DNA from: a virus
Direction: 5' to 3' (one strand)
Length of the DNA stretch: 64,000 bases
IMG/VR virus record: IMGVR_UViG_3300008261_000001
Coordinates: 124,001 to 188,000 of that record
Shown here: in pieces, positions 1-64,000 of the stretch
Position numbering within the stretch: the first letter of the stretch is position 1
Layout of the letters: each line of letters starts with the position of its first letter
Translations under genes and position numbers: made by a program
The notes under the pieces: generated by a model
Databases searched by the model: none
Seen by the model: only the letters and a program-made list of their open reading frames with translations
Told to the model about the DNA's origin: nothing

Positions 1-1255
1 CTTGATCCACTTGTACGCTCATAGACTGAAGTGGAGCGGCGGCGAGGGCGAGGTTAATGAAAGGTCTAACAAGTGGAGGGGTATTACTAGCAGGGTGATA
101 AAGCATAACCTGCTCTATAGCCGCCTTCATCCACGCCTCTGCCTTAGACTCTGACATTAGCTCCACACCCCTAAGAAAACCAGAATCGGTACAAATCTTA
201 TGGGAGATAGAGTGTGTCGTAGAGCCAATAAAACGACCAGAATCCGATGCTCCATTCGAGTACTTAGATGCCCTAGACTTCAACTCGTTAGAAGCCTCCT
301 TGCCGAAGGTCGTGGCGATTATCTGATCAGGGCTGGCACCTAACTCGTTAATGGTGTAGGCGATCTTAGATGCCAACACACGAGTCTTACCAGAACCTGC
401 ACCCGCAGCAATAATCGACTTACCCGTCACCATCATCGCTTCCTCTTGCTCTGGAGTGAGCCTTTGGATCTCTCCAGTTCGAGTTTGGAAACTTGTGTTG
501 GTGTTGATTACACGACCCGCCTCTGCCAACAAAGCCTGCCTGTCTTCCGAACCTTTCGTCATATCCAAGAGCTTGTCGTACAAAACCTCGCGGTTTTGAA
601 GCATCTTGATCTGCTCCCCTTCAGGCAAACCACCCGCCCTGATCCTCGCATCTAAGCTCTTAATCTCCCCCGCCAGCTTCGCTACCTCCCTTATGTCCCT
701 AAGGCTTTGCTCCACAGGGTTCGCTTGCTCCAATAGAGCACACGCATCAGCTATCCATTTCCCTATCGACTGTGCCTTGCTCGCCCTCTCGACTAAGAGT
801 AGACCGTTAAGATCCACCATAACATCAAGACAAGCATTGCTAACCCCAATCAAAGCTACTTGAGTCGGCTTATCTGTAAAAGCTGACTTCAAAAGAGGCT
901 GACGAGTTTTAAACCAACCAAAAACACTCTTATAAACACGGCTTACAGCCACCACACGCTTTATCGTGACTTGTGGCGTCCCGACCAACCTAGATAAATA
1001 AGCCACTAAACGAGGCTTACTCTTTAAACCGTCAAACGCCTGCCCCTCAAGCAAACTTAAAATAGACTTCTCAGTTTCGAGAAACTCCTCTTTGAAACGC
1101 CTCAAGAGAGCCTCCGCATCTCCCATTAAAGCAGAAACATCGACACCGCTCTCTACAGAAAGCTCCTCAACAGCCCTAACAGCTAGAGAAAACTTGATTA
1201 AATCAGCTTGAAGCCTTGTCTCAGGCAAGGGTCCAGTAGCGGTCTTTACTCTCAT
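1..1255 (-). CDS. UvrD/PcrA-type superfamily 1 DNA helicase, N-terminal part (cut by window edge)
   Basis: The leftward frame starts at ATG 1253-1255 and is still open at base 1, so only the first ~418 residues are visible. Residues 1-260 are helical and unrecognised. A helicase core follows: a Q-motif-like stretch (LTPEQEEAM), Walker A GAGSGKT at 285-291, motif Ia (IIATTFGKEASNELKSR) and motif Ib (GSTTHSISH). This order is typical of UvrD/Rep helicases, ATP-driven 3'-5' translocases in replication and repair. The long N-terminal extension is unusual because UvrD normally begins with the Q motif. AGGAG lies 6-7 nt before the start, at the edge of a leader hairpin. The C-terminal motifs are outside the window. 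Confidence 0.85.
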   Translation of the reverse strand, partial: MRVKTATGPLPETRLQADLIKFSLAVRAVEELSVESGVDVSALMGDAEALLRRFKEEFLETEKSILSLLEGQAFDGLKSKPRLVAYLSRLVGTPQVTIKRVVAVSRVYKSVFGWFKTRQPLLKSAFTDKPTQVALIGVSNACLDVMVDLNGLLLVERASKAQSIGKWIADACALLEQANPVEQSLRDIREVAKLAGEIKSLDARIRAGGLPEGEQIKMLQNREVLYDKLLDMTKGSEDRQALLAEAGRVINTNTSFQTRTGEIQRLTPEQEEAMMVTGKSIIAAGAGSGKTRVLASKIAYTINELGASPDQIIATTFGKEASNELKSRASKYSNGASDSGRFIGSTTHSISHKICTDSGFLRGVELMSESKAEAWMKAAIEQVMLYHPASNTPPLVRPFINLALAAAPLQSMSVQVDQ

Positions 1256-1263
1256 AAGTAGCT

Positions 1264-1298
1264 CCTATGTGTGCTTAGATTATCCAAACACACATAGG
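1264..1298 (-). promoter_or_regulatory. leader hairpin upstream of the UvrD-like helicase
   Basis: On the minus strand, CCTATGTGTG and CACACATAGG form a perfect 10-bp stem around a 15-nt loop containing TTTGGATAATC. The 3' arm runs directly into AGGAG, the ribosome-binding site. A TTTATA box lies just 5' of the stem. The layout matches the leaders of many other genes in this window. Confidence 0.6.
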
Positions 1299-1317
1299 GT
1301 TATAAACAAAGTATAAA

Positions 1318-2391
1318 TTATAAACCCTTTGCCCCAATCCTTACATACCCACGCCTAGAACCTAACTCCCAATCACTACTTCTTAACAAGAGCTTCTTCG
1401 CACTACCTCGCCCCAAAAATACCACCTGCTTAGTCGTGTTGTTCCTTAAGTCTACACTCGCACTCTTAAACTCATAACCCAACCTCAACTTGTCCAAGTA
1501 CTCCCCACGAGCCACCGACACAACATCACCACTTGGACTCACCAACAACACCGGCTTATCCGACCACGACTTCACCTGCCCTTCCGACTTCACTTGCTTT
1601 ACTCCCTCTAGATTGGAAATCACATCGTAGTTCACCCTCTCAAGTCCATAATGCGTCCCAAACTGAAAACCATGCTCCACCACCAAGTGCTTCACCACAT
1701 CATGCTGTCCACAGCTATACACACCTATGTCCGAGCGGTAAATGTTCACCACCCCCTTCGAACATAAAGACCAACCTAATCGAAAATAATCGGATAACTC
1801 ATCTCGGTTAATGGATAAAACCACTCCGTTTTTCTCTATCCTTATTGGCTTAACCATGTTGCTCCTTCTAAGGTTCTCTCTCCTAGAAGCACAGCGAAAC
1901 CTACCCCTCAACCACTCCATGAAAATCGGGTCCCTGAGCTTAATCTTATAGGCTTCTATCCTTTTAACAGCTACGGAACCTTGCCTAGACAAGAGTACTT
2001 TTGCTCGATACTTGTTGTCTGCCCATAAAGACTTTCCAATTTGCCTAGACCGCTCTATGTTGCTTGGGTTTTTGTAAAATGCCCGCATAAAGGAAGAAGA
2101 AACCCCACGCCCACCCGCGTCCATGTTCAAACACAAAAGGTCGTGTTCCGCACCACCTATGTACTTCTCACCTATAAGCTCTCTCTCATAGGCATAGGCT
2201 TCGCTCTCATCCTCGAAGTCCTTTAAGATTTCTTTCTCAAAGTCCTGTGGGTGAGCCCTGTACTTACGCAAGAATAGAATACCAGACCCAAGATACCTCG
2301 AACCATCTGGGTCTTTAGACGAGTAAGTACCCTTGCCTATGTAGTACTCCCCCGTAACCTTGTTTAACTGCCGATACACATACGATGCCAT
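1318..2391 (-). CDS. GIY-YIG family endonuclease (probable homing endonuclease)
   Basis: About 357 residues. The N-terminus carries a GIY-YIG-type signature: YVY at 4-6, then YYIG at 16-19 followed by KGT, and later a conserved-looking SRYLGSG and an acidic YERELIGE segment. The family cuts DNA, and phage members are usually mobile endonucleases. Residues after ~100 are unrecognised and presumably bind DNA. The start is ATG 2389-2391, preceded by GAAGGGAGC. An upstream in-frame TTG at 2406 overlaps that ribosome-binding site and is rejected. The gene sits between nrdB and a helicase gene, a common kind of homing-endonuclease location near replication and nucleotide genes. Confidence 0.8.
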   Translation of the reverse strand: MASYVYRQLNKVTGEYYIGKGTYSSKDPDGSRYLGSGILFLRKYRAHPQDFEKEILKDFEDESEAYAYERELIGEKYIGGAEHDLLCLNMDAGGRGVSSSFMRAFYKNPSNIERSRQIGKSLWADNKYRAKVLLSRQGSVAVKRIEAYKIKLRDPIFMEWLRGRFRCASRRENLRRSNMVKPIRIEKNGVVLSINRDELSDYFRLGWSLCSKGVVNIYRSDIGVYSCGQHDVVKHLVVEHGFQFGTHYGLERVNYDVISNLEGVKQVKSEGQVKSWSDKPVLLVSPSGDVVSVARGEYLDKLRLGYEFKSASVDLRNNTTKQVVFLGRGSAKKLLLRSSDWELGSRRGYVRIGAKGL

Positions 2392-2475
2392 TAAAGCTCC
2401 CTTCAAAGTAGTTCTTGAAGGGTAGCATATACAAACACCTCAGTCAAATAATACCTCTGTCAAAATAACCCTATT

Positions 2476-3447
2476 TTACGACACTTCTGACCAATCCCAA
2501 TCCCCTGTTAACCCGTTAGCAGAGTAGTCGCTCACCGTGCCTTCAAAGAAGTTCTTGAAGGAGTCTCCGCTAATGATCCAATCGAGCCAAGAGATGGGGT
2601 TATCTTTTTGCTTAAAGATGGGTTTAAGACCAAGCTGTAGGAGTCGTCTATCAGCGAGGTAGCGGATGTAGGTCTTGATGTCTTTAGAGGTGAGGTCGTT
2701 GATGGCACCGTCTTTTGGAAAGACGAGGTCAACGAGAGCGTCTTCGAGTTCGACTGCCTTTTCGTAGTTGGTGTAGATGTACGACTTGAGGTCGTCACGC
2801 ACAACGCGGGGAAACTGCTCAATGTAGGCGTGAAAGAGCTTGGTCATGCCCTCTACATGAAGGGTTTCATCACGGATGGACCATTCCACGATTTCGCACA
2901 TACCCTTCATCTTTCCAAAACGCTGATAGTTAAGGAGCATGACGAAGGCAGAGAACAAGCTCATGCCCTCATTACAGACGGAGCGGGCAAGCTCAAAGGC
3001 GAGGTGGGTAGCCTTACCGAGACCCTCAGGAGCTTGGGTCATAAACTCGATCTTTTCCCGCATCTGCTGAAACTCAAGGAAAGCTGAGTACTCGCTCTCA
3101 GCCAAACCAAGCGTATCGTTCAGTAAAGCGTAAGCCCGCTGATGCGTCCCCTCACGATTGGCGAAGGATAACAACATATTTCGGATTTCGTTGTTCTTGA
3201 ACGCCTTGATGAAGATGTCGCAGTAGTTGCCACCTACAGCCACATCGGACTGAGTAAATATCCTCAGTATCTGAGTGATGTGTTCTTTCTCAGTGGGGGA
3301 AATGACCCCACCTTTCCATTGGTTCACATCGTCTTGTAGCTTGGCTTCCCAAGAACCCCAATGGATTTTCTCATGTTCTTCCGCAGCTTGCATAGCCCAC
3401 GGATAGGTGAAGGGCTTATAAGTCTTACTTGGATCTACGAGGCTCAT
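2476..3447 (-). CDS. nrdB: ribonucleotide reductase class I, small (radical-generating) subunit
   Basis: 323 residues. NrdB holds the di-iron centre and tyrosyl radical that activate NrdA for making deoxyribonucleotides. The metal ligands can all be placed: D68 (QSDVAVGG), E99 and H102 (NREGTHQRAY), E160 (VCNEGMSLF), E194 and H197 (RDETLH). The radical Tyr is Y106, four residues after H102 as in E. coli NrdB. The start is ATG 3445-3447 with CGGAGA upstream; a GTG 20 codons earlier has no good ribosome-binding site and would lie inside a hairpin. The protein has the length of NrdF/short NrdB types. The NrdA partner is encoded on the same strand at 4841-7516, separated by small genes. Confidence 0.95.
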   Translation of the reverse strand: MSLVDPSKTYKPFTYPWAMQAAEEHEKIHWGSWEAKLQDDVNQWKGGVISPTEKEHITQILRIFTQSDVAVGGNYCDIFIKAFKNNEIRNMLLSFANREGTHQRAYALLNDTLGLAESEYSAFLEFQQMREKIEFMTQAPEGLGKATHLAFELARSVCNEGMSLFSAFVMLLNYQRFGKMKGMCEIVEWSIRDETLHVEGMTKLFHAYIEQFPRVVRDDLKSYIYTNYEKAVELEDALVDLVFPKDGAINDLTSKDIKTYIRYLADRRLLQLGLKPIFKQKDNPISWLDWIISGDSFKNFFEGTVSDYSANGLTGDWDWSEVS

Positions 3448-3464
3448 ATATGTCTCCGATAGGA

Positions 3465-3498
3465 TAGAGGGGGGAGTACCATACCCTCCCCTATCTAT
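3465..3498 (-). promoter_or_regulatory. leader hairpin upstream of nrdB
   Basis: Minus-strand GATAGGGGAG pairs imperfectly with CTCCCCCCTCTATC around GGTATGGTA, 18 nt before the nrdB start and 5' of its ribosome-binding site. It could be a 5' stabiliser or a regulatory hairpin. No U-tract follows, so a simple terminator is less likely. Confidence 0.4.
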
Positions 3499-3567
3499 GA
3501 GAGACACCTATACAAGATCTAGTTGCGTTTTACTAACGCAGACCCACTTAACGCTCCCTTGTTCTCT

Positions 3568-3747
3568 CTAGAGCCCTATCCTCTTTCCCAACGGGATCAG
3601 CATCCCCTTGTATTGCTTTTTCTCCGTTGGGGAGAGAGTCATGAAGATAGCCGAGGCTTCAGAGTAAAGGGCTACAGCCTCCCCTAGCTTGCCTTGATCC
3701 ATAGCGTCTATGCCGTCTAGGATTAACAATAAAAGTTTCTTAGTCAT
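3568..3747 (-). CDS. small hypothetical protein (59 aa)
   Basis: Begins MTKKLLLLILDGIDAMDQGK and ends GKRIGL. Its ATG overlaps the stop of the upstream gene by 8 nt (GATGACTAA), indicating translational coupling, and GAGAGGAAG lies upstream. The sequence is helical with a middle SPTEKKQYKGML segment. No family is recognised. It lies between nrdB and an equally small gene in a leftward group. Confidence 0.65.
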   Translation of the reverse strand: MTKKLLLLILDGIDAMDQGKLGEAVALYSEASAIFMTLSPTEKKQYKGMLIPLGKRIGL

Positions 3748-3925
3748 CGTGAAGTGCTTCCTCTCTCTTGTCGTATGCCCACAACCAGTCTTCTCTGGAG
3801 GGGGCTTGTTTCATGGTGTCGCTGAACTCAGCGAGCGTCTTATCGAAATCGCTACCCGTCACAGCGAAGTATGTGAGGGTTATGGCGAGGTTCTCGATCT
3901 TTTGTCTAAAGGCTTGCTTATCCAT
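3740..3925 (-). CDS. small hypothetical protein (61 aa)
   Basis: Starts at ATG 3923-3925 with a strong AAGGAGA 9 nt upstream and ends in an 8-nt overlap with the next leftward gene. The sequence is charged and helical (KTLAEFSDTMKQAPSREDW). There is no signal peptide or membrane segment and no recognised family. The overlap suggests the two small products are made together. Confidence 0.7.
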   Translation of the reverse strand: MDKQAFRQKIENLAITLTYFAVTGSDFDKTLAEFSDTMKQAPSREDWLWAYDKREEALHDD

Positions 3926-3999
3926 TTTTTTGGTTCTCCTTGTGTAGTTGTTTTTTCAGCGACATTGAGGGACTATCTACCCTATTCTCCACACGCTAG

Positions 4000-4401
4000 T
4001 TAGGAGAGGGCTGATAGATAAAAATACTTATTGTAGTTAAGGGCTGAGACAGGGACACGCTGTACGAGGGTGAACTGACACTCCTCGAAGAGCTTGAGGT
4101 CAAACTCGGTTGCGTTTCGGCTCGCGGTCGAGGGTAGCATAACAACCACAGCGTCCCAATCCTTGAGGGTCACAAACCCTCCCTTACACTCGGTGGTGGT
4201 CAAACCTTTAGCGAGGGCGGCGGTGGACGGATGAGCGGGATTGATAGCGTTCTCAAGAACGCCCTTCTCCTCCGCAAGAGCGATGACCTCCTTCGCTTGG
4301 TCCGCTGTGAGGTCTTGGAAGTGGGCGAACCCCTCGCCCTCGATCATGCGGTTGGTGAAGGCGGAGCTGAGAACAATGCGGTTGGTAGGGAACTTGATCA
4401 T
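4000..4401 (-). CDS. DUF1874 / STIV B116-like protein, candidate viral ring nuclease (AcrIII-1 type)
   Basis: 133 residues. The order IVLSSAF (9-15), an Ala/Glu-rich helix, then AINPAHPSTAALAKGL (52-67) and a hydrophobic WDAVVVMLP strand resembles DUF1874, whose hallmark is S/N-A-F near the start and AIGHE-S-T-A in the middle; here H57 sits in AHPSTA. Some DUF1874 proteins are known to degrade cyclic tetra-adenylate and so block type III CRISPR signalling. The match is from remembered motifs and is partial: the GHE is changed to AHP. The gene is driven by one of nine shared promoter-like elements, in a perfect 31-bp inverted repeat facing the gene at 4583. Codons are C-rich, unlike the virion genes. 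Confidence 0.5.
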   Translation of the reverse strand: MIKFPTNRIVLSSAFTNRMIEGEGFAHFQDLTADQAKEVIALAEEKGVLENAINPAHPSTAALAKGLTTTECKGGFVTLKDWDAVVVMLPSTASRNATEFDLKLFEECQFTLVQRVPVSALNYNKYFYLSALS

Positions 4402-4435
4402 GTATGTGTCCTTCGGAGTGTGTTGGTTCTGTCGC

Positions 4436-4478
4436 TGTCCCCCCTACTAATGAGCTAGTTCCCCACTTGGGATAAAAA
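4436..4478 (-). promoter_or_regulatory. bipartite promoter-like element, copy B
   Basis: Minus strand TTTTTATCCCAA, 14-nt spacer, CATTAGTAGGGGGG, ~35 nt before the start of the DUF1874-like gene. The spacer is identical to copy A on the other strand. Confidence 0.6.
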
Positions 4479-4544
4479 TGAGAAAAAAATCTTTTTTTGA
4501 AAAACCTTTCCACTTTTTATCCCAAGTGGGGAACTAGCTCATTA
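4448..4544. repeat. perfect 31-bp inverted repeat holding two head-to-head promoters
   Basis: Arms 4448-4478 and 4514-4544 are exact reverse complements, separated by 35 nt with A7 and T7 runs. Each arm is a complete copy of the bipartite promoter-like element, pointing outward to the genes at 4401 (leftward) and 4583 (rightward). Confidence 0.9.
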
Positions 4545-4549
4545 ATGGG
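4514..4549 (+). promoter_or_regulatory. bipartite promoter-like element, copy A
   Basis: TTTTTATCCCAA, spacer GTGGGGAACTAGCT, CATTAATGGG, 34 nt before the ATG at 4583. Part of the 31-bp inverted repeat. Confidence 0.6.
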
Positions 4550-4582
4550 TGCGTACACACCCACACAGCTAAGGAGTCCCGC

Positions 4583-4822
4583 ATGGGCTACTACGAGCTT
4601 CAGCAGACCACCAACGACTTTGTCCTCGACACCGCCATGTCCCTCGACGATAAGCCCCTCACGGAAGCACAGCTCACCAAGCTCGTCAACACCTATATCC
4701 GCAAGGTTGCCCGTACTAAGGAGGGCAAGCTCGACCTCGCTGATGTCCTCGGGCTCAAGAAGGTGGAGAACATCCTCCCCTCCCTCGTCCGTCGGGTGAA
4801 GAACACTCAGAAGATCAAGTAA
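4583..4822 (+). CDS. small hypothetical protein under the shared accessory promoter (79 aa)
   Basis: Starts MGYYELQQTTNDFVLDTAMS with AAGGAG 7 nt upstream. It is mostly helical, lysine-rich at the C-terminus (RRVKNTQKIK) and resembles no family I know. Codons end mainly in C or G (CTCGTCAACACC style), unlike the T/A-ending codons of the neighbouring nrd and helicase genes, which suggests high expression. It faces nrdA convergently, with 18 nt between stops. Promoter copy A lies directly upstream. Confidence 0.75.
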   Translation: MGYYELQQTTNDFVLDTAMSLDDKPLTEAQLTKLVNTYIRKVARTKEGKLDLADVLGLKKVENILPSLVRRVKNTQKIK

Positions 4823-4840
4823 GACCCACCCCCACTCCGC

Positions 4841-7516
4841 TCACCCCTGACAGCTAAGGCACTCGTCTACTTCTTTAAGTGCCTTACGCTCGACCTTTTG
4901 GGAGACTTTATCTGCCACCACACCTGCTGAGGTACGGAGGTAATAGAGTCCCTTAAGTCCCTTCTTCCAAGCGGACAAGTGAACAGCGTTGACATAGTTC
5001 ACATCTGACCCTGCTGGAAAGAACAAGTTGACGCTCTGACCTTGACATATCCATTCTTGGCGGACAGAGGCGTGTTCGACTATCCACATTTGGTCTAGCT
5101 CGAACGCGGTCTTAAATACCTGCTTGTCGTGGTCGGTTAAGAAATCCAAGTGCTGTACGCTCCCTTGTTTAAGGATAACAGATTGGATAGTTTCATTGAG
5201 CCAACCATCGGGATTCTCTTGGGATAAGCTGTGAGTTTTTAGTTTATCCAATAGGTATTTATTCACCTGTAGGAAAGAACCTGCCCTAGTTCTATGGGTA
5301 AAGGCGTTGGACTTCCACGGCTCAATAGAGGGTGAAGTATCCAAAATGATGGCGGAGTTAGCGTTGGGGGCGATGGCGAGGAGGTGCGAGTTCCTCATGC
5401 CTGTGCCGATGCCGTCTAGGTACTCACCTTTAAGCTGTGCTAGACGCTGAGAAGAAGCGACCGACTTATCTTTTATGTGGTTAAAGATTTTCCTATTGGC
5501 GATGGTAGCCCAGAGGGACTCGAAGGCGATGTTTTTCTTTTGTAGATAGGAGTGGAAGCCCATAGTGCCGAGTCCAAGCGACCGCTCGTGTTTAGCCGAG
5601 TAAATAGCTTTGGATAACTTAGCGGGTGCATGGTCTATGAAGTACTGAAGCACATCGTCTAGGAACTCAACCAAGTCCTCAACGATGGTGGTGTTTTCCC
5701 ACTCGTCAAAGTACTCTAAGTTTAGGCTGGAGAGACAACAGACAGCGGAGCGGTCTTTGGCTGTGGGAAGATGGATCTCGTTGCAGTTTCCTGTGAGAAC
5801 CCCATTGAAAACACCCATATGTCGTAGGGGCTCGTTAAAACAATAGGTGTCTGCATAACCGTTTTCAGTCACACTCTCGATCTTGACGAAGCGAGAGGCA
5901 GAGCGGGAGGGTGTATGTTGTTCGATGGTGAGTCGGTGTGTCTTCAGTCCAAGATTGAGGAGCTTTTGTGTGTCTACGGAGTTAATAAGGATACGCCACG
6001 CTTCACGACACCTATAAACGCCTCCGCCTCTGACTCCGAAGTCGATGTTCCTCTCGCCTGCGAAGTGGGAAATCTTCGGTTGTACACCAAGAGTGTTGAG
6101 CATGAGGCTCAAGTCGGTCAAGAAACCCCTATTTGTGGACACTAGCTGTAGTGACTGATTTTTACCATTTCTTGACACACAACCGTCAGCGTCTAAGAGA
6201 CCAGAGAGCCAATCCATTCTCGTCTTGAGAGATAGGTTCAAAGGCACCTGAAACTTGGGCTTAATGTCTGATTTTGGATATTTCACAACGAGTCGGTTTT
6301 GATCCTCGTTTCTGTAAACCTTAGCCTGTGGGGTAATCAACTTATCCAATAAGGAGGTCTTTGCTCCATAAAGATAAGTGATGGGTTGCTTCACTTGGTT
6401 GTATGTCCCGTCTCCTGTGAAAAATCCGCAAGCATAAGCATTTTCCCAATAGCCTTGTCCATCGACTGTAGGTAAATCAAACTTCAGTAGCTTGAGTCCG
6501 CTCTTGAGGTCTTTTGCTTCAAGGACTCTCTCATTTTCGTCATAAAACTTGTGATAAGGGGTTGTATTAAGGGTGACTCCATTAGTGAGTTTCACCTCCA
6601 AAATCTGTTGGTTTTCACCCGTCTTTAAGATCCGAGTTTGAGACCAAGTCTTTCCATTCCAAACCTCCACCTCACGCCCCACTAGAGACTCAATCGGAAA
6701 GTATCCATTTTTCGTTAAGATTTGTGTGTCGCCTCTAACGCACAGATTAGAGCCGTGTATTTCTAACCCTTTGTCTTTGAGGGCTTGGGGTAAATGGCGA
6801 TTAGCCGTATCTATGAAGTTCAAGTAAGGCTCACCTGTACGAAACCTTACCTCTAAGATTCTCTGCCAAAGGCTACGGGCATCTAGGGTGTCCCTCACCT
6901 CTTTGCTCTTAGGGTCGATCAAGTCCCATGTGCCTCCCTTGAACACCGCCTCCATGAACTTATCCGTGATGTTGATGGCGTTGTTGAGGGTGAAGCACTT
7001 TCTGTTCGTATCTCCACCTGTGGGGACACGGATATTTAAGAACTCTACGATGTCGGGGTGGGACACCTCCAAATAAGCCGCATACGAGCCTTTACGGGTT
7101 GAACCTTGCTTATAAGCACCCATGTCGGCATCGACCGTCTTTAGAAAGGGAATGGGTCCAGGGGCTTTATTGGATACCGAGCGTATATTTGACCAATGTC
7201 CACCTACACCACCACCCAAGACGCTCATCCACCGCAGTTCTTCGGAGTGAGAAATCAACCCCTCGATGGTGTCGTCCACATAGGTGAGAAAACAAGAGAT
7301 GGGCATCCCTTGTCCCTCAGCGTTGGATAAGATGGGTGAGGAGAACATGAACCAACCTTTAGAGGCGTAGTCGAATATCCTCTGAGCTAGTTCTTTGTTG
7401 GGCGTGTACGCATAAGCGGCTCTCTTAAAAGCGTCTAGGGGAGAGCTGTCTTCTCCCTTTAGGTAGTAGCTCTCTAATAAAGACTTGGCGTGGTCTGAAA
7501 AATGGAAACTATCCAT
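4841..7516 (-). CDS. nrdA: ribonucleotide reductase class I, large (catalytic) subunit, interrupted by an intein
   Basis: 891 residues before splicing, ~572 after removal of the intein (residues 259-577). Catalytic features: redox Cys75 (PISCF), N257 and, after splicing, C578 and E580, which rebuild the NLC-x-E radical site; the second redox Cys at 593/594; Y858-Y859 of the radical path (GLYYLRTS); and a C-terminal CLSC pair (886, 889) that re-reduces the active site. C75 corresponds to E. coli C225, so the N-terminal ATP-cone region used for dATP inhibition is absent. The start is ATG 7514-7516 with CGGAGA upstream. It works with NrdB (2476-3447). Confidence 0.96.
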   Translation of the reverse strand: MDSFHFSDHAKSLLESYYLKGEDSSPLDAFKRAAYAYTPNKELAQRIFDYASKGWFMFSSPILSNAEGQGMPISCFLTYVDDTIEGLISHSEELRWMSVLGGGVGGHWSNIRSVSNKAPGPIPFLKTVDADMGAYKQGSTRKGSYAAYLEVSHPDIVEFLNIRVPTGGDTNRKCFTLNNAINITDKFMEAVFKGGTWDLIDPKSKEVRDTLDARSLWQRILEVRFRTGEPYLNFIDTANRHLPQALKDKGLEIHGSNLCVRGDTQILTKNGYFPIESLVGREVEVWNGKTWSQTRILKTGENQQILEVKLTNGVTLNTTPYHKFYDENERVLEAKDLKSGLKLLKFDLPTVDGQGYWENAYACGFFTGDGTYNQVKQPITYLYGAKTSLLDKLITPQAKVYRNEDQNRLVVKYPKSDIKPKFQVPLNLSLKTRMDWLSGLLDADGCVSRNGKNQSLQLVSTNRGFLTDLSLMLNTLGVQPKISHFAGERNIDFGVRGGGVYRCREAWRILINSVDTQKLLNLGLKTHRLTIEQHTPSRSASRFVKIESVTENGYADTYCFNEPLRHMGVFNGVLTGNCNEIHLPTAKDRSAVCCLSSLNLEYFDEWENTTIVEDLVEFLDDVLQYFIDHAPAKLSKAIYSAKHERSLGLGTMGFHSYLQKKNIAFESLWATIANRKIFNHIKDKSVASSQRLAQLKGEYLDGIGTGMRNSHLLAIAPNANSAIILDTSPSIEPWKSNAFTHRTRAGSFLQVNKYLLDKLKTHSLSQENPDGWLNETIQSVILKQGSVQHLDFLTDHDKQVFKTAFELDQMWIVEHASVRQEWICQGQSVNLFFPAGSDVNYVNAVHLSAWKKGLKGLYYLRTSAGVVADKVSQKVERKALKEVDECLSCQG
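5786..6742 (-). mobile_element. intein with LAGLIDADG endonuclease domain inside NrdA
   Basis: Residues 259-577 of the nrdA product. Block A starts at Cys259 (CVRGDTQILTKNGYFPIESL). Block B is TTPYHKF. Two dodecapeptide-like motifs (CGFFTGDGT near 363-371, LSGLLDADGC near 438-446) mark a LAGLIDADG homing endonuclease. The end reads FNGVLTGN, followed by extein Cys578. The usual penultimate His is Gly, a known but less common variant. Splicing joins SNL to CNE, so the intein splits the catalytic cysteine site of the enzyme. Confidence 0.92.
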
Positions 7517-7544
7517 TTTTTATTTCTCCGTAGTTTTTAAGTTA

Positions 7545-7587
7545 ATGGGAGTCGTACCCTATGCGGGCAGGACTCCCATCTATTATA
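7545..7587 (-). promoter_or_regulatory. nrdA leader: TATAAT box and hairpin
   Basis: On the minus strand TATAAT (complement of 7582-7587) is followed by ATGGGAGTC and GACTCCCAT, a perfect 9-bp stem with a 17-nt loop (7545-7579), 28 nt before the nrdA start. No clear -35 box is visible at standard spacing. Confidence 0.5.
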
Positions 7588-7649
7588 GTGTTGACTGAAC
7601 AGCTTGTGGTTTATTCAACCCTTCGCTGTGGAACGATAGTAGTGCTTAT

Positions 7650-8594
7650 CTAAACACTAAAAACTTTCACGACTCCTACCTTAAACTTTACCCACGGATC
7701 CCTAGCACCCATACGCACCGCATCCTCACATTCATAAAGATGTCTCAGTAGCTTTCTTATCCTCAACACACCTAAGGCTTTGACTTTAGGGATGAGCATA
7801 TTCTCCACAAACCACGGATTCTTACCTGTGTCTTCTGCGATCCTCTGTGGTGTGTGTTTCGCCTCTAAACGCAAACCTATATCTATCCATTGCACGAGGT
7901 TGTACAACAATAATCCGTTACACACAGCCATCGTTTGGTCTGTAGATGTTGTGTTCTCTATCTTCTGACAGAGTTTTAGAAACTCCACCATATTTCCACT
8001 CGCCACAGAATCCACCAACTCGGCTCCATGTATTTCGGATAGTTCTGAAATACAACCCTTCACTATAGGGGCGGTTATCTCTTTAGTACCTTGCTTATGT
8101 GGCACACAAGCCATGTACTTTTTAAGCTCCCACCTCAAAACACCCAAATCCGTACCCACTCGCTTCACTATGGCATCGGCTAAGTTAGCCTTAAGCTCAT
8201 AACCCTCAGATTTGACGAAATCTAAAACAAAGTCCACCGCCCATTTCCGCTTCTCATTGTCGTACTTGGGCTCGTCTAGCTTTAAAGACGGATAAGTCTC
8301 TAAAGCCTTTGGAAGCCTATCGTTACGCTGAACCACCAACATCTCAACACCTGTTAAGCTCTCCAACACATTGGATAGTTTCTTCAACTTGGTGGGGTTA
8401 TTTAAAACTACAAATAAGGGATCCGTATCGAACAAGCTCGATTCACAAGACGCTAAGACCTCTTGCTCGTTAAGGTCTTTGCAGTCAACTTCACGCACCT
8501 CAAACCCTTTTGCCCTTTGTTCCTCTAAGATTGAGGCTAACCTCAGATTTATCCAATCTTCTGACGACCCATAGATGGTTCTAATCACCTGCAT
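7650..8594 (-). CDS. DNA polymerase III delta-subunit-like clamp-loader protein
   Basis: 314 residues. The layout follows HolA: an N-terminal Rossmann-like region with LFDTDPLFVVLNNPTKL, a middle VGTDLGVLRWELKKY segment (the delta GxDL...ELEKL motif), then ELSEIHGAELVDSVASGN and a C-terminal collar domain with NPWFVENMLIPKVKALG and LYECEDAVRMGARDP. Delta opens the sliding clamp for loading at primed sites. The start is ATG 8592-8594 with AAAGGGGC upstream. It lies directly downstream of a delta-prime-like gene, so the pair probably forms a phage clamp loader. No DNA polymerase or clamp gene is in the window. Confidence 0.7.
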   Translation of the reverse strand: MQVIRTIYGSSEDWINLRLASILEEQRAKGFEVREVDCKDLNEQEVLASCESSLFDTDPLFVVLNNPTKLKKLSNVLESLTGVEMLVVQRNDRLPKALETYPSLKLDEPKYDNEKRKWAVDFVLDFVKSEGYELKANLADAIVKRVGTDLGVLRWELKKYMACVPHKQGTKEITAPIVKGCISELSEIHGAELVDSVASGNMVEFLKLCQKIENTTSTDQTMAVCNGLLLYNLVQWIDIGLRLEAKHTPQRIAEDTGKNPWFVENMLIPKVKALGVLRIRKLLRHLYECEDAVRMGARDPWVKFKVGVVKVFSV

Positions 8595-8627
8595 TTGCCC
8601 CTTTGGGTTGTGGGTTAAGATTCACTC

Positions 8628-8669
8628 TCATTATAGGCTACTAGGGCTTCATTATAGGCTACTAGGGCT
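8628..8669 (-). repeat. exact tandem 21-bp repeat with TATAAT in each unit
   Basis: Units 8628-8648 and 8649-8669 are identical. On the minus strand each reads AGCCCTAGTAGCC followed by TATAATGA. It covers the end of the delta-prime gene and the gap before the delta gene, and could be duplicated -10 boxes for the delta gene. Confidence 0.75.
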
Positions 8670-9246
8670 ACAACCCTAAGAAGTACCCATAGAGGGCGAC
8701 TTGACTCATCTGTGGTCGCCTCAATAACGACTTCAACCCCTCCGTATAGAACCTCAAGTCTCCCCTCTTAACACTCACTTCCACTAACGCTTCTAAAATG
8801 CCCCTATAATCGTCTTTTGAGAGGCTACCCACTACCCCACATACCCCCAAGAGGTTATCTTGCAATAGAGCCTCAAATAAACGCTCTCCTTCCTCATAGA
8901 GTCGGTGGCGTGTAGGGGGAGCAAAGTGATAACGCTCCCCACAGCGAGAGCGGATGGTTTCTGGGACCGATCCAAAGTCGTAAGCCCAAAGGATAAGCTC
9001 AGGTGCTCCCACATAGGGTTCCTCGATACGCTTGAGGAGAATATCCAATGTAGAGGGGTTGGCTTCGTCTAGGGGTCCAGCGACTAGGGTTGGATTCTTA
9101 TGAGGCCAAGTTTGGCTGTAAGCCTCGACCAAGTCCCTTACAGCGTCTGCCTTTAAATCTCTGTAGGGTGGCTTCACTAGGGTCTTACCCTCTAGGAGTT
9201 CACCGAGTCCTGTCTCCACACCTAGTCCATGATGTATCAGTATCAA
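8668..9246 (-). CDS. delta-prime (HolB)-like clamp-loader subunit, short form
   Basis: 192 residues, against ~330 in bacterial delta-prime. Recognisable segments are DLKADAVRDLVEAYS, then GPLDEANPSTLDILLKRIEEP and LILWAYDFGSVPETIRSRCGERYHF, matching the sensor-1 and SRC-motif region of clamp-loader AAA+ subunits (LLKxLEEP ... TIRSRC). The Walker A region is missing, as is acceptable for a stator-like delta-prime. Start: no ATG is available; TTG 9244-9246 after GTAGAGGACT is the best candidate, so the exact N-terminus is uncertain. The same leftward unit contains the delta-like gene. Confidence 0.65.
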   Translation of the reverse strand: MILIHHGLGVETGLGELLEGKTLVKPPYRDLKADAVRDLVEAYSQTWPHKNPTLVAGPLDEANPSTLDILLKRIEEPYVGAPELILWAYDFGSVPETIRSRCGERYHFAPPTRHRLYEEGERLFEALLQDNLLGVCGVVGSLSKDDYRGILEALVEVSVKRGDLRFYTEGLKSLLRRPQMSQVALYGYFLGL

Positions 9247-9364
9247 AGTCCTCTACCCCTTCTCGGTCTTACTTTATGTGTGACCATCACATATAGAGCT
9301 TATCCCTGTGACGCTGTAAGGCGACGCTACCACAACCCCCATTATAAGCATTTAAAGGGGGTCT

Positions 9365-9748
9365 CCTAAGGGTTTTAACCCCTACCCCCTAGTGGGACAC
9401 AAAAAACTTGTGAAGACCCTTAGGGATGTCGTATAAGGGAGGTTGTTCACTCCATAGGCTTTAGAGCTTATAGAGGCGTAGCCAAGTCACGAGTGGCTAG
9501 ACTTCTTTGAAACCTACCAAACTCGACAACCTAGAGGGGGTGGATACCCTTTAGGTTTGACTAGGCTATGGGTAACACCCACTAAGAGGGATCTGTCGTT
9601 TACGATACGCTCTTAGCGAACTCACCCCATAATCTAACCTGTTCATACGCTGAGGCTTAAGGGTCTATCCAATAGAGAAGAAGGTTCTCTATCTACGATG
9701 ACCAAACAGCCCTAGAGAGATGGATGGCTCCAATCACTTCCGTTGGAG
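9365..9748. ncRNA. candidate structured RNA, first part (stacked hairpins)
   Basis: Perfect complements include 9365-9373 with 9416-9424 (CCTAAGGGT/ACCCTTAGG), 9479-9484 with 9494-9499 (TAGCCA/TGGCTA), 9673-9679 with 9685-9691 (TAGAGAA/TTCTCTA, 5-nt loop) and 9728-9733 with 9743-9748 (CTCCAA/TTGGAG). The density of short stems in non-coding sequence suggests a folded RNA. The transcribed strand is not determined. Confidence 0.4.
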
Positions 9749-9840
9749 GTTCTGTCTAGTACCTCGTCTTTAAGGTTATCCTTAGGACTCGTACTAAACT
9801 CCTTCTAGTCTCCTACTCCGTATCTCTCTCTTATCCACCA

Positions 9841-9917
9841 CTAGAGAACAACACCTAGAAATATTGTTCTTCTCTAGCTGTCCTTCAGTATCCAATCCTC
9901 TAGGTGTTAGATACTGA
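9841..9917. ncRNA. candidate kissing-loop pair of hairpins
   Basis: Hairpin 1: CTAGAGAACAA (9841-9851) pairs with TTGT...TCTCTAG (9864-9877), with a bulge. Hairpin 2: TCAGTATC (9885-9892) pairs perfectly with GATACTGA (9910-9917). The first loop, including the adjacent stem A, holds ACACCTAGA (9851-9859), the exact complement of TCTAGGTGT (9899-9907) in the second loop. Nine loop-loop base pairs between neighbouring hairpins are hard to explain by chance. Confidence 0.5.
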
Positions 9918-9958
9918 GTCCTCTTATCCTCTCTACTACTAGATATCTCTCTCTTAGT

Positions 9959-9994
9959 ACTACTAGTAAGACATCTACTACTAGTAAGACATCT
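9959..9994. repeat. tandem 18-bp repeat
   Basis: ACTACTAGTAAGACATCT occurs twice back to back (9959-9976, 9977-9994), then a partial third unit (ACTACTG). It leads into a hairpin at 10006-10045. Confidence 0.85.
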
Positions 9995-10005
9995 ACTACT
10001 GAATA

Positions 10006-10071
10006 GGATAAGAACTTACTAACTACTAAGTAGTAAGTATTATCCCTCTCTTTGAACTAAGAGAGGGGATA
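10006..10071. ncRNA. two overlapping, mutually exclusive hairpins
   Basis: First: GGATAA (10006-10011) with TTATCC (10040-10045), enclosing ACTTACTA (10014-10021) with TAGTAAGT (10031-10038). Second: TATCCCTCTCTT (10041-10052) with AAGAGAGGGGATA (10059-10071), one bulge. They share 10041-10045, so only one can form fully at a time, as in a switch. Confidence 0.45.
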
Positions 10072-10117
10072 GTGGATATAGGACATGAGAGGATACGAAG
10101 TATCGTCTAAGGACTAT

Positions 10118-10560
10118 AGCCAATAACTAATAACCAACCTACTCCACCTACTACTACTCAACTACCAACTACTCTCACTCAACCTCTAACTACTCAACAA
10201 CCTCTAACTACAACTCCTACAACTACTACTAATACTCAACTAACTCCTACTGCTCAACTAACTATAACTCCTACTGCTCAACTAACTACACCTACTACTA
10301 CAACTACCCTTATGACTCCTTCTAATCCTACTGCTCTTACAACTCCTAATCCTACTGCTCCTACTACTACTAATATAACCAATACACCTACTATGAATCC
10401 TACTCCTACTACCCTTATGACCTCTACTACTGCTGCTCCTACTCGTAATATGGATACTTCTCTTAGTACTTCTAATCCTACAGCTAGATCTCTTATAGCT
10501 CCTACTACTGCTCCTACTACTGCTCTTACTCCTACTACTAGAGTATCTCTAACTGAGTAG
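10118..10560 (+). other. Thr/Pro/Asn/Gln low-complexity open frame, probably not a normal gene
   Basis: One frame is open without stops from the codon after TAG 10117-10119 to the TAG at 10558-10560. It is built of ACT, CCT, CTA, CAA and AAT codons (units such as TPTAQLT, PTAPTTT, NPTA). The TAA-containing word CTAACT recurs but stays out of frame. Against translation: the first ATG is at 10312, there is no Shine-Dalgarno sequence, and the composition is almost G-free. It may be a repeat tract of a structured RNA or origin, or a decayed repetitive protein. Confidence 0.45.
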
Positions 10561-10588
10561 AGTTATCCAATATCTCTTAAAATAGATA

Positions 10589-10613
10589 AGGTGTTGGTTG
10601 AAGTCCAACACCT
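10589..10613. other. perfect 9-bp hairpin
   Basis: AGGTGTTGG (10589-10597) and CCAACACCT (10605-10613) with a 7-nt loop, shortly after the low-complexity block. It is terminator-like in strength but no T-run follows on either side. A second small hairpin, CTATCC...GGATAG, lies at about 10640-10656. Confidence 0.6.
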
Positions 10614-10659
10614 ACTAGAAATAAGAAATATCATCATCCTCTATCCGTAATGGATAGAT

Positions 10660-10885
10660 AGAACTTATCAGTTCAGTAAGAGAGAGAAGGGAAGATAGTA
10701 GATAGAGAGATAGAACTTATCAGTAAAGATAAGATGGAAAGAGATAGAACTTACTAGAGGATAGAGAGAGAGGGATAGATAGAGAGAGGGATAGATAGAG
10801 AGAGGGATAGAGAACTTATCAGTAAGGAGAGTAAATAGTCACCTTACGGAGATAAATGGATAGTCACCTTACTGAGATAAATGGA
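10660..10885 (+). repeat. purine-rich repeat tract
   Basis: The + strand is A/G/T-rich. It contains three copies of GAACTTATCAGT (near 10670, 10713 and 10812) plus a related GAACTTACTAG, and repeated GGGATAGATAGAGAGA units (about 10755-10810). The tract ends in a tandem 25-bp repeat at 10836-10860 and 10861-10885 with one mismatch (TAGTCACCTTACG/TGAGATAAATGGA). Confidence 0.8.
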
Positions 10886-10972
10886 AAGAATGGGTTTAGG
10901 TTAGAGCTTATAGGTCTTGGGGAGTGAGTTAATCTTATAAGGGTTGGTTGAGAAGAAAGGAGGGTGAACCCT

Positions 10973-13108
10973 ATGTATTGTGTGGCTAAGATTTTAGGTT
11001 CTATTTACGCTAATCCCCCTTATCATGTACTTAGGTGCATGGTTGCAACTGAGAGGGAGACTTATCCTATTGTCGTTAAGGGTAAGATTGCTGGACCTGT
11101 ACCTATTGGTGGGGTGATGACTTTTTCGGCTCAGGAGGTTATGGATAAGAAGACCTTAAAGCCTGTGTTGGAGGTGGTGAGGAATCCGATCAATCCGAGT
11201 TACTTGAGGGGTTCAGCGTTGACCCAATGGTTGGAGTGGTCGGACTTGGGGCTAACGGAGAGCCTAGAGGTCTTATCTTGTTTAACTGAGGCGGGGGTTC
11301 CCTCTGCTATGTTGAACTCTATTTGGAAGGAGGTGGAGGCAGACCCCTCTATGATTAAGAGGAATCCCTGGTACTTGGTCCATAAGGGGATGGATTTTCA
11401 AGCGACTGACAATATCGCTAAGACTTTATTGGGGGATGCCTTTGACCCTCACTCTAAGAGTCGAATCGAGGGGGCGATTTTTTGGTCTCTGTTACAGGGT
11501 GTGGGAAATGGGCAGTCTTATTTAGATGCCAACGCGGTCTTTAGGGATGTGGAACTCTTAACGGGTGTGGGTGTTGCTCAAGATATCGCCTTAAGCGTAA
11601 AGGCTATGAAGGACTCTCAGCCCCCGAGGGTTGTCGTAGAGAAGCTATGTGGTTTAAGCAGTGGTAATGCCCTTTATTTGCCGTCTTATCACAAGATGGA
11701 GGTGGAGGTAGCCACTGAGGTTTTATCCCCGATTAGAAGGGATGTTTTAAGCGTTGCGGAGGTGATGGGGAACCGAGTGACTCGTTTAACAGATGACGAG
11801 ATAAGGGGGTACTCAAAGTTTGCGTTAACGGATAAGCAACTAGAGGCGGTGAGGTTGGGTTTGGAGTCAGCGGTGTCTATAGTGACTGGGTTGCCTGGGA
11901 CGGGTAAGACGACTATTTTATCCGTATTGTGTCGTTGTTTAGAGGCACAAGGGGATAGGGTGTTATTGGTAGCCCCCACAGGTATCGCCGCAAAGAGGGC
12001 GGGTGCTTTAACAGGTATGGAGAGCATGACGATACATAGGGCATTTGGAGCTGGCGGTACAGGTGAGGATAAAGGCAAAGTATCCGATTATGAGGGTGTG
12101 AAAAAGGTGGAGGGGGACGAGGTTATGAAGGGGTCTATATCTTCAAGCCTAGACCCATCATCGGAGGTGTGGAGGCACAATAGGAAAAATCCTCGTGGGG
12201 AGAGTGTGGTGATTATAGACGAAGCCTCTATGGTGGACTTACATCAGATGTGGCGTGTTATGTGTGGCATAACCGAGCGTACACGGGTTGTTCTAGTGGG
12301 AGACATCGCACAGCTTCCACCTGTGGGTGCAGGATTTGTGTTGGCAGACTTATTGTCCTCTACAGCCATACCCCGTGTGCATTTATCCGAGGTTTTTAGA
12401 CAAGGAGAGGGAAGCGGTGTGACGCTCGCCGCACATAGTATCCATGCGGGTAAAATCCCAGAGCAAGACTCAAACTTGGACTTCGAGTTTATCGAGCTAT
12501 ATCGGAGCCAAGACATATTGGATAAGATATTGGATATATCGAGGGAGCTTCATTTAGAGGGTGTGGACTTTCATGTAATGAGTCCGACCCATCATGGTTT
12601 ATTGGGTGTGACGAACCTAAACAAAGAGCTTAGGAGCGTGTTAAACCCCTCGACCAAGATGACGCAGTCTTTACAGATTGGGAGTGGTACTTATCGTATG
12701 GGCGATAAGATTATGATAACTCGAAACGATTACGACTTGGGTGTTTACAATGGGGACATCGGTCGTATTGTGAACATCAATAAAGCAAGCGTAGAGGTGA
12801 TCCTCAAGGGTGTTGTGGATCAGAGGCTCGACTTGCCCTTAGATGAGATCTCAAAGCTACTGAGACTCGCCTACGCGACCACCGTACACAAAGCACAAGG
12901 GCAAGAATATCACACGATAGTGATGCCCATGTGTATTGAACACGGAAACAATCTCTTATTGAGGAGCTTGCTCTACACAGCCGTTACGAGGGCTAAGATT
13001 AAGGTTTACCTTGTGGGTGAGCGTGAAGCCATGATTAAGTGCGTGTTGAACGCTAACACAAGCACAAGGTACTCACGCCTAAAGGATAGACTCGAAGCTA
13101 ATAAGTAA
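10973..13108 (+). CDS. RecD-like superfamily 1 DNA helicase
   Basis: 711 residues. The N-terminal ~290 residues have a RecD2-like layout. Then come Walker A GLPGTGKT (306-313), motif Ia (VAPTGIAAKRA), DEAS of Walker B (D416-E417), GDIAQLPPVGAG (motif III), a FRQ motif (LSEVFRQGEGSG) and a C-terminal UvrD_C_2-type domain (AYATTVHKAQGQEY, YTAVTRAK). The family unwinds DNA 5'-3'. ATG 10973 is chosen because AGGAGG ends 9 nt upstream; the GTG at 10964 directly abuts that site. First gene rightward of the structured non-coding region, so probably part of the replication module. Confidence 0.92.
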   Translation: MYCVAKILGSIYANPPYHVLRCMVATERETYPIVVKGKIAGPVPIGGVMTFSAQEVMDKKTLKPVLEVVRNPINPSYLRGSALTQWLEWSDLGLTESLEVLSCLTEAGVPSAMLNSIWKEVEADPSMIKRNPWYLVHKGMDFQATDNIAKTLLGDAFDPHSKSRIEGAIFWSLLQGVGNGQSYLDANAVFRDVELLTGVGVAQDIALSVKAMKDSQPPRVVVEKLCGLSSGNALYLPSYHKMEVEVATEVLSPIRRDVLSVAEVMGNRVTRLTDDEIRGYSKFALTDKQLEAVRLGLESAVSIVTGLPGTGKTTILSVLCRCLEAQGDRVLLVAPTGIAAKRAGALTGMESMTIHRAFGAGGTGEDKGKVSDYEGVKKVEGDEVMKGSISSSLDPSSEVWRHNRKNPRGESVVIIDEASMVDLHQMWRVMCGITERTRVVLVGDIAQLPPVGAGFVLADLLSSTAIPRVHLSEVFRQGEGSGVTLAAHSIHAGKIPEQDSNLDFEFIELYRSQDILDKILDISRELHLEGVDFHVMSPTHHGLLGVTNLNKELRSVLNPSTKMTQSLQIGSGTYRMGDKIMITRNDYDLGVYNGDIGRIVNINKASVEVILKGVVDQRLDLPLDEISKLLRLAYATTVHKAQGQEYHTIVMPMCIEHGNNLLLRSLLYTAVTRAKIKVYLVGEREAMIKCVLNANTSTRYSRLKDRLEANK

Positions 13109-13119
13109 GGTGTGGGGGC

Positions 13120-13854
13120 TTATGGGGCATCTGGGTTGTTGATTTTTCCGTACTCGACATAGTTAGCGTGAGCGTTCGGCCAGAGACTTCTAATCTGTCT
13201 GCTGATTTCTTTGGCGAGTAGCCTCATTTCCCATTGAGCGTCAGCGTGATCCCGCTTAGAGATGAAACCAATCCAGTTATGGAGGTTGGAGGTAGCCCAA
13301 TATGTCGTGTAGATGTTCTGAGGCAACACCATACGAGCTTGTTCTCGGGCTACGCCCTTAGAGATCATTTCTTCATAAAGGTGCTTACACACCTCGGTTT
13401 GATAATGGATAGCCATCGTGCTTGGGGTATTGGGCTGTAAAAATGGATAGTTTTCTAAGATAGGGTCGAAGGTTTGGTTTAGGCTTGCTTGGCGGTTTTT
13501 GGTGTCTTGCAGTCGTAGTTCTTTTGGAAAGTAGAACTCTAGCTTTTCGCTCGTGTATCTACGGCTGATTTCGTTATAGCTCATCGTGCGGTGTCTCATG
13601 TGTTGCCGAGCTACAAACATGGGGACTTTTATCCAAAAGGTCAGCACATTGTGTTCAGCGGTGGATGTGTGACCCTCTTTAACCAAGAACTTGGATAGTT
13701 TGATTTCTCGGTCTCCCATGTGGGTGGAGAACTGATCGAGGCTCGCTCTTGCTGCGTTTACAGGTGTGATGTCCTCACCCATAGACTGAATGACGGCAAC
13801 TCCACCTATCTCGTCTCCGTAAATATCAACCTTACGCTCTAAGAAGTTATCCAT
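13120..13854 (-). CDS. thyX: FAD-dependent thymidylate synthase
   Basis: 244 residues. The ThyX signature RHRxxSxNExSxRY is intact at 87-100 (RHRTMSYNEISRRY). The enzyme makes dTMP from dUMP using methylene-tetrahydrofolate and FADH2, and with NrdA/NrdB supplies DNA precursors. ATG 13852-13854 is preceded by AAGGTAGGT. It is convergent with the RecD-like helicase gene, 11 nt between stops, and divergent from the DHH-like gene. Confidence 0.97.
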   Translation of the reverse strand: MDNFLERKVDIYGDEIGGVAVIQSMGEDITPVNAARASLDQFSTHMGDREIKLSKFLVKEGHTSTAEHNVLTFWIKVPMFVARQHMRHRTMSYNEISRRYTSEKLEFYFPKELRLQDTKNRQASLNQTFDPILENYPFLQPNTPSTMAIHYQTEVCKHLYEEMISKGVAREQARMVLPQNIYTTYWATSNLHNWIGFISKRDHADAQWEMRLLAKEISRQIRSLWPNAHANYVEYGKINNPDAP

Positions 13855-13919
13855 TATTTTACCTACCTTACAGGGGTGGTGGGGTGTTGGTGGGGGGGTG
13901 TGTGACTTTACCCTTTAAA

Positions 13920-13960
13920 GTTTTTTTATCCCAAGCTCTGATTCGGCTCATTAGGGGGGG
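13920..13960 (+). promoter_or_regulatory. bipartite promoter-like element, copy C
   Basis: TTTTTTTATCCCAA (TATCCCAA at 13927-13934), 14-nt spacer, CATTAGGGGGGG (13949-13960), 38 nt before the DHH-like gene. Confidence 0.6.
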
Positions 13961-13998
13961 TAGGTATCATCCACAACCCATCAGACAAGGACACGCAC

Positions 13999-14898
13999 AT
14001 GATCGTTATCCTCAGCCCCAACGCCCAGCTCGCCTCACAAACCATCGACCTCCCCACCCCTCCCGTTGTGACCATCGAGGCGGAGTACGGCTCATATGTG
14101 GCTCAGGGTTCTATCTACACCGCCGCTCACCATCAGCCCGTGGGTTCTGAGTTCGCAGGTCGTCATATCGGTGGGTCACGCCCTGCCCCTTGCAACGACA
14201 GCAAGATTCCCGTTGTTGGGGATAACGATGTGGTTCTTATCAGCCACATTGACGCAGACACGCTTGGTGGGCTCATGAGGGCGAGTGGGCAGTACGCCCC
14301 TCTTTTCAACCTTGAGGGGTTTTGGGAGTTTGTGGAGTTTGTGGACACTCATGGTTGGCACAAGGCTGACCCCACACACCCGCATTTCACGCACCTCTCC
14401 GCTATCGGTGCATACCTTCAGTCTAATCGCCCCAATACGCCTCGTGACACGAACTCTGATGTGACGGAGTTCGTGGTGGGTGCAATGGAGTTTGTCTCTC
14501 GACTCCTTAAGGGAGGGCTTGAGGAGCTTCAAGTCGGTGTTAAGTTCGTTAAGGCTCAGGACGACTTGAACTTGTCCTCGTGGGTCACTACCACCCCCTT
14601 CAATGTCGTTGTCCGTAGGGCTACGACCTTCACCAATCACCTCTATCGTGACCCTAACGGCATGGTGGGTGTGGGCATCGTGGCTTACAATGACTCCCTC
14701 GGCTCTATCACTATTTCTCTCGCAGACCCTATCAAGGGGGTCTCTTGTCGTGAGGTGGTGCAGTCTCTTTGGGGTCAGCAAGCAGGTGGGCATGATGGCA
14801 TCGCTGGCAGTCCTCGTGGTCAGATTATGACCGAGTTGGACTTTAAGAACGCCATTAACGCCTTCTCACAGGCTGTAGCCTACGCTCTGAACGCTTAA
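13999..14898 (+). CDS. putative DHH/DHHA1-like phosphoesterase under the shared accessory promoter
   Basis: 299 residues. Residues 78-91 read VVLISHIDADTLGG, resembling the H-x-D-x-D metal motif of DHH phosphoesterases. Near the C-terminus AGGHDGIAGS (H265) resembles the GGGH-x-AAG loop of the DHHA1 substrate domain, preceded by the strand-rich VGIVAYNDSLGSITISL. The family cleaves short RNA, single-stranded DNA, pAp or cyclic dinucleotides; the substrate here is unknown. A second His/Cys-rich region (AAHHQP at 42-47, PAPC at 62-65) has no clear match. Codons are C-ending and the promoter is strong, so high early expression is likely. A counter-defence role against cyclic nucleotide signalling is inference only. 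Confidence 0.45.
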   Translation: MIVILSPNAQLASQTIDLPTPPVVTIEAEYGSYVAQGSIYTAAHHQPVGSEFAGRHIGGSRPAPCNDSKIPVVGDNDVVLISHIDADTLGGLMRASGQYAPLFNLEGFWEFVEFVDTHGWHKADPTHPHFTHLSAIGAYLQSNRPNTPRDTNSDVTEFVVGAMEFVSRLLKGGLEELQVGVKFVKAQDDLNLSSWVTTTPFNVVVRRATTFTNHLYRDPNGMVGVGIVAYNDSLGSITISLADPIKGVSCREVVQSLWGQQAGGHDGIAGSPRGQIMTELDFKNAINAFSQAVAYALNA

Positions 14899-14901
14899 TC
14901 G

Positions 14902-14945
14902 TTTATGAAGGTTCGCCTTTTGGACTTAACTATCCAAAAGGCGAA
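14902..14945 (+). promoter_or_regulatory. TTTATG box and perfect 13-bp leader hairpin
   Basis: TTTATG (14902-14907), then TTCGCCTTTTGGA (14912-14924) and TCCAAAAGGCGAA (14933-14945) with loop CTTAACTA. The 3' arm contains AAGGCG, the only ribosome-binding-site-like sequence before ATG 14951, so the hairpin could mask it. Confidence 0.65.
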
Positions 14946-14950
14946 GCACC

Positions 14951-15487
14951 ATGAGCGAAGAAGAAGTGAAGGTAGGGTCTTTAGAGGACAAGCTATCGGA
15001 TGAAGAACAACAACAAGAGGACAAAGTGTGGGAGGAGCTTGAGGAGCTTCTAGAGGGTGAGGGGGAGTACAACAAGGGGTTGATTTTGGTTATCCAAAAG
15101 GACGGAAACTTGTTGGCTTTATTGGATACGGAAGAGGAGTACACGGACGAGCAGATGGCTATGTTTGCTCGTGTGTATATGTTGAAAAATCCATCTTGGG
15201 TTTTATGGGTGGTTTTATTCATAGAGATTTGGTTTACGGAGGCGATGTTATTGTGGGAGGAAAAGAAGCCTGTCTTATTGGATAAGTGGAAGACTCTTAA
15301 AGACGAGGGTGTTCGTCTTATGGTTTTATTAGGGGCTTATTGGTCGTCTTTATGTGTATGGGCTAGGGTTGTATGGGCTAGGGTTGTAGCGGTAAAGGCT
15401 CGTCTGAGGCGTAGGGGATTGGATAAGAAGTGGGAGTGGGTAAAGAAGCAGTTGGGGAAGGTCGTGGGTAGTTTATTTGAAAAGTGA
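14951..15487 (+). CDS. hypothetical membrane protein (178 aa)
   Basis: An acidic N-terminus (residues 1-40, almost all Glu/Asp/Gln) is followed by two hydrophobic segments, about 81-103 (PSWVLWVVLFIEIWFTEAML) and 120-146 (VRLMVLLGAYWSSLCVWARV), and a strongly basic C-terminus. The charge pattern suits a two-pass inner-membrane protein with cytoplasmic ends. A short DNA duplication (TGGGCTAGGGTTGTA) encodes the repeated WARVV. No family is recognised. A holin role is possible but unsupported. Confidence 0.65.
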   Translation: MSEEEVKVGSLEDKLSDEEQQQEDKVWEELEELLEGEGEYNKGLILVIQKDGNLLALLDTEEEYTDEQMAMFARVYMLKNPSWVLWVVLFIEIWFTEAMLLWEEKKPVLLDKWKTLKDEGVRLMVLLGAYWSSLCVWARVVWARVVAVKARLRRRGLDKKWEWVKKQLGKVVGSLFEK

Positions 15488-15580
15488 GGGGGGAGCATTT
15501 GTATATAGGGGTGTATCGGGTGGGGTAAAAGTAGCCCTGCTCAATTCTTCAACCCCTTGTGAGGGAGTAAGGTTTTCGTT

Positions 15581-16045
15581 ATGGCGAACGACAAGTGGAA
15601 AGCAGGACCTGAGGTACAGGATAAGATTAACGAGTTGGTGGGCAATCATCATCCACATCTTGCCGACATCGTGTACGACATTGTGGTTATTTTTAAGGAT
15701 AAAGCCTCACGCAAGGGTGGTTATCCAGTTTTGGGTAAGACTTCTAAGGCACCTGCGATTTTGAGCGTTTTGGGTGAGCGTCAGTATCAGTTTGTTATCG
15801 AGATTGGAAACGATGTGTGGCAGAAGCTGTCTGTAGAGCAACAGCTTGCTTTGCTCGACCATTTGTTGTCGTTTATTCGTGGGGAGGAGGACGAGCAGAC
15901 GGCAGAGATGAAGTACAGCTTGGCGGAGCCTGATATTTATTACTTCACCGAGGAGGTTGCTCGTCACGGATACTGGCGTCCTGACCTTTCGGATAAGGAA
16001 GAGGAGGCTGAGGGCGAGGGGTTGTTAGACCCCCTTGACGATTGA
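15581..16045 (+). CDS. phage metallopeptidase-like protein with a lost HExxH motif
   Basis: 154 residues. The order YDIVVIFKD, then FVIEIGNDVWQKLSVEQQLALLDHLLSF, then EPDIYYFTEEVARHGYW matches the putative phage metallopeptidase family (FxIxIxxDxWxxL...ALLDHELCH...DxxxF...RyGxW). In that family the helix carries HELxH; here it reads H94-L-L-S-F, so the catalytic Glu and second His are gone. It is probably a non-enzymatic derivative, if the assignment is right. The C-terminus is acidic. AAGG lies 10 nt before the ATG. Confidence 0.5.
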   Translation: MANDKWKAGPEVQDKINELVGNHHPHLADIVYDIVVIFKDKASRKGGYPVLGKTSKAPAILSVLGERQYQFVIEIGNDVWQKLSVEQQLALLDHLLSFIRGEEDEQTAEMKYSLAEPDIYYFTEEVARHGYWRPDLSDKEEEAEGEGLLDPLDD

Positions 16046-16074
16046 GCTTATCGGAGCGTCTAAGGGGTTAGGTT

Positions 16075-17385
16075 TTATAAGAGGTCGGCAGTAATATCGG
16101 AGAGGGTGGAGCGTTCGGATTTGTGGAGGCTAACACAGCCGAATATGGACTGCCCTCTCATTTTTTCAATGACATAGGTGAAGCCGTTGGAGCGTTCGGT
16201 GAGGTAGGGGTGGTCGATTTGGCTTGGGTCACCAAGCAGAACGACTTTGGTTCCTTCAGCGGCACGGGTAATGATGCTTTTGATTTCGTGTTTGGTGAGG
16301 TTCTGAGCCTCGTCGATGATCATGAAGGCGTTTTTGAGTGATCTGCCTCGGATGGAGTTTATGGGTTGGATTTCTATCCTATTTTTCTCTAAGAACGACT
16401 CTTTATTGTCTGAGCCGAGGGGTGTGGTGTCCCACATGGGGTTTATTTGGTCTAGGTTGTCGAAGAAGCTCTGCATCCACGGCTCCATTTTTTCGGATAG
16501 GGATCCAGGTAGGAAGCCTATGCCATTGCCGACATCCACAACGGGTTTGGATAAGACGACTCTGTGGTAGAGGTTGGACTGATGGATAGCGGAGGCTAGG
16601 GCGAGATAGGTCTTACCTGTACCTGCTTTTCCAACAAGGGCAACGAGTTGAACATCTTTATCTAATAAGAGGTCGAGTGCGGCTCTTTGTTCCATATTGC
16701 GGGGTTTGATTTCTTTGGTGCGTGTTTTTTCTTTGTCGATGGGGTAGAGGGTTCCCTCTTTGTGCTGAAACAGGTGTTGTTTATTGTTGAAGTCGTTGAA
16801 CCACACATACTGATTTTCGTAAAAGTGTTCGTAGGAAAAGTCAGCGGGGAGGCGTGTTGCACCTTTCCAATAGGACTCTTTGAGTTCTGCCTCTAGGTGC
16901 ATATCAGGAAAGAACTCTTTAATGGCTACGGACTCTAGGGTGTTATTCGAGCCTGTGTCGGAGGTGAAGTCCTCGTTCTTGATATTTACACAGCCCGCGA
17001 GGATACGGAGGTTAACATCTTTGGAGATGAGGGTTAGATCGTAGGTTTTGTTGTGGTGTATAGCGGTTTGTAGGATAAGGAGGTCGAGGTATCTGATTTT
17101 AGACGCTTGGTCGAGAGCCTTGAGGTTAAGTTCACCTTCGTTGGCGATGACGATGATTTCTTTTGTGGCTTGCATCTCTAGGATAAGTTTTGAGGCTTGG
17201 CGGGCGAGGTGAGCCACATGGGTTTTGTCTTGGCGTGTGGAGTCTTTTAGTACATCAAGCTCCATAATGACGAAGATGGGGATGAGAACTTGGGTGTTAG
17301 GTGGGAAGGACTGCACCGAGAGTGGGTCGTAGATAAGAACCGATGTGTCAAGGATAACAGCTTTGGGTAGGTGGCTAGAGGTCAT
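16075..17385 (-). CDS. phoH: PIN domain-PhoH family ATPase/ribonuclease
   Basis: 436 residues. The N-terminal PIN nuclease domain spans about 8-140, with acidic residues D13 (ILDTSVLIYDP), E42, D101 and D123. The C-terminal PhoH ATPase domain has Walker A GKAGTGKT at 252-259, then VLSKPVVDVG, GFLPGSLSEKMEPW, FMIIDEAQN (Walker B) and LLGDPSQID. PIN-PhoH proteins couple ATP-driven RNA unwinding to cleavage. PhoH is frequent in large marine and freshwater phages. ATG is preceded by AAAGGATA. It is convergent with the metallopeptidase-like gene. Confidence 0.93.
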   Translation of the reverse strand: MTSSHLPKAVILDTSVLIYDPLSVQSFPPNTQVLIPIFVIMELDVLKDSTRQDKTHVAHLARQASKLILEMQATKEIIVIANEGELNLKALDQASKIRYLDLLILQTAIHHNKTYDLTLISKDVNLRILAGCVNIKNEDFTSDTGSNNTLESVAIKEFFPDMHLEAELKESYWKGATRLPADFSYEHFYENQYVWFNDFNNKQHLFQHKEGTLYPIDKEKTRTKEIKPRNMEQRAALDLLLDKDVQLVALVGKAGTGKTYLALASAIHQSNLYHRVVLSKPVVDVGNGIGFLPGSLSEKMEPWMQSFFDNLDQINPMWDTTPLGSDNKESFLEKNRIEIQPINSIRGRSLKNAFMIIDEAQNLTKHEIKSIITRAAEGTKVVLLGDPSQIDHPYLTERSNGFTYVIEKMRGQSIFGCVSLHKSERSTLSDITADLL

Positions 17386-17484
17386 GGGGTTATCCTTTCA
17401 CAGAGGGGAGTGGTATTGACTACAACACCTAAGGACTCTCATTAAATAACTATGGAAGGATGTAGCTTTGAGTTTTATTAAGTG

Positions 17485-17523
17485 TTTATATTCAGAAGGG
17501 TGTTAGATTAAAAGGAGCTAACA
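17485..17523 (+). promoter_or_regulatory. TTTATA box and leader hairpin with the ribosome-binding site in its loop
   Basis: TTTATA at 17485-17490. TGTTAG (17501-17506) pairs with CTAACA (17518-17523) around ATTAAAAGGAG, so AAGGAG is in the loop and the stem touches ATG 17525. It starts the rightward virion gene block. Confidence 0.5.
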
Positions 17524-17524
17524 T

Positions 17525-18130
17525 ATGTCTATTGCACCTTCAGCGGAAAAGGTGGCGAAGCAGTATTTATCCAAAACTGCATCTGAACCTAAGGGTAAGG
17601 GTATTGGAAAGACAGCGGGTGAGGTTAGGTTCATTAAAGACCACGGAGACGACTCGTCTGCGTGGGCGTGGGGGCAACACCCACCTAGTCAGAGAACAAT
17701 GGATAAAAACCATCAGTTCAATAAGAGGTGTAGTAAGGACATGGCTAGAGTTCTGAGGGCGACTTTATCCGCACTTGGTCATGCCATGAGTGCCTACAGT
17801 GTGTTTGCTAAGATTAAGAGCCGAGACATAAGTCCCGATGGGAACTTGGGTGGTCGAGGCTACATAATGGAAATCAAGGGTATGCGTAGGCAATACATGA
17901 ACATCGTGGAGGCTCTCTCCGCCTTATCCGATACGCTGTATGACGAAATGACAGCGGATCATTGGAAAGAGGTACAGGAGAAGATGGTTCAGAAGGTCAT
18001 GCAAGATATTGAGGAAATAAAGGATGACCCAGAGGGTTGGGCTATTCAAGAAGAGACTGAGACCGATGAAGAGGGGTTGCGTAGAGATTTAACCTCGCCT
18101 AGAGACGATGAGGAGATGCCAAATGAGTAA
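17525..18130 (+). CDS. hypothetical protein, first gene of the virion block (201 aa)
   Basis: AAGGAG lies upstream of ATG 17525. The N-terminal region contains EKVAKQYLSKTA, similar to RVAxRYL-like segments in other virion proteins of this window. The middle is helical and the C-terminus acidic. It overlaps the next gene by 8 nt (ATGAGTAA). Position before the terminase suggests a packaging, neck or internal virion role; no family is recognised. Confidence 0.7.
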   Translation: MSIAPSAEKVAKQYLSKTASEPKGKGIGKTAGEVRFIKDHGDDSSAWAWGQHPPSQRTMDKNHQFNKRCSKDMARVLRATLSALGHAMSAYSVFAKIKSRDISPDGNLGGRGYIMEIKGMRRQYMNIVEALSALSDTLYDEMTADHWKEVQEKMVQKVMQDIEEIKDDPEGWAIQEETETDEEGLRRDLTSPRDDEEMPNE

Positions 18131-20498
18131 GACTAAAACCGCTACAAGTTATCTCCCAAATGGGGGGTATTCACTTGAACATGGCTCTAACTATATGTTG
18201 GACGGTTTTCAGTTCGATACCGAGTATGGAGCTGGTCCATACGAAAAGGCTCGTCTGCCCGAGGCAAAAGGTTTATCCTCTTTGCCTAGTGGGATGATTC
18301 CTATGGATAGCTCAGGTGAGTCCTCTTTACCCGATGGGGTGGAGGTGGATTTGCAGTTAGACCTAGAGGAGATGACTAAGGATGCGAGTCAGAATATCGC
18401 TCTTGTAGATCACTCTTGGCTTGCTACACAGTCTGAGCCTGATTTGTCTGGGCAGAGGTCACTTGAGGATATTTACGAGCATTTGGCGAAGGGGCGTTTT
18501 GAGAACCCTGAGGTGAATCAGTTCAAAAATCTTCAAGACGCTTGGGGAACTGAGAGCACTACGGGTTTGGACATAATCCCTAATACTCAACGCCACCACG
18601 AAAAGTACAAGAACACCTATGAGGGCGTATCCAAAGTCCCTGGTGATGATGAGCGTCAAGAACTAGAGAAAATCCGTAGGAAGCTCGCCTATGGCGAACC
18701 TCTATCTCTTATCCTAAAAGAAGCCTCTGACCCTTTATCCATTAAGGGAGTTGTAGAGGCTGATTATGGATTATCGGGGAGGGTGTACATCAAGGAAGCC
18801 CATTTCCCTGGGTTGTTCAACGGTCGTTGGAACGAAGTCCTCACTAATAGGTGCAAGACAGCGATGTACATTGTGTCTGCACATAAGGATTGTGCGTTCG
18901 ATAGATTTTTGGGTATGGAGGTGGTGAAGTCTGTTAAGGATATTCCGTGGAGGAAGGTAGCCTCTGCTTTATTGCCGAGATTGGAAACTTACGGCATCCG
19001 AGTAGCGTCCGAGGTAAGCGATAAAGATAGAGTGCGTCTTGCCTTCATAGACTTGATTGAGGGCAGAGTAGCTCGTCATGAACCAGCTCAGTCTTGGTTC
19101 CCCACCCAGCGTGACGACACCGCTTTGATTTCTTTGGATCATGCAAGGAGGAAGCTCGAAGCCTCTCAAGTAGAACACACTTTCATAGCCTCTCAAGAGG
19201 TGGTGGAAGAGGGTAAAATCGCCAAGAGGCTTGATAGGATATCCAAGCAGATTGTCGAGCAAGGTTTATTGGATAAAGAGATAGTGGAGTCAGTTGTAGG
19301 TACAAATAAGACTGCACAACAAAAAATAGACAGACTGTATCAGTTATCCGCACAATCTTTAAACCCTGTTGTGGGTGACTATAAGGGTCAAGGTGTTGGA
19401 TTGACCGCGACCTCGACGAAGGTGTCTTCTTTTACAGAGGCGGATAGGCAGTCTTTAAGAGAAGCATCCGCTAGGGGAGATACACAGAGGAATACTAAGG
19501 CGATGGAGAAGATAGCACTTCTCATCAAGGCTGGGTTGATTACACACGACGAGGTTGCCGTGGCTATTAAGGGGGTGAAAGATCCTGATGGCAGAGTGGC
19601 GAGTGTATGCTCTTACATTGCCAAACCAAAAGTCGTGGGGACATATAACGACTACGACCTCAAAGAACACCGCATGGTGAAGCACTCCAAGAAGTTGGAT
19701 GAGCTTCCAGATATGGAAAAGAGGGCGAGTGCTAATCTATGGCGTGAGGCTCATGCTAAGGTGGATCAGCTTCTCAAGAGTGGTTTACTGAGCAAGCACG
19801 ACTTCGACTCTATCCAATCCATAGGTGACGCTAATGCGTATGTAAAGAAGGCATTTGACTTAGCTTCCAAGCCCTCAAGCGTGTCTACCTATGAGGGAAC
19901 AGAGACAGCCCACATCATCACCAAAAAGACATCGGATAAGTTATCCGATACGGAGTTAAAGGTGGCGACTTGGTTGCGTCAAAAGATGAGCGAGGGGTCG
20001 GCAGGTCAAGAACTCGATGTGTTGTTGAAGAGCAGATTCTCTGAGAAGGTATTGGATACTTACGGCACAAAGATAGCTTCTCTTAGGTCACAACACGAGG
20101 GTTTAGCGGGTCACGCTTATGTAGACGCAGGTGCTTACGCCACCGAGGGAGCCGATGGTTGTGAGAAGGGTGCTTTGCTCCACAGGGCGAATCAAGTACC
20201 TGTGGTGCTGATGGTGGATAAGTGTGCGTCTTGTGTGTTCAATGTGGAGGGTACTTGCCAAAAGTACAATAAGGCTCTCATTACCTCTCCTGTAGAGATA
20301 ATCGAGGACTTATCCGATTATCAGCGTGAGAACATACGGCTTGCGAACGGCACAGACGCGGACAGAACGGCTTCCCTTTTCGTGAACGACTATGATCCTG
20401 ATGAGTTTGGACTACTTACGCCCGACCAAGTAGAAATATCGGACGAAGTATCCAATAAGGCATTGGGGGATGTGTTGTTCGGTGGCTTTGAGGTCTAA
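18123..20498 (+). CDS. large hypothetical virion-block protein (791 aa)
   Basis: Start ATG 18123 is chosen: GAGGAG lies 8 nt upstream and it overlaps the previous stop, a coupled arrangement; an in-frame ATG 15 nt earlier lacks this spacing. It is mostly helical and polar with many Lys/Glu. Near the C-terminus a Cys cluster (GADGCEKG, then DKCASCVFNVEGTCQKYNK) could bind a metal. No enzymatic motif is recognised. Its place in front of terminase and portal genes points to a structural or packaging-associated protein. Confidence 0.7.
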   Translation: MSKTKTATSYLPNGGYSLEHGSNYMLDGFQFDTEYGAGPYEKARLPEAKGLSSLPSGMIPMDSSGESSLPDGVEVDLQLDLEEMTKDASQNIALVDHSWLATQSEPDLSGQRSLEDIYEHLAKGRFENPEVNQFKNLQDAWGTESTTGLDIIPNTQRHHEKYKNTYEGVSKVPGDDERQELEKIRRKLAYGEPLSLILKEASDPLSIKGVVEADYGLSGRVYIKEAHFPGLFNGRWNEVLTNRCKTAMYIVSAHKDCAFDRFLGMEVVKSVKDIPWRKVASALLPRLETYGIRVASEVSDKDRVRLAFIDLIEGRVARHEPAQSWFPTQRDDTALISLDHARRKLEASQVEHTFIASQEVVEEGKIAKRLDRISKQIVEQGLLDKEIVESVVGTNKTAQQKIDRLYQLSAQSLNPVVGDYKGQGVGLTATSTKVSSFTEADRQSLREASARGDTQRNTKAMEKIALLIKAGLITHDEVAVAIKGVKDPDGRVASVCSYIAKPKVVGTYNDYDLKEHRMVKHSKKLDELPDMEKRASANLWREAHAKVDQLLKSGLLSKHDFDSIQSIGDANAYVKKAFDLASKPSSVSTYEGTETAHIITKKTSDKLSDTELKVATWLRQKMSEGSAGQELDVLLKSRFSEKVLDTYGTKIASLRSQHEGLAGHAYVDAGAYATEGADGCEKGALLHRANQVPVVLMVDKCASCVFNVEGTCQKYNKALITSPVEIIEDLSDYQRENIRLANGTDADRTASLFVNDYDPDEFGLLTPDQVEISDEVSNKALGDVLFGGFEV

Positions 20499-20509
20499 GG
20501 AGAAACGAT

Positions 20510-21175
20510 ATGCTTCCATCATATGTAAACCGTATAGCGACCTCCCAACGCTTTAAGATGTTGGTGGGGCATAATCTTCGACCCTCAGACCCCTCAAAAG
20601 GAGAAGCGGGTAATCCGATCCCAATAAGAAGGGCTTTCGAGACTCAAGTGATAACGACTCATATGGGGAACGCTGTATTAGCGATAGCAAACCCCAATCA
20701 GACGGGAGTTAGGATAGTCGTAAACTCGTTAGATTTTGGAAATGTGAACTTGGGTGGTGCAGTTAAGTACGACTATGACGAGATACAAGTGCAAGCCACG
20801 AATATGTTCGACCAAGACCGTGTACCTGCACTACAGATTGGAAATCACATCTCTCGTTTAATGGGCGAGGGTGTAGGGAATGTGAACGACTTGGCAGGAG
20901 AGTTAGCTGACGCTCTCAACGAGTCTGGTATGGGTTTGAAGGCTGTTGTAGACCCACTGAGCTTAAACGAAGTTATTTGTACGACTTTGGGGACGACTGA
21001 TTCTTTATTCGTAAAGGTTTTGTCTTTTAGTTGGGATTTGTTGGGTGGTACACCGCCTTTTGTTATCCAAGACTTAGATGGTAATGTTTTGTACGATCCT
21101 GCTACTGCCACAAATAGTGGGGCGGTAGCACTCGTAATAAACGCTAAAAGCACATCACCTATGACTTCAAGCTGA
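20510..21175 (+). CDS. hypothetical virion-block protein (221 aa)
   Basis: AAGGAG precedes ATG 20510 at a good distance. The N-terminus is MLPSYVNRIATSQRF, then strand-rich sequence (ITTHMGNAVLAIANPNQTGVRIVVNSL), suggesting a beta-sandwich fold as in head or tail accessory proteins. The C-terminus (VIQDLDGNVLYDP) is also strand-like. No recognised family. It is co-directional and closely spaced with its neighbours. Confidence 0.65.
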   Translation: MLPSYVNRIATSQRFKMLVGHNLRPSDPSKGEAGNPIPIRRAFETQVITTHMGNAVLAIANPNQTGVRIVVNSLDFGNVNLGGAVKYDYDEIQVQATNMFDQDRVPALQIGNHISRLMGEGVGNVNDLAGELADALNESGMGLKAVVDPLSLNEVICTTLGTTDSLFVKVLSFSWDLLGGTPPFVIQDLDGNVLYDPATATNSGAVALVINAKSTSPMTSS

Positions 21176-21194
21176 TAGGAAAAGGGAGCTATCC

Positions 21195-21902
21195 ATGTCG
21201 AACATACCAATACCTGCTGGAGCGTCAAGGGTGAGGGTGGAGGACGAGTTCGGTAAGACGATATGGAGAAAACCATCGGATATACTCCCAACGGATGTAG
21301 TGCCTCTAAACCCTAAAACTGGGGAACCCTTTGTCATGCTGAGTAATCCTGGACGAGGGAGTCCGAGCTTAAGGGCTACGGCAGTGCCTGTACCACAATC
21401 GTCTACTTCCACATATCAGGCACCTGTTGTGGCTAATAACCCAGCTCTCGCTATCCAAAATCAAAATCAGAGGAAGTTGGGTAAGTTGGATACTGATCCA
21501 GTGTATGGTCAGTTGAGGCAAAATCCAGATTCTTCGGATGTACTTACGCGAGTAATAGAGGGCTTATCCGAAGAGGCTGCGAGCTTGGCTTTTGAGCGTG
21601 AAGAAGCAGAGCGTAAAGGGGAGCCCACTTCTCAAATATCCTTAAGGCGAGTGAACGCTTTAAAAGCAGTTGGAGACACATGGATAAAGAAGCGTGAGAT
21701 TTTATCCTCAAAGTCCATAGACTTGGAGTCGAAGGCATTTAGAAGATTATTTGGGCATATAGCCGAGACTTTCCGTAGGGCGTGTGACGAGTCTGGGTGT
21801 CGTCCAGAGCTTGCGGAGAGCATATTCGCCACCTTTGGTAAGTTAGTGGACGAGGCGGAGTGGATAGCCGATGCGAAAAAGACTATGGAAGAGGATAAGT
21901 GA
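21195..21902 (+). CDS. hypothetical protein, possible terminase small subunit (235 aa)
   Basis: Directly precedes the terminase large-subunit gene, 7 nt apart. Residues 1-100 are Pro/Ser-rich and probably disordered. The C-terminal half (about 115-235) is helical: a long helix around SLRRVNALKAVGDTWIKKRE and a final AFRRLFGHIAETFRRACDES stretch. Position and helical C-terminus suit a small terminase, but no DNA-binding motif is clear. GGGAG lies 8 nt before the ATG. Confidence 0.5.
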   Translation: MSNIPIPAGASRVRVEDEFGKTIWRKPSDILPTDVVPLNPKTGEPFVMLSNPGRGSPSLRATAVPVPQSSTSTYQAPVVANNPALAIQNQNQRKLGKLDTDPVYGQLRQNPDSSDVLTRVIEGLSEEAASLAFEREEAERKGEPTSQISLRRVNALKAVGDTWIKKREILSSKSIDLESKAFRRLFGHIAETFRRACDESGCRPELAESIFATFGKLVDEAEWIADAKKTMEEDK

Positions 21903-21909
21903 GGGGTGA

Positions 21910-23766
21910 ATGAGTTTATCTTCAGTAGCAATAGCTGCCAGTGCTAAGGCAGGTAAACAATCTGAACACAATGCGGATATTATTGAGTTTGTCGAAGCCT
22001 CTTGGGGGCTGAAGATGACTCTTTTCCCTGTGCAGAAGGTTATCCTAAAAGCCCACTATGGGTTAGAGTTGGACGACACCAAGAAGTTTACGATTACCGA
22101 TTGGAGGAGACAGAACGCCCGTCATGTCACTGAAAAGGAGTACTTAAAAATCCTCTTTGAAGAGGGTAGATGCAACATAGGAGAGGTCATCCCTGGCAAA
22201 CAAAGGCGAGAGATGATTTTGTCCATAGGTCGTAGATCTGGTAAGACGACTATTTCCGCGTGTATAGCCGCTTACGAGACATACAAGCTCATTAAGAAGG
22301 GCGACCCTCAGAGATATTATGGGTTGCCCGCCTCTAACAATATACAGATTATTTCTGTGGCTACGGATAAAGACCAAGCTGGATTACTTTATCAAGAGGT
22401 GTCAGGACACTATCGCAACTGCTCGTTCTTTGGTCCATACACAGCGAATAACACCCTAAGCTACGCTCGTTTCCAAACACCTGCGGATGTGGACAAATAC
22501 GGAAGGTACTTGGACGATCCTTCTGCTAAAGCCACTCTGAAAGTGACTTTTAGGTCGTGTGTGGCGAAGGGTCTTCGTGGTGCAGGTAATATCTGTGTGA
22601 TACTCGACGAGGTGGCTCACTTTACGGATAAAGGTCAGTCAGGTGCAGAGGAGGTGTACAACGCGGTAGTACCTTCTACTTCTGCATATTCACCCAAAGA
22701 TCCCGTAAATCCCACTAAACCTATCGGTGAGGTGGAGGGTCGAGTTATCCTTATTTCTTCACCTTTAGGGAAGCAAGGGCTGTTTTACAATCTGTTTCAG
22801 ATAGGTATGCAAGGTGGTGCTGCTTCGGATAATATTCTAGCTGTGCAAGCTCCTACATGGGAGGTGAACCCTACGGTACCTGCGAGCGAGTTCGAAAAGC
22901 ATTACCTCAAAAATGCCACCGTGTTCTTTACAGAGTATGGAGGCGAGTTTACGGATAGAACTCGTGGTTGGTTGGAGTCGGCAGAAGACCTTTATGCGTG
23001 TGTAGATCCTAAACTAAAGCCCTCTACTTCCGCACCAGCTAGGAAACCCCACTACATGGGCATCGACTTGGGTTTGGTAGGGGACGCAAGTGCTATAGCT
23101 ATTGGACACCTAGAGGGTGATAAGATAGTGTTGGACTTGGTAGATCAGATTAAAGCAGGCGAGGGTAAGTACAAGGACAAGGAACGCTTGGACTTTGATG
23201 AGGTGGCGGATTGGATACATGGATGGAGTAAGAAGTTTTACATATCCGAGGCTATCTTCGACCAATGGGTGGGCATCCCTCTACAGCAAGCCCTAGAAAA
23301 GAGGGGTCTGAAACAGATGGTGTCGGTTAATATGACAAAGCAGTTAACCTCACAGATGTTCCAAAACTTTAAGGATATGATGTGGGACAGCAGACTGAAA
23401 CTCTACGACAAGCCAAACCCAGAAGTTAACGGTCATGAGCCTTATCTCTTAGAGTTGTTGGAGCTACAAGCGACTGTACACTCTAAGAACATAATCTCAG
23501 TCGAAGCACCCCAAGTAGCTGGCAAGCACGACGATATGTCGGATGCCCTTGTGCGTATGATATGGGTAGCTTCTAACCATATAGGCACACAGAAGCATTT
23601 CGCCATATCAGGCGGATCTTATAGACACCCCTTAGCGGCGGGTTCTAAGGTACTAGCCCAAGCGAGCTATGTGAGAGGTGGTAGCGATGAGAGGCGTATG
23701 GCACCTAAAGCACCTCGTCCAACATTGAGGGACGCTATCAATAAACGCTTTGGTGGCGGTGTTTAA
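21910..23766 (+). CDS. terL: terminase large subunit (DNA packaging ATPase/nuclease)
   Basis: 618 residues. ATPase: Walker A GRRSGKT at 107-113, Walker B VILDE (D233-E234), then VILISSPLGKQG, the coupling motif region. Nuclease: MGIDLG with D386 and the C-terminal GKHDDMSDAL acidic cluster near 540. It cuts concatemeric DNA and drives it into the prohead through the portal, encoded two genes downstream. Start ATG 21910 follows GAGGGGTGA. Confidence 0.95.
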   Translation: MSLSSVAIAASAKAGKQSEHNADIIEFVEASWGLKMTLFPVQKVILKAHYGLELDDTKKFTITDWRRQNARHVTEKEYLKILFEEGRCNIGEVIPGKQRREMILSIGRRSGKTTISACIAAYETYKLIKKGDPQRYYGLPASNNIQIISVATDKDQAGLLYQEVSGHYRNCSFFGPYTANNTLSYARFQTPADVDKYGRYLDDPSAKATLKVTFRSCVAKGLRGAGNICVILDEVAHFTDKGQSGAEEVYNAVVPSTSAYSPKDPVNPTKPIGEVEGRVILISSPLGKQGLFYNLFQIGMQGGAASDNILAVQAPTWEVNPTVPASEFEKHYLKNATVFFTEYGGEFTDRTRGWLESAEDLYACVDPKLKPSTSAPARKPHYMGIDLGLVGDASAIAIGHLEGDKIVLDLVDQIKAGEGKYKDKERLDFDEVADWIHGWSKKFYISEAIFDQWVGIPLQQALEKRGLKQMVSVNMTKQLTSQMFQNFKDMMWDSRLKLYDKPNPEVNGHEPYLLELLELQATVHSKNIISVEAPQVAGKHDDMSDALVRMIWVASNHIGTQKHFAISGGSYRHPLAAGSKVLAQASYVRGGSDERRMAPKAPRPTLRDAINKRFGGGV

Positions 23767-23767
23767 C

Positions 23768-23818
23768 GCTTTATACTCCCTCGTATTAACTATCCAATAT
23801 CTGATGGGAGTATAAAGC
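23768..23818 (+). promoter_or_regulatory. perfect 13-bp inverted repeat including a TTTATA box
   Basis: GCTTTATACTCCC (23768-23780) and GGGAGTATAAAGC (23806-23818) enclose a loop with TTAACTATCCAAT. The box is itself part of the stem. ATG 23820 follows directly and GGGAG is in the 3' arm. Confidence 0.65.
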
Positions 23819-23819
23819 A

Positions 23820-24071
23820 ATGACCGAGCCCATTTATCCAAAGAGTCGTAAGAGGGCGGACTACAGGGTGATAGCGAGGATCTTGGAGTTAAGCCACGGT
23901 CAGAACCACCCAAGTGATGACTTGCTAGAGGAGATTTCCATTTTCTACAAGAGCAAGGGGGGGACTTGGGTAAAGTTTTTTGAGGGTAATCCGGATCATA
24001 ATAAGTTATTAAAAGCAGCGATCTCGTTTATAATGAAGCAAAAGAAGGAGCTGTATGATAGACGACAATGA
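23820..24071 (+). CDS. small hypothetical protein between terminase and portal (83 aa)
   Basis: Begins MTEPIYPKSRKRADYRVI. It is helical and basic, and ends overlapping the portal gene by 17 nt, so translation is likely coupled. No recognised family. Location between terL and portal is typical for small head-assembly or packaging helpers. Confidence 0.7.
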   Translation: MTEPIYPKSRKRADYRVIARILELSHGQNHPSDDLLEEISIFYKSKGGTWVKFFEGNPDHNKLLKAAISFIMKQKKELYDRRQ

Positions 24072-25740
24072 TGAGATGGGTAAGCCTGTAGCCGAGATTA
24101 AACAGAAATCTAAGGTGAGCACGAGGAAGTTGTCTCCAACGGAGATGAAGTCCCGTGTTAAGGTCGCTATGACCACAGGCGGTTCGATGATGGGTAGCGG
24201 TGGAAACTTCTACTCACCTGAACTATCCACAGATTTCTTAGAGCTACCCCAAAGCCAAGACGAGCAAAGGAACTACTTTAGGTTCTTTTATCGCACGGAT
24301 CCCTTTGTGGGGCAAGCGGTGGACTTACACACAGAGTTGCCGTTATCCAAAATCCGCTTGGGGTTGCCCAAAGCTAAAAATAGGGATATGGCTTATGAGG
24401 CGTTGCGGTTTTGTGAGAAGTGGTCGAAGCGTGTGGGTTTGCTTCATAGGCTCATAGAGATACTGCACGAGTACAACCTTTTGGGTGAGGTGTTTGTTTT
24501 CTGTGAAGACAATAACCCCGATATGCCCAAGACGGTCACACACAAGAAGATCAATAAGCTCACTCGTGAAGGGGAAGCGATTGAGGATTGGGAGGAGTAC
24601 GAGGACTCTCTAGATAGAGCTTACAAGTGGCTTAAAAAGAACTATAAGGGTTGGACAAGCCTAAAGGTATTGCCACCCGAACAAGTACATATGGAGACTT
24701 TTCCATTTACATCCGAAAAGATCGTGGAACTGATTCCAGACTCCAAGACAAAGGCGGTGGTGGAGCGAGCTTCCATGCAAGACCCCTCTGCAATGAGGGT
24801 CGTAGAGTCAATGCCTTCTGATGTAGTGGAGGCACTAAGGGAGGGTCGCAACATCCCCTTAAACACAGATCCAGATGCTGGTAGCTTTGTGTACTTCATG
24901 GCTCGTAAGAAGTCTCAGTATGAGCCAAGAGGTCACTCTATCCTAGAACGCTGTCTGCGTATCCTTATTTACAGGGATAAGCTGAGGCAAGCCCAGACCT
25001 CGATAGCGTCTAGACACATGACACCCATACGCCTTGTCTATGCGGAAGACATGGACGCGGCTGATGTCGAGGCGTTGCGTGACCAAGTGGACTTAGCTCT
25101 GCAAGACCCAGATTACTCGATCATTGCTAACTTCCAAGTGTCTTGGGAGGAGATGGGTGCTGATTCGCGTCTATTGGACTTGAGCGGTGAGTACGATATG
25201 ACGGATAGACAAATGTACGCGGGCTTAGGCGTGACTGAGTCTCTGTTGTCGGGCGAGTCTAGCTACTCAGGCGATAGGATAAACCTAGAGGTCATTAACA
25301 CACGCTATATGCTCATGCGTGAAGTGCTTCAAGAGATGGTGGAGGAAAATATCCTAAAGCCCATGTGTAAGCGTATGGGCTTCATAGAGGAAGACGAGGA
25401 CGGAGAAGAGGTAGTCGTTCACCCAACCTTGAGCTTTACTCGCTTAGGGTTGAGGGATAACCAAGACACCTTTGACGCTCTCTTTAATCTCTATCAGAAG
25501 GGTTCTTTGGACATCGACATCATCTTGGAGTTGTTGAACATAGACCCACAGACGACCAAAGCGAAGCTAGAGAGGGATATGTTCACGCTGAACGACTCTC
25601 AGTTCAACGAGGTGTTGAGGGGCATTTATGGAGATGCAGGGTCTAAGCTGGCTGAAAACTCTGACGCGATAGAGCGTATCGCTAGAAATCTAGGTTTGAA
25701 GTACACACCTCCAGCGGATGAAGATGGCGGTCGGTTCTAA
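24055..25740 (+). CDS. portal protein
   Basis: 561 residues. FRFFYRTDPFVGQAVDLHTELPLSK (near 80-100, shortened here) is typical of portal proteins, followed by a helical wing, then LRQAQTSIASRHMTPIRLVY and a C-terminal GLGVTESLLSGESSYSGDRINLEV segment common in large-phage portals. The dodecameric portal is the DNA channel at one head vertex. AAGGAG ends 4 nt before ATG 24055, within the previous gene. The 3' 16 bp are part of a later duplication (repeated at 26380). Confidence 0.85.
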   Translation: MIDDNDEMGKPVAEIKQKSKVSTRKLSPTEMKSRVKVAMTTGGSMMGSGGNFYSPELSTDFLELPQSQDEQRNYFRFFYRTDPFVGQAVDLHTELPLSKIRLGLPKAKNRDMAYEALRFCEKWSKRVGLLHRLIEILHEYNLLGEVFVFCEDNNPDMPKTVTHKKINKLTREGEAIEDWEEYEDSLDRAYKWLKKNYKGWTSLKVLPPEQVHMETFPFTSEKIVELIPDSKTKAVVERASMQDPSAMRVVESMPSDVVEALREGRNIPLNTDPDAGSFVYFMARKKSQYEPRGHSILERCLRILIYRDKLRQAQTSIASRHMTPIRLVYAEDMDAADVEALRDQVDLALQDPDYSIIANFQVSWEEMGADSRLLDLSGEYDMTDRQMYAGLGVTESLLSGESSYSGDRINLEVINTRYMLMREVLQEMVEENILKPMCKRMGFIEEDEDGEEVVVHPTLSFTRLGLRDNQDTFDALFNLYQKGSLDIDIILELLNIDPQTTKAKLERDMFTLNDSQFNEVLRGIYGDAGSKLAENSDAIERIARNLGLKYTPPADEDGGRF

Positions 25741-25912
25741 TAGATTATTTATACTCCAAGATAGCGGATAGGTTAACCCTTAACCCAACCCCTGTCTTGG
25801 AGTAATCAAGATGAGAACAGCATCGGAAGTATTAAGAAGCCTTGAGGCTCGTATCGCTCGTTTAGAGGGTCGCACAGCTTCTTCAAAGAGAAGTGCAAGC
25901 CTTACCCCCCAC
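25725..25912 (+). repeat. direct repeat, copy 1 (portal 3' end, leader and N-terminal tag)
   Basis: Nearly identical to 26380-26567 (offset 655). It covers the last codons of the portal gene, TTTATA box, leader hairpin and first ~34 codons of the following gene. Marks a tandem duplication. Confidence 0.95.
25748..25802 (+). promoter_or_regulatory. TTTATA box and leader hairpin
   Basis: TTTATA (25748-25753), then CTCCAAGATAG pairs with CTGTCTTGGAG (one G-T pair). The loop carries GGATAGGTTAACCC. The 3' arm holds GGAG, the ribosome-binding site of the gene at 25811. Confidence 0.65.
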
Positions 25913-26293
25913 CTTCGTAAAGTTTCTTCGATGATGAAATTAAACTTCAAAGTGTACACAGATGACTATGACCTTTCAGAGGATGATAGGGATATGCTCC
26001 TTGATTCCGCTGTTAAGCACCTAAGTAAAGTATTCGGTGGGAGGGTAAGTATTGATGGTGGTAGTTATGGAGAGTTTCATCTGTGCAGTATGGGTGTGAC
26101 TCTAAAAGAGGCAGGGGAGATTATGAGTCTTGTGGAAAGAAAAGATGTTGGTCATCTCACCATACCCGTAGGAATGGGAGCCTCCCCCGTTTACGCACAA
26201 GACTTCTATCTAAGTGATGTTCGTGGGAAAACTATTGCTGAGGGAGATGATCTGATTGAGTATCTTACTAATGCAGGTGTGATGATCAACTAA
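25811..26293 (+). CDS. tagged virion-type protein, duplicate 1 (160 aa)
   Basis: The first 19 residues, MRTASEVLRSLEARIARLE, recur at the start of several otherwise different proteins here, followed by GRTASSKRSASLT. The body (about 40-160) is a small alpha/beta domain (FKVYTDDYDLSEDDRDMLL), weakly similar to the next gene (FDEKVYIEDYMDGRL against FGGRVSIDGGSYGEF). GGAGTAATCAAG precedes ATG. Interpretation: a precursor whose tag targets it to the prohead and is removed by the prohead protease (30859-32244); SLE at 10-12 or RLE at 17-19 would be the cut. Body function unknown. Confidence 0.75.
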   Translation: MRTASEVLRSLEARIARLEGRTASSKRSASLTPHLRKVSSMMKLNFKVYTDDYDLSEDDRDMLLDSAVKHLSKVFGGRVSIDGGSYGEFHLCSMGVTLKEAGEIMSLVERKDVGHLTIPVGMGASPVYAQDFYLSDVRGKTIAEGDDLIEYLTNAGVMIN

Positions 26294-26379
26294 GCCTTAG
26301 TGCTAAGTTTATTAGTGGTTTTGACTCAATAAACCCTTTATGAACCAACACCCCTAGATTTATCGCCCATAATGAACCC
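26294..26379 (+). other. remnant of a downstream gene start at the duplication junction
   Basis: The stretch CCCTTTATGAACCAACACCCCTAGAT-type sequence (shortened) matches the leader at 26981-27005, and ATCGCCCATAATGAACCCT matches 27064-27082 inside the gene at 27036 with one change. The bases between are missing. Directly after comes the repeated portal tail. This is the scar of a tandem duplication followed by deletion. Confidence 0.8.
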
Positions 26380-26567
26380 TGGCGGTCGGTTCTAATAGAT
26401 TATTTATACTCCAAGATAGCGGATAGGTTAACCCTTAACCCAACCCCTGTCTTGGAGTAATCAAGATGAGAACAGCATCAGAAGTCTTAAGAAGCCTTGA
26501 AGCTCGTATTGCCCGTTTAGAGGGTCGCACAGCTTCTTCAAAGAGAAGTGCAAGCCTCACCGCCCCC
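26380..26567 (+). repeat. direct repeat, copy 2
   Basis: Second copy of 25725-25912, starting with 16 bp of the portal gene end, now non-coding. The leader is unchanged; the coding part differs mostly at synonymous positions. Confidence 0.95.
26403..26457 (+). promoter_or_regulatory. TTTATA box and leader hairpin (duplicate)
   Basis: Identical to the element at 25748-25802: TTTATA, an 11-bp stem, and GGAG in the 3' arm before the gene at 26466. Confidence 0.65.
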
Positions 26568-26963
26568 CATCGTAAATCTGCCTCTCATAACGATATGGAC
26601 TATAAAGTTTGGACATATGATTTGATGTTCACTCTTTATCAAGAAGGCAGCATCCTTTCAGATGACGAACTGGAAAAAATGCTCAGAGCGAGTGTTAATG
26701 ATCTAACAAAGATATTTGACGAAAAAGTATATATTGAAGATTATATGGATGGGAGACTTTCATGCGGTATTTCAAATTTGGATCTAGAATCCGTCCATCG
26801 GATTATGAAATATGTGGATAGATTTGCTGTAGGTCCTTACACCATAGAAACAAGACGGGGATCAGGTGTTTACGCAAATGGCTTTGTGCTGTTGGACGAC
26901 AACTCCGGTCGCCGCGTGGCGGAGGGGGACGAACTGATGGATTTGCTTGAGAGGTGGGCGTAA
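26466..26963 (+). CDS. tagged virion-type protein, duplicate 2 (165 aa)
   Basis: The N-terminal tag is identical at protein level to the upstream copy through RTASSKRSASLT. The body has diverged strongly (DYKVWTYDLMFTLYQEGSIL...) but keeps the same layout and length, ending DELMDLLERWA where copy 1 ends DDLIEYLTNAGVMIN. A preserved tag with a fast-changing body suggests the tag is the functional constant. Same ribosome-binding site and leader as copy 1. Confidence 0.75.
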   Translation: MRTASEVLRSLEARIARLEGRTASSKRSASLTAPHRKSASHNDMDYKVWTYDLMFTLYQEGSILSDDELEKMLRASVNDLTKIFDEKVYIEDYMDGRLSCGISNLDLESVHRIMKYVDRFAVGPYTIETRRGSGVYANGFVLLDDNSGRRVAEGDELMDLLERWA

Positions 26964-26982
26964 ATAGCCAATCAATAAACCC

Positions 26983-27031
26983 TTTATGAACCAACACCCC
27001 TAGATATAACTATCCAATATCTAGGGGTGTT
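26983..27031 (+). promoter_or_regulatory. TTTATG box and perfect 15-bp leader hairpin
   Basis: TTTATG (26983-26988), then AACACCCCTAGATAT (26993-27007) and ATATCTAGGGGTGTT (27017-27031) with loop AACTATCCA. AGGGG in the 3' arm is the probable ribosome-binding site for ATG 27036. Confidence 0.7.
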
Positions 27032-27035
27032 GTTT

Positions 27036-27647
27036 ATGAGTCAGCACGAAAAGGATATGGGCTTATTGCCCATAATGAACCCTTTGTTCAACCTGCGTGA
27101 GATATGTAAGCAGATGGTGTTGCTAGAAGACCATCTGAACAATCCGCGTAAGCGTTGTCCCGACTGCATCTCAAAGCACTTCATCACAATAGAGGCTTTC
27201 TTTGAGGAAGCTATCTCATTGGATAAGGATTTGAAGTACAGCAAGCTCCTAGACGGCAAGGCTCAGATAATGAGGGACTTGCAGGGGTTGTGGTTGAAAT
27301 TCAAGGATACGGATAAAGAGGACAGGGGTTATGCCTTAGTAGCTCAGTTCTTGAGGCGACTGCGTAAGGACATACTGCCCATGTCGTTTGATGTAAGGAA
27401 GATGGCGTGTTTATCCGTTTCTTGTCCTCATCGGAAGCGTGTTGCTACCTTGACCCAAACGGAAAAAGAGGAGCGTGAGGTGGAGTCTCTAATCAAGACC
27501 TCGCCTAAGAAGAAGCCCCCTCGTAAGGATAAGATGAGGCGTAGGGTGGATGTTGAGGATAAAGATTTGGGTGGGAATAAGACCGACCCAGACCTCAAGA
27601 AAGCCTCTCTTATTCAGCGTGTGGTTGATCGCTATTTATCCCATTAA
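27036..27647 (+). CDS. hypothetical virion-block protein with CPDC motif (203 aa)
   Basis: Start ATG 27036 is chosen; an in-frame GTG at 27027 lies in the leader stem. The N-terminal half is helical with RKRCPDCISKHF at about 36-47, later CLSVSCPHRKR, so a metal site is possible. The C-terminal quarter is Lys-rich (KKKPPRKDKMRRR) and ends IQRVVDRYLSH, a RYL-type ending like other virion proteins here. No named family. Confidence 0.7.
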   Translation: MSQHEKDMGLLPIMNPLFNLREICKQMVLLEDHLNNPRKRCPDCISKHFITIEAFFEEAISLDKDLKYSKLLDGKAQIMRDLQGLWLKFKDTDKEDRGYALVAQFLRRLRKDILPMSFDVRKMACLSVSCPHRKRVATLTQTEKEEREVESLIKTSPKKKPPRKDKMRRRVDVEDKDLGGNKTDPDLKKASLIQRVVDRYLSH

Positions 27648-27665
27648 ACCTAAGGTTGTATCAGT

Positions 27666-30600
27666 ATGAATGTCTTTTCCTTATTGCGTGAAATAGAGGC
27701 TGTGGGCGAAAGGATTGAATCGCTCTCTAGGAGGGTGGGTTTAAATGTTCGCACAAGTGCTAAAAAGAAAAAGGATACCCCTCTCTCTGAACAAGCGAAA
27801 TCGAACTTAAAAGACAACACCTACAAGGATGTAGACACAAAAAAGGACATATCCTTTGGGACTGCTTTAAAGAAAGAGCACCCAAAGGCGGTCAAGGACT
27901 ACAAAAAGGAGTTGTCCAAAATAAAGGGAACGAAGAAGCCCCTAAAGAACTCAGAGTACAGATCGGGTGGTCAGTTTTCAGCCGATGTAAGAGTAGACCT
28001 TGAGGGGGCGTTCTCAAACGCGAGTGTAAGGGTGGATATTGAGAGCTTATCAATACCACAAGAAATGGGTATGAGAGCCGTTATAAGTGTTGTGGTTAAT
28101 GTGGCGACCGATATAGACGATGGCTATGAGTATGAGGAAAAGGAAAAAGGTGCTAGGAAACCTAAACAAAAGGGTTTGGATAAACAAAAGGGTTTGGATA
28201 AACAACAAGTCTTACCCAAAGACAAAAAGGCTCGTGTCAAAAAGATAAAAGATAAACTCGACGAGGTTTTACCCACACAGATAGATCTCCCCAACGGAGA
28301 AACCCTACCCGTTAATACGGAGGCTTTATCCAATATGACTACTGAGCGTCTAGAGGAGACACAAAAGACTCTAGACGCTCGTGCTGAGGAAAGGCAAGAA
28401 ACAGACTCCGAGTCTAAGGCTGATGAGAAGTCTTTATCCGAGCAGATAGAAAAGAAGATTTATTCGTCTAAGCTAAAGACAAGGGAAGAGCCAAGTGAGC
28501 TAGAGTCCGCGTTGAATCGGACAATAGATAAAATGTTCGAGGACGACGAGGGGTTTTTGAGTTCGGAGAAGGTACGGACTCAAAAGAGCGAGCTAAAGGG
28601 TCTTACGAGGTCGATTCAGTCGATGTCGCTCGAAGAGGCTGAGGAGGTGGCTAAGGCGTATGAGAAGCAAGGGGAGAGCCTCATAAACTCTTTTACGGGC
28701 AAAGACAGCGACTATGAGGGATTGAGTGAGCTTTACAAAGCCACACAAGAGGTTTTAAAAGCTGGGATACCTCAGAACCCTTTAGAGGATGAGGATATAG
28801 AGCATAAGCTCTTGGCGGAAGCCTCATTGGAAAAGTTATCCAAAGTCTCCAAACTCGATCAGCTAGAGACACTTAATGAAAAGCTAAAGGATAAGTCCCT
28901 TTCCAAAGAGGAAGCAAAAACCATTAAAGAGGAGATATCCAATATTGAGAAGGGAGCTAAAGCGTTATTGGAGGCAGAGGGCATTGATCCTTCAGCATAT
29001 AAAGCCTTCGTAGCGTACAGAAAGAATCCAGAAAAAGGGTTCAAAGATTTCGCCTCTGCTTTGGAAAAGTCCAAGTGGATGTCGGATAACTTAGAAGATA
29101 TACAAGGCGAGGTAGATCAAAAGAAGTCGGCTATAACCAAGCCCTACAGAGAGCAAGTTGGTAAGTATCTGGCGGCAAAAGCGATGGAGGAGGGATTTAT
29201 TCGAGATCCCATGTACGGAGTAAAGAGTATTGGAAAGACCGATATGAACGACTCTGATGTGGTAGCTCATCGCAGGCAGGTTAGGATAAACCAAGCTAGG
29301 CGATATAAGCAGATGAGTTCTGAAATACGCGATCTAGCCGTCCTAGAAACACAAGACTTATCCAATGACAACGCAAAGCTGATTGCAGAACTCGAAGAGA
29401 AACAATCTAAGGGTGAGGATGTATCCCAAGCCTTACAACAAGCGAGGGAGAAGCAGAATCAATATCAAGACACTCTTGCGGGCTTAAATACAGCAAGGCT
29501 TTTATTGGGTGAAAAGCCTATAGATGGTTTTCAAGAGGTCGATGAGAACCTCTTGAACTTAGCCAAGAGCGTAGACGACAATAATCTTTTAGAGGCGGTC
29601 TCCGTTTTAGGTTCACCCACAGGTGGGGGTAAAGACAGAGAACAAACACGGGAGGCTGTTAAGGGTGCCTTATCCGAAATGTCCTTAGATCGTTTTGGGC
29701 AGATCGTGGGAGATCAGTACGAGGATATGCTCGATGTCCTTAAACCCACTTACTGCCCATCTACACCAAAAAACGAAGCGGCAGGTTTAGCGGATAAACA
29801 TCTTACGGAGGGGCAGAAGTGTCCAGAGCCTTTAGACCCACGACTACATGACCTTATGCGTAGGTACATCACTGACTCGTATGCAGACACACAAAGCATA
29901 CGGAGTGAAGATAGGGGTGGTTTCGATGAAGGTAGATCGAAACAAGTATCCACTCAACAGCGTAAGGAGTTCAAAGAGCTTTGGGATAAAAGCAAAGAGG
30001 AAGTCCTAAAAGCCATAACCATGAGCGAGGACGACCCCGCATATGATGAAGACGCTGTGGTGAGTACCCTAGAGCTATTTGGGTTGGAACTGAGGATGAG
30101 GAACTATGAAACGCTGATGGTGGACGGCAAGAAGATAGTCGGTCATGAAGCCATCATGAAGTACATCCGCAAGGTTCAAGAAATGGATAAGAAGGAGCGA
30201 GAGAAAAAGGTAAAGGAGTTGGCGAAGCAGTTTGAAGATTTCTTAAAGCAGAATGAACCTGAGGCTTCTGAAACACCCCCTCGTACAGCAAATATATTTA
30301 ATAAATCTTTTATAGACCCACGCTTAAATATCGCAGGAGACTTTCTTATGAAGAAAAGTGCGACAACCTATGTGGACTATCAAGCTCTAGCCTCAACATT
30401 TGAGGTTGGGATGAGTGTATTTACGCATAGTGGTGGCGATCCTGCTCGATCAGGTGTTGTGGTTGCCGTATTTCCAGCTATTGGAATGGTCGATGTACAG
30501 TTTCCACACGGAAGCACTCGTCTCCCAGTAGAGGATCTTGTCATTGACCATACTAAAGAAATAGCACCACTACCGGATAGTTTGATATCCGTACCTGGCG

Positions 30601-30854
30601 GTGTGGGTACACAGCCTGTGTCTTTAGGTGTAAAGCGTGTAGCTTCAGCCTATATGGAAAAGACAGCACTTTATTGGTGGGCTAAAGATAGGGTGTACAG
30701 AAAATCGAAATCCGAGGTTAAACCATCGTGTCCTAAGTGCAAAGACATGATGAAGCCCTCGGTGTATAAGAGGCGAAATGGAAAGAGCGACAGACTTTTA
30801 GTTTGTACCTCTTGTGTTTTCGTCATAAAGACCACCGACATCGTGGAAGGATAA
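27666..30854 (+). CDS. large helical virion-block protein with C-terminal zinc ribbon (1062 aa)
   Basis: The N-terminus MNVFSLLREIEAVGERIES is a divergent form of the tag seen in the RTASEVLRSLE proteins. The bulk (150-870) is highly charged and helical, with KGLDKQ repeated. Residues ~900-980 form a small strand-rich domain (ALASTFEVGMSVFTHSGGD, MVDVQFPHGSTRLP), SH3- or KOW-like. The end holds a zinc ribbon: CPKCKDMM ... LLVCTSC. Probably an internal or structural head protein; no enzymatic motif is seen. AAGG is 11 nt before ATG. Confidence 0.7.
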   Translation: MNVFSLLREIEAVGERIESLSRRVGLNVRTSAKKKKDTPLSEQAKSNLKDNTYKDVDTKKDISFGTALKKEHPKAVKDYKKELSKIKGTKKPLKNSEYRSGGQFSADVRVDLEGAFSNASVRVDIESLSIPQEMGMRAVISVVVNVATDIDDGYEYEEKEKGARKPKQKGLDKQKGLDKQQVLPKDKKARVKKIKDKLDEVLPTQIDLPNGETLPVNTEALSNMTTERLEETQKTLDARAEERQETDSESKADEKSLSEQIEKKIYSSKLKTREEPSELESALNRTIDKMFEDDEGFLSSEKVRTQKSELKGLTRSIQSMSLEEAEEVAKAYEKQGESLINSFTGKDSDYEGLSELYKATQEVLKAGIPQNPLEDEDIEHKLLAEASLEKLSKVSKLDQLETLNEKLKDKSLSKEEAKTIKEEISNIEKGAKALLEAEGIDPSAYKAFVAYRKNPEKGFKDFASALEKSKWMSDNLEDIQGEVDQKKSAITKPYREQVGKYLAAKAMEEGFIRDPMYGVKSIGKTDMNDSDVVAHRRQVRINQARRYKQMSSEIRDLAVLETQDLSNDNAKLIAELEEKQSKGEDVSQALQQAREKQNQYQDTLAGLNTARLLLGEKPIDGFQEVDENLLNLAKSVDDNNLLEAVSVLGSPTGGGKDREQTREAVKGALSEMSLDRFGQIVGDQYEDMLDVLKPTYCPSTPKNEAAGLADKHLTEGQKCPEPLDPRLHDLMRRYITDSYADTQSIRSEDRGGFDEGRSKQVSTQQRKEFKELWDKSKEEVLKAITMSEDDPAYDEDAVVSTLELFGLELRMRNYETLMVDGKKIVGHEAIMKYIRKVQEMDKKEREKKVKELAKQFEDFLKQNEPEASETPPRTANIFNKSFIDPRLNIAGDFLMKKSATTYVDYQALASTFEVGMSVFTHSGGDPARSGVVVAVFPAIGMVDVQFPHGSTRLPVEDLVIDHTKEIAPLPDSLISVPGGVGTQPVSLGVKRVASAYMEKTALYWWAKDRVYRKSKSEVKPSCPKCKDMMKPSVYKRRNGKSDRLLVCTSCVFVIKTTDIVEG

Positions 30855-30858
30855 GCAC

Positions 30859-32244
30859 ATGGCTTTTTTAAGATATGCTAAGGCTAATGTGGTCAATCCT
30901 CAACTCAACTTTAAGGGTTGGGATAAGGTGCGTGTGGCGAGTGGTTCTAAATCTTCATTGGGTGGTGGATTGGTTCAGAAAGCCCAAGACATCTTGGGTG
31001 AGCCTTGCACACCTGAGAGGTTTTTACTTACCCACTCAACCATAGTCTGTTCAGTAGATGCGGTAACCGTTCCTAACTCCAAGACGGGTTCTATCGTAGA
31101 GCAAGGCTTAAAGATTAACCGCAAGTACGCTAATTGGCGAGTCACATCTGAAACGGATAAGTTCATAAATAACAACCTAGATTGTTGGTCTAGGGAGGTT
31201 ATTATGAAGTCCTACAAGACTTTCATTGGGGCTCAGAACTTTTTGGAGCATATACAGGTTGAAGAACTCTCTAAGGGTCGGATTATTGATGCTGTTCTTC
31301 GAGATGTTGGTGAATCTTTATATGTGGACATCTTGGTAGCCACTGACAGAAAACACACCGACTTGGTTAATCAAATAATCAAGGGCGAAATGAACGCCAT
31401 GAGCATGGGTTGTTCTGTAGAGGCGACCATATGCACCAAGTGCGGTCATGTGGCTGCGGATGAGACTGAGTTCTGTCCCCATGTGAAGTACGAAAAGGGA
31501 AATGTCTTTTATGACGAACAGGGTAATAAGCACCGAGTTGCAGAACTCTGTGGACATGAGGACATGGGCGAGACAGGTGGCGTGACTTTTATTGAGGCAT
31601 CTTGGGTGGCAACCCCTGCCTTTAAGGGTGCAGTCACTCGTAATATCCTTGAGCTTCCTCAGACTAAACAAGCCTCAGAAGCTATCCTAAATCAAATCCC
31701 ATCGGCTTGGTTATCCAAAGTGGCTGGTCCGTTTGATGACGAGGAAGAAGATGCAGGAGAGGAAGCTCCCGCTGAACCCCCCAAGTCACTTATGCAACAG
31801 CTAGAGGATGTGTATCAGACAGCTATCCTCGATAGGTTGCGTGTAAAGCTAGAGAACGAAATCAAAGAGGAACAGGCTAAGTTAGTCTTAAATCCTCCTA
31901 TTGATAAGTCCACGGCTGAACAGAACGACACCGTCATTAAAGAAGGGTCTCGTACTCTAAAGAAATCCTACTTAAAGGCATTAGAGTTAAGTATTAAGAC
32001 TGCCTCTAGCATAGACGAGGCAGTCTTGAACTTATCTTTGGTTAATAGCCATTATGGGGTAAAGATACCTGCTCACATTTATAAGCTCGCCCAAAAGCTA
32101 GGGTCGGCTTCTAACTTTAAGAGCGTAGACTCTTACCTCAAGCAAGCCAATGTTTTACATGGCTCAAATCTTTCTGAGTCGGATAAGGTAAAACTTATCC
32201 GATTTGCAAAGCTCCTCTCCCTCCACCAATCGGGCAGAAAATAA
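30859..32244 (+). CDS. prohead maturation protease with zinc-finger insertion
   Basis: 461 residues. FIGAQNFLEHIQVEELSKG (H131), then VDILVATDRKHTDLVNQII and NAMSMGCSV (S182) follow the pattern of phage prohead proteases (G-x-x-EH ... SMG), a herpesvirus-type serine protease fold. A zinc-finger-like insertion follows (CTKCGHVAADETEFCPHV, then ELCGHE). The C-terminal half is helical. The enzyme would process scaffold and tagged head proteins during maturation. It lies directly before the scaffold-like and capsid genes, the usual order. Confidence 0.8.
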   Translation: MAFLRYAKANVVNPQLNFKGWDKVRVASGSKSSLGGGLVQKAQDILGEPCTPERFLLTHSTIVCSVDAVTVPNSKTGSIVEQGLKINRKYANWRVTSETDKFINNNLDCWSREVIMKSYKTFIGAQNFLEHIQVEELSKGRIIDAVLRDVGESLYVDILVATDRKHTDLVNQIIKGEMNAMSMGCSVEATICTKCGHVAADETEFCPHVKYEKGNVFYDEQGNKHRVAELCGHEDMGETGGVTFIEASWVATPAFKGAVTRNILELPQTKQASEAILNQIPSAWLSKVAGPFDDEEEDAGEEAPAEPPKSLMQQLEDVYQTAILDRLRVKLENEIKEEQAKLVLNPPIDKSTAEQNDTVIKEGSRTLKKSYLKALELSIKTASSIDEAVLNLSLVNSHYGVKIPAHIYKLAQKLGSASNFKSVDSYLKQANVLHGSNLSESDKVKLIRFAKLLSLHQSGRK

Positions 32245-32272
32245 GTCCTGCCCCACTCGAAAGGAAATACCT

Positions 32273-33757
32273 ATGTCAAGGTATGGTCGTAGATTGAATC
32301 GTAGGGCTACCTCCGCTATGCCCGGTACTGATAACCTCGGTTGGGACAGCTTCGGTCACCCCGCCTCTTCCGCACAGCCCGAAGTCGATGCTTATGGTTT
32401 CGACGCTGAGTTTGGTGAGGGTGTTCGTAAGGGCCCTTATCGCTCTGGTCCTGCTCCCGCCTCTTATGGTTGGACACCTGATCATCCTGCCGCTAAGGAT
32501 ACTTTAGTTGAGGACTTTGCCTTAACTGAGGATCTTCGTAATGAGAACCTCAAGCTCGCTATGGAGCGTAAGGCGGCTAAGTGTATCCGTATTGCTGAGT
32601 CTCGTCTTGGCAAGAAGGCTTCTCCCCGTGAGATCGAGGAACTAGCCCTTCGTTTTATGGATCTCCCCAATCACACCATCAACGCTCGCGTTGCTTCTCT
32701 CTCTCGTAGGGCAGACAATGCAGTGCAAGTGAACACTGGCTATGATCAGGGTCTCGACTTCACAGGTCCTTTCAACGCAGAGGACGAGCTAGTCGCTGAC
32801 GATATGTGGGCAGACGACCTTGAGGCTGATGAGCTTGAGGCACATGGCATCTCTGACGAGTACGACTTCGACATGGACGGCATGGTATCGAGTGAGGAGT
32901 GGGGTGGCTCTGAGAGCGTGTTCGACTCTATGGACAGCGATGCAGACGGTTTCCTCGACCATGAGGAGATGTCGATGGGTCTTGGTGAGTCTTTTGCGGA
33001 AGACATGATGGGTTCACGCATGGCTTCAAGGCGTGTTCGTGCTCAAGAGACCACCGCTGCTGATTTACTTGCTGAGGAGCTTGCAATGCTCAAGGCGGCT
33101 AACGCTCGCCTCGCTCGTCAAGTCCGTAAGTTAGCGGACAACACCACACAGCAGAACACAGGCTACACTGTCGAAGACTTCTCTGAGAAGATTGAGACCA
33201 AGCCTGAGTTTGAAGAGGGTATGGGCGAGCCTACCCCTCGCCTTGCAAGTCGTAAGCCTAGCCTCAATCGTCTTGCTACTGCTCTTTCCGAGTACATGGC
33301 AGATCAAAATGATCCTCGTGCCTTCTATAGCAAGCCCTCTGAGAAGAAGGCTGACTTCATGGCTGACGAGATGGCTGAACTCATGGCTGAACTTGAGGAG
33401 ACCTCGGGTGAGGATGTCATGGGCTTAGACTCAAGCGAGGCTCAAGCGTCTGCAATGGATCCCAAGCTCGCCCGCATTTTCCAAGCCGCTGACGAGGCTG
33501 AGGAAGAGGCTGAGGAAGAGGCTCCTGAGGAAGAGGCTGAAGAGGAAGAGGTCAAGATGACCGATGACGAGGAGGAGGAAGAAGAGAAGCCTGCTCCTAA
33601 GAAGTCTGAGGCTAAGAAGGCTTCCTATCGTCCTAAGGCACCTGCTCGCCAAGCGTCTGTGAAGACCCTCGGCAACATCAGTCGTGAGGCATCAGCTTCC
33701 GATGAGCTTTCCAAGCTCTGGGAGACTGCTCCTGATGTGAGCAAGTTCTTTAACTGA
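32273..33757 (+). CDS. scaffold-like acidic protein with two EF-hand loops (494 aa)
   Basis: Start ATG 32273 with GAAAGGAAAT upstream. Two canonical EF-hand loops: D198-F-D-M-D-G-M-V-S-S-E-E209 and D221-S-D-A-D-G-F-L-D-H-E-E232, both with D1, D3, D5, G6 and E12, which should bind Ca2+. Residues ~390-455 are extremely Glu-rich and the C-terminus is basic then helical (SDELSKLWETAPDVSKFF), as in scaffold proteins that touch the capsid protein. Position between protease and capsid genes supports a scaffold or core role. Codons are C-rich, suggesting high expression. Confidence 0.65.
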   Translation: MSRYGRRLNRRATSAMPGTDNLGWDSFGHPASSAQPEVDAYGFDAEFGEGVRKGPYRSGPAPASYGWTPDHPAAKDTLVEDFALTEDLRNENLKLAMERKAAKCIRIAESRLGKKASPREIEELALRFMDLPNHTINARVASLSRRADNAVQVNTGYDQGLDFTGPFNAEDELVADDMWADDLEADELEAHGISDEYDFDMDGMVSSEEWGGSESVFDSMDSDADGFLDHEEMSMGLGESFAEDMMGSRMASRRVRAQETTAADLLAEELAMLKAANARLARQVRKLADNTTQQNTGYTVEDFSEKIETKPEFEEGMGEPTPRLASRKPSLNRLATALSEYMADQNDPRAFYSKPSEKKADFMADEMAELMAELEETSGEDVMGLDSSEAQASAMDPKLARIFQAADEAEEEAEEEAPEEEAEEEEVKMTDDEEEEEEKPAPKKSEAKKASYRPKAPARQASVKTLGNISREASASDELSKLWETAPDVSKFFN

Positions 33758-33784
33758 TAGTTTCCAATAGGGTGTAATAGTTCT

Positions 33785-33839
33785 TTTATACCCTAACGCA
33801 TAATACACAAACCTAACTTGGGGCGGTTCATGGTGAACC
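33785..33839 (+). promoter_or_regulatory. TTTATA box and leader hairpin before the decoration-like gene
   Basis: TTTATA (33785-33790) and, 34 nt on, GGTTCA-TGG-TGAACC (33825-33839), inside a 146-nt intergenic leader. The longer leader differs from the compact ones elsewhere. Confidence 0.45.
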
Positions 33840-33903
33840 ACCTCTTAAATACAACACACTACTTCCTTGAAAACAGGGAGTACGAGAACATAGGAAAATA
33901 ACT

Positions 33904-34509
33904 ATGGCTCTACTTGGACAAGCTAGTGGTGGTTTTACTGAGTCAAGCTCGGCTCTCCGTATCCTCCATGTTGGTGTTCGTAACACCATCGGGCAGCTTA
34001 CGGCAGACAGCTTTACACAGGTGAACCCCCCCAATCCTAACGCTGTTGCAGGTGCGTCTGCCACACAAGCTCCCGGTCTTTTGACTAGCGTGTTTGGTGT
34101 ACTCAGCGGCTCTATCGCCTTCACCCGTGGTGACGAGGGTGCTTCCTTCCACGGTGGTCCTACAGCAGAGGCTGGTCGTGCTCATGCGGAGCGTGTACTA
34201 GGCGTTTATATCAATAACGCTGTTGGTAACGCTTTTGAGAATCAGCCTGGCGTAGCCTCAAACCGTGGTCCTTATGTATCCGCTCAAGGTGCATATGGCA
34301 ACCGTCTTTACGAGACTCGTGACATTGACGGTGGTGGTGCTCTCACCACCGCTTATGCACCTGGCGTAGCTCTCGTAGCTTCCGTTAACGGATACCTCAC
34401 CACCTCGGTGGATGCGGCTCACGATCACACGGACGACACCCTCATCGGCATTGTAACCATCGCTCCCGACTCCAACGATGATGAGTTGGTTTACGATCAG
34501 CGTATCTAA
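33904..34509 (+). CDS. possible head decoration protein (201 aa)
   Basis: Lies between the scaffold-like and major capsid genes. Gly/Ala/Thr-rich and strand-rich sequence with no charged helix (SVFGVLSGSIAFTRGDEGAS, VALVASVNGYLTTSVD) fits a beta-fold head-stabilising or decoration protein. C-rich codons suggest abundant product. AGGAAAAT precedes the ATG. Decoration proteins often sit here, but no specific family motif is recognised. Confidence 0.5.
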   Translation: MALLGQASGGFTESSSALRILHVGVRNTIGQLTADSFTQVNPPNPNAVAGASATQAPGLLTSVFGVLSGSIAFTRGDEGASFHGGPTAEAGRAHAERVLGVYINNAVGNAFENQPGVASNRGPYVSAQGAYGNRLYETRDIDGGGALTTAYAPGVALVASVNGYLTTSVDAAHDHTDDTLIGIVTIAPDSNDDELVYDQRI

Positions 34510-34530
34510 TAGAAGGATAGGAGCAATAAA

Positions 34531-35409
34531 ATGAGCAATACCGTAGATAATGCAGTCAAGCAGAAGATCATTAGCGACTACATCAAGACCCCTCAAGGTC
34601 GTGCTAAGTTAGCCGCTTCGATGACTCAGCCTTTGCGTCTCCGCAGAGACTACACCTCTGTCGGTCGCAAGACTTTCCTTGTTGAGCAGTTGCCCGATGG
34701 TGCTCTGCCCATCTATGACAAGGATCCCGATGTGACCGCGTTCGTGGTTGGTGAAGAGGGTCAGAACATCCTCGCTATCACCAAGCCCCGCCGTGTGATC
34801 TTCCCCTTGTTCGAGATTGCCTCGAACCCTGAGATCCCCTTAACTCAGATTAAGGAGAGGCGTTTCGACCTCATCGAAAGGGCTCAGGATCTCGCAAGGG
34901 CTCAGATCCAAGCCGCTGAGGATGAGCGTGTATTCGCTATCCTTGACGCTGTGGCAACACAGGGCTTCGACAGCCTCCCTGGTCAGACCAACGCTGACAT
35001 CCCTGTCATCGCTCCCCTCAATGGTGCGGTGCTTGCGGATGCGTTCTCGCTCATCGAGCGTCACGACCTTCGCGTAGCTCGCGTGTTCATGAACGCTCGT
35101 GACTATGCAGACATCAGAAAGTTCGGTCGTGACATCCTCGACATCGAGAGCCAAGCGGCACTCTTAAAGACAGGTCTACAGGCTACCCTTTGGGGCTCTC
35201 AGATCATCACCTCACGCCTCGTGCCTGTTGGTACGGTGTATGTGTGCTGTGAGCCTGAGATGTTCGGTCGTATCCCTGTTCGTACAGAGCTTACCGTTCT
35301 CTCAGCGGACGATCCTAAGGCTCGTACCATCGGCTTCTCCGTGTTCGAGAACCTCGGTATCGGTGCATACAACCCCCGTGGTCTTGCCCGTCTCACCGTG
35401 ACCCGCTAA
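34531..35409 (+). CDS. major capsid protein (HK97 fold)
   Basis: 292 residues. Opening PLRLRRDYTSVGRKTFLVEQL, a central helix (DLIERAQDLARAQIQAAEDE), HDLRVARVFMNARDYADIRKF and the C-terminal YVCCEPEMFGRIPVRTELTV region fit capsid proteins of large myoviruses, with an E-loop near 50-90 and a P-domain spine helix. The codon style is the most optimised of the virion genes. GATAGGAGCAATAAA precedes ATG. A strong hairpin follows the gene. Confidence 0.85.
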   Translation: MSNTVDNAVKQKIISDYIKTPQGRAKLAASMTQPLRLRRDYTSVGRKTFLVEQLPDGALPIYDKDPDVTAFVVGEEGQNILAITKPRRVIFPLFEIASNPEIPLTQIKERRFDLIERAQDLARAQIQAAEDERVFAILDAVATQGFDSLPGQTNADIPVIAPLNGAVLADAFSLIERHDLRVARVFMNARDYADIRKFGRDILDIESQAALLKTGLQATLWGSQIITSRLVPVGTVYVCCEPEMFGRIPVRTELTVLSADDPKARTIGFSVFENLGIGAYNPRGLARLTVTR

Positions 35410-35460
35410 GGGTAGCTGATTACTATCCCCTCGGTGCGTAGAGGGGCATAGTTAAGGCTA

Positions 35461-35519
35461 ACTAGAGCCTCTATTGAACCACCCATCCAAAAATGGAAAG
35501 GTTCGGTAGAGGCTCTAGT
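35461..35519 (+). terminator. strong hairpin after the capsid gene
   Basis: ACTAGAGCCTCTA (35461-35473) pairs perfectly with TAGAGGCTCTAGT (35507-35519), with GAACC/GGTTC and CCAT/ATGG nested inside. No T-run follows, so it may be a terminator, a processing site or a stabiliser of the capsid mRNA. Confidence 0.55.
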
Positions 35520-35533
35520 GCTTTAATAGGTTA

Positions 35534-35590
35534 TTTATACTCCGAGATAGGGGATAGGTTTTAACCCTTAACCCAACCCCTATCACGGAG
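35534..35590 (+). promoter_or_regulatory. TTTATA box and leader hairpin
   Basis: TTTATA (35534-35539), then CTCCGAGATAGGGG against CCCCTATCACGGAG. The loop carries GGTTTTAACCC. GGAG of the 3' arm is the ribosome-binding site. Homologous to the leaders at 25748 and 26403. Confidence 0.65.
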
Positions 35591-35598
35591 TAATGAAG

Positions 35599-36261
35599 AT
35601 GATAAGATCAGCCAGTCTATCGCAAGAAGATCAAAGAGTGATTCAACTCTTTACCTATAGAGAAAAAGGTCAATCCAAAAGCATGAACTCTACGGGGGAT
35701 CGTTTAGATGGACCAGGACCAGAACTAAAGGGGGTTGCATTTTGGGAAAACGACCAAATTTGGTTTGTGGAAAAGGGATCTAGAACAGGACAACAAATCC
35801 ACAAATTGATTAAAAAGTTGAACCCTTATCCAGAGGTTTTGGGTGGTTATAAAAAGGAAGCACCCATGTTGGTTATGAGAAGATCAGCAAGCGAAGTATT
35901 AAGAAGTCTAGAGCAGAGAGTCGCATCCCTTGAGGCACAAGCGGCTCGCCTTGTTCTGCCTAGCAGGGCTAGGATGAAGGGCAAGAGGGTCGGTAAGAAA
36001 GACTTATCCGATTTGCTTATGGAGTTTATCAGTTCTGAGTACATGAGCGGGGGAGACGAGTTCTCTAGCTTTAACTTAGATGGCGATAAGTTCTCATTTC
36101 AGATCATGACAGACGATGGGGACGAGACTTTTTGGGCGGGCAAAATCATCGACAGAGGTGTTGCTCAGTCCGCACTCCTTAGCCAAGACAGCTATGCCCT
36201 AGAGGACGCTGTGATGGTTAAGCGTGATAGAAACCGAGACAGCGGTTTCGGTTATCGCTGA
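35599..36261 (+). CDS. tagged virion-type protein with the tag placed internally (220 aa)
   Basis: ATG 35599 aligns with the start of other tagged genes (GGAGTAATGAAG then ATG). The first residues MIRSASLSQEDQ are followed by ~80 unrelated residues (VAFWENDQIWFVEKGSRTG). The tag then appears inside: MRRSASEVLRSLEQRVASLE at about 94-113. An internal AAGGAAG before ATG codons near 35866-35875 could start a shorter tagged product of ~130 residues. It looks like insertion of a domain between leader and tag, or two merged genes. Body function unknown. Confidence 0.65.
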   Translation: MIRSASLSQEDQRVIQLFTYREKGQSKSMNSTGDRLDGPGPELKGVAFWENDQIWFVEKGSRTGQQIHKLIKKLNPYPEVLGGYKKEAPMLVMRRSASEVLRSLEQRVASLEAQAARLVLPSRARMKGKRVGKKDLSDLLMEFISSEYMSGGDEFSSFNLDGDKFSFQIMTDDGDETFWAGKIIDRGVAQSALLSQDSYALEDAVMVKRDRNRDSGFGYR

Positions 36262-36296
36262 ATAGGTTCTAACCCCTACTCATTGGAGTAATGAAT

Positions 36297-36686
36297 ATGA
36301 GAACTGCAAGCGAAGTATTAAGAAGTCTAGAGGCTCGTATTGCTCGCCTCGAAAGTCGCACCGCAGGTGCGACCAATAAGACTGCTAATGAGATAGCCAC
36401 TACTATCCTTCAACAGCTTGGTGGTAGTCGCAAGTTGCAGATGATGATTGGTCTCAAGCAAGTCATTAGTGATCCTCTAGGTGTCACGCTAGTGTTCCCT
36501 TTGCCTTCACATGAGGGTGCTGTAAATCGTGTCCGTATCACTCTTAATGGGCTTGATCTTTATGATATGGATTTTATCCGTACTAGAGGTACTAGCCAAA
36601 AGGTGGTTAAAGAGTTTGATAATGTCTATGCAGAGGACTTGAAGAGTATGTTTGAGAAAGGGACAGGTCTTTACATTAGGTTCTAA
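36297..36686 (+). CDS. tagged virion-type protein (129 aa)
   Basis: Tag MRTASEVLRSLEARIARLE, then SRTAGATNKTANEIAT. Body ~95 residues, strand-rich (GVTLVFPLPSHEGAVNRVRITLNG). ATG 36297 is chosen to align with the other tagged genes; an ATG two codons earlier is within the same leader. It has only a short leader (CTACTCATTGGAGTAATG) and no TTTATA box, so it is probably read from the previous promoter. Overlaps the convergent gene at 36683 by 4 nt. Confidence 0.7.
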   Translation: MRTASEVLRSLEARIARLESRTAGATNKTANEIATTILQQLGGSRKLQMMIGLKQVISDPLGVTLVFPLPSHEGAVNRVRITLNGLDLYDMDFIRTRGTSQKVVKEFDNVYAEDLKSMFEKGTGLYIRF

Positions 36687-37144
36687 CCCCACACATACTC
36701 TAAGCCAGCTTCAACATCGGTGAAGTGGTGCTTGTAGTGGGAATAATCCTTTTCTAAGAGCTTAGACCTATGTGACCGATGGATAGCCTCCTTACCCCAC
36801 CAAGTGGGAGGCGACTTATCCGTATTGATGTTTATAAGCCTCCATGCTTCAAACCGAGGGAGCATGGTGTCTTTATAGCCCCGACTTATCCATTCTTTAC
36901 ATACGGCTTCAGCGTAGAGACAGAGAAACCACTCGTGTCCCTTCCACATGAGGACAGCAGGATGGCTTACCCAACCCCTCTTACGGAGAACACCATTTTT
37001 ATCCGTGATGTAAAGGTTTCCATTTTGGAGGCTTTCGAGGGTGTTGAGTATTTGCCAAGCCTCGACCCTTTGCTTACCGAGCCTCTTTTGATCGAGGGTC
37101 TTGGGTATAGCTTCTAAGTCGGCATACGGTACAAAAGTCTGCAT
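36683..37144 (-). CDS. pyrimidine-dimer DNA glycosylase-like protein (MSMEG_6728/Pyr_excise type)
   Basis: 153 residues. MQTFVPYADLEAIPKTLDQK, then RLGKQRVEAWQILNTLE, GWVSHPAVLMWKGHEWFLCL and EWISRGY match the family motif order (TF-P, LDxKRLGKQRVEA, GWxxHPAxxMWxG, EWxxRG). The family is grouped with T4 endonuclease V, which excises UV-induced pyrimidine dimers; many members are uncharacterised. It is the only leftward gene in this stretch, so it is separately expressed. Confidence 0.75.
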   Translation of the reverse strand: MQTFVPYADLEAIPKTLDQKRLGKQRVEAWQILNTLESLQNGNLYITDKNGVLRKRGWVSHPAVLMWKGHEWFLCLYAEAVCKEWISRGYKDTMLPRFEAWRLININTDKSPPTWWGKEAIHRSHRSKLLEKDYSHYKHHFTDVEAGLEYVWG

Positions 37145-37214
37145 TTTAAATCCTTTATAAGAGAAAGCAATCGTGTTCTAACCCCTCCAACCTCGCCACA
37201 TTATAGGAATCCTT

Positions 37215-37391
37215 ATGATGTCCATAATAGCTTGGGCGTTGATAATCGTGCATTCGATTTGGATCTTCGCTATGGTGTCTGTAGCCCTAGATAGAAACAT
37301 GAGTGACGACACCGAGCCTGGAATGATTATTGGCTCGCTTGCGGTGTACTTCTTACATTGGTACTTGTTCTTGTATTGCCCTGTATTGTAA
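37215..37391 (+). CDS. small two-pass membrane protein (58 aa)
   Basis: ATG 37215 (or 37218) after TAGGAAT. Residues 3-24 (SIIAWALIIVHSIWIFAMVS) and 37-56 (MIIGSLAVYFLHWYLFLYC) are hydrophobic helices joined by a charged loop (ALDRNMSDDTEPG). It could be a holin or other membrane effector; nothing more specific can be said. Confidence 0.6.
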   Translation: MMSIIAWALIIVHSIWIFAMVSVALDRNMSDDTEPGMIIGSLAVYFLHWYLFLYCPVL

Positions 37392-37401
37392 GGCGAAGGT
37401 G

Positions 37402-37734
37402 ATGGTTCAGAAGGTTCTCCAATACACCATAGGCTCTGATATGTTAGAGGCATATAAAGATGGGTCTTTAAGGGTTAACGGAGACACTTATCTGTCCATA
37501 AGAGACTATGAGTCTAAAAATGGATTAATATTAGAGAAGACTTATCCATTTTGGCTTGTTGTTAACATGAAGAGGATGTTGGGTTGGAGGCTTCTGTGTA
37601 GGGGAGGTGTGTATTACGAACAGGCGTTTAAGGACTACTACAAAATACAAGACGGTTCTTTCTTACCATGTAAGAAGCCAAAAGGTGCTGTAGAGGTCGC
37701 ATGGGATCGACACCCATTTAAGGCAGATTTTTAG
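37402..37734 (+). CDS. hypothetical protein (110 aa)
   Basis: Start ATG 37402 with GCGAAGG upstream, 10 nt after the previous stop. Sequence MVQKVLQYTIGSDMLEAYKD continues with mixed strands and helices (TYPFWLVVNMKRMLGWRLL) and ends AVEVAWDRHPFKADF. No signal peptide, no named family. Confidence 0.6.
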   Translation: MVQKVLQYTIGSDMLEAYKDGSLRVNGDTYLSIRDYESKNGLILEKTYPFWLVVNMKRMLGWRLLCRGGVYYEQAFKDYYKIQDGSFLPCKKPKGAVEVAWDRHPFKADF

Positions 37735-37778
37735 TGTTTTTATAGAGTGGTTTATCCATACAGAAATGGAAAAAAGAG

Positions 37779-38066
37779 ATGTTTTCACAATCCCACACGA
37801 ACTTCCCCTCTAGTTGGGTTTATGCGTTTTTTATTTTGGTTCTTGTTCTAACCTCTATCGGTTTGTTTTTATCGAAAACCACCTTGAATGTTGTCGTGTG
37901 TCATGATGCTAGGGGTTTATTATTTGTAGGGCATAAGAACTCTTATGTTAGTTTACTGAGCAATGGTTTTATTCCAACCAATGCGGTCTGTTCAGAGAAG
38001 TCTATAACGAGAAGTGATTGGGATTTTCTTTCCAAAACCCTTAGGGCAAAACCCCATGAGGATTAA
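37779..38066 (+). CDS. hypothetical single-pass membrane protein (95 aa)
   Basis: A TTTATA box lies ~40 nt upstream. A hydrophobic segment at 13-33 (WVYAFFILVLVLTSIGLFLS) precedes a ~60-residue domain with two Cys (VVVCHDARG, AVCSEKS), probably outside the cytoplasm. Stop is 3 nt before the next gene. No recognised family. Confidence 0.6.
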   Translation: MFSQSHTNFPSSWVYAFFILVLVLTSIGLFLSKTTLNVVVCHDARGLLFVGHKNSYVSLLSNGFIPTNAVCSEKSITRSDWDFLSKTLRAKPHED

Positions 38067-38069
38067 GAG

Positions 38070-38612
38070 ATGAGCAAGAGAGCGGATAGGATAAAAGAGA
38101 AGGTTCCTTTATTGGGTGTCTTAGCTTATTACGGATATGGTGTCGGTAGTTCATCGGATACTGAGTATCAGTTCCGTTGTGACTTACATGGTGATGGATC
38201 GGACAATGCACCTAGTGCAAGAGTCTATCCGTCAACGAACACTTGGTACTGCTTTGCCTGTGGAAAGATCCGAGACTCTATTTCTACGGTTATGGAAAAA
38301 GAGGGTTTAGATTTCTCTAGTGCTTGTAAGGCGTTGGAGTTGAAGTTCGGTTTGCCCGTGTGGACTTGGCAAGAAAAAGACCCCTTCGAGGAAACAGATG
38401 GGGGTGTTTCCAATGAGCAGAGTGACCTTGATCTTCTCAAAAAGCGGATAGGTCTAAAGCTATCTGATTTGATTAAGGCGAGGGTATTATCTAAAGAGCA
38501 GAGCCTCAAGTATTGGGAGGCTTACTCTATGTTGGAAACATTGGATAAAACCACCGAGGCTCAATGGATGAGGCTCTACTACTCGCTACAAGGGGCTGTG
38601 ACCCCTAAATAG
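38070..38612 (+). CDS. DnaG/CHC2-type zinc-finger protein without primase domain (180 aa)
   Basis: A CHC2-like zinc-binding domain is at 12-90: C37-D-L-H40 and C61-F-A-C64 (FRCDLHGDG ... WYCFACGK), as in the N-terminal domain of DnaG primases. The TOPRIM catalytic domain is missing; the rest is helical and charged. It could help primer-site recognition alongside a primase elsewhere, or be a split or decayed primase. AAGAG precedes ATG. Confidence 0.75.
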   Translation: MSKRADRIKEKVPLLGVLAYYGYGVGSSSDTEYQFRCDLHGDGSDNAPSARVYPSTNTWYCFACGKIRDSISTVMEKEGLDFSSACKALELKFGLPVWTWQEKDPFEETDGGVSNEQSDLDLLKKRIGLKLSDLIKARVLSKEQSLKYWEAYSMLETLDKTTEAQWMRLYYSLQGAVTPK

Positions 38613-38622
38613 GGGATTGGAA

Positions 38623-38949
38623 ATGATAGAAGAACCTGATGGTGATGCTCTACTACATATGCTCAAACAGCTACTGATCGCCCTTGTGGGTAAAGACCCA
38701 ACAGACGAGCAAGTTATTCGTTTTTGGTTTCATCTTGGACACACCATCGGCATCGGCAATATCTTTCCTTACATGAAAGTTGTCGTGACTCCAGACCCAG
38801 AGCGTTCAGAAGACGACAATGCAGTGGTTGCCCTATTAGCTAGTCCATCAGAAGCCCTCGTAGAAGTTCTCTCCAGCCAAACCGTCTTTAAAGAGCGTGT
38901 AATGGATATCGTCTTAGAAGATTACAGGACTCAACGCAATAAGCTCTAG
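38623..38949 (+). CDS. hypothetical protein (108 aa)
   Basis: ATG 38623 after AGGGGATTGGAA; a TTG two codons earlier is less likely. It is helical and acidic (MIEEPDGDALLHMLKQLLIA) with an FWFHLGHTIGIGN segment. 10 nt after the previous gene, so co-transcribed. No recognised family. Confidence 0.55.
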   Translation: MIEEPDGDALLHMLKQLLIALVGKDPTDEQVIRFWFHLGHTIGIGNIFPYMKVVVTPDPERSEDDNAVVALLASPSEALVEVLSSQTVFKERVMDIVLEDYRTQRNKL

Positions 38950-38961
38950 GGTTTCTTATCC

Positions 38962-39384
38962 ATGATGTTCAGAAGAGATGGCATGGTGTTCGTCACTTTT
39001 ACGGATAGTGTGTGGCAGAACCCCAAGTTCGCTCGCATACTGCCCACTAGCTCATCTTGGGGCATCTACGAGGCTTTATCCAATGACCCACTGTGGATAA
39101 GATTAATACCCCAAGTGTCTCTTGAGATATTGGATAGATCACACAGAGGCGATTGTACTCCCTTAATGAACTCAGGCGTGAGAGAGCCTTACGGATGTCT
39201 CAAGCTCTTGAATATCCCCAAGCCCTGTGCTGAGAAAAAAATCTGCCTCACACATAAGGATAACCTGTGTGTCTTAGGGCATAAAAATATGCCCGATTGT
39301 TTTGTACCCCAAGCAGATACCCTTATCACCCCTCTTATCAAAGCGTGGTATGATGGTTATCGGATAGTCCGCGAAGCCGATTAG
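38962..39384 (+). CDS. hypothetical Cys-rich protein (140 aa)
   Basis: Starts at ATG 38962 or 38965 with a weak ribosome-binding site. Six Cys residues in the second half (DCTPL, GCLKL, KPCAEKKICL, LCVLGH, DCFVPQ) suggest metal binding. N-terminal MVFVTFTDSVWQNPKFARI. No named family. Confidence 0.55.
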   Translation: MMFRRDGMVFVTFTDSVWQNPKFARILPTSSSWGIYEALSNDPLWIRLIPQVSLEILDRSHRGDCTPLMNSGVREPYGCLKLLNIPKPCAEKKICLTHKDNLCVLGHKNMPDCFVPQADTLITPLIKAWYDGYRIVREAD

Positions 39385-39449
39385 TTTTAAGGGTTCTATG
39401 AGCCTATCACTATAGACACGCACCCCCTTCTTTGAGAGAGAGGTCACAC

Positions 39450-40100
39450 ATGAGAAATCTAATGTCACGCCCAACAGCTAGACGGGTCTATATGGACGAG
39501 AGTATTGAAGCTCTGTCTCCTAATATGAGTGACAGCAAGGATTATTATGGAGACCTTACAACTGCGGAAAACCACATTTACTTCTATCAAGAGGTGACCC
39601 CCAAGACCATCATGAAGCTTGGGCTTGCCATCAAGTCCATCGAACAACAGCTTATAAACCTCGCCACCAATCTGAGCTTATCCCAAGTCCCAGCTATCCA
39701 TTTACACATAAACTCAGGTGGTGGCTGTGCCTTTAGCGGTCTTGCAGGTGCAGGACATATCCTTAACTCTCAAATCCCCGTCTTCACCTATGTAGAGGGA
39801 AATGCCGCTTCAGCCGCCACGATCATGTCGTGTGTTGGTGCGAAGCGTTTCATCACCGAACATAGCTTCATGCTTATCCACCAAGTAAGTACAGACTTCT
39901 GGGGCACCTATGAAAATCTTAAAGATGAAAAAGAGTCGATGGATGCACTCATGGATATGGTGTCTAGCATCTACTTGAAGCACACAGGACTGAAAAAGAA
40001 ACAGCTCAAGGCGTTGCTCAAGCGGGACTTATTCCTTAACGCTGAGTCTTGCCTTGAGCTGGGTCTTGTCGATGAGGTTATGAACTTCGAGAGGGTCTAG
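39450..40100 (+). CDS. ClpP-like serine protease
   Basis: 216 residues. LHINSGGG (oxyanion region), GNAASAATIMS with nucleophile S121, MLIHQ with H144 and KRDLFLNAES with D193 complete the ClpP triad in normal order. ClpP normally pairs with an AAA+ unfoldase; phage versions can act in head maturation or host takeover. A different prohead protease is already present at 30859. Start ATG 39450 has GAGAGAGG upstream; a TTG 18 nt earlier is rejected. Confidence 0.85.
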   Translation: MRNLMSRPTARRVYMDESIEALSPNMSDSKDYYGDLTTAENHIYFYQEVTPKTIMKLGLAIKSIEQQLINLATNLSLSQVPAIHLHINSGGGCAFSGLAGAGHILNSQIPVFTYVEGNAASAATIMSCVGAKRFITEHSFMLIHQVSTDFWGTYENLKDEKESMDALMDMVSSIYLKHTGLKKKQLKALLKRDLFLNAESCLELGLVDEVMNFERV

Positions 40101-40115
40101 CCCTCTATCCCCCTC

Positions 40116-40631
40116 TTAGGGGAGGGTCTCCACCATCTCCCACGAGACCACAGGGATTGAGATCCACTCCGCGAAGTGGAGGTTCTGCTTCACCACATCC
40201 TTGAGGGCGGTGAGGTACTCCTTGTGCTTCTCCGCAGGGGGGTTGTTGGGGTCGAGAGGCTTCTTGCTGATGACAAGCCCCTTCACATAGTACTGCTTGG
40301 TCTTGTCGTTGATGTAGACCCCTTGAGCGATGAGGCGGAGGGGCTCTTCTTTCTTAGCCCTGGGGTTTCCGTTGGGGCTGATGGAGTCGGTGATGGAGGT
40401 GTAGATGCCCACACAGGGCTGGCCTCCACCGAAGATAGCCGCGTCCACCTCTTGGGGGGTGGCGTTCTCAAAGCCCTTCACAGAGCGGACGAGATTGGTG
40501 GCGGTGGTGAGGTCGAGGCGGCGGGTAAAGCTGTCGATCTTGTTGAAGTTCTGGATGAGGCAGTCGCGGTAGCTGACCTCAGGGTTGAAGATGTAGGTGT
40601 TGTTGTTGCTCTTGGCGATGATGTATGCCAT
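40116..40631 (-). CDS. hypothetical accessory protein, paralogue of the gene at 43801 (171 aa)
   Basis: The second half (IAQGVYINDKTKQYYVKGLV, then KHKEYLTALKDVVKQNLHFA and EWISIPVVSWE) parallels the 43801 product (VSGVVIHKTTGEIHIRGIIV, RKVDSGLHVRIKNF, KWRQYALPASVE): same order of a strand pair, a Lys-rich helix and a W-x5-P-x3-E ending. Neither has a known family. C-rich codons and promoter copy D upstream suggest strong, probably early expression. Ribosome-binding site AAAGGGC lies ~8 nt before ATG. Confidence 0.75.
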   Translation of the reverse strand: MAYIIAKSNNNTYIFNPEVSYRDCLIQNFNKIDSFTRRLDLTTATNLVRSVKGFENATPQEVDAAIFGGGQPCVGIYTSITDSISPNGNPRAKKEEPLRLIAQGVYINDKTKQYYVKGLVISKKPLDPNNPPAEKHKEYLTALKDVVKQNLHFAEWISIPVVSWEMVETLP

Positions 40632-40682
40632 CTGTCGAAGCCCTTTCTCTAGGCGGTGTTTTTATCTGTCTCTGTCTGCTGT

Positions 40683-40720
40683 CCCCCTACTAATAAGGGG
40701 GTGTGAGGTTTGGGATAATC
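40683..40720 (-). promoter_or_regulatory. bipartite promoter-like element, copy D
   Basis: Minus strand TATCCCAA (complement of 40710-40717), spacer ACCTCACACCCCCT (14 nt), TATTAGTAGGGGGAC, ~55 nt before the gene ending at 40116. Confidence 0.6.
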
Positions 40721-40733
40721 TTTTTCTCTATTT

Positions 40734-41117
40734 TTAGAAGTTCAGCTTCTGCCTCCAGACCCCATACGAGGTTGCCCCCGTGATGTCGTCAACGAAGCGG
40801 ATCTTGGTGAGGATGTACACCTCGCCTTTTGAGATACCCCTCTCAGGGTAGTCCTTACGGGCTCTGACCTCTTTCGAGGTACACTTAAAGTGGGTGTTGG
40901 TGTCTTGATCCCACACATAGTCGGAGAGGTATCTGTTCGGATCTCTCTCTACGATGCTCCCATAGGAGCGTGAGAAGTGGTACTCCGCATAAGTCCAGTA
41001 GTGGTTGTTTTCAACCTCAACCTCAACCGCTGTGGTCTTAGGAGTGGTGTTCACCGCCCAACCGATGATGGGCAGTACTTGGCTCTCAGCGGGAGTCTGA
41101 ATAGTGGTGTTCCACAT
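40734..41117 (-). CDS. hypothetical accessory protein (127 aa)
   Basis: Start ATG 41115-41117 after AAGGAAAC; a GTG 42 nt earlier would fall at the expected transcription start of promoter copy E. Begins MWNTTIQTPAESQVLPIIGW, then Val/Glu-rich strands and a Tyr/Arg-rich middle (YWTYAEYHFSRSYGSIVERD). No named family. Codons are C-rich, as in the other genes of this promoter set. Confidence 0.65.
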   Translation of the reverse strand: MWNTTIQTPAESQVLPIIGWAVNTTPKTTAVEVEVENNHYWTYAEYHFSRSYGSIVERDPNRYLSDYVWDQDTNTHFKCTSKEVRARKDYPERGISKGEVYILTKIRFVDDITGATSYGVWRQKLNF

Positions 41118-41159
41118 ATTGTGTGTTTCCTTATCGTTGGTGTAGTCTATCGCTTGCAC

Positions 41160-41195
41160 CTCTATAATGAGGTGCTTTGAGCTTTGGGATAAAGA
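41160..41195 (-). promoter_or_regulatory. bipartite promoter-like element, copy E
   Basis: Minus strand TATCCCAA (complement of 41184-41191), spacer AGCTCAAAGCACCT (14 nt), CATTATAGAGG. Drives the gene at 41117 leftward. Confidence 0.6.
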
Positions 41196-41196
41196 A

Positions 41197-41736
41197 ATGC
41201 CGATTTACACAGAGAAAAATGATGTGGGTCAGAGAGTCCCTTGTCCAAGAACGGAGACATACATCACTTGGGCTTGGGTCGGCAGAAATATGAAGGGTTG
41301 TGTGCGTGTAGATTTCTCTACTTTGGTGTGCGAGTTCTTAGCCGAGATCGGCTTCTCACCGCCCCACATAGCTGACTTTCAGAATTCTTATCGTGAACTC
41401 AGACGAGCGAGTTTTAGTTTCCCTTCCGATTATCCATTTACGCTACAGCTTACATGGGACATACGGGGTAGGGTCTTATCCACAAGGACTTATCCAATAG
41501 ACGAAGAAGACGAGTTTTATGAAGCTCTGAGTCCTTACTTACCGCAGGTGCGTTGTGCCTTATGGAAAAATAACAATAAGGGTGTGTGCCACTATGGAAC
41601 CTATACACACCACCTTCAAGATTGGGAGTACGACCCCAAGAGCGTTGGAGATCTGTTAGATTTCTTGTTGAGTTTTATACGGAGTGGTTACGGAATAACA
41701 CACACCCTTATCCCAAACCCTAAAGCTCTTTATTAA
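41197..41736 (+). CDS. member of a four-gene divergent paralogue family (180 aa)
   Basis: ATG 41197 is preferred; an earlier ATG at 41167 lies in promoter copy E of the opposite strand. Layout: MPIYTEK opening, DFSTLVCEFLAEIGFSPPHI in the middle, strands with many aromatic residues, and the ending LLDFLLSFIRSGYG. The IRS-x-Y/F ending and the GF-containing middle helix recur in the genes at 41794, 42335 and 42828. Function unknown. Confidence 0.65.
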   Translation: MPIYTEKNDVGQRVPCPRTETYITWAWVGRNMKGCVRVDFSTLVCEFLAEIGFSPPHIADFQNSYRELRRASFSFPSDYPFTLQLTWDIRGRVLSTRTYPIDEEDEFYEALSPYLPQVRCALWKNNNKGVCHYGTYTHHLQDWEYDPKSVGDLLDFLLSFIRSGYGITHTLIPNPKALY

Positions 41737-41742
41737 GAACCA
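41706..41742 (+). promoter_or_regulatory. bipartite promoter-like element, copy F
   Basis: TATCCCAA (41709-41716), spacer ACCCTAAAGCTCTT (14 nt), TATTAAGAACC. It overlaps the end of the previous gene and precedes the gene at 41794. Confidence 0.6.
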
Positions 41743-41793
41743 CACGCCAAACACAGACGGATTAAAAAATCTTGCTCGGCAAGGAGATAAATT

Positions 41794-42294
41794 ATGTGCT
41801 ACACCGAAATCGTAACTGGAAAGAGGTTTTTCACCTATGACAGTCTCCCCCTCACCGACTTGGGGGACATCACCCCATATTTGATGGGGGCTATGGAGGA
41901 GATGGGTTTCACCTATCTAATGGATAGGTTTTCAACCGACAAAACCTCTGGGGCGAGTGTTTTTGTCCTAGAGTTTAAGAGGGACGCTATGGTGGTGAAG
42001 GTGTGGTACTCGGTCGATGGGGTTAAAGACCTCACTTGGACAGATTGTGAGCCTGAGGATTGTGTACTCAACGAGTTTTCCAAAAGCACAAAACAACAAC
42101 ACATTAGGCAATCTGTTTACTTCGAAGACTCTATACGCCCTCTCGATTACACCTATTCCATAGACCTTAGAAGGTCTAGCTACCTAGAAGACTTCGAGGG
42201 GACTTTTACAGCAGATGAGGTAATGAACCCCATCATCGAAAATATCCGTAGAGCTTATTTCCAATCTATCCCAAACTCCCGAACCCCTTATTAG
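41794..42294 (+). CDS. member of the four-gene paralogue family (166 aa)
   Basis: AAGGAGATAAATT precedes ATG. Opens MCYTEIVTGKRFFTYDS, continues ITPYLMGAMEEMGFTYLMDR, has a VVKVWYSVDGVKDLTW strand pair and ends VMNPIIENIRRAYF. The T-E/H-I-V-x-GKR opening is shared with the gene at 42335. No named family. Promoter copy F is ~55 nt upstream. Confidence 0.7.
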   Translation: MCYTEIVTGKRFFTYDSLPLTDLGDITPYLMGAMEEMGFTYLMDRFSTDKTSGASVFVLEFKRDAMVVKVWYSVDGVKDLTWTDCEPEDCVLNEFSKSTKQQHIRQSVYFEDSIRPLDYTYSIDLRRSSYLEDFEGTFTADEVMNPIIENIRRAYFQSIPNSRTPY

Positions 42295-42300
42295 TGGGAG
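42264..42300 (+). promoter_or_regulatory. bipartite promoter-like element, copy G
   Basis: TATCCCAA (42267-42274), spacer ACTCCCGAACCCCT (14 nt), TATTAGTGGGAGC. It overlaps the 3' end of the previous gene. Confidence 0.6.
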
Positions 42301-42334
42301 CAGAATGCACTACCCAATAAACAGGAGTAACATC

Positions 42335-42838
42335 ATGCAGTTCACCCACATTGTAAATGGTAAGAGAGTCGCCACCCCCTCCCAGACGGGTCGTTTGACA
42401 GATCTAAATTTAACTTATTCCGTGGGGGAGTACATCCAGAGCAACTTCACATGGAATATGGTCGATAGCCTCAACGAAGCTAAAATAACCTATATTAATA
42501 GATTTGAGGTCGAGGGGGTGAAGATGTACTGCTATGAGAGAGAGGACTGCGGTCTCGAACTAAAGGTGTGGTGGGGTGTACCTACTAATAGCGACTTGAT
42601 AGACCTCAATGGGACAGACACTTACGGTGAGGACGAACACTTCACACCAACCGACACACCTTCTCACATGAGAGCTTGTGTAAAAGTAGAAGGTAAAGCC
42701 CACTATTACAGCTTGACCCTAGATCAGATGCCCCTTCCAAACTGGAAGACTAGATGGCCTTTGAAGGTTGCTGTGGAGTGGGAGACCATCTTGAACTTTA
42801 TTCTGAGCAGTATCCGAAGCTCCTTCCCTACCCCTTAG
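42335..42838 (+). CDS. member of the four-gene paralogue family (167 aa)
   Basis: ATG 42335 has AGGAG 8 nt upstream; an ATG 30 nt earlier does not. Opens MQFTHIVNGKRVATPSQTGR, has LELKVWWGVPTNSDLIDL (compare VVKVWYSVDGVKDLTW at 41794) and ends ILNFILSSIRSSF. The paralogues keep this architecture at very low identity. It overlaps the convergent gene at 42828 by 11 nt. Confidence 0.7.
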   Translation: MQFTHIVNGKRVATPSQTGRLTDLNLTYSVGEYIQSNFTWNMVDSLNEAKITYINRFEVEGVKMYCYEREDCGLELKVWWGVPTNSDLIDLNGTDTYGEDEHFTPTDTPSHMRACVKVEGKAHYYSLTLDQMPLPNWKTRWPLKVAVEWETILNFILSSIRSSFPTP

Positions 42839-43376
42839 GATGGGATTTAATGTAGTCTTCGTAGGAGCTACGGATAGATAAGAGGATATAGCTAACAATA
42901 TGTCCTAGTGATGTGGCGTAGCTCCAAGCCCTCCCCGCTGTCGGTACGCTGAAACCAAATGGATAAGTCTCGGAGGGGTAGCCAACACACACCCTAAGGT
43001 GATGTGGGTGCTGATGGCCCACTTGGTTTAGTTTCTTATCCTCTGGAAACACATCTACACTATCGAGAGATGTCACCTTTCCATTTTCATCTGGCGTAGC
43101 CCACCATGCCGAGAACTTGATTTGAGGTGTGCAATCTAAACGCTCGAAGTCTATCCTTTCGATTTTTAATCCAGCTCTAGGTGCGTTGTACAAGTCGTGT
43201 TTTTCGACCAGCACAAAACCTGCTTCTTTCATAACCTCTTCAAGTACGCTACTGAAATGAAGCGGGTTAGCGAACTTAGAACTAGTCGTATGGACTTCGT
43301 CTAGGTTTGTCATGGTATTTTTGGAAAACTCCGTTGGAGTTCTCTTTGACTGTTTGATTTCTGTCCATCTATCCAT
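42828..43376 (-). CDS. member of the four-gene paralogue family, opposite strand (182 aa)
   Basis: AAGGGGG precedes ATG 43374-43376. Opens MDRWTEIKQSKRTPTEF, has VLEEVMKEAGFVLVEKHDLY (compare GAMEEMGFTYLMDRF), KFSAWWATPDENGKVTSLD and the ending IVSYILLSIRSSYEDY. Clearly the same layout as 41794 and 42335. Probably co-transcribed with the 56-residue gene upstream from promoter copy I. Confidence 0.7.
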   Translation of the reverse strand: MDRWTEIKQSKRTPTEFSKNTMTNLDEVHTTSSKFANPLHFSSVLEEVMKEAGFVLVEKHDLYNAPRAGLKIERIDFERLDCTPQIKFSAWWATPDENGKVTSLDSVDVFPEDKKLNQVGHQHPHHLRVCVGYPSETYPFGFSVPTAGRAWSYATSLGHIVSYILLSIRSSYEDYIKSHPKG

Positions 43377-43384
43377 ATGGTTAT

Positions 43385-43438
43385 CCCCCTTCTTGAGTGC
43401 CTACAGCAAAACCCTATAGGGTTTTATAGGGAAGGGGG
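43385..43438. other. hairpin between two leftward accessory genes
   Basis: CCCCCTTC (43385-43392) pairs with GAAGGGGG (43431-43438), and the palindrome AAAACCCTATAGGGTTTT lies inside. It could be a partial terminator or a regulator of the gene at 43376; the CCCCC arm borders that gene's ribosome-binding site. Confidence 0.5.
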
Positions 43439-43461
43439 TTGTGGATCTCGTCGTGTGGGTA

Positions 43462-43632
43462 TTAAAGACCCTTTCTGAGCGGCCACTTCCCTGCTCGGAC
43501 ATCCATTTCACGGAGTAGATGAAACAGAGCCTCTTGCTCCTGCTGAGTCATTTTGGAGATGCCTTGCTCCAAAAGAGTCCTGTTGTGGCGATACTTGTGT
43601 GTGATGGGGAGGATGTACCGAAGCCAACTCAT
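43462..43632 (-). CDS. small hypothetical protein (56 aa)
   Basis: AGGAGCAAGAAGT precedes ATG 43630-43632. Begins MSWLRYILPITHKYRHNRTL and is helical, with Gln/Glu-rich middle (SKMTQQEQEALFHLLREM) and basic ends. Promoter copy I is ~50 nt upstream. No recognised family. Confidence 0.6.
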   Translation of the reverse strand: MSWLRYILPITHKYRHNRTLLEQGISKMTQQEQEALFHLLREMDVRAGKWPLRKGL

Positions 43633-43663
43633 ACTTCTTGCTCCTAGCGATTGGTGGGTTGTG

Positions 43664-43706
43664 CCCCTCCCCTAATGAGAGTGGACTCCGCTTTGGGATA
43701 AAAAAT
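43664..43706 (-). promoter_or_regulatory. bipartite promoter-like element, copy I
   Basis: Minus strand TTTTTTATCCCAA, 15-nt spacer (one longer than the others), CATTAGGGGAGG. Head-to-head with copy H, 21 nt between the TATCCC boxes. Confidence 0.55.
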
Positions 43707-43715
43707 CTTTTTACT

Positions 43716-43758
43716 CGTTTTTATCCCAACCCTTAGTGACCCTTATTAGGAGGGCAGA
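43716..43758 (+). promoter_or_regulatory. bipartite promoter-like element, copy H
   Basis: TTTTTATCCCAA (TATCCCAA at 43722-43729), spacer CCCTTAGTGACCCT (14 nt), TATTAGGAGGGC. Drives the gene at 43801. Confidence 0.6.
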
Positions 43759-43800
43759 GAGAGAAACACACCCTAGAGCCTACAGAAAGGGCTTAGAGAC

Positions 43801-44397
43801 ATGGATACCATCATCAACATCAACACCCTCAACGGCAACATCACCTTCACCACCACAAAGAAGGGTATGGCGGATCTCAAGAAGGACGGTGGTGCGGTTC
43901 GTGGTCGCCACAAGGTGGCTGTGACGCTCCGCTCTAACCTTGACCACAAGGATCTGGCTGGGCTTGACCTTATCCGCCTTAAGAACGCTGACCTCAACGC
44001 TCTTCGCCTCAAGGCGGAGGAGAAGCTCGGCACTATTACCGATGACGATTGGGAGGACGCTCTCCGTGGAACCCTCCCTCGTAAGAAGGGCTTGATTATC
44101 AGCCTTCACGAGTCGAGCCTCGGTGATAATGAGGACAACAAGCATCTTGAGGCTTATGAGCCTCACCCTTGTGGGGTCTCAGGGGTGGTTATCCATAAGA
44201 CCACGGGCGAAATCCATATCCGTGGGATTATCGTGAAGGAGGAGATCCTTGAGGCAGACCCTCTTGGTGACGCTCGTAAGGTGGACAGTGGGCTTCATGT
44301 GAGGATTAAGAACTTTATTAGCAAGGACTTGGATCTCCACTCCTCAAAGTGGAGGCAGTATGCCCTGCCAGCTTCTGTAGAGGTGGTAGTGGGCTGA
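43801..44397 (+). CDS. hypothetical accessory protein, paralogue of the gene at 40116 (198 aa)
   Basis: AAAGGGC lies ~10 nt before ATG. The N-terminal half (MDTIININTLNGNITFTTTK) is strand-rich, then a helix (LNALRLKAEEKLG). The second half shares its strand-helix layout and GVxIxxKT-x3-IHIRG-type core with the 40116 product. C-rich, optimised-looking codons. No known family. Confidence 0.75.
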   Translation: MDTIININTLNGNITFTTTKKGMADLKKDGGAVRGRHKVAVTLRSNLDHKDLAGLDLIRLKNADLNALRLKAEEKLGTITDDDWEDALRGTLPRKKGLIISLHESSLGDNEDNKHLEAYEPHPCGVSGVVIHKTTGEIHIRGIIVKEEILEADPLGDARKVDSGLHVRIKNFISKDLDLHSSKWRQYALPASVEVVVG

Positions 44398-44437
44398 CCC
44401 CAAAGGGTAGGGTAGGTTTGTGGGAGTTAATATCTTT

Positions 44438-44475
44438 TTTATGATTGGATAACCCTAAATAAAGGAGTTATCCAA
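44438..44475 (+). promoter_or_regulatory. TTTATG box and leader hairpin
   Basis: TTTATG (44438-44443). TTGGATAAC (44445-44453) pairs perfectly with GTTATCCAA (44467-44475). AGGAG is in the loop and stem edge; ATG 44476 is the next base. Confidence 0.65.
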
Positions 44476-44778
44476 ATGAGCGAACAGCAACAGAGCATAA
44501 TAGAGTGGGTGTTTAAAGGGCTATCTGCGGTGGTTTTACCTGTAGCTCTTTATGTACTCAATATGTCCACAACCATAGCTTTACAAGAGCAACAAATAAA
44601 GGCTCTTCAAGAGCAGGTGATGGAACATAAATCGGAGTTGAAAAAGGTTCAAGAGGGGATGGTTGCTGTTCAGTTATTGGGGCAAGAGTTGAAGCAGATA
44701 AAGGACGATCTTCAACGCAATAATCAAATGATGAAAGAAGTCTATGACCACATATTGAGATCGGGTAGCCCAAAATGA
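44476..44778 (+). CDS. small membrane-anchored coiled-coil protein (100 aa)
   Basis: One hydrophobic segment at about 14-33 (GLSAVVLPVALYVLNMSTTI) is followed by a long heptad-like coiled coil (LQEQQIKALQEQVMEHKSEL onward). This shape fits spanin-like or holin-associated proteins, but also tail chaperone-type products. The stop overlaps the next start (ATGA). Confidence 0.65.
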   Translation: MSEQQQSIIEWVFKGLSAVVLPVALYVLNMSTTIALQEQQIKALQEQVMEHKSELKKVQEGMVAVQLLGQELKQIKDDLQRNNQMMKEVYDHILRSGSPK

Positions 44779-45146
44779 AATCTTTGATTGTAGCTTGTTT
44801 ACTGACGGTGGGGGGAGCGGTTGCTCTAGCACTAAGTACACACGGTGTAGAACTAGAAAAGGGTGTTGGGGGGGTAGAAGTGTCCGAAAGGCTTAAAGAG
44901 CACTCGCCACCCAAAGTGAATATGGATAAGTCCTTTTTGCGTGGTATTAGGAAAGAGCGGGAGGAGTGGAACACTCGGACTCGCTGTTTAAGAGAACTAC
45001 TCATAGGAGACACAAAAGATGAGCGAGACAAATCAAGCACCTCAGCAAGTGGGACAGCTAACGGAGGAAGAGCTACAGGCGATTGCACAGCTAAGAAATC
45101 AAGCGACTCAGCTTCTAGGACTTCTAGGGCAGTTGGAAATCCGTAA
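44775..45146 (+). CDS. small exported or membrane-anchored protein (123 aa)
   Basis: ATGA overlap with the previous gene. N-terminal hydrophobic segment MKSLIVACLLTVGGAVALAL resembles a signal peptide or anchor, with a Cys at position 8. The middle is charged. The last ~42 residues are Ser/Thr/Gly/Lys low complexity because the DNA also encodes the start of the gene at 45019 in another frame. With the upstream gene it could be an inner/outer spanin-like pair; that is speculative. Confidence 0.55.
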   Translation: MKSLIVACLLTVGGAVALALSTHGVELEKGVGGVEVSERLKEHSPPKVNMDKSFLRGIRKEREEWNTRTRCLRELLIGDTKDERDKSSTSASGTANGGRATGDCTAKKSSDSASRTSRAVGNP

Positions 45147-45300
45147 GTCACGCCTTGTGGGACAGCTAGAGCGTAATGAGACACAAGCCCAACAGATTTT
45201 ATCCGAAGCTCGTAAGAAAGCTGGTGTGACTGACGATATGCCGTGGCAGATTCAAGAGGATGGGAAGATCTTAGCTATTCTGCCCAAGAGTGAGAGTTAA
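45019..45300 (+). CDS. small coiled-coil protein (93 aa)
   Basis: GGAGACACAAAAG precedes ATG 45019. A long helix (EEELQAIAQLRNQATQLLGL to about residue 70) is followed by VTDDMPWQIQEDGKILAILP. The first 128 nt overlap the 3' end of the previous gene out of frame. Probably a tail- or neck-associated small protein; no family named. Confidence 0.65.
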   Translation: MSETNQAPQQVGQLTEEELQAIAQLRNQATQLLGLLGQLEIRKSRLVGQLERNETQAQQILSEARKKAGVTDDMPWQIQEDGKILAILPKSES

Positions 45301-45308
45301 ATAATCCA

Positions 45309-45356
45309 TTTATGAGACAACCCTTTAGTACACAGCTAAAGGGGGTTGTATGTCTC
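45309..45356 (+). promoter_or_regulatory. TTTATG box and leader hairpin that includes the start codon
   Basis: TTTATG (45309-45314). GAGACAACCCTTTAG pairs with CTAAAGGGGGTTGT plus TCTC; the ATG at 45350-45352 is bulged inside the 3' arm. Both ribosome-binding site and start codon can be sequestered. Confidence 0.65.
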
Positions 45357-46744
45357 ACGGATGGTATGACTCAAGGTCGGCTTATCCATTACCGCCAACG
45401 AATACCTCAGCGACTTCACCCTTTTTGAAGGGTGAAATGGATGTGAGGTGGGACAACCCTGCTCTCTTACATGGGAACGAGGGTTGGATACTTCGTGGGG
45501 TCAATATCTATCGGTCAGGCGACTCAGATAGAGGACCATATCGAAGGGTCAATATGACACCTGTCGGTGGGACTTTTTATCGTGACCGCGTGGACTCGTG
45601 GCTTGTCTATGAAGAACCCATACTTGCAGAGAGTTGGATAAGTAAGGGGGATCAGCCCGAGGATCCTTATCGTTTTAGGACTGAGTATCCAATAGCGAGA
45701 ATAGGTAGCCCCTCTGAGGCATCGTTTTCGGGTAGGGATGTGATAGTGACGATAGATGGGGAAGAAGTCCCTGTACTGAGAACGATGGGGCAGGTAAGAG
45801 AAGTTATCCTATTGTACACAGGGGTTTCCCTTGCCAAGCCTTTAGAGATGAGGGCGGTTAGTTATCCTCCACCGATAACTGAGGACTCGGTGGTGAAGAT
45901 CACCTATGTGGCTTATGACCCTTCATTTAGGTTGAGGGTAGGGACGGATAAGAGAGATTTCTATCGTGTGGCGAGTGTTGCGGAGGATCCAAAGACGGGA
46001 GAGTTGCATGAGACTCCTTTGGAGTATTGTCAGCCTTTTTCGGATAGAGAAGTAGAGCGTGTGGATTACATATGGCGAGAGGGCATGAGGAGGAACAATT
46101 GGATACTCGATCAAGGTGGTGAGCGGGTGAAGTTATTTACCAAGCGTGTGGTGGGTATCCCTTGTATTTGTGGAGCGTTTAATCGAGAGACGCTGATATT
46201 TGCAAAGCAACCTGACTCGTTGTGTTCAATCTGTTTTGGTACGGGCATACGAGGAGGTTATGACGGACCATACGACATAATCATAGGACCAGATGAGGGG
46301 GATAAGAGGGTAAGCCAAGATGTGAGGGGTAGGCGTAAGGAACATTCGTATGAGGTGTGGATAGGTCCTAGTCCGATAGTCTCTCAGAGGGACTTCATTG
46401 TGAAGATGAATAACGACCGCTATTCAATAGGCGGTGTTCGTTATCCATCTAACAGGGGGAATGTGCTTCAACAGCACTTCAACATCGCTTATTTAGACTC
46501 GCAGGACATACGCTATAAGGTTCCGATAGATGGGGTTCCTGTTTCATGGCCGAAGACAACCTTTGGATACTTGCCGTATAGAGACACCTATACGGCTCGT
46601 GGGGACTCTAACTTTCCAATCACACCTGATACGAGTTATCCGATGGACTCGGACAGACCCGACATACCATCAGCGTTGGAACAGAGGGGTCGTACAGCGA
46701 CATGGGAGAACCATCACGCTAATGGTGGTAAGAAGGGTTATTAA
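45350..46744 (+). CDS. virion structural protein, neck/tail region (464 aa)
   Basis: Strand-rich protein opening MSHGWYDSRSAYPLPPTNTS. A four-Cys motif, CICGAFNRE ... CSICFGTGIRGG, near residues 274-303 resembles the CxxCxGxG knuckles of zinc-binding domains. Later TFGYLPYRDTYTARGDSNFP. Such proteins with Cys4 knuckles occur near tail genes of large myoviruses; exact role unknown. Not obviously enzymatic. Confidence 0.6.
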   Translation: MSHGWYDSRSAYPLPPTNTSATSPFLKGEMDVRWDNPALLHGNEGWILRGVNIYRSGDSDRGPYRRVNMTPVGGTFYRDRVDSWLVYEEPILAESWISKGDQPEDPYRFRTEYPIARIGSPSEASFSGRDVIVTIDGEEVPVLRTMGQVREVILLYTGVSLAKPLEMRAVSYPPPITEDSVVKITYVAYDPSFRLRVGTDKRDFYRVASVAEDPKTGELHETPLEYCQPFSDREVERVDYIWREGMRRNNWILDQGGERVKLFTKRVVGIPCICGAFNRETLIFAKQPDSLCSICFGTGIRGGYDGPYDIIIGPDEGDKRVSQDVRGRRKEHSYEVWIGPSPIVSQRDFIVKMNNDRYSIGGVRYPSNRGNVLQQHFNIAYLDSQDIRYKVPIDGVPVSWPKTTFGYLPYRDTYTARGDSNFPITPDTSYPMDSDRPDIPSALEQRGRTATWENHHANGGKKGY

Positions 46745-46747
46745 AAT

Positions 46748-47272
46748 ATGGACGAGCGAGATCCTAGAAAGAAGTTCAACCTTAAAAAGTACAAGGTGGG
46801 TCGGACGACTTTTAAGTCTCCTGTACTAAGGAACACTAAGATTACGAAGCGTATGTTAGAAATCTTAGGTGAAGAGATGGTGAGGGGTGTCCGAGAGGAG
46901 GCATCTAGGGCATCAGGTTTGGGTACGGGTATTCCAAGCACGACTGAGTTTTTGGAAAGTTTTGGTTATGAGATAGTGAGTGGGGACTCAATAAGGATAA
47001 CTTCGGATTGGAAATGGGTCTCTGCGTACTTAAAGGCGAGGGCTCCTTTTAAGATGACTTGGCTTACTCAGCAGAAGGGAGCACCTAAGGTGATACCTTT
47101 AAGGGATAAGAACGGTGACATAGTGTTTAGGACAACGCCTCTGAGGTTGGCTGATGCGTGGGTTCACCCTGCCATTTACAAGTATAACTTCATAGATAAG
47201 GGTATTAAGCGTGGATTGACAAGGGCTACCACAAGGATACTTTTCGAACTCGGTTCGGATGTATTTAGGTGA
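46748..47272 (+). CDS. possible head-tail joining or tail completion protein (174 aa)
   Basis: Basic N-terminus, helix (TKRMLEILGEEMVRGVREEA), then strands (YEIVSGDSIRITSDWKWVSA, VFRTTPLRLADAWVHP) and a final helix (FIDKGIKRGLTRATTRILF). The helix-strand-helix order resembles HK97 gp10-like completion proteins, without a firm motif match. Three bases after the previous stop, so co-translated in the tail cluster. Confidence 0.45.
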   Translation: MDERDPRKKFNLKKYKVGRTTFKSPVLRNTKITKRMLEILGEEMVRGVREEASRASGLGTGIPSTTEFLESFGYEIVSGDSIRITSDWKWVSAYLKARAPFKMTWLTQQKGAPKVIPLRDKNGDIVFRTTPLRLADAWVHPAIYKYNFIDKGIKRGLTRATTRILFELGSDVFR

Positions 47273-47324
47273 TTTGGTTTCGAGAATCCCATAAGGGGTT
47301 TGTACCTATCGAAAGGATGAACTC

Positions 47325-47612
47325 ATGAGTTGGCACTACGAGATGATTTTAGTTAAGAAAGCGGTTGAAGACTACGAGGAGGACGAGGGTCGTCTTGTGG
47401 AGATTTACCTAGAGGACGATGGATCTGTGTTGGGTTTTGCTTTTGCACACCTTGTGACGATTGGGGACTTGGAGCTTGCACATCAAGATGTGTTGAAACA
47501 AGGTGGGAAGCTCAACACATGGTTTTACGACAGAGGTAAGTTTTCATGGGAGAATGGAAAGTTGGTGTATGAGCCGAACGAGGATGGGATAGTGGTAATC
47601 AAGAGAACTTGA
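47325..47612 (+). CDS. hypothetical protein (95 aa)
   Basis: GAAAGGATGAACTC precedes ATG. Acidic, strand-rich (GRLVEIYLEDDGSVLGFAFA), ending GKLVYEPNEDGIVVIKRT. No family recognised. It may be a small virion or chaperone protein. Confidence 0.55.
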   Translation: MSWHYEMILVKKAVEDYEEDEGRLVEIYLEDDGSVLGFAFAHLVTIGDLELAHQDVLKQGGKLNTWFYDRGKFSWENGKLVYEPNEDGIVVIKRT

Positions 47613-47711
47613 TAATCATCAATGCCCTTTAAACAATCACCTTGACTTATTTTAGACTGCTCCCTAGCGTATGGGTTATCCGTTAACTCAGAGGTGCTAA
47701 GGATGTAGCAG

Positions 47712-47960
47712 ATGAGAGATGAAGTAAAGATAGGTGAGATTGTGGATATTGTTTTACGCCCCGCCTCCCAAGAGCATGGGGCAACAATCGAAGAACACGA
47801 CGAGTGGCTTGACGGTGGCGAGGATTGGAAAGATTTCTCATTAGTTCACCAAGAGGTGAACTCAGTGAACATAATCGACTTGAAGGGTAAGGCGTTCAAG
47901 TTTACGGGTACTTATTTACTGAGCCTTGTGGGGGATAGCGTTTACCTTCGGGCTAAATAG
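47712..47960 (+). CDS. hypothetical protein (82 aa)
   Basis: AAGGATG precedes ATG 47712. Acidic (EEHDEWLDGGEDWKDFSLVH), ending FTGTYLLSLVGDSVYLRAK. It lacks the usual leader hairpin. No family recognised. Confidence 0.5.
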   Translation: MRDEVKIGEIVDIVLRPASQEHGATIEEHDEWLDGGEDWKDFSLVHQEVNSVNIIDLKGKAFKFTGTYLLSLVGDSVYLRAK

Positions 47961-47964
47961 TTCA

Positions 47965-48000
47965 TTTATACCCATGAAGGGGTCAGGCACCCATTCATGG
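47965..48000 (+). promoter_or_regulatory. TTTATA box and leader hairpin
   Basis: TTTATA (47965-47970); CCATGAA (47972-47978) pairs with TTCATGG (47994-48000), and GGGGT/ACCC can pair inside. GGAGTAAATGGAT then ATG 48012 matches the leaders of the other tagged genes. Confidence 0.6.
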
Positions 48001-48011
48001 AGTAAATGGAT

Positions 48012-48566
48012 ATGAGAACTGCAGGTGAAGTATTAAGAAGCCTAGAGTACAGAATAGCTCGTTTAGAGCGTCAGTCTGCTCGTGTTCGCCCACCAGCTCC
48101 ACAGCGTACTCCATCCACTAGGGGTCGTATGAAAGATCTGTCTGTACACTCAGACCTTCTAACTGCTTTGCAGTTGATCTATCATTACTCTGAAGCTGAC
48201 AGATTGGCTTTCACAAGTGAGTTGTCGAGTTATAAGGGTGTTTTTGAGGTTGGTGGGTGGCCAGGAACTCATTACGACTCAGCCACTAATAGTATTGTTT
48301 TCTACCTTACCCTAGAGGGCAATCCTAACACAATTCACCGTTTGGCTGATAAATATGGCATAAATATCATAGATGTTTCCATAAAGTTAGACGGACAGAA
48401 GAACGATAAGACCGTCTATGAGTTGGGTTTGAGCTTAGACTCGGCTAAATACAAGGGTGTTTGGAAGGAGTTTATGGGCAACGCTTCTATGCAGAACACC
48501 CTTCGTGAGCTTCCTGAAGCTGTAAGACGCTCGGAGCGTTTGTTCTTTGGTATCGACTTTAAGTAA
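48012..48566 (+). CDS. tagged virion-type protein (184 aa)
   Basis: Tag MRTAGEVLRSLEYRIARLE, then Arg/Pro-rich linker (RQSARVRPPAPQRTPSTRG). The body (50-184) is alpha/beta with LLTALQLIYHYSEADRLAFT and GWPGTHYDSATNSIVFYLTL. It lies 11 kb from the other tagged genes, within the tail cluster, yet keeps the same leader and tag. ATG 48012 chosen by alignment; another ATG lies two codons earlier. Confidence 0.7.
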   Translation: MRTAGEVLRSLEYRIARLERQSARVRPPAPQRTPSTRGRMKDLSVHSDLLTALQLIYHYSEADRLAFTSELSSYKGVFEVGGWPGTHYDSATNSIVFYLTLEGNPNTIHRLADKYGINIIDVSIKLDGQKNDKTVYELGLSLDSAKYKGVWKEFMGNASMQNTLRELPEAVRRSERLFFGIDFK

Positions 48567-48584
48567 TCTGTTTTCCATTATCCT

Positions 48585-48625
48585 TTTATGAGTCTCTATC
48601 CTTAAGCTAATAAGGGGAGCGACTC
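48585..48625 (+). promoter_or_regulatory. TTTATG box and leader hairpin
   Basis: TTTATG (48585-48590). GAGTC and TCCTTA pair with TAAGGGGA and GACTC around AGCTAA; the 3' arm contains AGGGGA and ends at ATG 48626. Confidence 0.6.
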
Positions 48626-50179
48626 ATGAGACACAAGAGATTTGCAGACTTCTATAGGGAGGTATCCCCTCCTGACTCGTTGTCTAGTTTATCCAATGGT
48701 TCAGCCGAAAAGGGTACTAACCCTGATGGCACAGCAAACCATAGTGCGTTGCCTAATGGGGATAGCTCTAGGAACATAGGTCGCCCAAGTCCTGACTCAC
48801 CCAACCTCAAGTATCGGAACTTGGATAGATCTGAGTCGTATGGGAGAACTCCAGCTAACAAGCTCGACACAGGGTATGTGCATGACAGCGGTAGTGGTTC
48901 AGCTAGGGTAATCCCTTATGACTCTGGGTTTTCCAATAACTCCTCATCTACTCGTGTTGGTAAGGCTAAGAATGTACCTGTAGATGAAAAGCTATGGGCG
49001 GAGATACAGGCTCTTGCTAAGGGTGAGTCGGATAAACCCGTCACAAGGGGAGATGAGACTGCTAACCCTGTTAATGACGGAAAGGGCTTCACGACTTTTC
49101 CGTCTGCATATGCAAATGGTTGGGCGTTGGCTCAGTATAAGCGTCTTGGGGGAAAATGGAAAAAAGAGGGTTCTGAGTACGAGATGCCTCGTAAGTGGGA
49201 CAAGGAGCATTGTGAGTCTAAGACTTGTGATGAGATGGGGTTTTCAGAAAAGGCATCGTGCAGACCCTACAAGGATTGCTACAGCAAGTCAGCAAGCCGA
49301 GTAGCGGAAAGGTACTCAGCCAAGAGGGACGACTCGAAGATGAAGAACACGGGTAAGGGTGGGTTGAGTACTTGGTTTGCGGGGCATGGTGGAGGAGATC
49401 CTGATGAGAGGGCTACATGGGGAGATTGGATAGCGGTCACCCCTGTGAAGCACACCGTCACGAAAGAGGATGGAGAGAAGAAGACCTATGAACCTGGAGA
49501 CATTGTTGGCCCATGTGCCGTATCTAGTGAGCCAGAGTGGGCGGATGTCACAAGTGGAGGAAAGAAGCCTCTCAAGTGTATGCCTAGAGAAAAAGCATGG
49601 GATATGCCCAAAGAAGACAGAGCGGAGCTTGCCAAAAAGAAGCGTAGGGAGGAGGCGAAGCATCGTGGGCAGAAACCTGTTAACACTCCGACTTTTAGTG
49701 AGGAAGCTAAAGAGGTCACTAAGAAGAAGGCTGTAGTTCAGTCTATGGCTCGTAGGGTGGCGTATTTGTACTTACAAGGTGCTTCTCAGCCAGCACAAGA
49801 TTTAGCTGGTGTTAAGACATGGGTAGAGAAGACACGGCAAGACCAAGTAGAGAGCGACACAAACCCCGAGAAGTCTAGAGAGGACTACGAGGACGGAAAG
49901 CCACAGCGAGATAGGGTGTTGCCTTTACCGAGTGGGCATCCTGAGGGCAGAGACGAACATAGGGTAGGACCACCTGTTTACAACACACCTTCAGATAGCT
50001 CAGGTGCTTCTACCTCTTATGGAAAACAGCCCAATCCAAACGCCATACCGAATCAGCCTGATGGGAAGCCCTTACATGAGCGTCCTCGTTCGAGTGGGTT
50101 GCCTGGAGATCAGTACGGTCATCCATACATAAACCAACAGAACAGCACAGGTATGAAGAGGCGGACAGATGACATCTGA
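48626..50179 (+). CDS. virion-block protein with DUF5872-like region (517 aa)
   Basis: Residues 1-110 are Ser/Asn/Pro-rich, probably disordered. About 150-185: FPSAYANGWALAQYKRLGGKWK, a motif seen in many phage structural-cluster proteins. About 245-350: GGLSTWFAGHGGGDPDERAT to PLKCMPREKAWDMPKEDRAE resembles DUF5872 (LxxWFxEKWVD ... PCG ... YPKCRP). MARRVAYLYLQGAS follows. The C-terminus is again Pro/Gly-rich. Function unknown; no catalytic motif. Confidence 0.6.
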   Translation: MRHKRFADFYREVSPPDSLSSLSNGSAEKGTNPDGTANHSALPNGDSSRNIGRPSPDSPNLKYRNLDRSESYGRTPANKLDTGYVHDSGSGSARVIPYDSGFSNNSSSTRVGKAKNVPVDEKLWAEIQALAKGESDKPVTRGDETANPVNDGKGFTTFPSAYANGWALAQYKRLGGKWKKEGSEYEMPRKWDKEHCESKTCDEMGFSEKASCRPYKDCYSKSASRVAERYSAKRDDSKMKNTGKGGLSTWFAGHGGGDPDERATWGDWIAVTPVKHTVTKEDGEKKTYEPGDIVGPCAVSSEPEWADVTSGGKKPLKCMPREKAWDMPKEDRAELAKKKRREEAKHRGQKPVNTPTFSEEAKEVTKKKAVVQSMARRVAYLYLQGASQPAQDLAGVKTWVEKTRQDQVESDTNPEKSREDYEDGKPQRDRVLPLPSGHPEGRDEHRVGPPVYNTPSDSSGASTSYGKQPNPNAIPNQPDGKPLHERPRSSGLPGDQYGHPYINQQNSTGMKRRTDDI

Positions 50180-51296
50180 CAGCCTTGTACTAATGGATAG
50201 TTCAGAGGGTTGGTGGGATATAGACTCTGAAGGTTTATTGGTGCGTGTTGGTTCTGATGTGGTGCATTTGGGTGAGATAAGAGTTCTTCCACCTCGTAGG
50301 AGACAGCGTACACAAAAGGGGCAGGTTAAGAGGGATTACTTGGTGCGTAGGCGTAAGAACCGCAAGAACAAGTACAAGGTAAAGCTGAGGCGTAAGCGTT
50401 ATTACAGGCGTAATAAGAGGCGTATCCTCAGATACCAAAAGCAGTACAGAGAGAACCCCCATTTGTTTAAGAGGCTTGAGGGTGGTGGGGTGTCTACAAG
50501 AAAACAAAAGAACGACCGAGACGACAGAAAGAAGAGAGCTATGTTGGACTTGCACCTAGATGCTATCCGAAGTGTAATGGATAAACGCTATAGGGTTGCA
50601 GAAGAGCTTGAGGGGGATTTTGAACTAGAGGGGGCTCTAGCTCGTGCTCCTCGTGGTCCAATGAAGCGTATGAAGCAAAAGACTCGTGCGTTAAGGCGTA
50701 GACCCGACAATCAAAGGCGTAGGTTATTACGGAAAGTCTATCGGAAACGACTGAGGTCGGATGCGAGATTTAGGAAATACCGTAAGGACTATGCTAAGAA
50801 GTACTACAAGAAGAACAAAAGTAAAATCAGACAACGCAGAAAGAGAGGAACAGAAATGATGAATAAACTATCCGTAATGCAGGCATTGTTGGCAATCCTA
50901 AGAGCGGCACATTGGTCGCATTGGACTTCTCATTGGCAAGTAAAGGGTACAGCCTCTTATGGCGACCATTTATTGATGGAGAAGCTCTATGCGGGCTTGG
51001 TGGACGAGATAGACACCCTTGCAGAAAAGATCATAGGCGAGTTCGGTTCTGACGCACTTGACGCAGTAGACCAAGCACAGCTTATGACTTCGAACTTAAT
51101 CACGCAGAGTCAAGGTGAGAAATCGCCCTTGAAGCGAGCGTTGCATATCGAAGAGAACCTTCAGAAGACGCTGAAGGTGTTTTACGATATGTTAAAACAG
51201 CACGGGATGTTATCGTTGGGTTTGGACGATTATGTAATGAGCCTTGCGAACGCCCATGAGACGAACCTTTATCTACTGAGGCAGAGGCACAGATAA
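50169..51296 (+). CDS. polybasic nucleic-acid-binding region fused to a ferritin/Dps-like domain (375 aa)
   Basis: Residues 40-230 contain two extremely Arg/Lys-rich blocks (YLVRRRKNRKNKYKVKLRRK; KIRQRRKRG), as in DNA-condensing proteins. Residues 230-375 form a four-helix domain with LRAAHWSHWTSHWQVKG, DHLLMEKLYAGLVDEIDTLA and HIEENLQKTLK, resembling Dps/ferritin-like proteins. An internal AGAGGAACAGAA before ATG ATG at 50856-50861 could yield the ferritin-like domain alone. Overlaps the previous gene by 11 nt. Possible role: packaging DNA or protecting it inside the virion. Confidence 0.65.
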   Translation: MTSDSLVLMDSSEGWWDIDSEGLLVRVGSDVVHLGEIRVLPPRRRQRTQKGQVKRDYLVRRRKNRKNKYKVKLRRKRYYRRNKRRILRYQKQYRENPHLFKRLEGGGVSTRKQKNDRDDRKKRAMLDLHLDAIRSVMDKRYRVAEELEGDFELEGALARAPRGPMKRMKQKTRALRRRPDNQRRRLLRKVYRKRLRSDARFRKYRKDYAKKYYKKNKSKIRQRRKRGTEMMNKLSVMQALLAILRAAHWSHWTSHWQVKGTASYGDHLLMEKLYAGLVDEIDTLAEKIIGEFGSDALDAVDQAQLMTSNLITQSQGEKSPLKRALHIEENLQKTLKVFYDMLKQHGMLSLGLDDYVMSLANAHETNLYLLRQRHR

Positions 51297-52415
51297 ATGT
51301 TCCACCATTTGACGCTTGCCGTGAGGGATAGGATAATCAAGGAGTTTAGGGAGTATTGGGCGGATCACCCTAGATATCCTGATTTGGCTCAGAACATACA
51401 AGGTAAGTATTCGTTTGATGAGCGTCCTCAGTTTGGCATGGTGGTCAAAACGGGTGGTGCAAGCAATGTGGTTTTATCCAATGATAACTACATGGGCATA
51501 ATAGAGGGCTATGTGTCATTGGCACAGGTTCCTCCGTACAAGGGTAAATCCATCGAGTGGGTTCGGGACGATATGATGAAGACTCCAGAAGAGGGGGTGT
51601 ACATCATATCCATTATTGAGCCGACTGTAGAGGTGGAAGACCCCTACATAAAGTATGCGGTTATCCAAAAGTACAGACGGGTTCATGAAACCTCTTTGAT
51701 TTTTAGCTCGCCTACGGAGATTTCCTTATTGGGTGAGCCGATAGAAAACTCGTTGAGGTTGATAGAGTATCCGTCAGGTAGGTTATTGAGTTCGTCCGAG
51801 TACACCTTAGATGGTTCTACGGTGACTTTAACGGAGGCGTTGCCCTCATCTAAGTTGAGGTTAGAGGCGAGGTACACCGAGCAAGACGCACAGACAGGTC
51901 CTTATGCGGTACAGCCAGCGTTGGCTTACAGAAATCTAATCAATGGTGTGGTGGTGGCTTTTGGTCGTGAGCTAGAGGCTGGGGATAAGATGGCAGTTTT
52001 GGTGGAGGGTACGAGGACACAAGTAAGCAAGGAATATGGTGGGCGGTGGGACATAAGCGTAGATGTAGATTTGGTAACGAGGGATGTCCACTCACAGGCG
52101 GACATAGCGGATAAGACGGTGGTGTGGCTGTGGTCTATTTTAAGACCGAAGTTATCCACTATGGGTCTGGAGTTATCGAATGTGTCGTTAGGGGGAGAGG
52201 GAGAGGAGGCGTATGACGACAATGGGGATGATTATTTCTACACAGCGTCTATATCTTTCACGATCCAAGCCGATTGGTTTATCCATTATCCGTTAGTTAT
52301 TCCGATCTTGTCGGTGTCTACAAACAATGTGGTGCCGATGGAGTTGATGCCTATGGGTCAACCGATAGTGGGTGTTGGAAACTCGGACAGCTTTAGACAG
52401 CGGATTATTGGATAG
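51297..52415 (+). CDS. virion structural protein, tail or baseplate (372 aa)
   Basis: The start codon abuts the previous stop (ATAAATG). Opens MFHHLTLAVRDRIIKEFREY, has a strand-rich middle (YPSGRLLSSSEYTLDGSTVT), VEVEDPYIKYAVIQKYRR and a C-terminal SISFTIQADWFIHYPLVIPI. Location between tail genes and the sheath suggests a baseplate or tail-terminator component. No precise family. Confidence 0.55.
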   Translation: MFHHLTLAVRDRIIKEFREYWADHPRYPDLAQNIQGKYSFDERPQFGMVVKTGGASNVVLSNDNYMGIIEGYVSLAQVPPYKGKSIEWVRDDMMKTPEEGVYIISIIEPTVEVEDPYIKYAVIQKYRRVHETSLIFSSPTEISLLGEPIENSLRLIEYPSGRLLSSSEYTLDGSTVTLTEALPSSKLRLEARYTEQDAQTGPYAVQPALAYRNLINGVVVAFGRELEAGDKMAVLVEGTRTQVSKEYGGRWDISVDVDLVTRDVHSQADIADKTVVWLWSILRPKLSTMGLELSNVSLGGEGEEAYDDNGDDYFYTASISFTIQADWFIHYPLVIPILSVSTNNVVPMELMPMGQPIVGVGNSDSFRQRIIG

Positions 52416-52452
52416 TGCATAATGGATAAAAGAGGTGGGGTGGTTCAATAAT

Positions 52453-52490
52453 CTATCTATGATAGATAGCTATATAAACGCATAGCTTTT
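52453..52490 (+). promoter_or_regulatory. leader hairpins before the zinc-ribbon gene
   Basis: CTATC-TATGATA-GATAG (52453-52469) followed by AGCTATATAAACGCATAGCT (AGCTAT/ATAGCT). It resembles the other leaders although the box reads TCTATG rather than TTTATG. Confidence 0.45.
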
Positions 52491-52503
52491 ACATGGAGTA
52501 TAG

Positions 52504-52935
52504 ATGCCCATCTTATCCTATCAGTGTCACGATTGTGGACTTTCCCAAAAGAAAAGGACTTCTAAGGAAGTTCAAGAGATCCGCTGTGAGTGTGGTGGTT
52601 CAGCCATGCTTGAGGTTGGGTCTCTAAGTATTGGGTTTAGCTCTGCTGTGAAGAACGATAGTGGTTTGGTGAAGGCACAAGATAGTGGCATCGAGTCTTT
52701 TGATTTGGATTACGACCGAGTCATAGGTGAAGACGCACAAGACAAGTGGAGTGTAATCTATTACCGCAAGCGGGCGAAAATAGACCTAGTGGATTCCACC
52801 GAGGGTGCGACTTCTAAAGATGTCATGAAAATGCCTGATGGGACATACGCTGTGAAGCCAAATGAGAGCGAGGCGTTTAGGAAAGAACGCTTACGCAGAC
52901 TCAATCTAACTAACACCCCCAATAAACAGGAGTAA
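52504..52935 (+). CDS. zinc-ribbon protein, FmdB-like N-terminus (143 aa)
   Basis: MPILSYQCHDCGLSQKK and IRCECGGSAML give a C-x2-C ... C-x-C zinc ribbon over residues 5-35, like the FmdB regulatory-type fold. The remainder (AQDSGIESFDLDYDRVIGED, WSVIYYRKRAKIDLV) is unrecognised, with a basic helical end. Stop is 4 nt before the sheath gene, so the two are co-expressed. Confidence 0.65.
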   Translation: MPILSYQCHDCGLSQKKRTSKEVQEIRCECGGSAMLEVGSLSIGFSSAVKNDSGLVKAQDSGIESFDLDYDRVIGEDAQDKWSVIYYRKRAKIDLVDSTEGATSKDVMKMPDGTYAVKPNESEAFRKERLRRLNLTNTPNKQE

Positions 52936-52939
52936 GAAT

Positions 52940-55900
52940 ATGGCTATCAGAGGTGGTTATGCTCCCCCAGGAGTTTACACGGAGTCTGTGTTTGACCTTC
53001 AAACACAACCCAATGTTGTAGTCACAGGTAAAGTACCTTTATTGATTGGCTCAGGTCGTGAGACAATCATCTCTAAAGGCAATACCCTTGTAAGAGGAAG
53101 CTCTGCTTCTGTAGACCAACGCATTGTGGAAGAAGATGCTACGGGTAGAGCACTTGTTTCTACAAACCCAGATGGTTCTTTTGAGCTTGGTGACTTTGAT
53201 GGGGAAATAACCTCCATTGTTGTCCGCAATCTCCCCATCGTAACTGGTGATGGCTCTGCTACCGTAGCGACCAATCCTACCTCGGTATCCGTTTTGATAA
53301 ACGGAACCAACACTGTTGTCCTCTCAGTGAATGGCACCACAGGTGTTGTCACCATCGCAGAAGCACCTTCTGCTGACGACGATGTGAGGGTATCTTACTT
53401 CTTCGACCGTAAAGACACGCTTGTGACTGACGAGGACATGAGTTCTCAAATCACTAGCACACAGACTGAGTTGTTGGGTTCAGCAGGCTCTTTTGCTTTT
53501 ACAGCAACCTCTAACACCTTTGTCGTCACCTGTGACCAAACCGTATATCAAGTGACTCTGCCCCTCTCCGATGGGACAGATCGTTTGGACAGCTTGGATC
53601 GCGTAGTCGGTGTCATTAATGCGGCTGAGATGGGTTCCCTCTCAGCTTCTACATATACGGATAACAATGGCTCTGTAAACCTCAAGCTCGTTGCCGATGG
53701 GTTTATCCGAATCGGCACAGGCACAGCTAATGGGGGTATGGGGCTTTACGAGAACCAAACAGGTTCAAGCCGTTCTGTTGTGTTTTACACCCAACACGCC
53801 CCCATTGTAGATGGGACTAATAGTGGTGTAACCACGACCGATGTCACCGATGTTATCGTGAAGATAGATGGTAGCCTTGTGACCCCTGCCTCTGTAGACG
53901 GGCAAACAGGTGCCATCACTCTATCCAATCCCCCAAGTGTGGGCTCCACCCTCTTGGTGTCTTACTACTTTAACTCGTTCAGAGATCAGTTCGACTTCAT
54001 CCCTGGACGCGACATTGTCTCCGTGGACAGAGTCTCTCTCGTGGCAAGCGGTGGTGGTGCTTCCGCTCAGTTCATCGAGGGTGTGGATTGGATACTTCAA
54101 GACGATAAGATTGTGTGGGGTACTGCATCGTTAGTTTCCAATGGCTCGGTGCAGAATGGAACAACACCTTTTGGAGAGATACAGGTATCCGCAAGCCTCA
54201 AAGACGAGAGAGCTTTCTTGGTGGAGTGTTCACCCGTGGTGAACACCTCTGTGGTTCCTCCTCGTGTCTTGGCTAACACCTTTCAGCTTCCTTATCAACC
54301 CACAGATGGAACAGGTACTGGACTCCCCACAAGTCGTACTGATCTTATTTCTGTTTACACTGGTACATCCCTATCCGATGCAATAGAGAGAGATCCAGTG
54401 AGTGTGGTGAGGCTTAACCCAACGAACTCACAAGTGACTTTGGGTTCCGCAGTACCTTCGAATCACAAGGTGTTCGCCACTTTCTACTATAACAACATCC
54501 AAGACCAAATCGCCTCTGTCGGTGGTGGTTATGTGCTGAAGGTAGAAACCGCAGGTACATCTGGAATCGGCACATACTCTATTACCAAAGAGGGTGTATC
54601 CCTTTATGGTGTGAGTTTTGAGGGCAAGGGTACAGACTTAGATGCTGTCACCCTTAACTTCCCCTCGGGTTCCGAAGCTGTTAGTGATGCCCGTATAGAG
54701 GGTGGCACACCTGTGTCCGAAAATGTGACGGTTGAGTTAATGGACTTCGACTCAACATCGGCTGTGTTCAGTTTCACAGGTACATCCCCTTACTTCCCTG
54801 TAAGTACCAAATCAGACACCCTTGAGCTAGAGGTGGATTCGACCTCGATCTCCGTGAGCTTGGGGGACACAACGGATACTAACCTCCGTCACCCTTTGAC
54901 TCAGTATGTGGGTGGTTTACTCCCCTACACTGAGTCGTCCAATAAGACCGACTTGGGCGAGGGCTTGGTTTCTAGCCTTAACCTTGTTGTGGATGGTGTT
55001 TCCATTACGCCCTCCATGAGCGGAGACAATTTGGACATTACAGATTGGGTAAGCTCCATCAACTTGGCGGCGGCATCCGCACCTCCTGTTTATGTGGGTA
55101 TGTCTCGTTTATCCACACTAGATATCGCTGCTGATTCGTACCAGCTATTCACTATGCACTACACAGGTAATGTGAATGGTCCTTCTGGAAATATCTCTGT
55201 CGGTATAACACCTGGTGCTTACGCTAATGCCTCAGCCCTCGCCTCCGCTATAGACACCGCAGTTTCCAATGCGGTCACCATCTTGGTTTTGGGACAGCCA
55301 GACTTCTCTGGCTTAACCTTTAGCGTAACCGCAGATGCGAGTGGACGCTTGGTGTTTACTCTAGAGAGCTTGCCTAATGGACTTGGCACAACAGATACCT
55401 ATGGTTATGTTGAGTTTATTGCTGCCGACGATACTTCTTTCTGTTCTATTGGTGGATTGGACGCAGACACCGCCACAGGTGGCACACAGACTAAGTGGGG
55501 CTTCTTACCTGTAGCCGCTTCTTCTGTAAAGACCACAGACTCACTTGAGTCTCAAGCTCGACTTATCCTAAAGAGCAGAACTCTTTGTGGTAACACTTAC
55601 TACCCCCAAACGGATGTGGGCTTGTCCCTTACAGGGGGTACTGACACAGCTAAAGCAGGATTACCTTCGACACTATCCAATTTAAATGCGAAGTGTGTGG
55701 TTTCTCTGCCTAGCTTGTTATTAAGCGTGGGTTGGACTGTGCAAGATGGTTCTCTCCCAGCTACTTTGTTCTATGATGGCACTGATGTGAACAACGCTGT
55801 TAACGATCAGCTTGTGTTATCCATTAATGGAGTGAGCGTCGTCACGAACTTCACTTCATCTGCCTCTGGTAGCTTGTTGAATCTCCAAGCCATTAAGTCG

Positions 55901-57757
55901 GAGCTAGAGGCGGCAATCCTCTCAGCCTCGGCAGACGCTGTGGTTTTGATTGAGGGTGCTGGACTGCGTGTTGTATCGACCAAAGAGGATACGAACGCGA
56001 GCATTGTAGTAGGTGCAGGTTCTGCCAACGACACCTTCAGCGTGAGTGAGGGTGCGATAAGCTCTACGAGTGTGGCGACTGCTCTCGGTGTTGTATCTGG
56101 ACTCATGTCCCATAATAACTCGGGTGCTAACTTGTCCTCGTTCTTGTTCTCTGAAGACCCTCAAGGGGATGCAGGTTTTGCATACTTCACAGAGACAGCA
56201 ATCGCCTACACCTTTACGGATAGTGTGGGTAAGACTTCTGTGATCTTAGAGAGCATGGGTTTCGGTTCCACCAGCTACATTTCCATTACTGGCGGCAACG
56301 CTGTCACCACTAAGGGTAATGGCTTTAAGTTGGCTGTGGGTGAGGGTGCTGTTGGTGAGGATTCTTATCAGGGCTTTGTGGTCACATCGGATAACCCCAA
56401 AGGTTCAGGTTCTGCGAATACCTCTAGTCTCAACGATGGTGTTGGACAAGATGGTGTAGTGGGACAGACTTATGTTGACACAGTGACAGGGTTAACCTTT
56501 ACGCTGTTGCCTAGAGAGGGCGGTCTCACCTATCCCACAGGTGGAGACGCAACGCTGTCCTTTAAGGTAGCTAAGGTCGTTAAGACCAACGCGAATGTCC
56601 CTGTGAACATGATTTACGGTGTGAGCCTAACGGTGTCCAATACCGTAGGTGCTGAGGTGGGCGATACAGCCTTAGTGGAGACCTTCTTTAAGGGTGGCAA
56701 GGAGCCGACCATAGGGCAGGTCTACTACATAGACTACACTCGCCAACGCACTCGTTTTGGTACGAGCGTATTCACCAATATGGCGGATGTGATCTCCACC
56801 TATGGAGAGATTAATCCTCAGAACACCTTGAGCTTAGGTGCTTATCTTGCATTTGCGAATGGAGCGAGGGCGGTCGCACTCCATCAAGTACCTTTAGAGG
56901 CTGGACAGACGACACTCACCGAGCAACAAGTCCTCGATGCGATTGTGGCTGTAGAGGGTGACATATCGGATGGCTTATCTCCCAATGTGATTGTTCCTCT
57001 TTTCCCTGCCACCTCGTCTATCCTATCTTCTCTCTCGAACCATGTGGATTTGCAGAGCAGTATCCGCTTCCGTTCGGAGCGTAGAGCGATACTTGGTTGC
57101 AGAGCTGGGACTCAACCTCGTGAGGTACAGGCTTTAGCTACCGCTACTTCTAATATGCGTGTGTGCCTTGTGTACCCTGACATCGGTCGTGTTTCTTTTG
57201 TAGACGCGAGCGGTGTGACACAGAACTTCCTAGTGGATGGTTCGTATTTTGCGGTGGCGTTAGCCGCCGCTACGACAAACAACACGGTAGACCCTGCGAC
57301 TCCGTGGACGAATAGGGCTATCCGTGGGTTTACTGCACTAGGTCGTGTACTAGACGCTGTGGACGCAAATCAGACAGCCAACGCGGGCGTGACTGTTCTG
57401 AAGTCGGAGCGTGGTGTTATTTCTGTGCGTCATGGTTTAACGACCAATATGACCTCAGTCTTAACCAAGACCCCCACCGTTATCCAAATCGCTGACGAGG
57501 TACACCTTAGGGCGAGGGATACACTGAATCAGTACATCGGTGTGAAGTTCTTGCCCAATGTGATCCCTCAGATAGAGGGCAAGGTCAACGCGATGTTCAA
57601 ACAGCTTGTGAGCGAGCAGTTAATCACCACCTACACAGGCTTGAGCGTCACACAAGACCCTAACGACCCTACTGGCTTATTGGTCGAAGCGTTTTACAAG
57701 CCTGTGTTCCCTCTGTTGTACATTCAGTTCACCTTCAATGTAAGAAGCTCTCTCTAA
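52940..57757 (+). CDS. contractile tail sheath protein, very large (1605 aa)
   Basis: The N-terminus MAIRGGYAPPGVYTESVFDL is the classic sheath opening (PGVYTxE), and the last ~450 residues (YYIDYTRQRTRFGTSVFTNM; NPQNTLSLGAYLAFANGARA; VLKSERGVISVRHGLTTN; LQI-type end PLLYIQFTFNVRSSL) match the conserved sheath core. Between them are at least three similar strand-rich units (about 114-158, 302-360, 487-527) of the form ING...VxGxTGxITLxxxP...VSYYFN..D. T4 gp18 is 659 residues, so the inserts more than double the size. Defines the phage as a myovirus. Confidence 0.88.
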   Translation: MAIRGGYAPPGVYTESVFDLQTQPNVVVTGKVPLLIGSGRETIISKGNTLVRGSSASVDQRIVEEDATGRALVSTNPDGSFELGDFDGEITSIVVRNLPIVTGDGSATVATNPTSVSVLINGTNTVVLSVNGTTGVVTIAEAPSADDDVRVSYFFDRKDTLVTDEDMSSQITSTQTELLGSAGSFAFTATSNTFVVTCDQTVYQVTLPLSDGTDRLDSLDRVVGVINAAEMGSLSASTYTDNNGSVNLKLVADGFIRIGTGTANGGMGLYENQTGSSRSVVFYTQHAPIVDGTNSGVTTTDVTDVIVKIDGSLVTPASVDGQTGAITLSNPPSVGSTLLVSYYFNSFRDQFDFIPGRDIVSVDRVSLVASGGGASAQFIEGVDWILQDDKIVWGTASLVSNGSVQNGTTPFGEIQVSASLKDERAFLVECSPVVNTSVVPPRVLANTFQLPYQPTDGTGTGLPTSRTDLISVYTGTSLSDAIERDPVSVVRLNPTNSQVTLGSAVPSNHKVFATFYYNNIQDQIASVGGGYVLKVETAGTSGIGTYSITKEGVSLYGVSFEGKGTDLDAVTLNFPSGSEAVSDARIEGGTPVSENVTVELMDFDSTSAVFSFTGTSPYFPVSTKSDTLELEVDSTSISVSLGDTTDTNLRHPLTQYVGGLLPYTESSNKTDLGEGLVSSLNLVVDGVSITPSMSGDNLDITDWVSSINLAAASAPPVYVGMSRLSTLDIAADSYQLFTMHYTGNVNGPSGNISVGITPGAYANASALASAIDTAVSNAVTILVLGQPDFSGLTFSVTADASGRLVFTLESLPNGLGTTDTYGYVEFIAADDTSFCSIGGLDADTATGGTQTKWGFLPVAASSVKTTDSLESQARLILKSRTLCGNTYYPQTDVGLSLTGGTDTAKAGLPSTLSNLNAKCVVSLPSLLLSVGWTVQDGSLPATLFYDGTDVNNAVNDQLVLSINGVSVVTNFTSSASGSLLNLQAIKSELEAAILSASADAVVLIEGAGLRVVSTKEDTNASIVVGAGSANDTFSVSEGAISSTSVATALGVVSGLMSHNNSGANLSSFLFSEDPQGDAGFAYFTETAIAYTFTDSVGKTSVILESMGFGSTSYISITGGNAVTTKGNGFKLAVGEGAVGEDSYQGFVVTSDNPKGSGSANTSSLNDGVGQDGVVGQTYVDTVTGLTFTLLPREGGLTYPTGGDATLSFKVAKVVKTNANVPVNMIYGVSLTVSNTVGAEVGDTALVETFFKGGKEPTIGQVYYIDYTRQRTRFGTSVFTNMADVISTYGEINPQNTLSLGAYLAFANGARAVALHQVPLEAGQTTLTEQQVLDAIVAVEGDISDGLSPNVIVPLFPATSSILSSLSNHVDLQSSIRFRSERRAILGCRAGTQPREVQALATATSNMRVCLVYPDIGRVSFVDASGVTQNFLVDGSYFAVALAAATTNNTVDPATPWTNRAIRGFTALGRVLDAVDANQTANAGVTVLKSERGVISVRHGLTTNMTSVLTKTPTVIQIADEVHLRARDTLNQYIGVKFLPNVIPQIEGKVNAMFKQLVSEQLITTYTGLSVTQDPNDPTGLLVEAFYKPVFPLLYIQFTFNVRSSL

Positions 57758-57773
57758 TACCCACACTTATTCG

Positions 57774-57805
57774 AGGTTTTGCCTTTGGGTAGGCTCTTAA
57801 AACCT
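57774..57805 (+). terminator. nested hairpin after the sheath gene
   Basis: AGGTTTT (57774-57780) pairs with AAAACCT (57799-57805), and GCCT with AGGC inside. ATACTTTTG follows. Probable terminator of the tail transcript. Confidence 0.6.
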
Positions 57806-57813
57806 ATACTTTT

Positions 57814-57847
57814 GTCAGCCCTACAAACCGTGTTGGTATTGTAGGGT
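57814..57847 (+). promoter_or_regulatory. leader hairpin before the double zinc-finger gene
   Basis: CCCTACAA and TTGTAGGG enclose ACCGTGTTGGTA (approximate limits), ~25 nt before ATG 57873. Similar in style to the other gene leaders. Confidence 0.45.
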
Positions 57848-57872
57848 AAACAAACGACAGAGGTATTAGTTT

Positions 57873-58412
57873 ATGAGCAAAGAGTGTAAAGTACAATGGA
57901 AGATAGAGTCAGATGGACTCACCAAGTCTTGGAGGTGCATGGCTCATTTAACCCCCACGATTTGGTTTAATGAAGCCTCAAAAAGTTGTTACTACGCAAA
58001 TTGTTGCGGTCGCAGTGATGCTGGAAAGCCTCTTAATCAAGAAGAACTAAGGGTACATAAACTTACGAAAACCCTAGAGAAAGAGTACTTGGATAATGGT
58101 GGTCTACCGCTAGTTAAAAACTCAGTTGTTTATTATTGTCTTTCACCCTTATGTGGTAAAGAAATCCCTAAAGGCAAAAACTCAACAAGGTACTGCTCAG
58201 AGAACTGCCGTAAGAACTACTCTCGCCACAAAATGAGGGCTATAAAGGCAGAAAAGCTCTTGGAGGATAAGATTCCCAAGTGCCAAGCTGTCGGTTGCCC
58301 TAATAAGCTATCCGATAAGAAGGGTGGTAAGGGGATAATGGATAAGAAGTACTGTTCAGAGAACTGCCGTAAGAGGGCTTATAGGCAGAGGAAGAGTTTG
58401 TCCGCCATTTAA
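57873..58412 (+). CDS. protein with two similar zinc-knuckle motifs (179 aa)
   Basis: Two repeats: CLSPLCGKEIPKG ... RYCSENCRKNYSRHK (about 89-120) and CQAVGCPNKLSDK ... KYCSENCRKRAYRQR (about 137-175). Each is C-x4-C ... YCS-x2-CR followed by basic residues, a treble-clef-like knuckle. An N-terminal Cys/Trp-rich part (SWRCMAHLTPTIWF; YYANCCGRSD) may be a third site. Likely nucleic-acid binding. It overlaps the convergent gene at 58409 by 4 nt. Confidence 0.7.
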   Translation: MSKECKVQWKIESDGLTKSWRCMAHLTPTIWFNEASKSCYYANCCGRSDAGKPLNQEELRVHKLTKTLEKEYLDNGGLPLVKNSVVYYCLSPLCGKEIPKGKNSTRYCSENCRKNYSRHKMRAIKAEKLLEDKIPKCQAVGCPNKLSDKKGGKGIMDKKYCSENCRKRAYRQRKSLSAI

Positions 58413-59047
58413 AAGCCTGTGAAGTAAAGAACCCCACCCTTTACTTGAGCCTTGAGTCCTTTGATGTGGCTGTCACCCTTGCTGTCTGTCATTAGGTGGA
58501 AAATGGTTTCTGCTTGAGCCTCGGCTGTGAATGTGTCGTATCCAAACTCGCTACGGGTATCCTTAAAGACGACCTTGAGTATGGATCCCGTTTGTTGAAA
58601 CTTGTAGTCGAAATCCATTTCCACCGACACATCAGATATAGACTCTTTGAGTTCCTCTTTTGCCATCTCGAATAGTTGGGTATTGGCGGTTCTTCTCATA
58701 GAGTCTTCTACTATGGTGGGCTTTGGCTTAGGTACGAAGGTAGAGGCTTGGTCTACAAGTTCTCTGTCTTCATGAGTAAGCTGTTGTCTGTAGAAAGCGT
58801 CACCCATCGTAATCAGAGCGTAGCTAGTCCTATCCAAATCTCGCTCCATTTTGGATAAGTGTAGCTCCATATTAGAAAAGCTATCCCCACAGAGCGTATA
58901 GACGGCTTCTTTAACTTGGGGTTGGTCGTCAAGAGCAGATAGAACTTGGTTAAGTGCTGACCTAAGGATGTGAGCCTCGACCCTTGCTCCGCTTACACCC
59001 TCAGAAAGAAGCGACCAGCTCGCTTGGCTTGACGATTTCTTCTTCAT
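58409..59047 (-). CDS. hypothetical protein, possibly a tagged-type virion protein (212 aa)
   Basis: GGGG lies ~9 nt before ATG and a TTTATA box further upstream. The N-terminal half is helical (ARVEAHILRSALNQVLSALD; MELHLSKMERDLDRTSYALI). EDSMRRTANTQLFEMAKEEL in the middle faintly recalls the RTAS tag. The C-terminal ~70 residues are strand-rich (VSVEMDFDYKFQQTGSILKV), like the bodies of the tagged proteins. Function unknown. Confidence 0.6.
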   Translation of the reverse strand: MKKKSSSQASWSLLSEGVSGARVEAHILRSALNQVLSALDDQPQVKEAVYTLCGDSFSNMELHLSKMERDLDRTSYALITMGDAFYRQQLTHEDRELVDQASTFVPKPKPTIVEDSMRRTANTQLFEMAKEELKESISDVSVEMDFDYKFQQTGSILKVVFKDTRSEFGYDTFTAEAQAETIFHLMTDSKGDSHIKGLKAQVKGGVLYFTGF

Positions 59048-59146
59048 TACTAAACCCCATGTTTATGATCTGTGTAAAAGGCTCCCTATAAACAGAAAAA
59101 AACTTGTATATTATCCCTTATGTGTGGTATAAGGGTTTAGTTAGAC

Positions 59147-59221
59147 GCTCCCATCGTCTAGTCTGGCCTAGGACGCAGGACTTTCACTCCTGTAACACGG
59201 GTTCAAATCCCGTTGGGAGTA
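59147..59221 (+). tRNA. tRNA-Glu (TTC)
   Basis: Acceptor GCTCCCA pairs with TGGGAGT (G1-U72 wobble), D-arm region GTCTAG...CTAGGAC, anticodon arm CAGGA-CT-TTC-AC-TCCTG, T-arm ACGGG-TTCAAAT-CCCGT. CCA is not encoded. A strong terminator follows. Confidence 0.92.
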
Positions 59222-59231
59222 CTCTCAACCG

Positions 59232-59268
59232 AACCCCCACTTAGCTCACCCCTAAGTGGGGGTTTCTC
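59232..59268 (+). terminator. Rho-independent-type terminator after tRNA-Glu
   Basis: AACCCCCACTTAG (59232-59244) and CTAAGTGGGGGTT (59252-59264), a perfect 13-bp stem with a 7-nt loop, followed by TCTCATTT. Confidence 0.8.
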
Positions 59269-59287
59269 ATTTAAGGGGTACACAAAG

Positions 59288-59485
59288 ATGAATCAGATAC
59301 ACAAGCGTGTTTGGGACTTTGTCAGTGAATCTCTTGGCACTAAAAAAAGAACCTTAAAGTCCCATATGGAAGGGAGCTTTAAAACCCCTTTTGGATACAC
59401 TCACGAGGCTTATACTGCGTTGCTTGAAGAAGAGATTTCTACGCTTGAGAAGATCCTAGAGAAGATAACTAACTTAGACGACTAG
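59288..59485 (+). CDS. small hypothetical protein (65 aa)
   Basis: ATG 59288 with AAGGGG upstream; an in-frame earlier codon would read through tRNA and terminator. MNQIHKRVWDFVSESLGTKK, then KSHMEGSFKTPFGYTHEAYT and a C-terminal helix (LLEEEISTLEKILEKIT). Soluble; no family named. Confidence 0.6.
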   Translation: MNQIHKRVWDFVSESLGTKKRTLKSHMEGSFKTPFGYTHEAYTALLEEEISTLEKILEKITNLDD

Positions 59486-59521
59486 GCTCTTATAATGGAT
59501 ACCGAACGGAGGTGTCCAAGT

Positions 59522-59677
59522 ATGAACGGAAACTTTAACTTTATGGTGTTCTACGCGGTGGTTTCTTTGCTTGTGTGGTTCTTTTGTGCGGACTATGAGT
59601 TCATAGCGTTTATGATATGCTTACTCAGCGTTGGGCATTTCTTCGGTTGGATGCTTGACGAACTCGGTTATGAGTAG
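59522..59677 (+). CDS. small membrane protein (51 aa)
   Basis: ATG 59522 follows CGGAGGTG; an ATG at 59495 has no site. Two hydrophobic helices (NFMVFYAVVSLLVWFFCADY and FIAFMICLLSVGHFFGWML) make up nearly the whole protein. Its 3' end overlaps the leftward gene at 59625 by 53 nt. Holin-like in size and shape only. Confidence 0.55.
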   Translation: MNGNFNFMVFYAVVSLLVWFFCADYEFIAFMICLLSVGHFFGWMLDELGYE

Positions 59678-60497
59678 CTTGCCACCTTGAGGCGACCCGT
59701 TTGTGAGCGAGCTTTTGCTGTCCGAACTCTTTCTCGTACCAATCAAGATAACCTGGTGCATCCTCTGAAGACTCCGCCCCACTTATCCATTTTAAGTAGG
59801 CAGGTGTGAGTAGCTCGGTGATGGGGATTTGTGAAAGAGCCGCCGCCTTAGCGGGACCAATAAACTTAGAAGCCCAAACAGGCATAGAGTGCAATACCAC
59901 TTCCACAATCACGATGGGTAGTGCAGTCTTGATTCCGTACTTCTTAACCGCGTGTACGATTTGCTTTATGAGTTCAATGGGGTTGAGGGTGTGCAGTATA
60001 TCGCTTAGTTTAGTGGAAACCACCTTTTGACCTACAAGGTCACTCCACTCTCGTAATCCTTGCTCCACCACCATCTTTTGGAGTCTAGGACTCCAAGTAC
60101 TGCCTCTGTTCTCCTCGTAGTACATATATCCAGCGTTCCAATCCTCATTGCCCTTAGAGGGCTTGAGGTCAAGCTCGGCATAACCCTCTGAGAAGGTCAG
60201 CTCTTGTTGACGAGCCTCAAATCCTGCTTTCCATTCTTCCACATGGAGTTCTATCTGAGCCTCTCGGATAACCCTCGTCATCTCAGGGGCGAGGTGCTTA
60301 ATCGTGATGTCGAAGAGTTCCTCAAGAGGCTGACCCCACAGCTTCTTAGGCAGATCCACGAGTTTCATTGTGGGGTTTTTGATATAGTCAACGAAGAAGG
60401 TTTTGAGGCTGTCACCTACACCAGCTTCATGCTCAAGTAGAGCGACTTTTACTTGTAGTTCTGCGATACGCTTTAGCTGTGCTTGTCTATCCATCAT
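59625..60497 (-). CDS. hypothetical virion-type protein (290 aa)
   Basis: AGGAGAACTAACC precedes ATG 60495-60497. N-terminus MDRQAQLKRIAELQVKVALLE is tag-like (Arg-Ile-Ala ... Leu-Leu-Glu) compared with the RTASEVLRSLE proteins. The middle has KKYGIKTALPIVIVEVVLHS, a moderately hydrophobic helix. The C-terminus KRVASRWQATHNRVRQASNR is basic, recalling the RVAxRY segments elsewhere. A TTTATA box and short CCAA/TTGG hairpin lie upstream. Function unknown. Confidence 0.65.
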   Translation of the reverse strand: MMDRQAQLKRIAELQVKVALLEHEAGVGDSLKTFFVDYIKNPTMKLVDLPKKLWGQPLEELFDITIKHLAPEMTRVIREAQIELHVEEWKAGFEARQQELTFSEGYAELDLKPSKGNEDWNAGYMYYEENRGSTWSPRLQKMVVEQGLREWSDLVGQKVVSTKLSDILHTLNPIELIKQIVHAVKKYGIKTALPIVIVEVVLHSMPVWASKFIGPAKAAALSQIPITELLTPAYLKWISGAESSEDAPGYLDWYEKEFGQQKLAHKRVASRWQATHNRVRQASNRRNAQR

Positions 60498-60603
60498 GGT
60501 TAGTTCTCCTGTGTTGTTTAAGCCAATATGGGTTGGTCTATAAACAAATAAATAGTGGTATTATGGTGTGTGTTCTTAACCCCACCCTTAGGAGTGAGAA
60601 GCT

Positions 60604-60906
60604 ATGAGCGATTTTGAGACAAAGCAGACAGAACTTAAGTTGGAGAAGAAGCACCTTGATTTTGAAAAGAAGTGCCGTGAGGAGAGCTTGCGTTTTGAGG
60701 TGCTTCAGTTCGCACTAGAGGTCGCTCGTTTATCCAATACTGATTCGCCCATCTCTTACGACCATCTTTTGTTTATTGCTGAGGATATGCTCTCGTTTGT
60801 ACAGAACAAGAAGTCTAAGGCAGAGCCTATTGCAGTCGAGGTGGAAGCACCCAAGAAGAAGGTGTCCTCGAAGCTGAAGGCGAACCCTTCGAGCTTGCTT
60901 CCTTAA
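60604..60906 (+). CDS. hypothetical coiled-coil protein (100 aa)
   Basis: TTAGGAGTGAGAAGCT precedes ATG. Residues 5-45 form a charged helix (TELKLEKKHLDFEKKCREES); the C-terminus is Lys/Pro-rich. It is followed by a T8 run (60909-60916) and the tRNA cluster. No family recognised. Confidence 0.6.
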   Translation: MSDFETKQTELKLEKKHLDFEKKCREESLRFEVLQFALEVARLSNTDSPISYDHLLFIAEDMLSFVQNKKSKAEPIAVEVEAPKKKVSSKLKANPSSLLP

Positions 60907-60953
60907 GATTTTTTTTAACACACCCTTTCATTTGGTATAAAGGGGTGTACTTC

Positions 60954-61027
<74 letters not shown>

Positions 61028-61034
61028 GCTCTTT

Positions 61035-61117
61035 GGGGGGATGTCCGAGTGGTCAAAGGAATCGGGCTGTAAACCCGACCTCGTTAGAGTTCGGAGGTTC
61101 AAATCCTCCTCCCCCCA
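61035..61117 (+). tRNA. tRNA-Tyr (GTA)
   Basis: Acceptor GGGGGGA with TCCCCCC, anticodon arm TCGGG-CT-GTA-AA-CCCGA, long class II variable arm, T-arm GGAGG-TTCAAAT-CCTCC. Confidence 0.95.
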
Positions 61118-61132
61118 CTCGTTTTAACTTAT

Positions 61133-61204
61133 GCGGGAATAGCTCAATGGTAGAGCGTCAGCCTTCCAAGCTGAATGTTGCGGGTTCAAGTCCCGTTTTC
61201 CGCT
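61133..61204 (+). tRNA. tRNA-Gly (TCC)
   Basis: Acceptor GCGGGAA with TTTCCGC, anticodon arm TCAGC-CT-TCC-AA-GCTGA, T-arm GCGGG-TTCAAGT-CCCGT. Confidence 0.95.
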
Positions 61205-61248
61205 CTCTACAAGCACAAACCTCTTTGAAAGAAACAAAAGGACTTAAG

Positions 61249-61800
61249 GTGAGAAATCTTATTGTATCTTTATCTATCCTATTCTTGGGCATGAGCGTGA
61301 GCTACGCTGAAGTCCCTACTTGTGCAGGCTCTAAGTACTCTATCCCCTTTAAGGGGATAACCTTTGGCATGAAGCAAGCAGATGCTGTTAAGAAGTTGAG
61401 GGCAGACAATCCATCTCTGATTGTGACCGCAGACGCAGAGGGTGTTAAGATGAAATACCCTCTCTCTCAGCAACAGATTTTTGATGAGGTTCGCCTTCTT
61501 ATCCTCGATGGGTATGTACACGAGGTGCTTATTTCTTACAGCAACAGCTTCCAAGACGAGCAAGGCGGACCTGCGAAGGCAGCGTTGAATATCATTAAGA
61601 ACGCAAACGAGAAGTTCGGACTAGCCCTCGACAAAGAGCCTGTAGAGGGTGGTTTCCGATTCGTTTGGGCATCCGACAATGGTGCAGGCTTCCGAGTGAC
61701 AGCTAAAGACCCTTACACGATTGTGATGGGTTATAACTGCGAGCCCCTTACGGACTACCTCACAGAGAAGAAGCGTAAGACCACAAACTTCGGCTTCTAA
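61249..61800 (+). CDS. secreted or periplasmic hypothetical protein (183 aa)
   Basis: GTG 61249 with AAAGGAC upstream; a longer in-frame reading runs back through tRNA genes and is rejected. Signal peptide of about 21 residues, ending GMSVSYA before EVPTCAG, a standard signal-peptidase site. The mature part begins with YSIPFKGITFGMKQADAVKK, similar to small bacterial periplasmic proteins with a GITFGM motif. Cys in PTCAG and YNCEP may form a disulphide. A secreted phage protein could alter the host envelope. Confidence 0.7.
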   Translation: MRNLIVSLSILFLGMSVSYAEVPTCAGSKYSIPFKGITFGMKQADAVKKLRADNPSLIVTADAEGVKMKYPLSQQQIFDEVRLLILDGYVHEVLISYSNSFQDEQGGPAKAALNIIKNANEKFGLALDKEPVEGGFRFVWASDNGAGFRVTAKDPYTIVMGYNCEPLTDYLTEKKRKTTNFGF

Positions 61801-61958
61801 GCTCCAATAATGGTTGCGAGGGCGAGGGCGATGAGGACATAGAAGGGTGCGGTTACAAGAGCGTTCATTAGTGCCATCCGAGGGTTGCCCTCGGAGTACT
61901 GAGCGGATTGGTAAAAGGCAAGGGTAGTAGCCCAACCGACAAGTAGTGCGTCTGTCAT
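61797..61958 (-). CDS. tiny membrane protein, second of a coupled pair (53 aa)
   Basis: Its ATG overlaps the upstream stop (ATGA). MTDALLVGWATTLAFYQSAQ is weakly hydrophobic, and residues 33-52 (ALVTAPFYVLIALALATIIG) form a clear membrane helix. It overlaps the convergent secreted-protein gene by 4 nt. Holin-like pair together with the upstream gene, unproven. Confidence 0.6.
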   Translation of the reverse strand: MTDALLVGWATTLAFYQSAQYSEGNPRMALMNALVTAPFYVLIALALATIIGA

Positions 61959-62113
61959 TTTGTAATCCATAGGTGTATGCTTGTGAAGAGAAGCATATAG
62001 ATGGGTGAGAGGAGGGGCATGACGAATATCGTCCCGACAGCTTTTACGCTGTGGTATCCGCCTAAGAAAAATCCAAAGAGCAAGATGGCTAGTTGTTGTT
62101 CTTCGTGTGTCAT
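61955..62113 (-). CDS. tiny membrane protein, first of a coupled pair (52 aa)
   Basis: A strong AAGGAGATAAA precedes ATG 62111-62113. Two hydrophobic segments, 8-20 (LAILLFGFFLGGY) and 27-50 (GTIFVMPLLSPIYMLLFTSI). Shares an ATGA overlap with the next gene. Candidate holin or antiholin; no family identified. Confidence 0.65.
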   Translation of the reverse strand: MTHEEQQLAILLFGFFLGGYHSVKAVGTIFVMPLLSPIYMLLFTSIHLWITK

Positions 62114-62220
62114 TTTATCTCCTTCTGTTGCCCACCTTATATGGTGGCTTCGAGGTTGACAATAACTTTCTTTATAGGAAAGTTGTGTAAACGATGGTAT
62201 AATCCCATCGATGGTTCTAT

Positions 62221-62293
62221 GCGACTATAGCTCAGTTGGTAGAGCATCGGTCTTACACACCGAATGTCACAGGTTCAAGCCCTGTTGGTCGCA
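62221..62293 (+). tRNA. tRNA-Val (TAC)
   Basis: Acceptor GCGACTA with TGGTCGC, D-arm GCTC...GAGC, anticodon arm TCGGT-CT-TAC-AC-ACCGA, T-arm CACAGG-TTCAAGC-CCTGT. Confidence 0.95.
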
Positions 62294-62350
62294 GTCTGAT
62301 ACCCACAATCCCGTGGGTACAGAGCATACCCGCCTGGGTTGTGCGTGTTG

Positions 62351-62407
62351 TGGTGGGGGGTGGTGGGTTTGGTCGTACCTCGTGTTCGGTCAGACCCATC
62401 ACCCCCC
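62351..62407. terminator. GC-rich hairpin after tRNA-Val
   Basis: GGGGGGTGGTGGGT pairs with ACCCATCACCCCCC (one G-T), with a ~24-nt loop. CCTTTTATAAG follows on the + strand. It overlaps the last codons of the leftward gene at 62399. Confidence 0.6.
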
Positions 62408-62734
62408 ATGTCCTTTTATAAGTTTATTAAGCTCTTCTATTAAGACTGAGATAAGGCTGAAGTGTAGTTGAATCGTTTCTCCTCTGATTGTAATCACAGC
62501 CCTTTGGGTAGCGTGGTACAAACAGATACAATACTGCCCCTCTGCCATAACTTCCACATCGAAGTTGTTAAAGGACTTTTCACTTCGTTTTAAGCCTCTG
62601 TTAAGAAAACCTTCGATATTAGCAAGTTCTCTAGGCGAAACCTTAACCTGTAGGGTCTCTGGGCTTACGCATCCGTGGTCATCAAGGTAAGCGACTTGGA
62701 GGTACTCATTCTCTGTGATTCGACAAATAATCAC
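62399..62734 (-). CDS. hypothetical protein (111 aa)
   Basis: GTG 62732-62734 with AAAGGGGC 4 nt upstream. VIICRITENEYLQVAYLDDH-type strand-rich start, a helix (SPRELANIEGFLNRGLKRSE), strands (VEVMAEGQYCICLYHATQRA) and a C-terminal helix (LISVLIEELNKLIKG). Looks like a compact alpha/beta protein. No named family. Confidence 0.6.
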   Translation of the reverse strand: MIICRITENEYLQVAYLDDHGCVSPETLQVKVSPRELANIEGFLNRGLKRSEKSFNNFDVEVMAEGQYCICLYHATQRAVITIRGETIQLHFSLISVLIEELNKLIKGHGG

Positions 62735-62808
62735 TTTAGCCCCTTTGTTCTGCTGTTATAACACCCTCTCATGTTTATAGATTCAGCAGTAGGGCTACGA
62801 CAGCAAAA

Positions 62809-62881
62809 CGCTCTCTCTAGGACTTGAACCTAGAACCTATCGGTTAACAGCCGATTGCTCTGACCATTGAGCTAAGAGAGC
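62809..62881 (-). tRNA. tRNA-Asn (GTT)
   Basis: Minus strand: acceptor GCTCTCT with AGAGAGC, D-arm GCTC...GAGC, anticodon arm ATCGG-CT-GTT-AA-CCGAT, T-arm CTAGG-TTCAAGT-CCTAG. The only leftward tRNA of the six. Confidence 0.95.
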
Positions 62882-62910
62882 TTATTTATATACCAAGTAC
62901 CCCTTAGCTT

Positions 62911-63363
62911 TTATTGGATACTTTTAAGCAGATTGGCTATTTCTTGTTGCTGATTGGATAAGTCGTATGTGGGAACACCAAATGCTTTTGCGGCTAGAAG
63001 GCACGCCCTAATATCTTCATCTTGTTCGTTGTCACAGAGGTAGATTAAGAAATCTCTACCCTCGACTAAAGCTACATGGCGTAGCCGATTGGATATTTCA
63101 ATGCCGATCATTTTCTCGATGCCCTCGTAGATATTACACCCCACATCGAGTACCGAGTCCTTAAATGGAAAGTGGTTTTCACCTTTGGGTAGGTTTACTT
63201 TATCTTCGTGGGCTGTGTTTATTATTTGCTCGGCAGACGAGTCACCCCGTGTCCAAAGGATGTACCCCTTATTGGATAAGTAGGCACCGATGCGTTCTAG
63301 GCGTTGGGACAGCTTACTTTCCAATAGGGTGTGTAAGTTGGAAACGAAGGCGTATGTTTTCAT
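62911..63363 (-). CDS. SLOG/DprA-like Rossmann protein, tentative (150 aa)
   Basis: MKTYAFVSNLHTLLESKLSQ, then RIGAYLSNKGYILWTRGDSS with AEQIINTAHE, and later GRDFLIYLCDNEQDEDIRAC and AKAFGVPTYDL. The order lead strand, ALAxxGYxLxTGGAxGAD-like loop and distal strand resembles SLOG/YspA (DUF2493) proteins, some of which bind nucleotide-derived ligands. The glycine-rich loop is altered (WTRGDSSAEQ). ATG 63363 is supported by an ATGA overlap with the upstream tiny gene. Confidence 0.45.
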   Translation of the reverse strand: MKTYAFVSNLHTLLESKLSQRLERIGAYLSNKGYILWTRGDSSAEQIINTAHEDKVNLPKGENHFPFKDSVLDVGCNIYEGIEKMIGIEISNRLRHVALVEGRDFLIYLCDNEQDEDIRACLLAAKAFGVPTYDLSNQQQEIANLLKSIQ

Positions 63364-63503
63364 GACAGTATGATTTCCACCCATATGCAGAAGCAGAGGG
63401 CCATCTCTTCACTGTAATAGCATTCCCACATGGAAGCTCCTTTTGTCAGCTTATAGATTTCTAGGTACTTGTATAGTACGCTGTTGGTTAGATCTTCGAG
63501 CAT
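63360..63503 (-). CDS. tiny hypothetical protein (47 aa)
   Basis: AAGGCAG precedes ATG 63501-63503 and a TTTATA box lies further upstream. MLEDLTNSVLYKYLEIYKLT, then KGASMWECYYSEEMALCFCI and a hydrophobic end (WVEIILS). Stop overlaps the next start (ATGA), so translation is coupled. No family recognised. Confidence 0.55.
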   Translation of the reverse strand: MLEDLTNSVLYKYLEIYKLTKGASMWECYYSEEMALCFCIWVEIILS

Positions 63504-63559
63504 AAGATACTGCCTTGTAGACACACAAGCGGTGGTTATAAAGAGGTTAGGGTTAGCTT

Positions 63560-63916
63560 ATGAAGACCATACACAGACAAGCGATGGTAGCAGCACTATC
63601 TAATGGGGGAAAGTACCATGTGGCTTGTGTTCTCTATAGACGAGGGAAGCCAGTTTATATAGGCATCAATACGGATAAGACACACCCACGATTTAGGCGT
63701 ATAGCGGCAGATGGTACAGAGGTGTGTACGCTTCATGCTGAGATGTCAGCGTTGAGGTTTAGCCAGCCTGGAGACTCGTTGGAGGTGATGAGGTTTTTAA
63801 AGGATGGGACAAGGACGATGGCACAACCCTGTGTTCATTGTATGAACCACATAAGGCGAAGTGGGCTGAGTCGCGTGAAGTACACGACATGGGATGGTAG
63901 TTGGGGGAGCCTATAA
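63560..63916 (+). CDS. cytidine/deoxycytidylate deaminase-fold protein (118 aa)
   Basis: Zinc site of the deaminase fold: H59-A-E61 (CTLHAEMSAL) and P90-C91-V-H-C94. Strand VACVLYRRGKPVYIGINTDK precedes it. The fold covers cytidine, dCMP and tRNA or nucleic-acid deaminases; the short length gives no clear substrate. With RNR and ThyX in the same genome, a nucleotide role (dCMP to dUMP for ThyX) is plausible, though family dCMP deaminases are usually longer. A hairpin terminator follows. Confidence 0.75.
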   Translation: MKTIHRQAMVAALSNGGKYHVACVLYRRGKPVYIGINTDKTHPRFRRIAADGTEVCTLHAEMSALRFSQPGDSLEVMRFLKDGTRTMAQPCVHCMNHIRRSGLSRVKYTTWDGSWGSL

Positions 63917-63924
63917 AAATCGAA

Positions 63925-63954
63925 ACCCTAGTCTCCTATTCGGAGGACTAGGGT
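63925..63954 (+). terminator. hairpin after the deaminase-fold gene
   Basis: ACCCTAGTC and GACTAGGGT with TCC/GGA inside and loop TATTC; one bulged G. No long T-run follows. Confidence 0.6.
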
Positions 63955-64000
63955 GTCCGACAGCACGACTTTTGTTATTAGGGGTCTAAAAGCGAGAGGT

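Follow-up and report, generated by a model that had tools for sequence, protein, structure and literature searches.

Between a clamp-loader-like gene and a RecD2-like helicase gene of a huge phage lies a region that, judged by comparison with related sequences, appears to hold a new family of structured RNA, which would be transcribed rightward and the structure of which is well supported. The folded part is followed directly by an open, threonine-rich reading frame, which in nearly all lineages has no start codon that could be used. The comparison between lineages brings out the structure, the strand, the position and the frame together with its conservation, and these suggest a folded domain that would load ribosomes onto the start-less frame without an AUG, a reading that we put forward tentatively and at a little under an even chance.

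The locus and its composition

The window considered here is a stretch of 64,000 nucleotides, representing positions 124001-188000 of a virus record of 290,179 bases in all. Its longest run free of open reading frames (cut-off 80 amino acids) is the 1065 nt at 9247-10311, and a further 403 nt, 10561-10963, are likewise without a frame of at least 80 amino acids; the features in and around these runs are collected in Table 1. The helicase probably starts at ATG 10973, which is a better fit to relatives than the listed GTG. Along the region the composition passes from a pyrimidine-rich block (approximately 9800-9960) through a G-poor block (10120-10560, with 5% G) to a purine-rich one (10640-10880). 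A first-pass annotation had described a region with no gene preceded by a ribosome-binding site, full of perfect hairpins and repeats, alternating in composition and set between diverging replication genes. This description is borne out in that the region has no canonical gene with a ribosome-binding site, perfect hairpins and both direct and inverted repeats are found, the three compositional blocks succeed one another and the flanking genes do diverge. The accompanying term non-coding, however, is valid only outside 10120-10560, because that interval is a conserved open frame; the suggestion of an RNA was right and the start-less threonine-rich frame had been missed.

Table 1 Features of the region, in window coordinates.
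Feature	Position	Strand	Basis or remark
Clamp-loader-like gene	8668-9246	-	left flank of region
Sigma70-like promoter	9408..9437	+	-35 TTGTGA 9408-9413, 18-nt spacer, -10 TATAAG 9432-9437
Structured RNA domain, promoter to end of closing region	9444..10119	+	fold, conservation, covariance model, covariation
Helix H2, TGGGT-AAC-ACCCA hairpin	9569..9581	+	G-C/A-U/U-A exchanges among relatives
Helices H3/H4, CTAAGAG...CTCTTAG	9582..9616	+	conserved GGGAT and TACGC
Conserved motif TGTTCATACGC	9640..9650	+	invariant in most relatives
Helix H8 with hairpins H9 (loop TCACTTCCG) and H10	9715..9814	+	covariation
Long-range closing helix, ACTCCGTATC with GATACGAAGT	9815-9824 with 10092-10101	+	covariation
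Shine-Dalgarno-like TAAGGA	10108..10113	+	just past closing helix, 9 nt before ATA
Start-less Thr/Pro-rich frame, 146 codons + TAG	10120..10560	+	openness, composition, conservation
Presumed 3' region	10561..10950	+	hairpin, purine-rich repeats
Hairpin	10590-10613	+	within presumed 3' region
CTTATC-AGTAAR-GATAAG hairpins in purine-rich repeats	10648-10828	+	four related copies
Tandem 25-mers	10835-10884	+	within presumed 3' region
RecD2-like helicase	listed from GTG 10964	+	right flank of region

Transcription would start near 9444, from a putative promoter that matches the consensus, which is not in itself proof of function; in seven of the eight sequences such a site scores highest at the corresponding position just ahead of the RNA. 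Only tens of bases separate the predicted promoter from the beginning of the RNA in the core-bearing lineages, so that an exon further upstream is unlikely. A group I or group II intron was considered and rejected, there being no match to an Rfam catalytic core and no room for exon 1 before the RNA. Beyond the frame, the CTTATC-AGTAAR-GATAAG hairpin is found as a single copy in G012, G028 and L189 (L121 about 1960-1990).

A covarying RNA core

Folding of the plus strand over 9440-10135 gives -230.7 kcal/mol, whereas 20 shuffled versions average -186.2 (z = -5.3), and the minus strand of the same interval gives z = -7.1. Orientation comes from G-U pairs, which are held in 7-8 of the eight sequences at columns 163-262, 164-261 and 182-190; as these kept pairs would be A-C on the other strand, the RNA is the plus strand. 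The consensus core of the eight sequences comprises 10 helices and 57 pairs, of which 31 carry compensatory changes on both sides. Within this small alignment, from which the consensus was itself derived, 91.3% of core cells are paired, a share that drops to 36-45% once the 3' partners are slid, and the observed core score was reached by none of 500 shuffles. Because the consensus came from the same alignment the slide control favours it to some degree, a bias of which the compensatory changes are free.

The changes are spread over several helices, with both-side changes in six pairs of H3/H4 (100% of cells paired), in nine of the 13 pairs of H8 and in three of the six pairs of H9, and the motif TGTTCATACGC is identical in the window, L003, G001, G012, G028, L189 and G011 and varied in G003. 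The H9 loop AATCACTTCCGTT (window 9728-9748) bears what we take to be a likeness to the 3' end of 16S rRNA around the anti-Shine-Dalgarno, a likeness that is absent from the G012 group. The closing helix, which encloses lineage-specific hairpins, has 59 of 68 cells paired across 7 variants, with up to 4 pair types per position in rows aligned by hand. In the window it forms nine of its ten pairs with its own partner strand and three with that of G011, which in turn forms eight with its own, such that strand swaps between divergent lineages break the helix.

No family in Rfam 15 is matched by the region at gathering score, and only three sub-threshold, chance-level rows appear at E <= 10; the relatives, searched at E <= 5, give no family match either. 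Both the Infernal search and the covariation analysis among related phages had been proposed as checks in the first-pass annotation, and its suggestion of a new large RNA class gains support from their outcome as well as from the conserved promoter and genome position.

Distribution among huge phages

How far does this RNA extend beyond the phage in which it was noticed? The nearest relatives, L002, L003 and L008, have a helicase that is 82% identical and keep the region as blocks that are more alike than the adjacent coding DNA, with lineage-specific hairpins between them. A terminase search led to a clade of huge-phage records, which was then searched with the region and the clamp-loader protein; the terminase of the uncultured 485-kb phage LR745208 is 64% identical. 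The RNA was found in G001, G012, G028, L189-L191 (identical to one another), G011 with L186/L187, and G002/G003. In these relatives it adjoins the clamp-loader gene, from which it diverges, and is compact at 341-372 nt, as compared with an expanded version of about 700 nt in the window. Homology of the core is demonstrated in six lineages only, and the more divergent G009, G031, G032, G037, G041 and G027 match in place and type of frame only.

A covariance model built from eight sequences, the window among them, gives one match per record at 86-114 bits in the core-bearing records (9561-9667 and 86 bits in the window) and recovers no other record convincingly. Because the same or close records supplied the model, these matches report copy number and confinement and are not independent confirmation. 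A DNA similarity search of the phage collection with the region gave no match, a helicase-based search returned close relatives only, and a looser motif pattern yielded no additional lineage by the covariance model. The exact motif pattern occurs outside the family as chance matches only, in 13 bacterial genome contigs and three extra viral contigs. Also set aside were a weak model match in G043 (E 0.013), in AT-rich sequence without the motifs, a match in L103 (G005) that is a coding coincidence, and a 29-nt match at 61642 of the same record, which falls in another frame of a gene. No earlier description of the RNA was found in the open-access papers searched.

The start-less frame

The frame at 10120-10557 adjoins the end of the closing helix, begins PITNNQPTPPTTTQLPTT and ends RVSLTE. 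It is free of stops, of which the two alternative frames contain 13 and 12; none of 2000 and none of 500 shuffles was as open, and with 40% threonine it is the most threonine-rich of the 802 open frames of at least 35 codons in the window. No ATG, GTG or TTG is present before codon 65 in the window, nor is there one anywhere in the 139-codon frame of L003 or in the frames of G012, G028, G003, G041, G032, G031 and G037. The first such codon comes late in G001, L189 and G027, and in G009 the second codon is an in-frame GTG.

A frame rich in threonine, serine, asparagine and lysine occupies the matching place in all six core-bearing lineages, with examples in L003, G001, G012/G028/L189 (RVKKNTKKKTTTTTLTSTSSSS...), G003 (NKKTNNTNKNTSTNTKK...) and G011. 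Comparable frames lie near the clamp-loader gene, after folding sequence, in G041, G027, G009 (RTSRTPTPTTSRTPTP...), G032, G031 and G037, some of which are GC-rich and none of which has detectable core homology upstream of the frame. The frame is without in-frame stops in each lineage tested; in G011 an in-frame TAA interrupts a lysine run, after which the frame continues into the downstream gene. On the minus strand of L155 (G011) a Ser/Thr-rich frame runs stop-free from 2506 into the downstream protein MITTTIPKDSLLK..., in the manner of an extension at its N-terminus.

The codons used differ markedly between lineages: threonine is specified by ACT in 48 of 59 cases in the window, by ACC in 12 of 14 in G031 and by ACA in 13 of 26 in G037 (ACA or ACG mostly), and serine mostly by TCN in G001 and only by AGY in G031. 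Indels within the frame among G012, G028 and L189 are of 3 or 30 bases, all multiples of three, as against indels of any length past its stop, and across the frame-bearing lineages nearly all are multiples of three. In an alignment of the window with L003 that was made without frame information, 379 of the 416 aligned bases are in phase. Because the amino-acid make-up is kept while the codons change, and because the indels come in triplets, we consider that the frame is probably translated. The share of ACT among threonine codons is 81% in the window's frame versus 26% in the phage's genes, and since codon choice departs from that of the genes in this way, expansion in three-base units may add to the openness of the frame and could explain part of it. 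The open frame alone is not significant in the short, GC-rich lineages G031 (p 0.16) and G037 (p 0.37).

Entry into the frame

By what route, then, might a ribosome enter such a frame? A Shine-Dalgarno-like run past the closing helix recurs in most lineages, the purine runs of the relatives being TAAGG, TGAGG and GAAGGTG, with a weak TAGAG in G012. No start or near-cognate codon is common to the lineages, and no upstream open reading frame able to feed the frame by frameshifting is shared among them. The in-frame stop before the frame lies about 16-37 nt past the closing helix in some lineages and upstream of the helix in others. In L158 (G023) and L159 (G027) the frame is preceded by ATGACGTATTAA and ATGACGTAATAA, respectively, and a very short ATG open reading frame overlaps the TGA that precedes it.

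In the model proposed here, the RNA would be transcribed from the plus strand by its own promoter, with the folded domain (9444-10119) placed almost at the start of transcription. The domain would end in the long-range helix and the Shine-Dalgarno-like run, beyond which the open Thr/Ser-rich frame would be under constraint at the level of protein. The folded domain would capture ribosomes and set them on the frame without AUG initiation, and the product would be a low-complexity peptide made early in infection. That the RNA is transcribed and its frame translated, that entry needs no AUG, and when the peptide is made and what it might do are matters that we infer, and structure-dependent entry without an AUG is the best working model, though unproven. 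It weighs against this model that neither the distance nor the register of the entry codon relative to the closing helix is constant, and the TAA in G011, the GTG in G009, the odd choice of codons, the non-significance in G031 and G037 and the restriction of demonstrated core homology to six lineages also count against it. That huge phages have a native RNA element which makes bacterial ribosomes produce a Thr/Ser-rich peptide in a structure-dependent way and without an AUG is possible rather than probable; the idea, part of the same AUG-less reading, that the element may be a natural prokaryotic counterpart of the factorless IRES is offered with equal reserve.

The main rival is a large, structured, non-coding phage RNA, a scaffold or particle akin to GOLLD or ROOL, within which the G-poor tract would be an unstructured linker expanded by triplets. 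It can be entertained, albeit with doubt, as strong structure and covariation, low-complexity triplet repeats, a codon choice unlike that of the genome's genes and a frame without a start codon would all suit it, but without translation it is difficult to account for divergence of a synonymous type, in which even the serine codons change family, and for indels confined to triplets in a run of heterogeneous codons. It seems unlikely that translation begins in the ordinary way, from the Shine-Dalgarno-like run and a near-cognate codon such as AUA, ACG or AUU; here the RNA would be a cis-regulator acting on that initiation or on RNA stability. The spacing of 9 nt between TAAGGA and ATA in the window and L003, together with the purine runs elsewhere, speaks for such initiation, yet no near-cognate codon at a usable spacing is common across the lineages, and the ordinary window genes checked begin with ATG, two being listed as GTG/TTG.

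A tmRNA has the layout of a structured RNA plus a reading frame without a start codon, and this arrangement is also found here, so that a tmRNA-like molecule onto whose start-less frame ribosomes switch in trans has to be weighed. It is nonetheless highly improbable. ARAGORN and cmscan against Rfam detect no tRNA-like domain in the window and four relatives, the sole tRNA-like row (10556-10617, 19 bits) being sub-threshold and its hairpin not seen in L003. No SmpB domain is present in the 290-kb record, although the host could supply SmpB. The frame is longer than that of tmRNA (SsrA), Thr/Ser-rich and without a tag-like C-terminus, no C-terminal tag is common to the lineages, and in G011 the frame enters the downstream gene. 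The replication origin that had earlier been suggested, with the tandem 25-mers and purine repeats as iterons between diverging replication genes, can be given hardly any weight. The divergent flanks, the repeats and a local minimum of cumulative GC skew are in its favour, but the skew, measured as had been proposed and in 4-kb pieces sampled along the 290-kb record, changes sign many times, mostly follows the coding strand and offers no unique switch independent of gene direction. Moreover, covariation with G-U pairs marks an RNA, and the location is tied to the clamp-loader gene and not to the helicase: in G012 the RNA lies about 17 kb from the helicase gene and tracks the clamp-loader gene.

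Comparison with known systems

GOLLD and ROOL are large, strongly structured phage RNAs of unknown function, built of conserved and variable domains (PMC12286853). The RNA described here is similarly large, strongly structured and phage-borne, but the region matches neither covariance model (Rfam 15, gathering score and E <= 10) and the RNA of the window ends in a start-less reading frame; GOLLD and ROOL, which are further marked by a homo-oligomeric RNA cage, often adjoin tRNA genes, whereas the nearest tRNA in the window is about 48 kb away. The dicistrovirus intergenic-region IRES, which is factorless and starts at a non-AUG codon, shares with the AUG-less model a structured RNA directly upstream of an AUG-less frame, and it is reported to work in E. 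coli as well, with ribosomal protein S1 as mediator (PMC9458429). It differs in that there is no sequence match or Rfam match to known IRES models, that the entry codon here is not fixed relative to the last helix and that the host domain is another. Because the distance from helix to frame varies, the comparison weighs against an IRES of exactly the dicistrovirus type, and the RNA is neither a tmRNA nor a dicistrovirus IRES. The template of a diversity-generating retroelement was also rejected, as the reverse transcriptase PF00078 is absent from the 290-kb record, which is possibly incomplete.

A covarying RNA without an Rfam match in several huge-phage lineages is already a new family, and, should its frame be translated, protein synthesis would begin here in a manner that is not known from bacteria or from bacterial viruses. 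Genes for initiation factors, ribosomal proteins and other parts of the translation machinery are found in huge phages, a group for which a takeover of host translation has already been suspected (PMC7162821); an RNA that acts on ribosomes would be in keeping with such genes, although S21 and RF-1 domains, like SmpB, were not found in the present record. The natural element is compact, at about 340-370 nt, which suits it to a reporter test.

Other features of the window

The ribonucleotide reductase large subunit encoded on the minus strand at 4841-7516 carries within its barrel a LAGLIDADG_3 domain (residues 436-485), which suggests an intein. Six tRNA genes (Glu, Arg, Tyr, Gly, Val and Asn) occupy 59147-62881, at the window's right-hand end.
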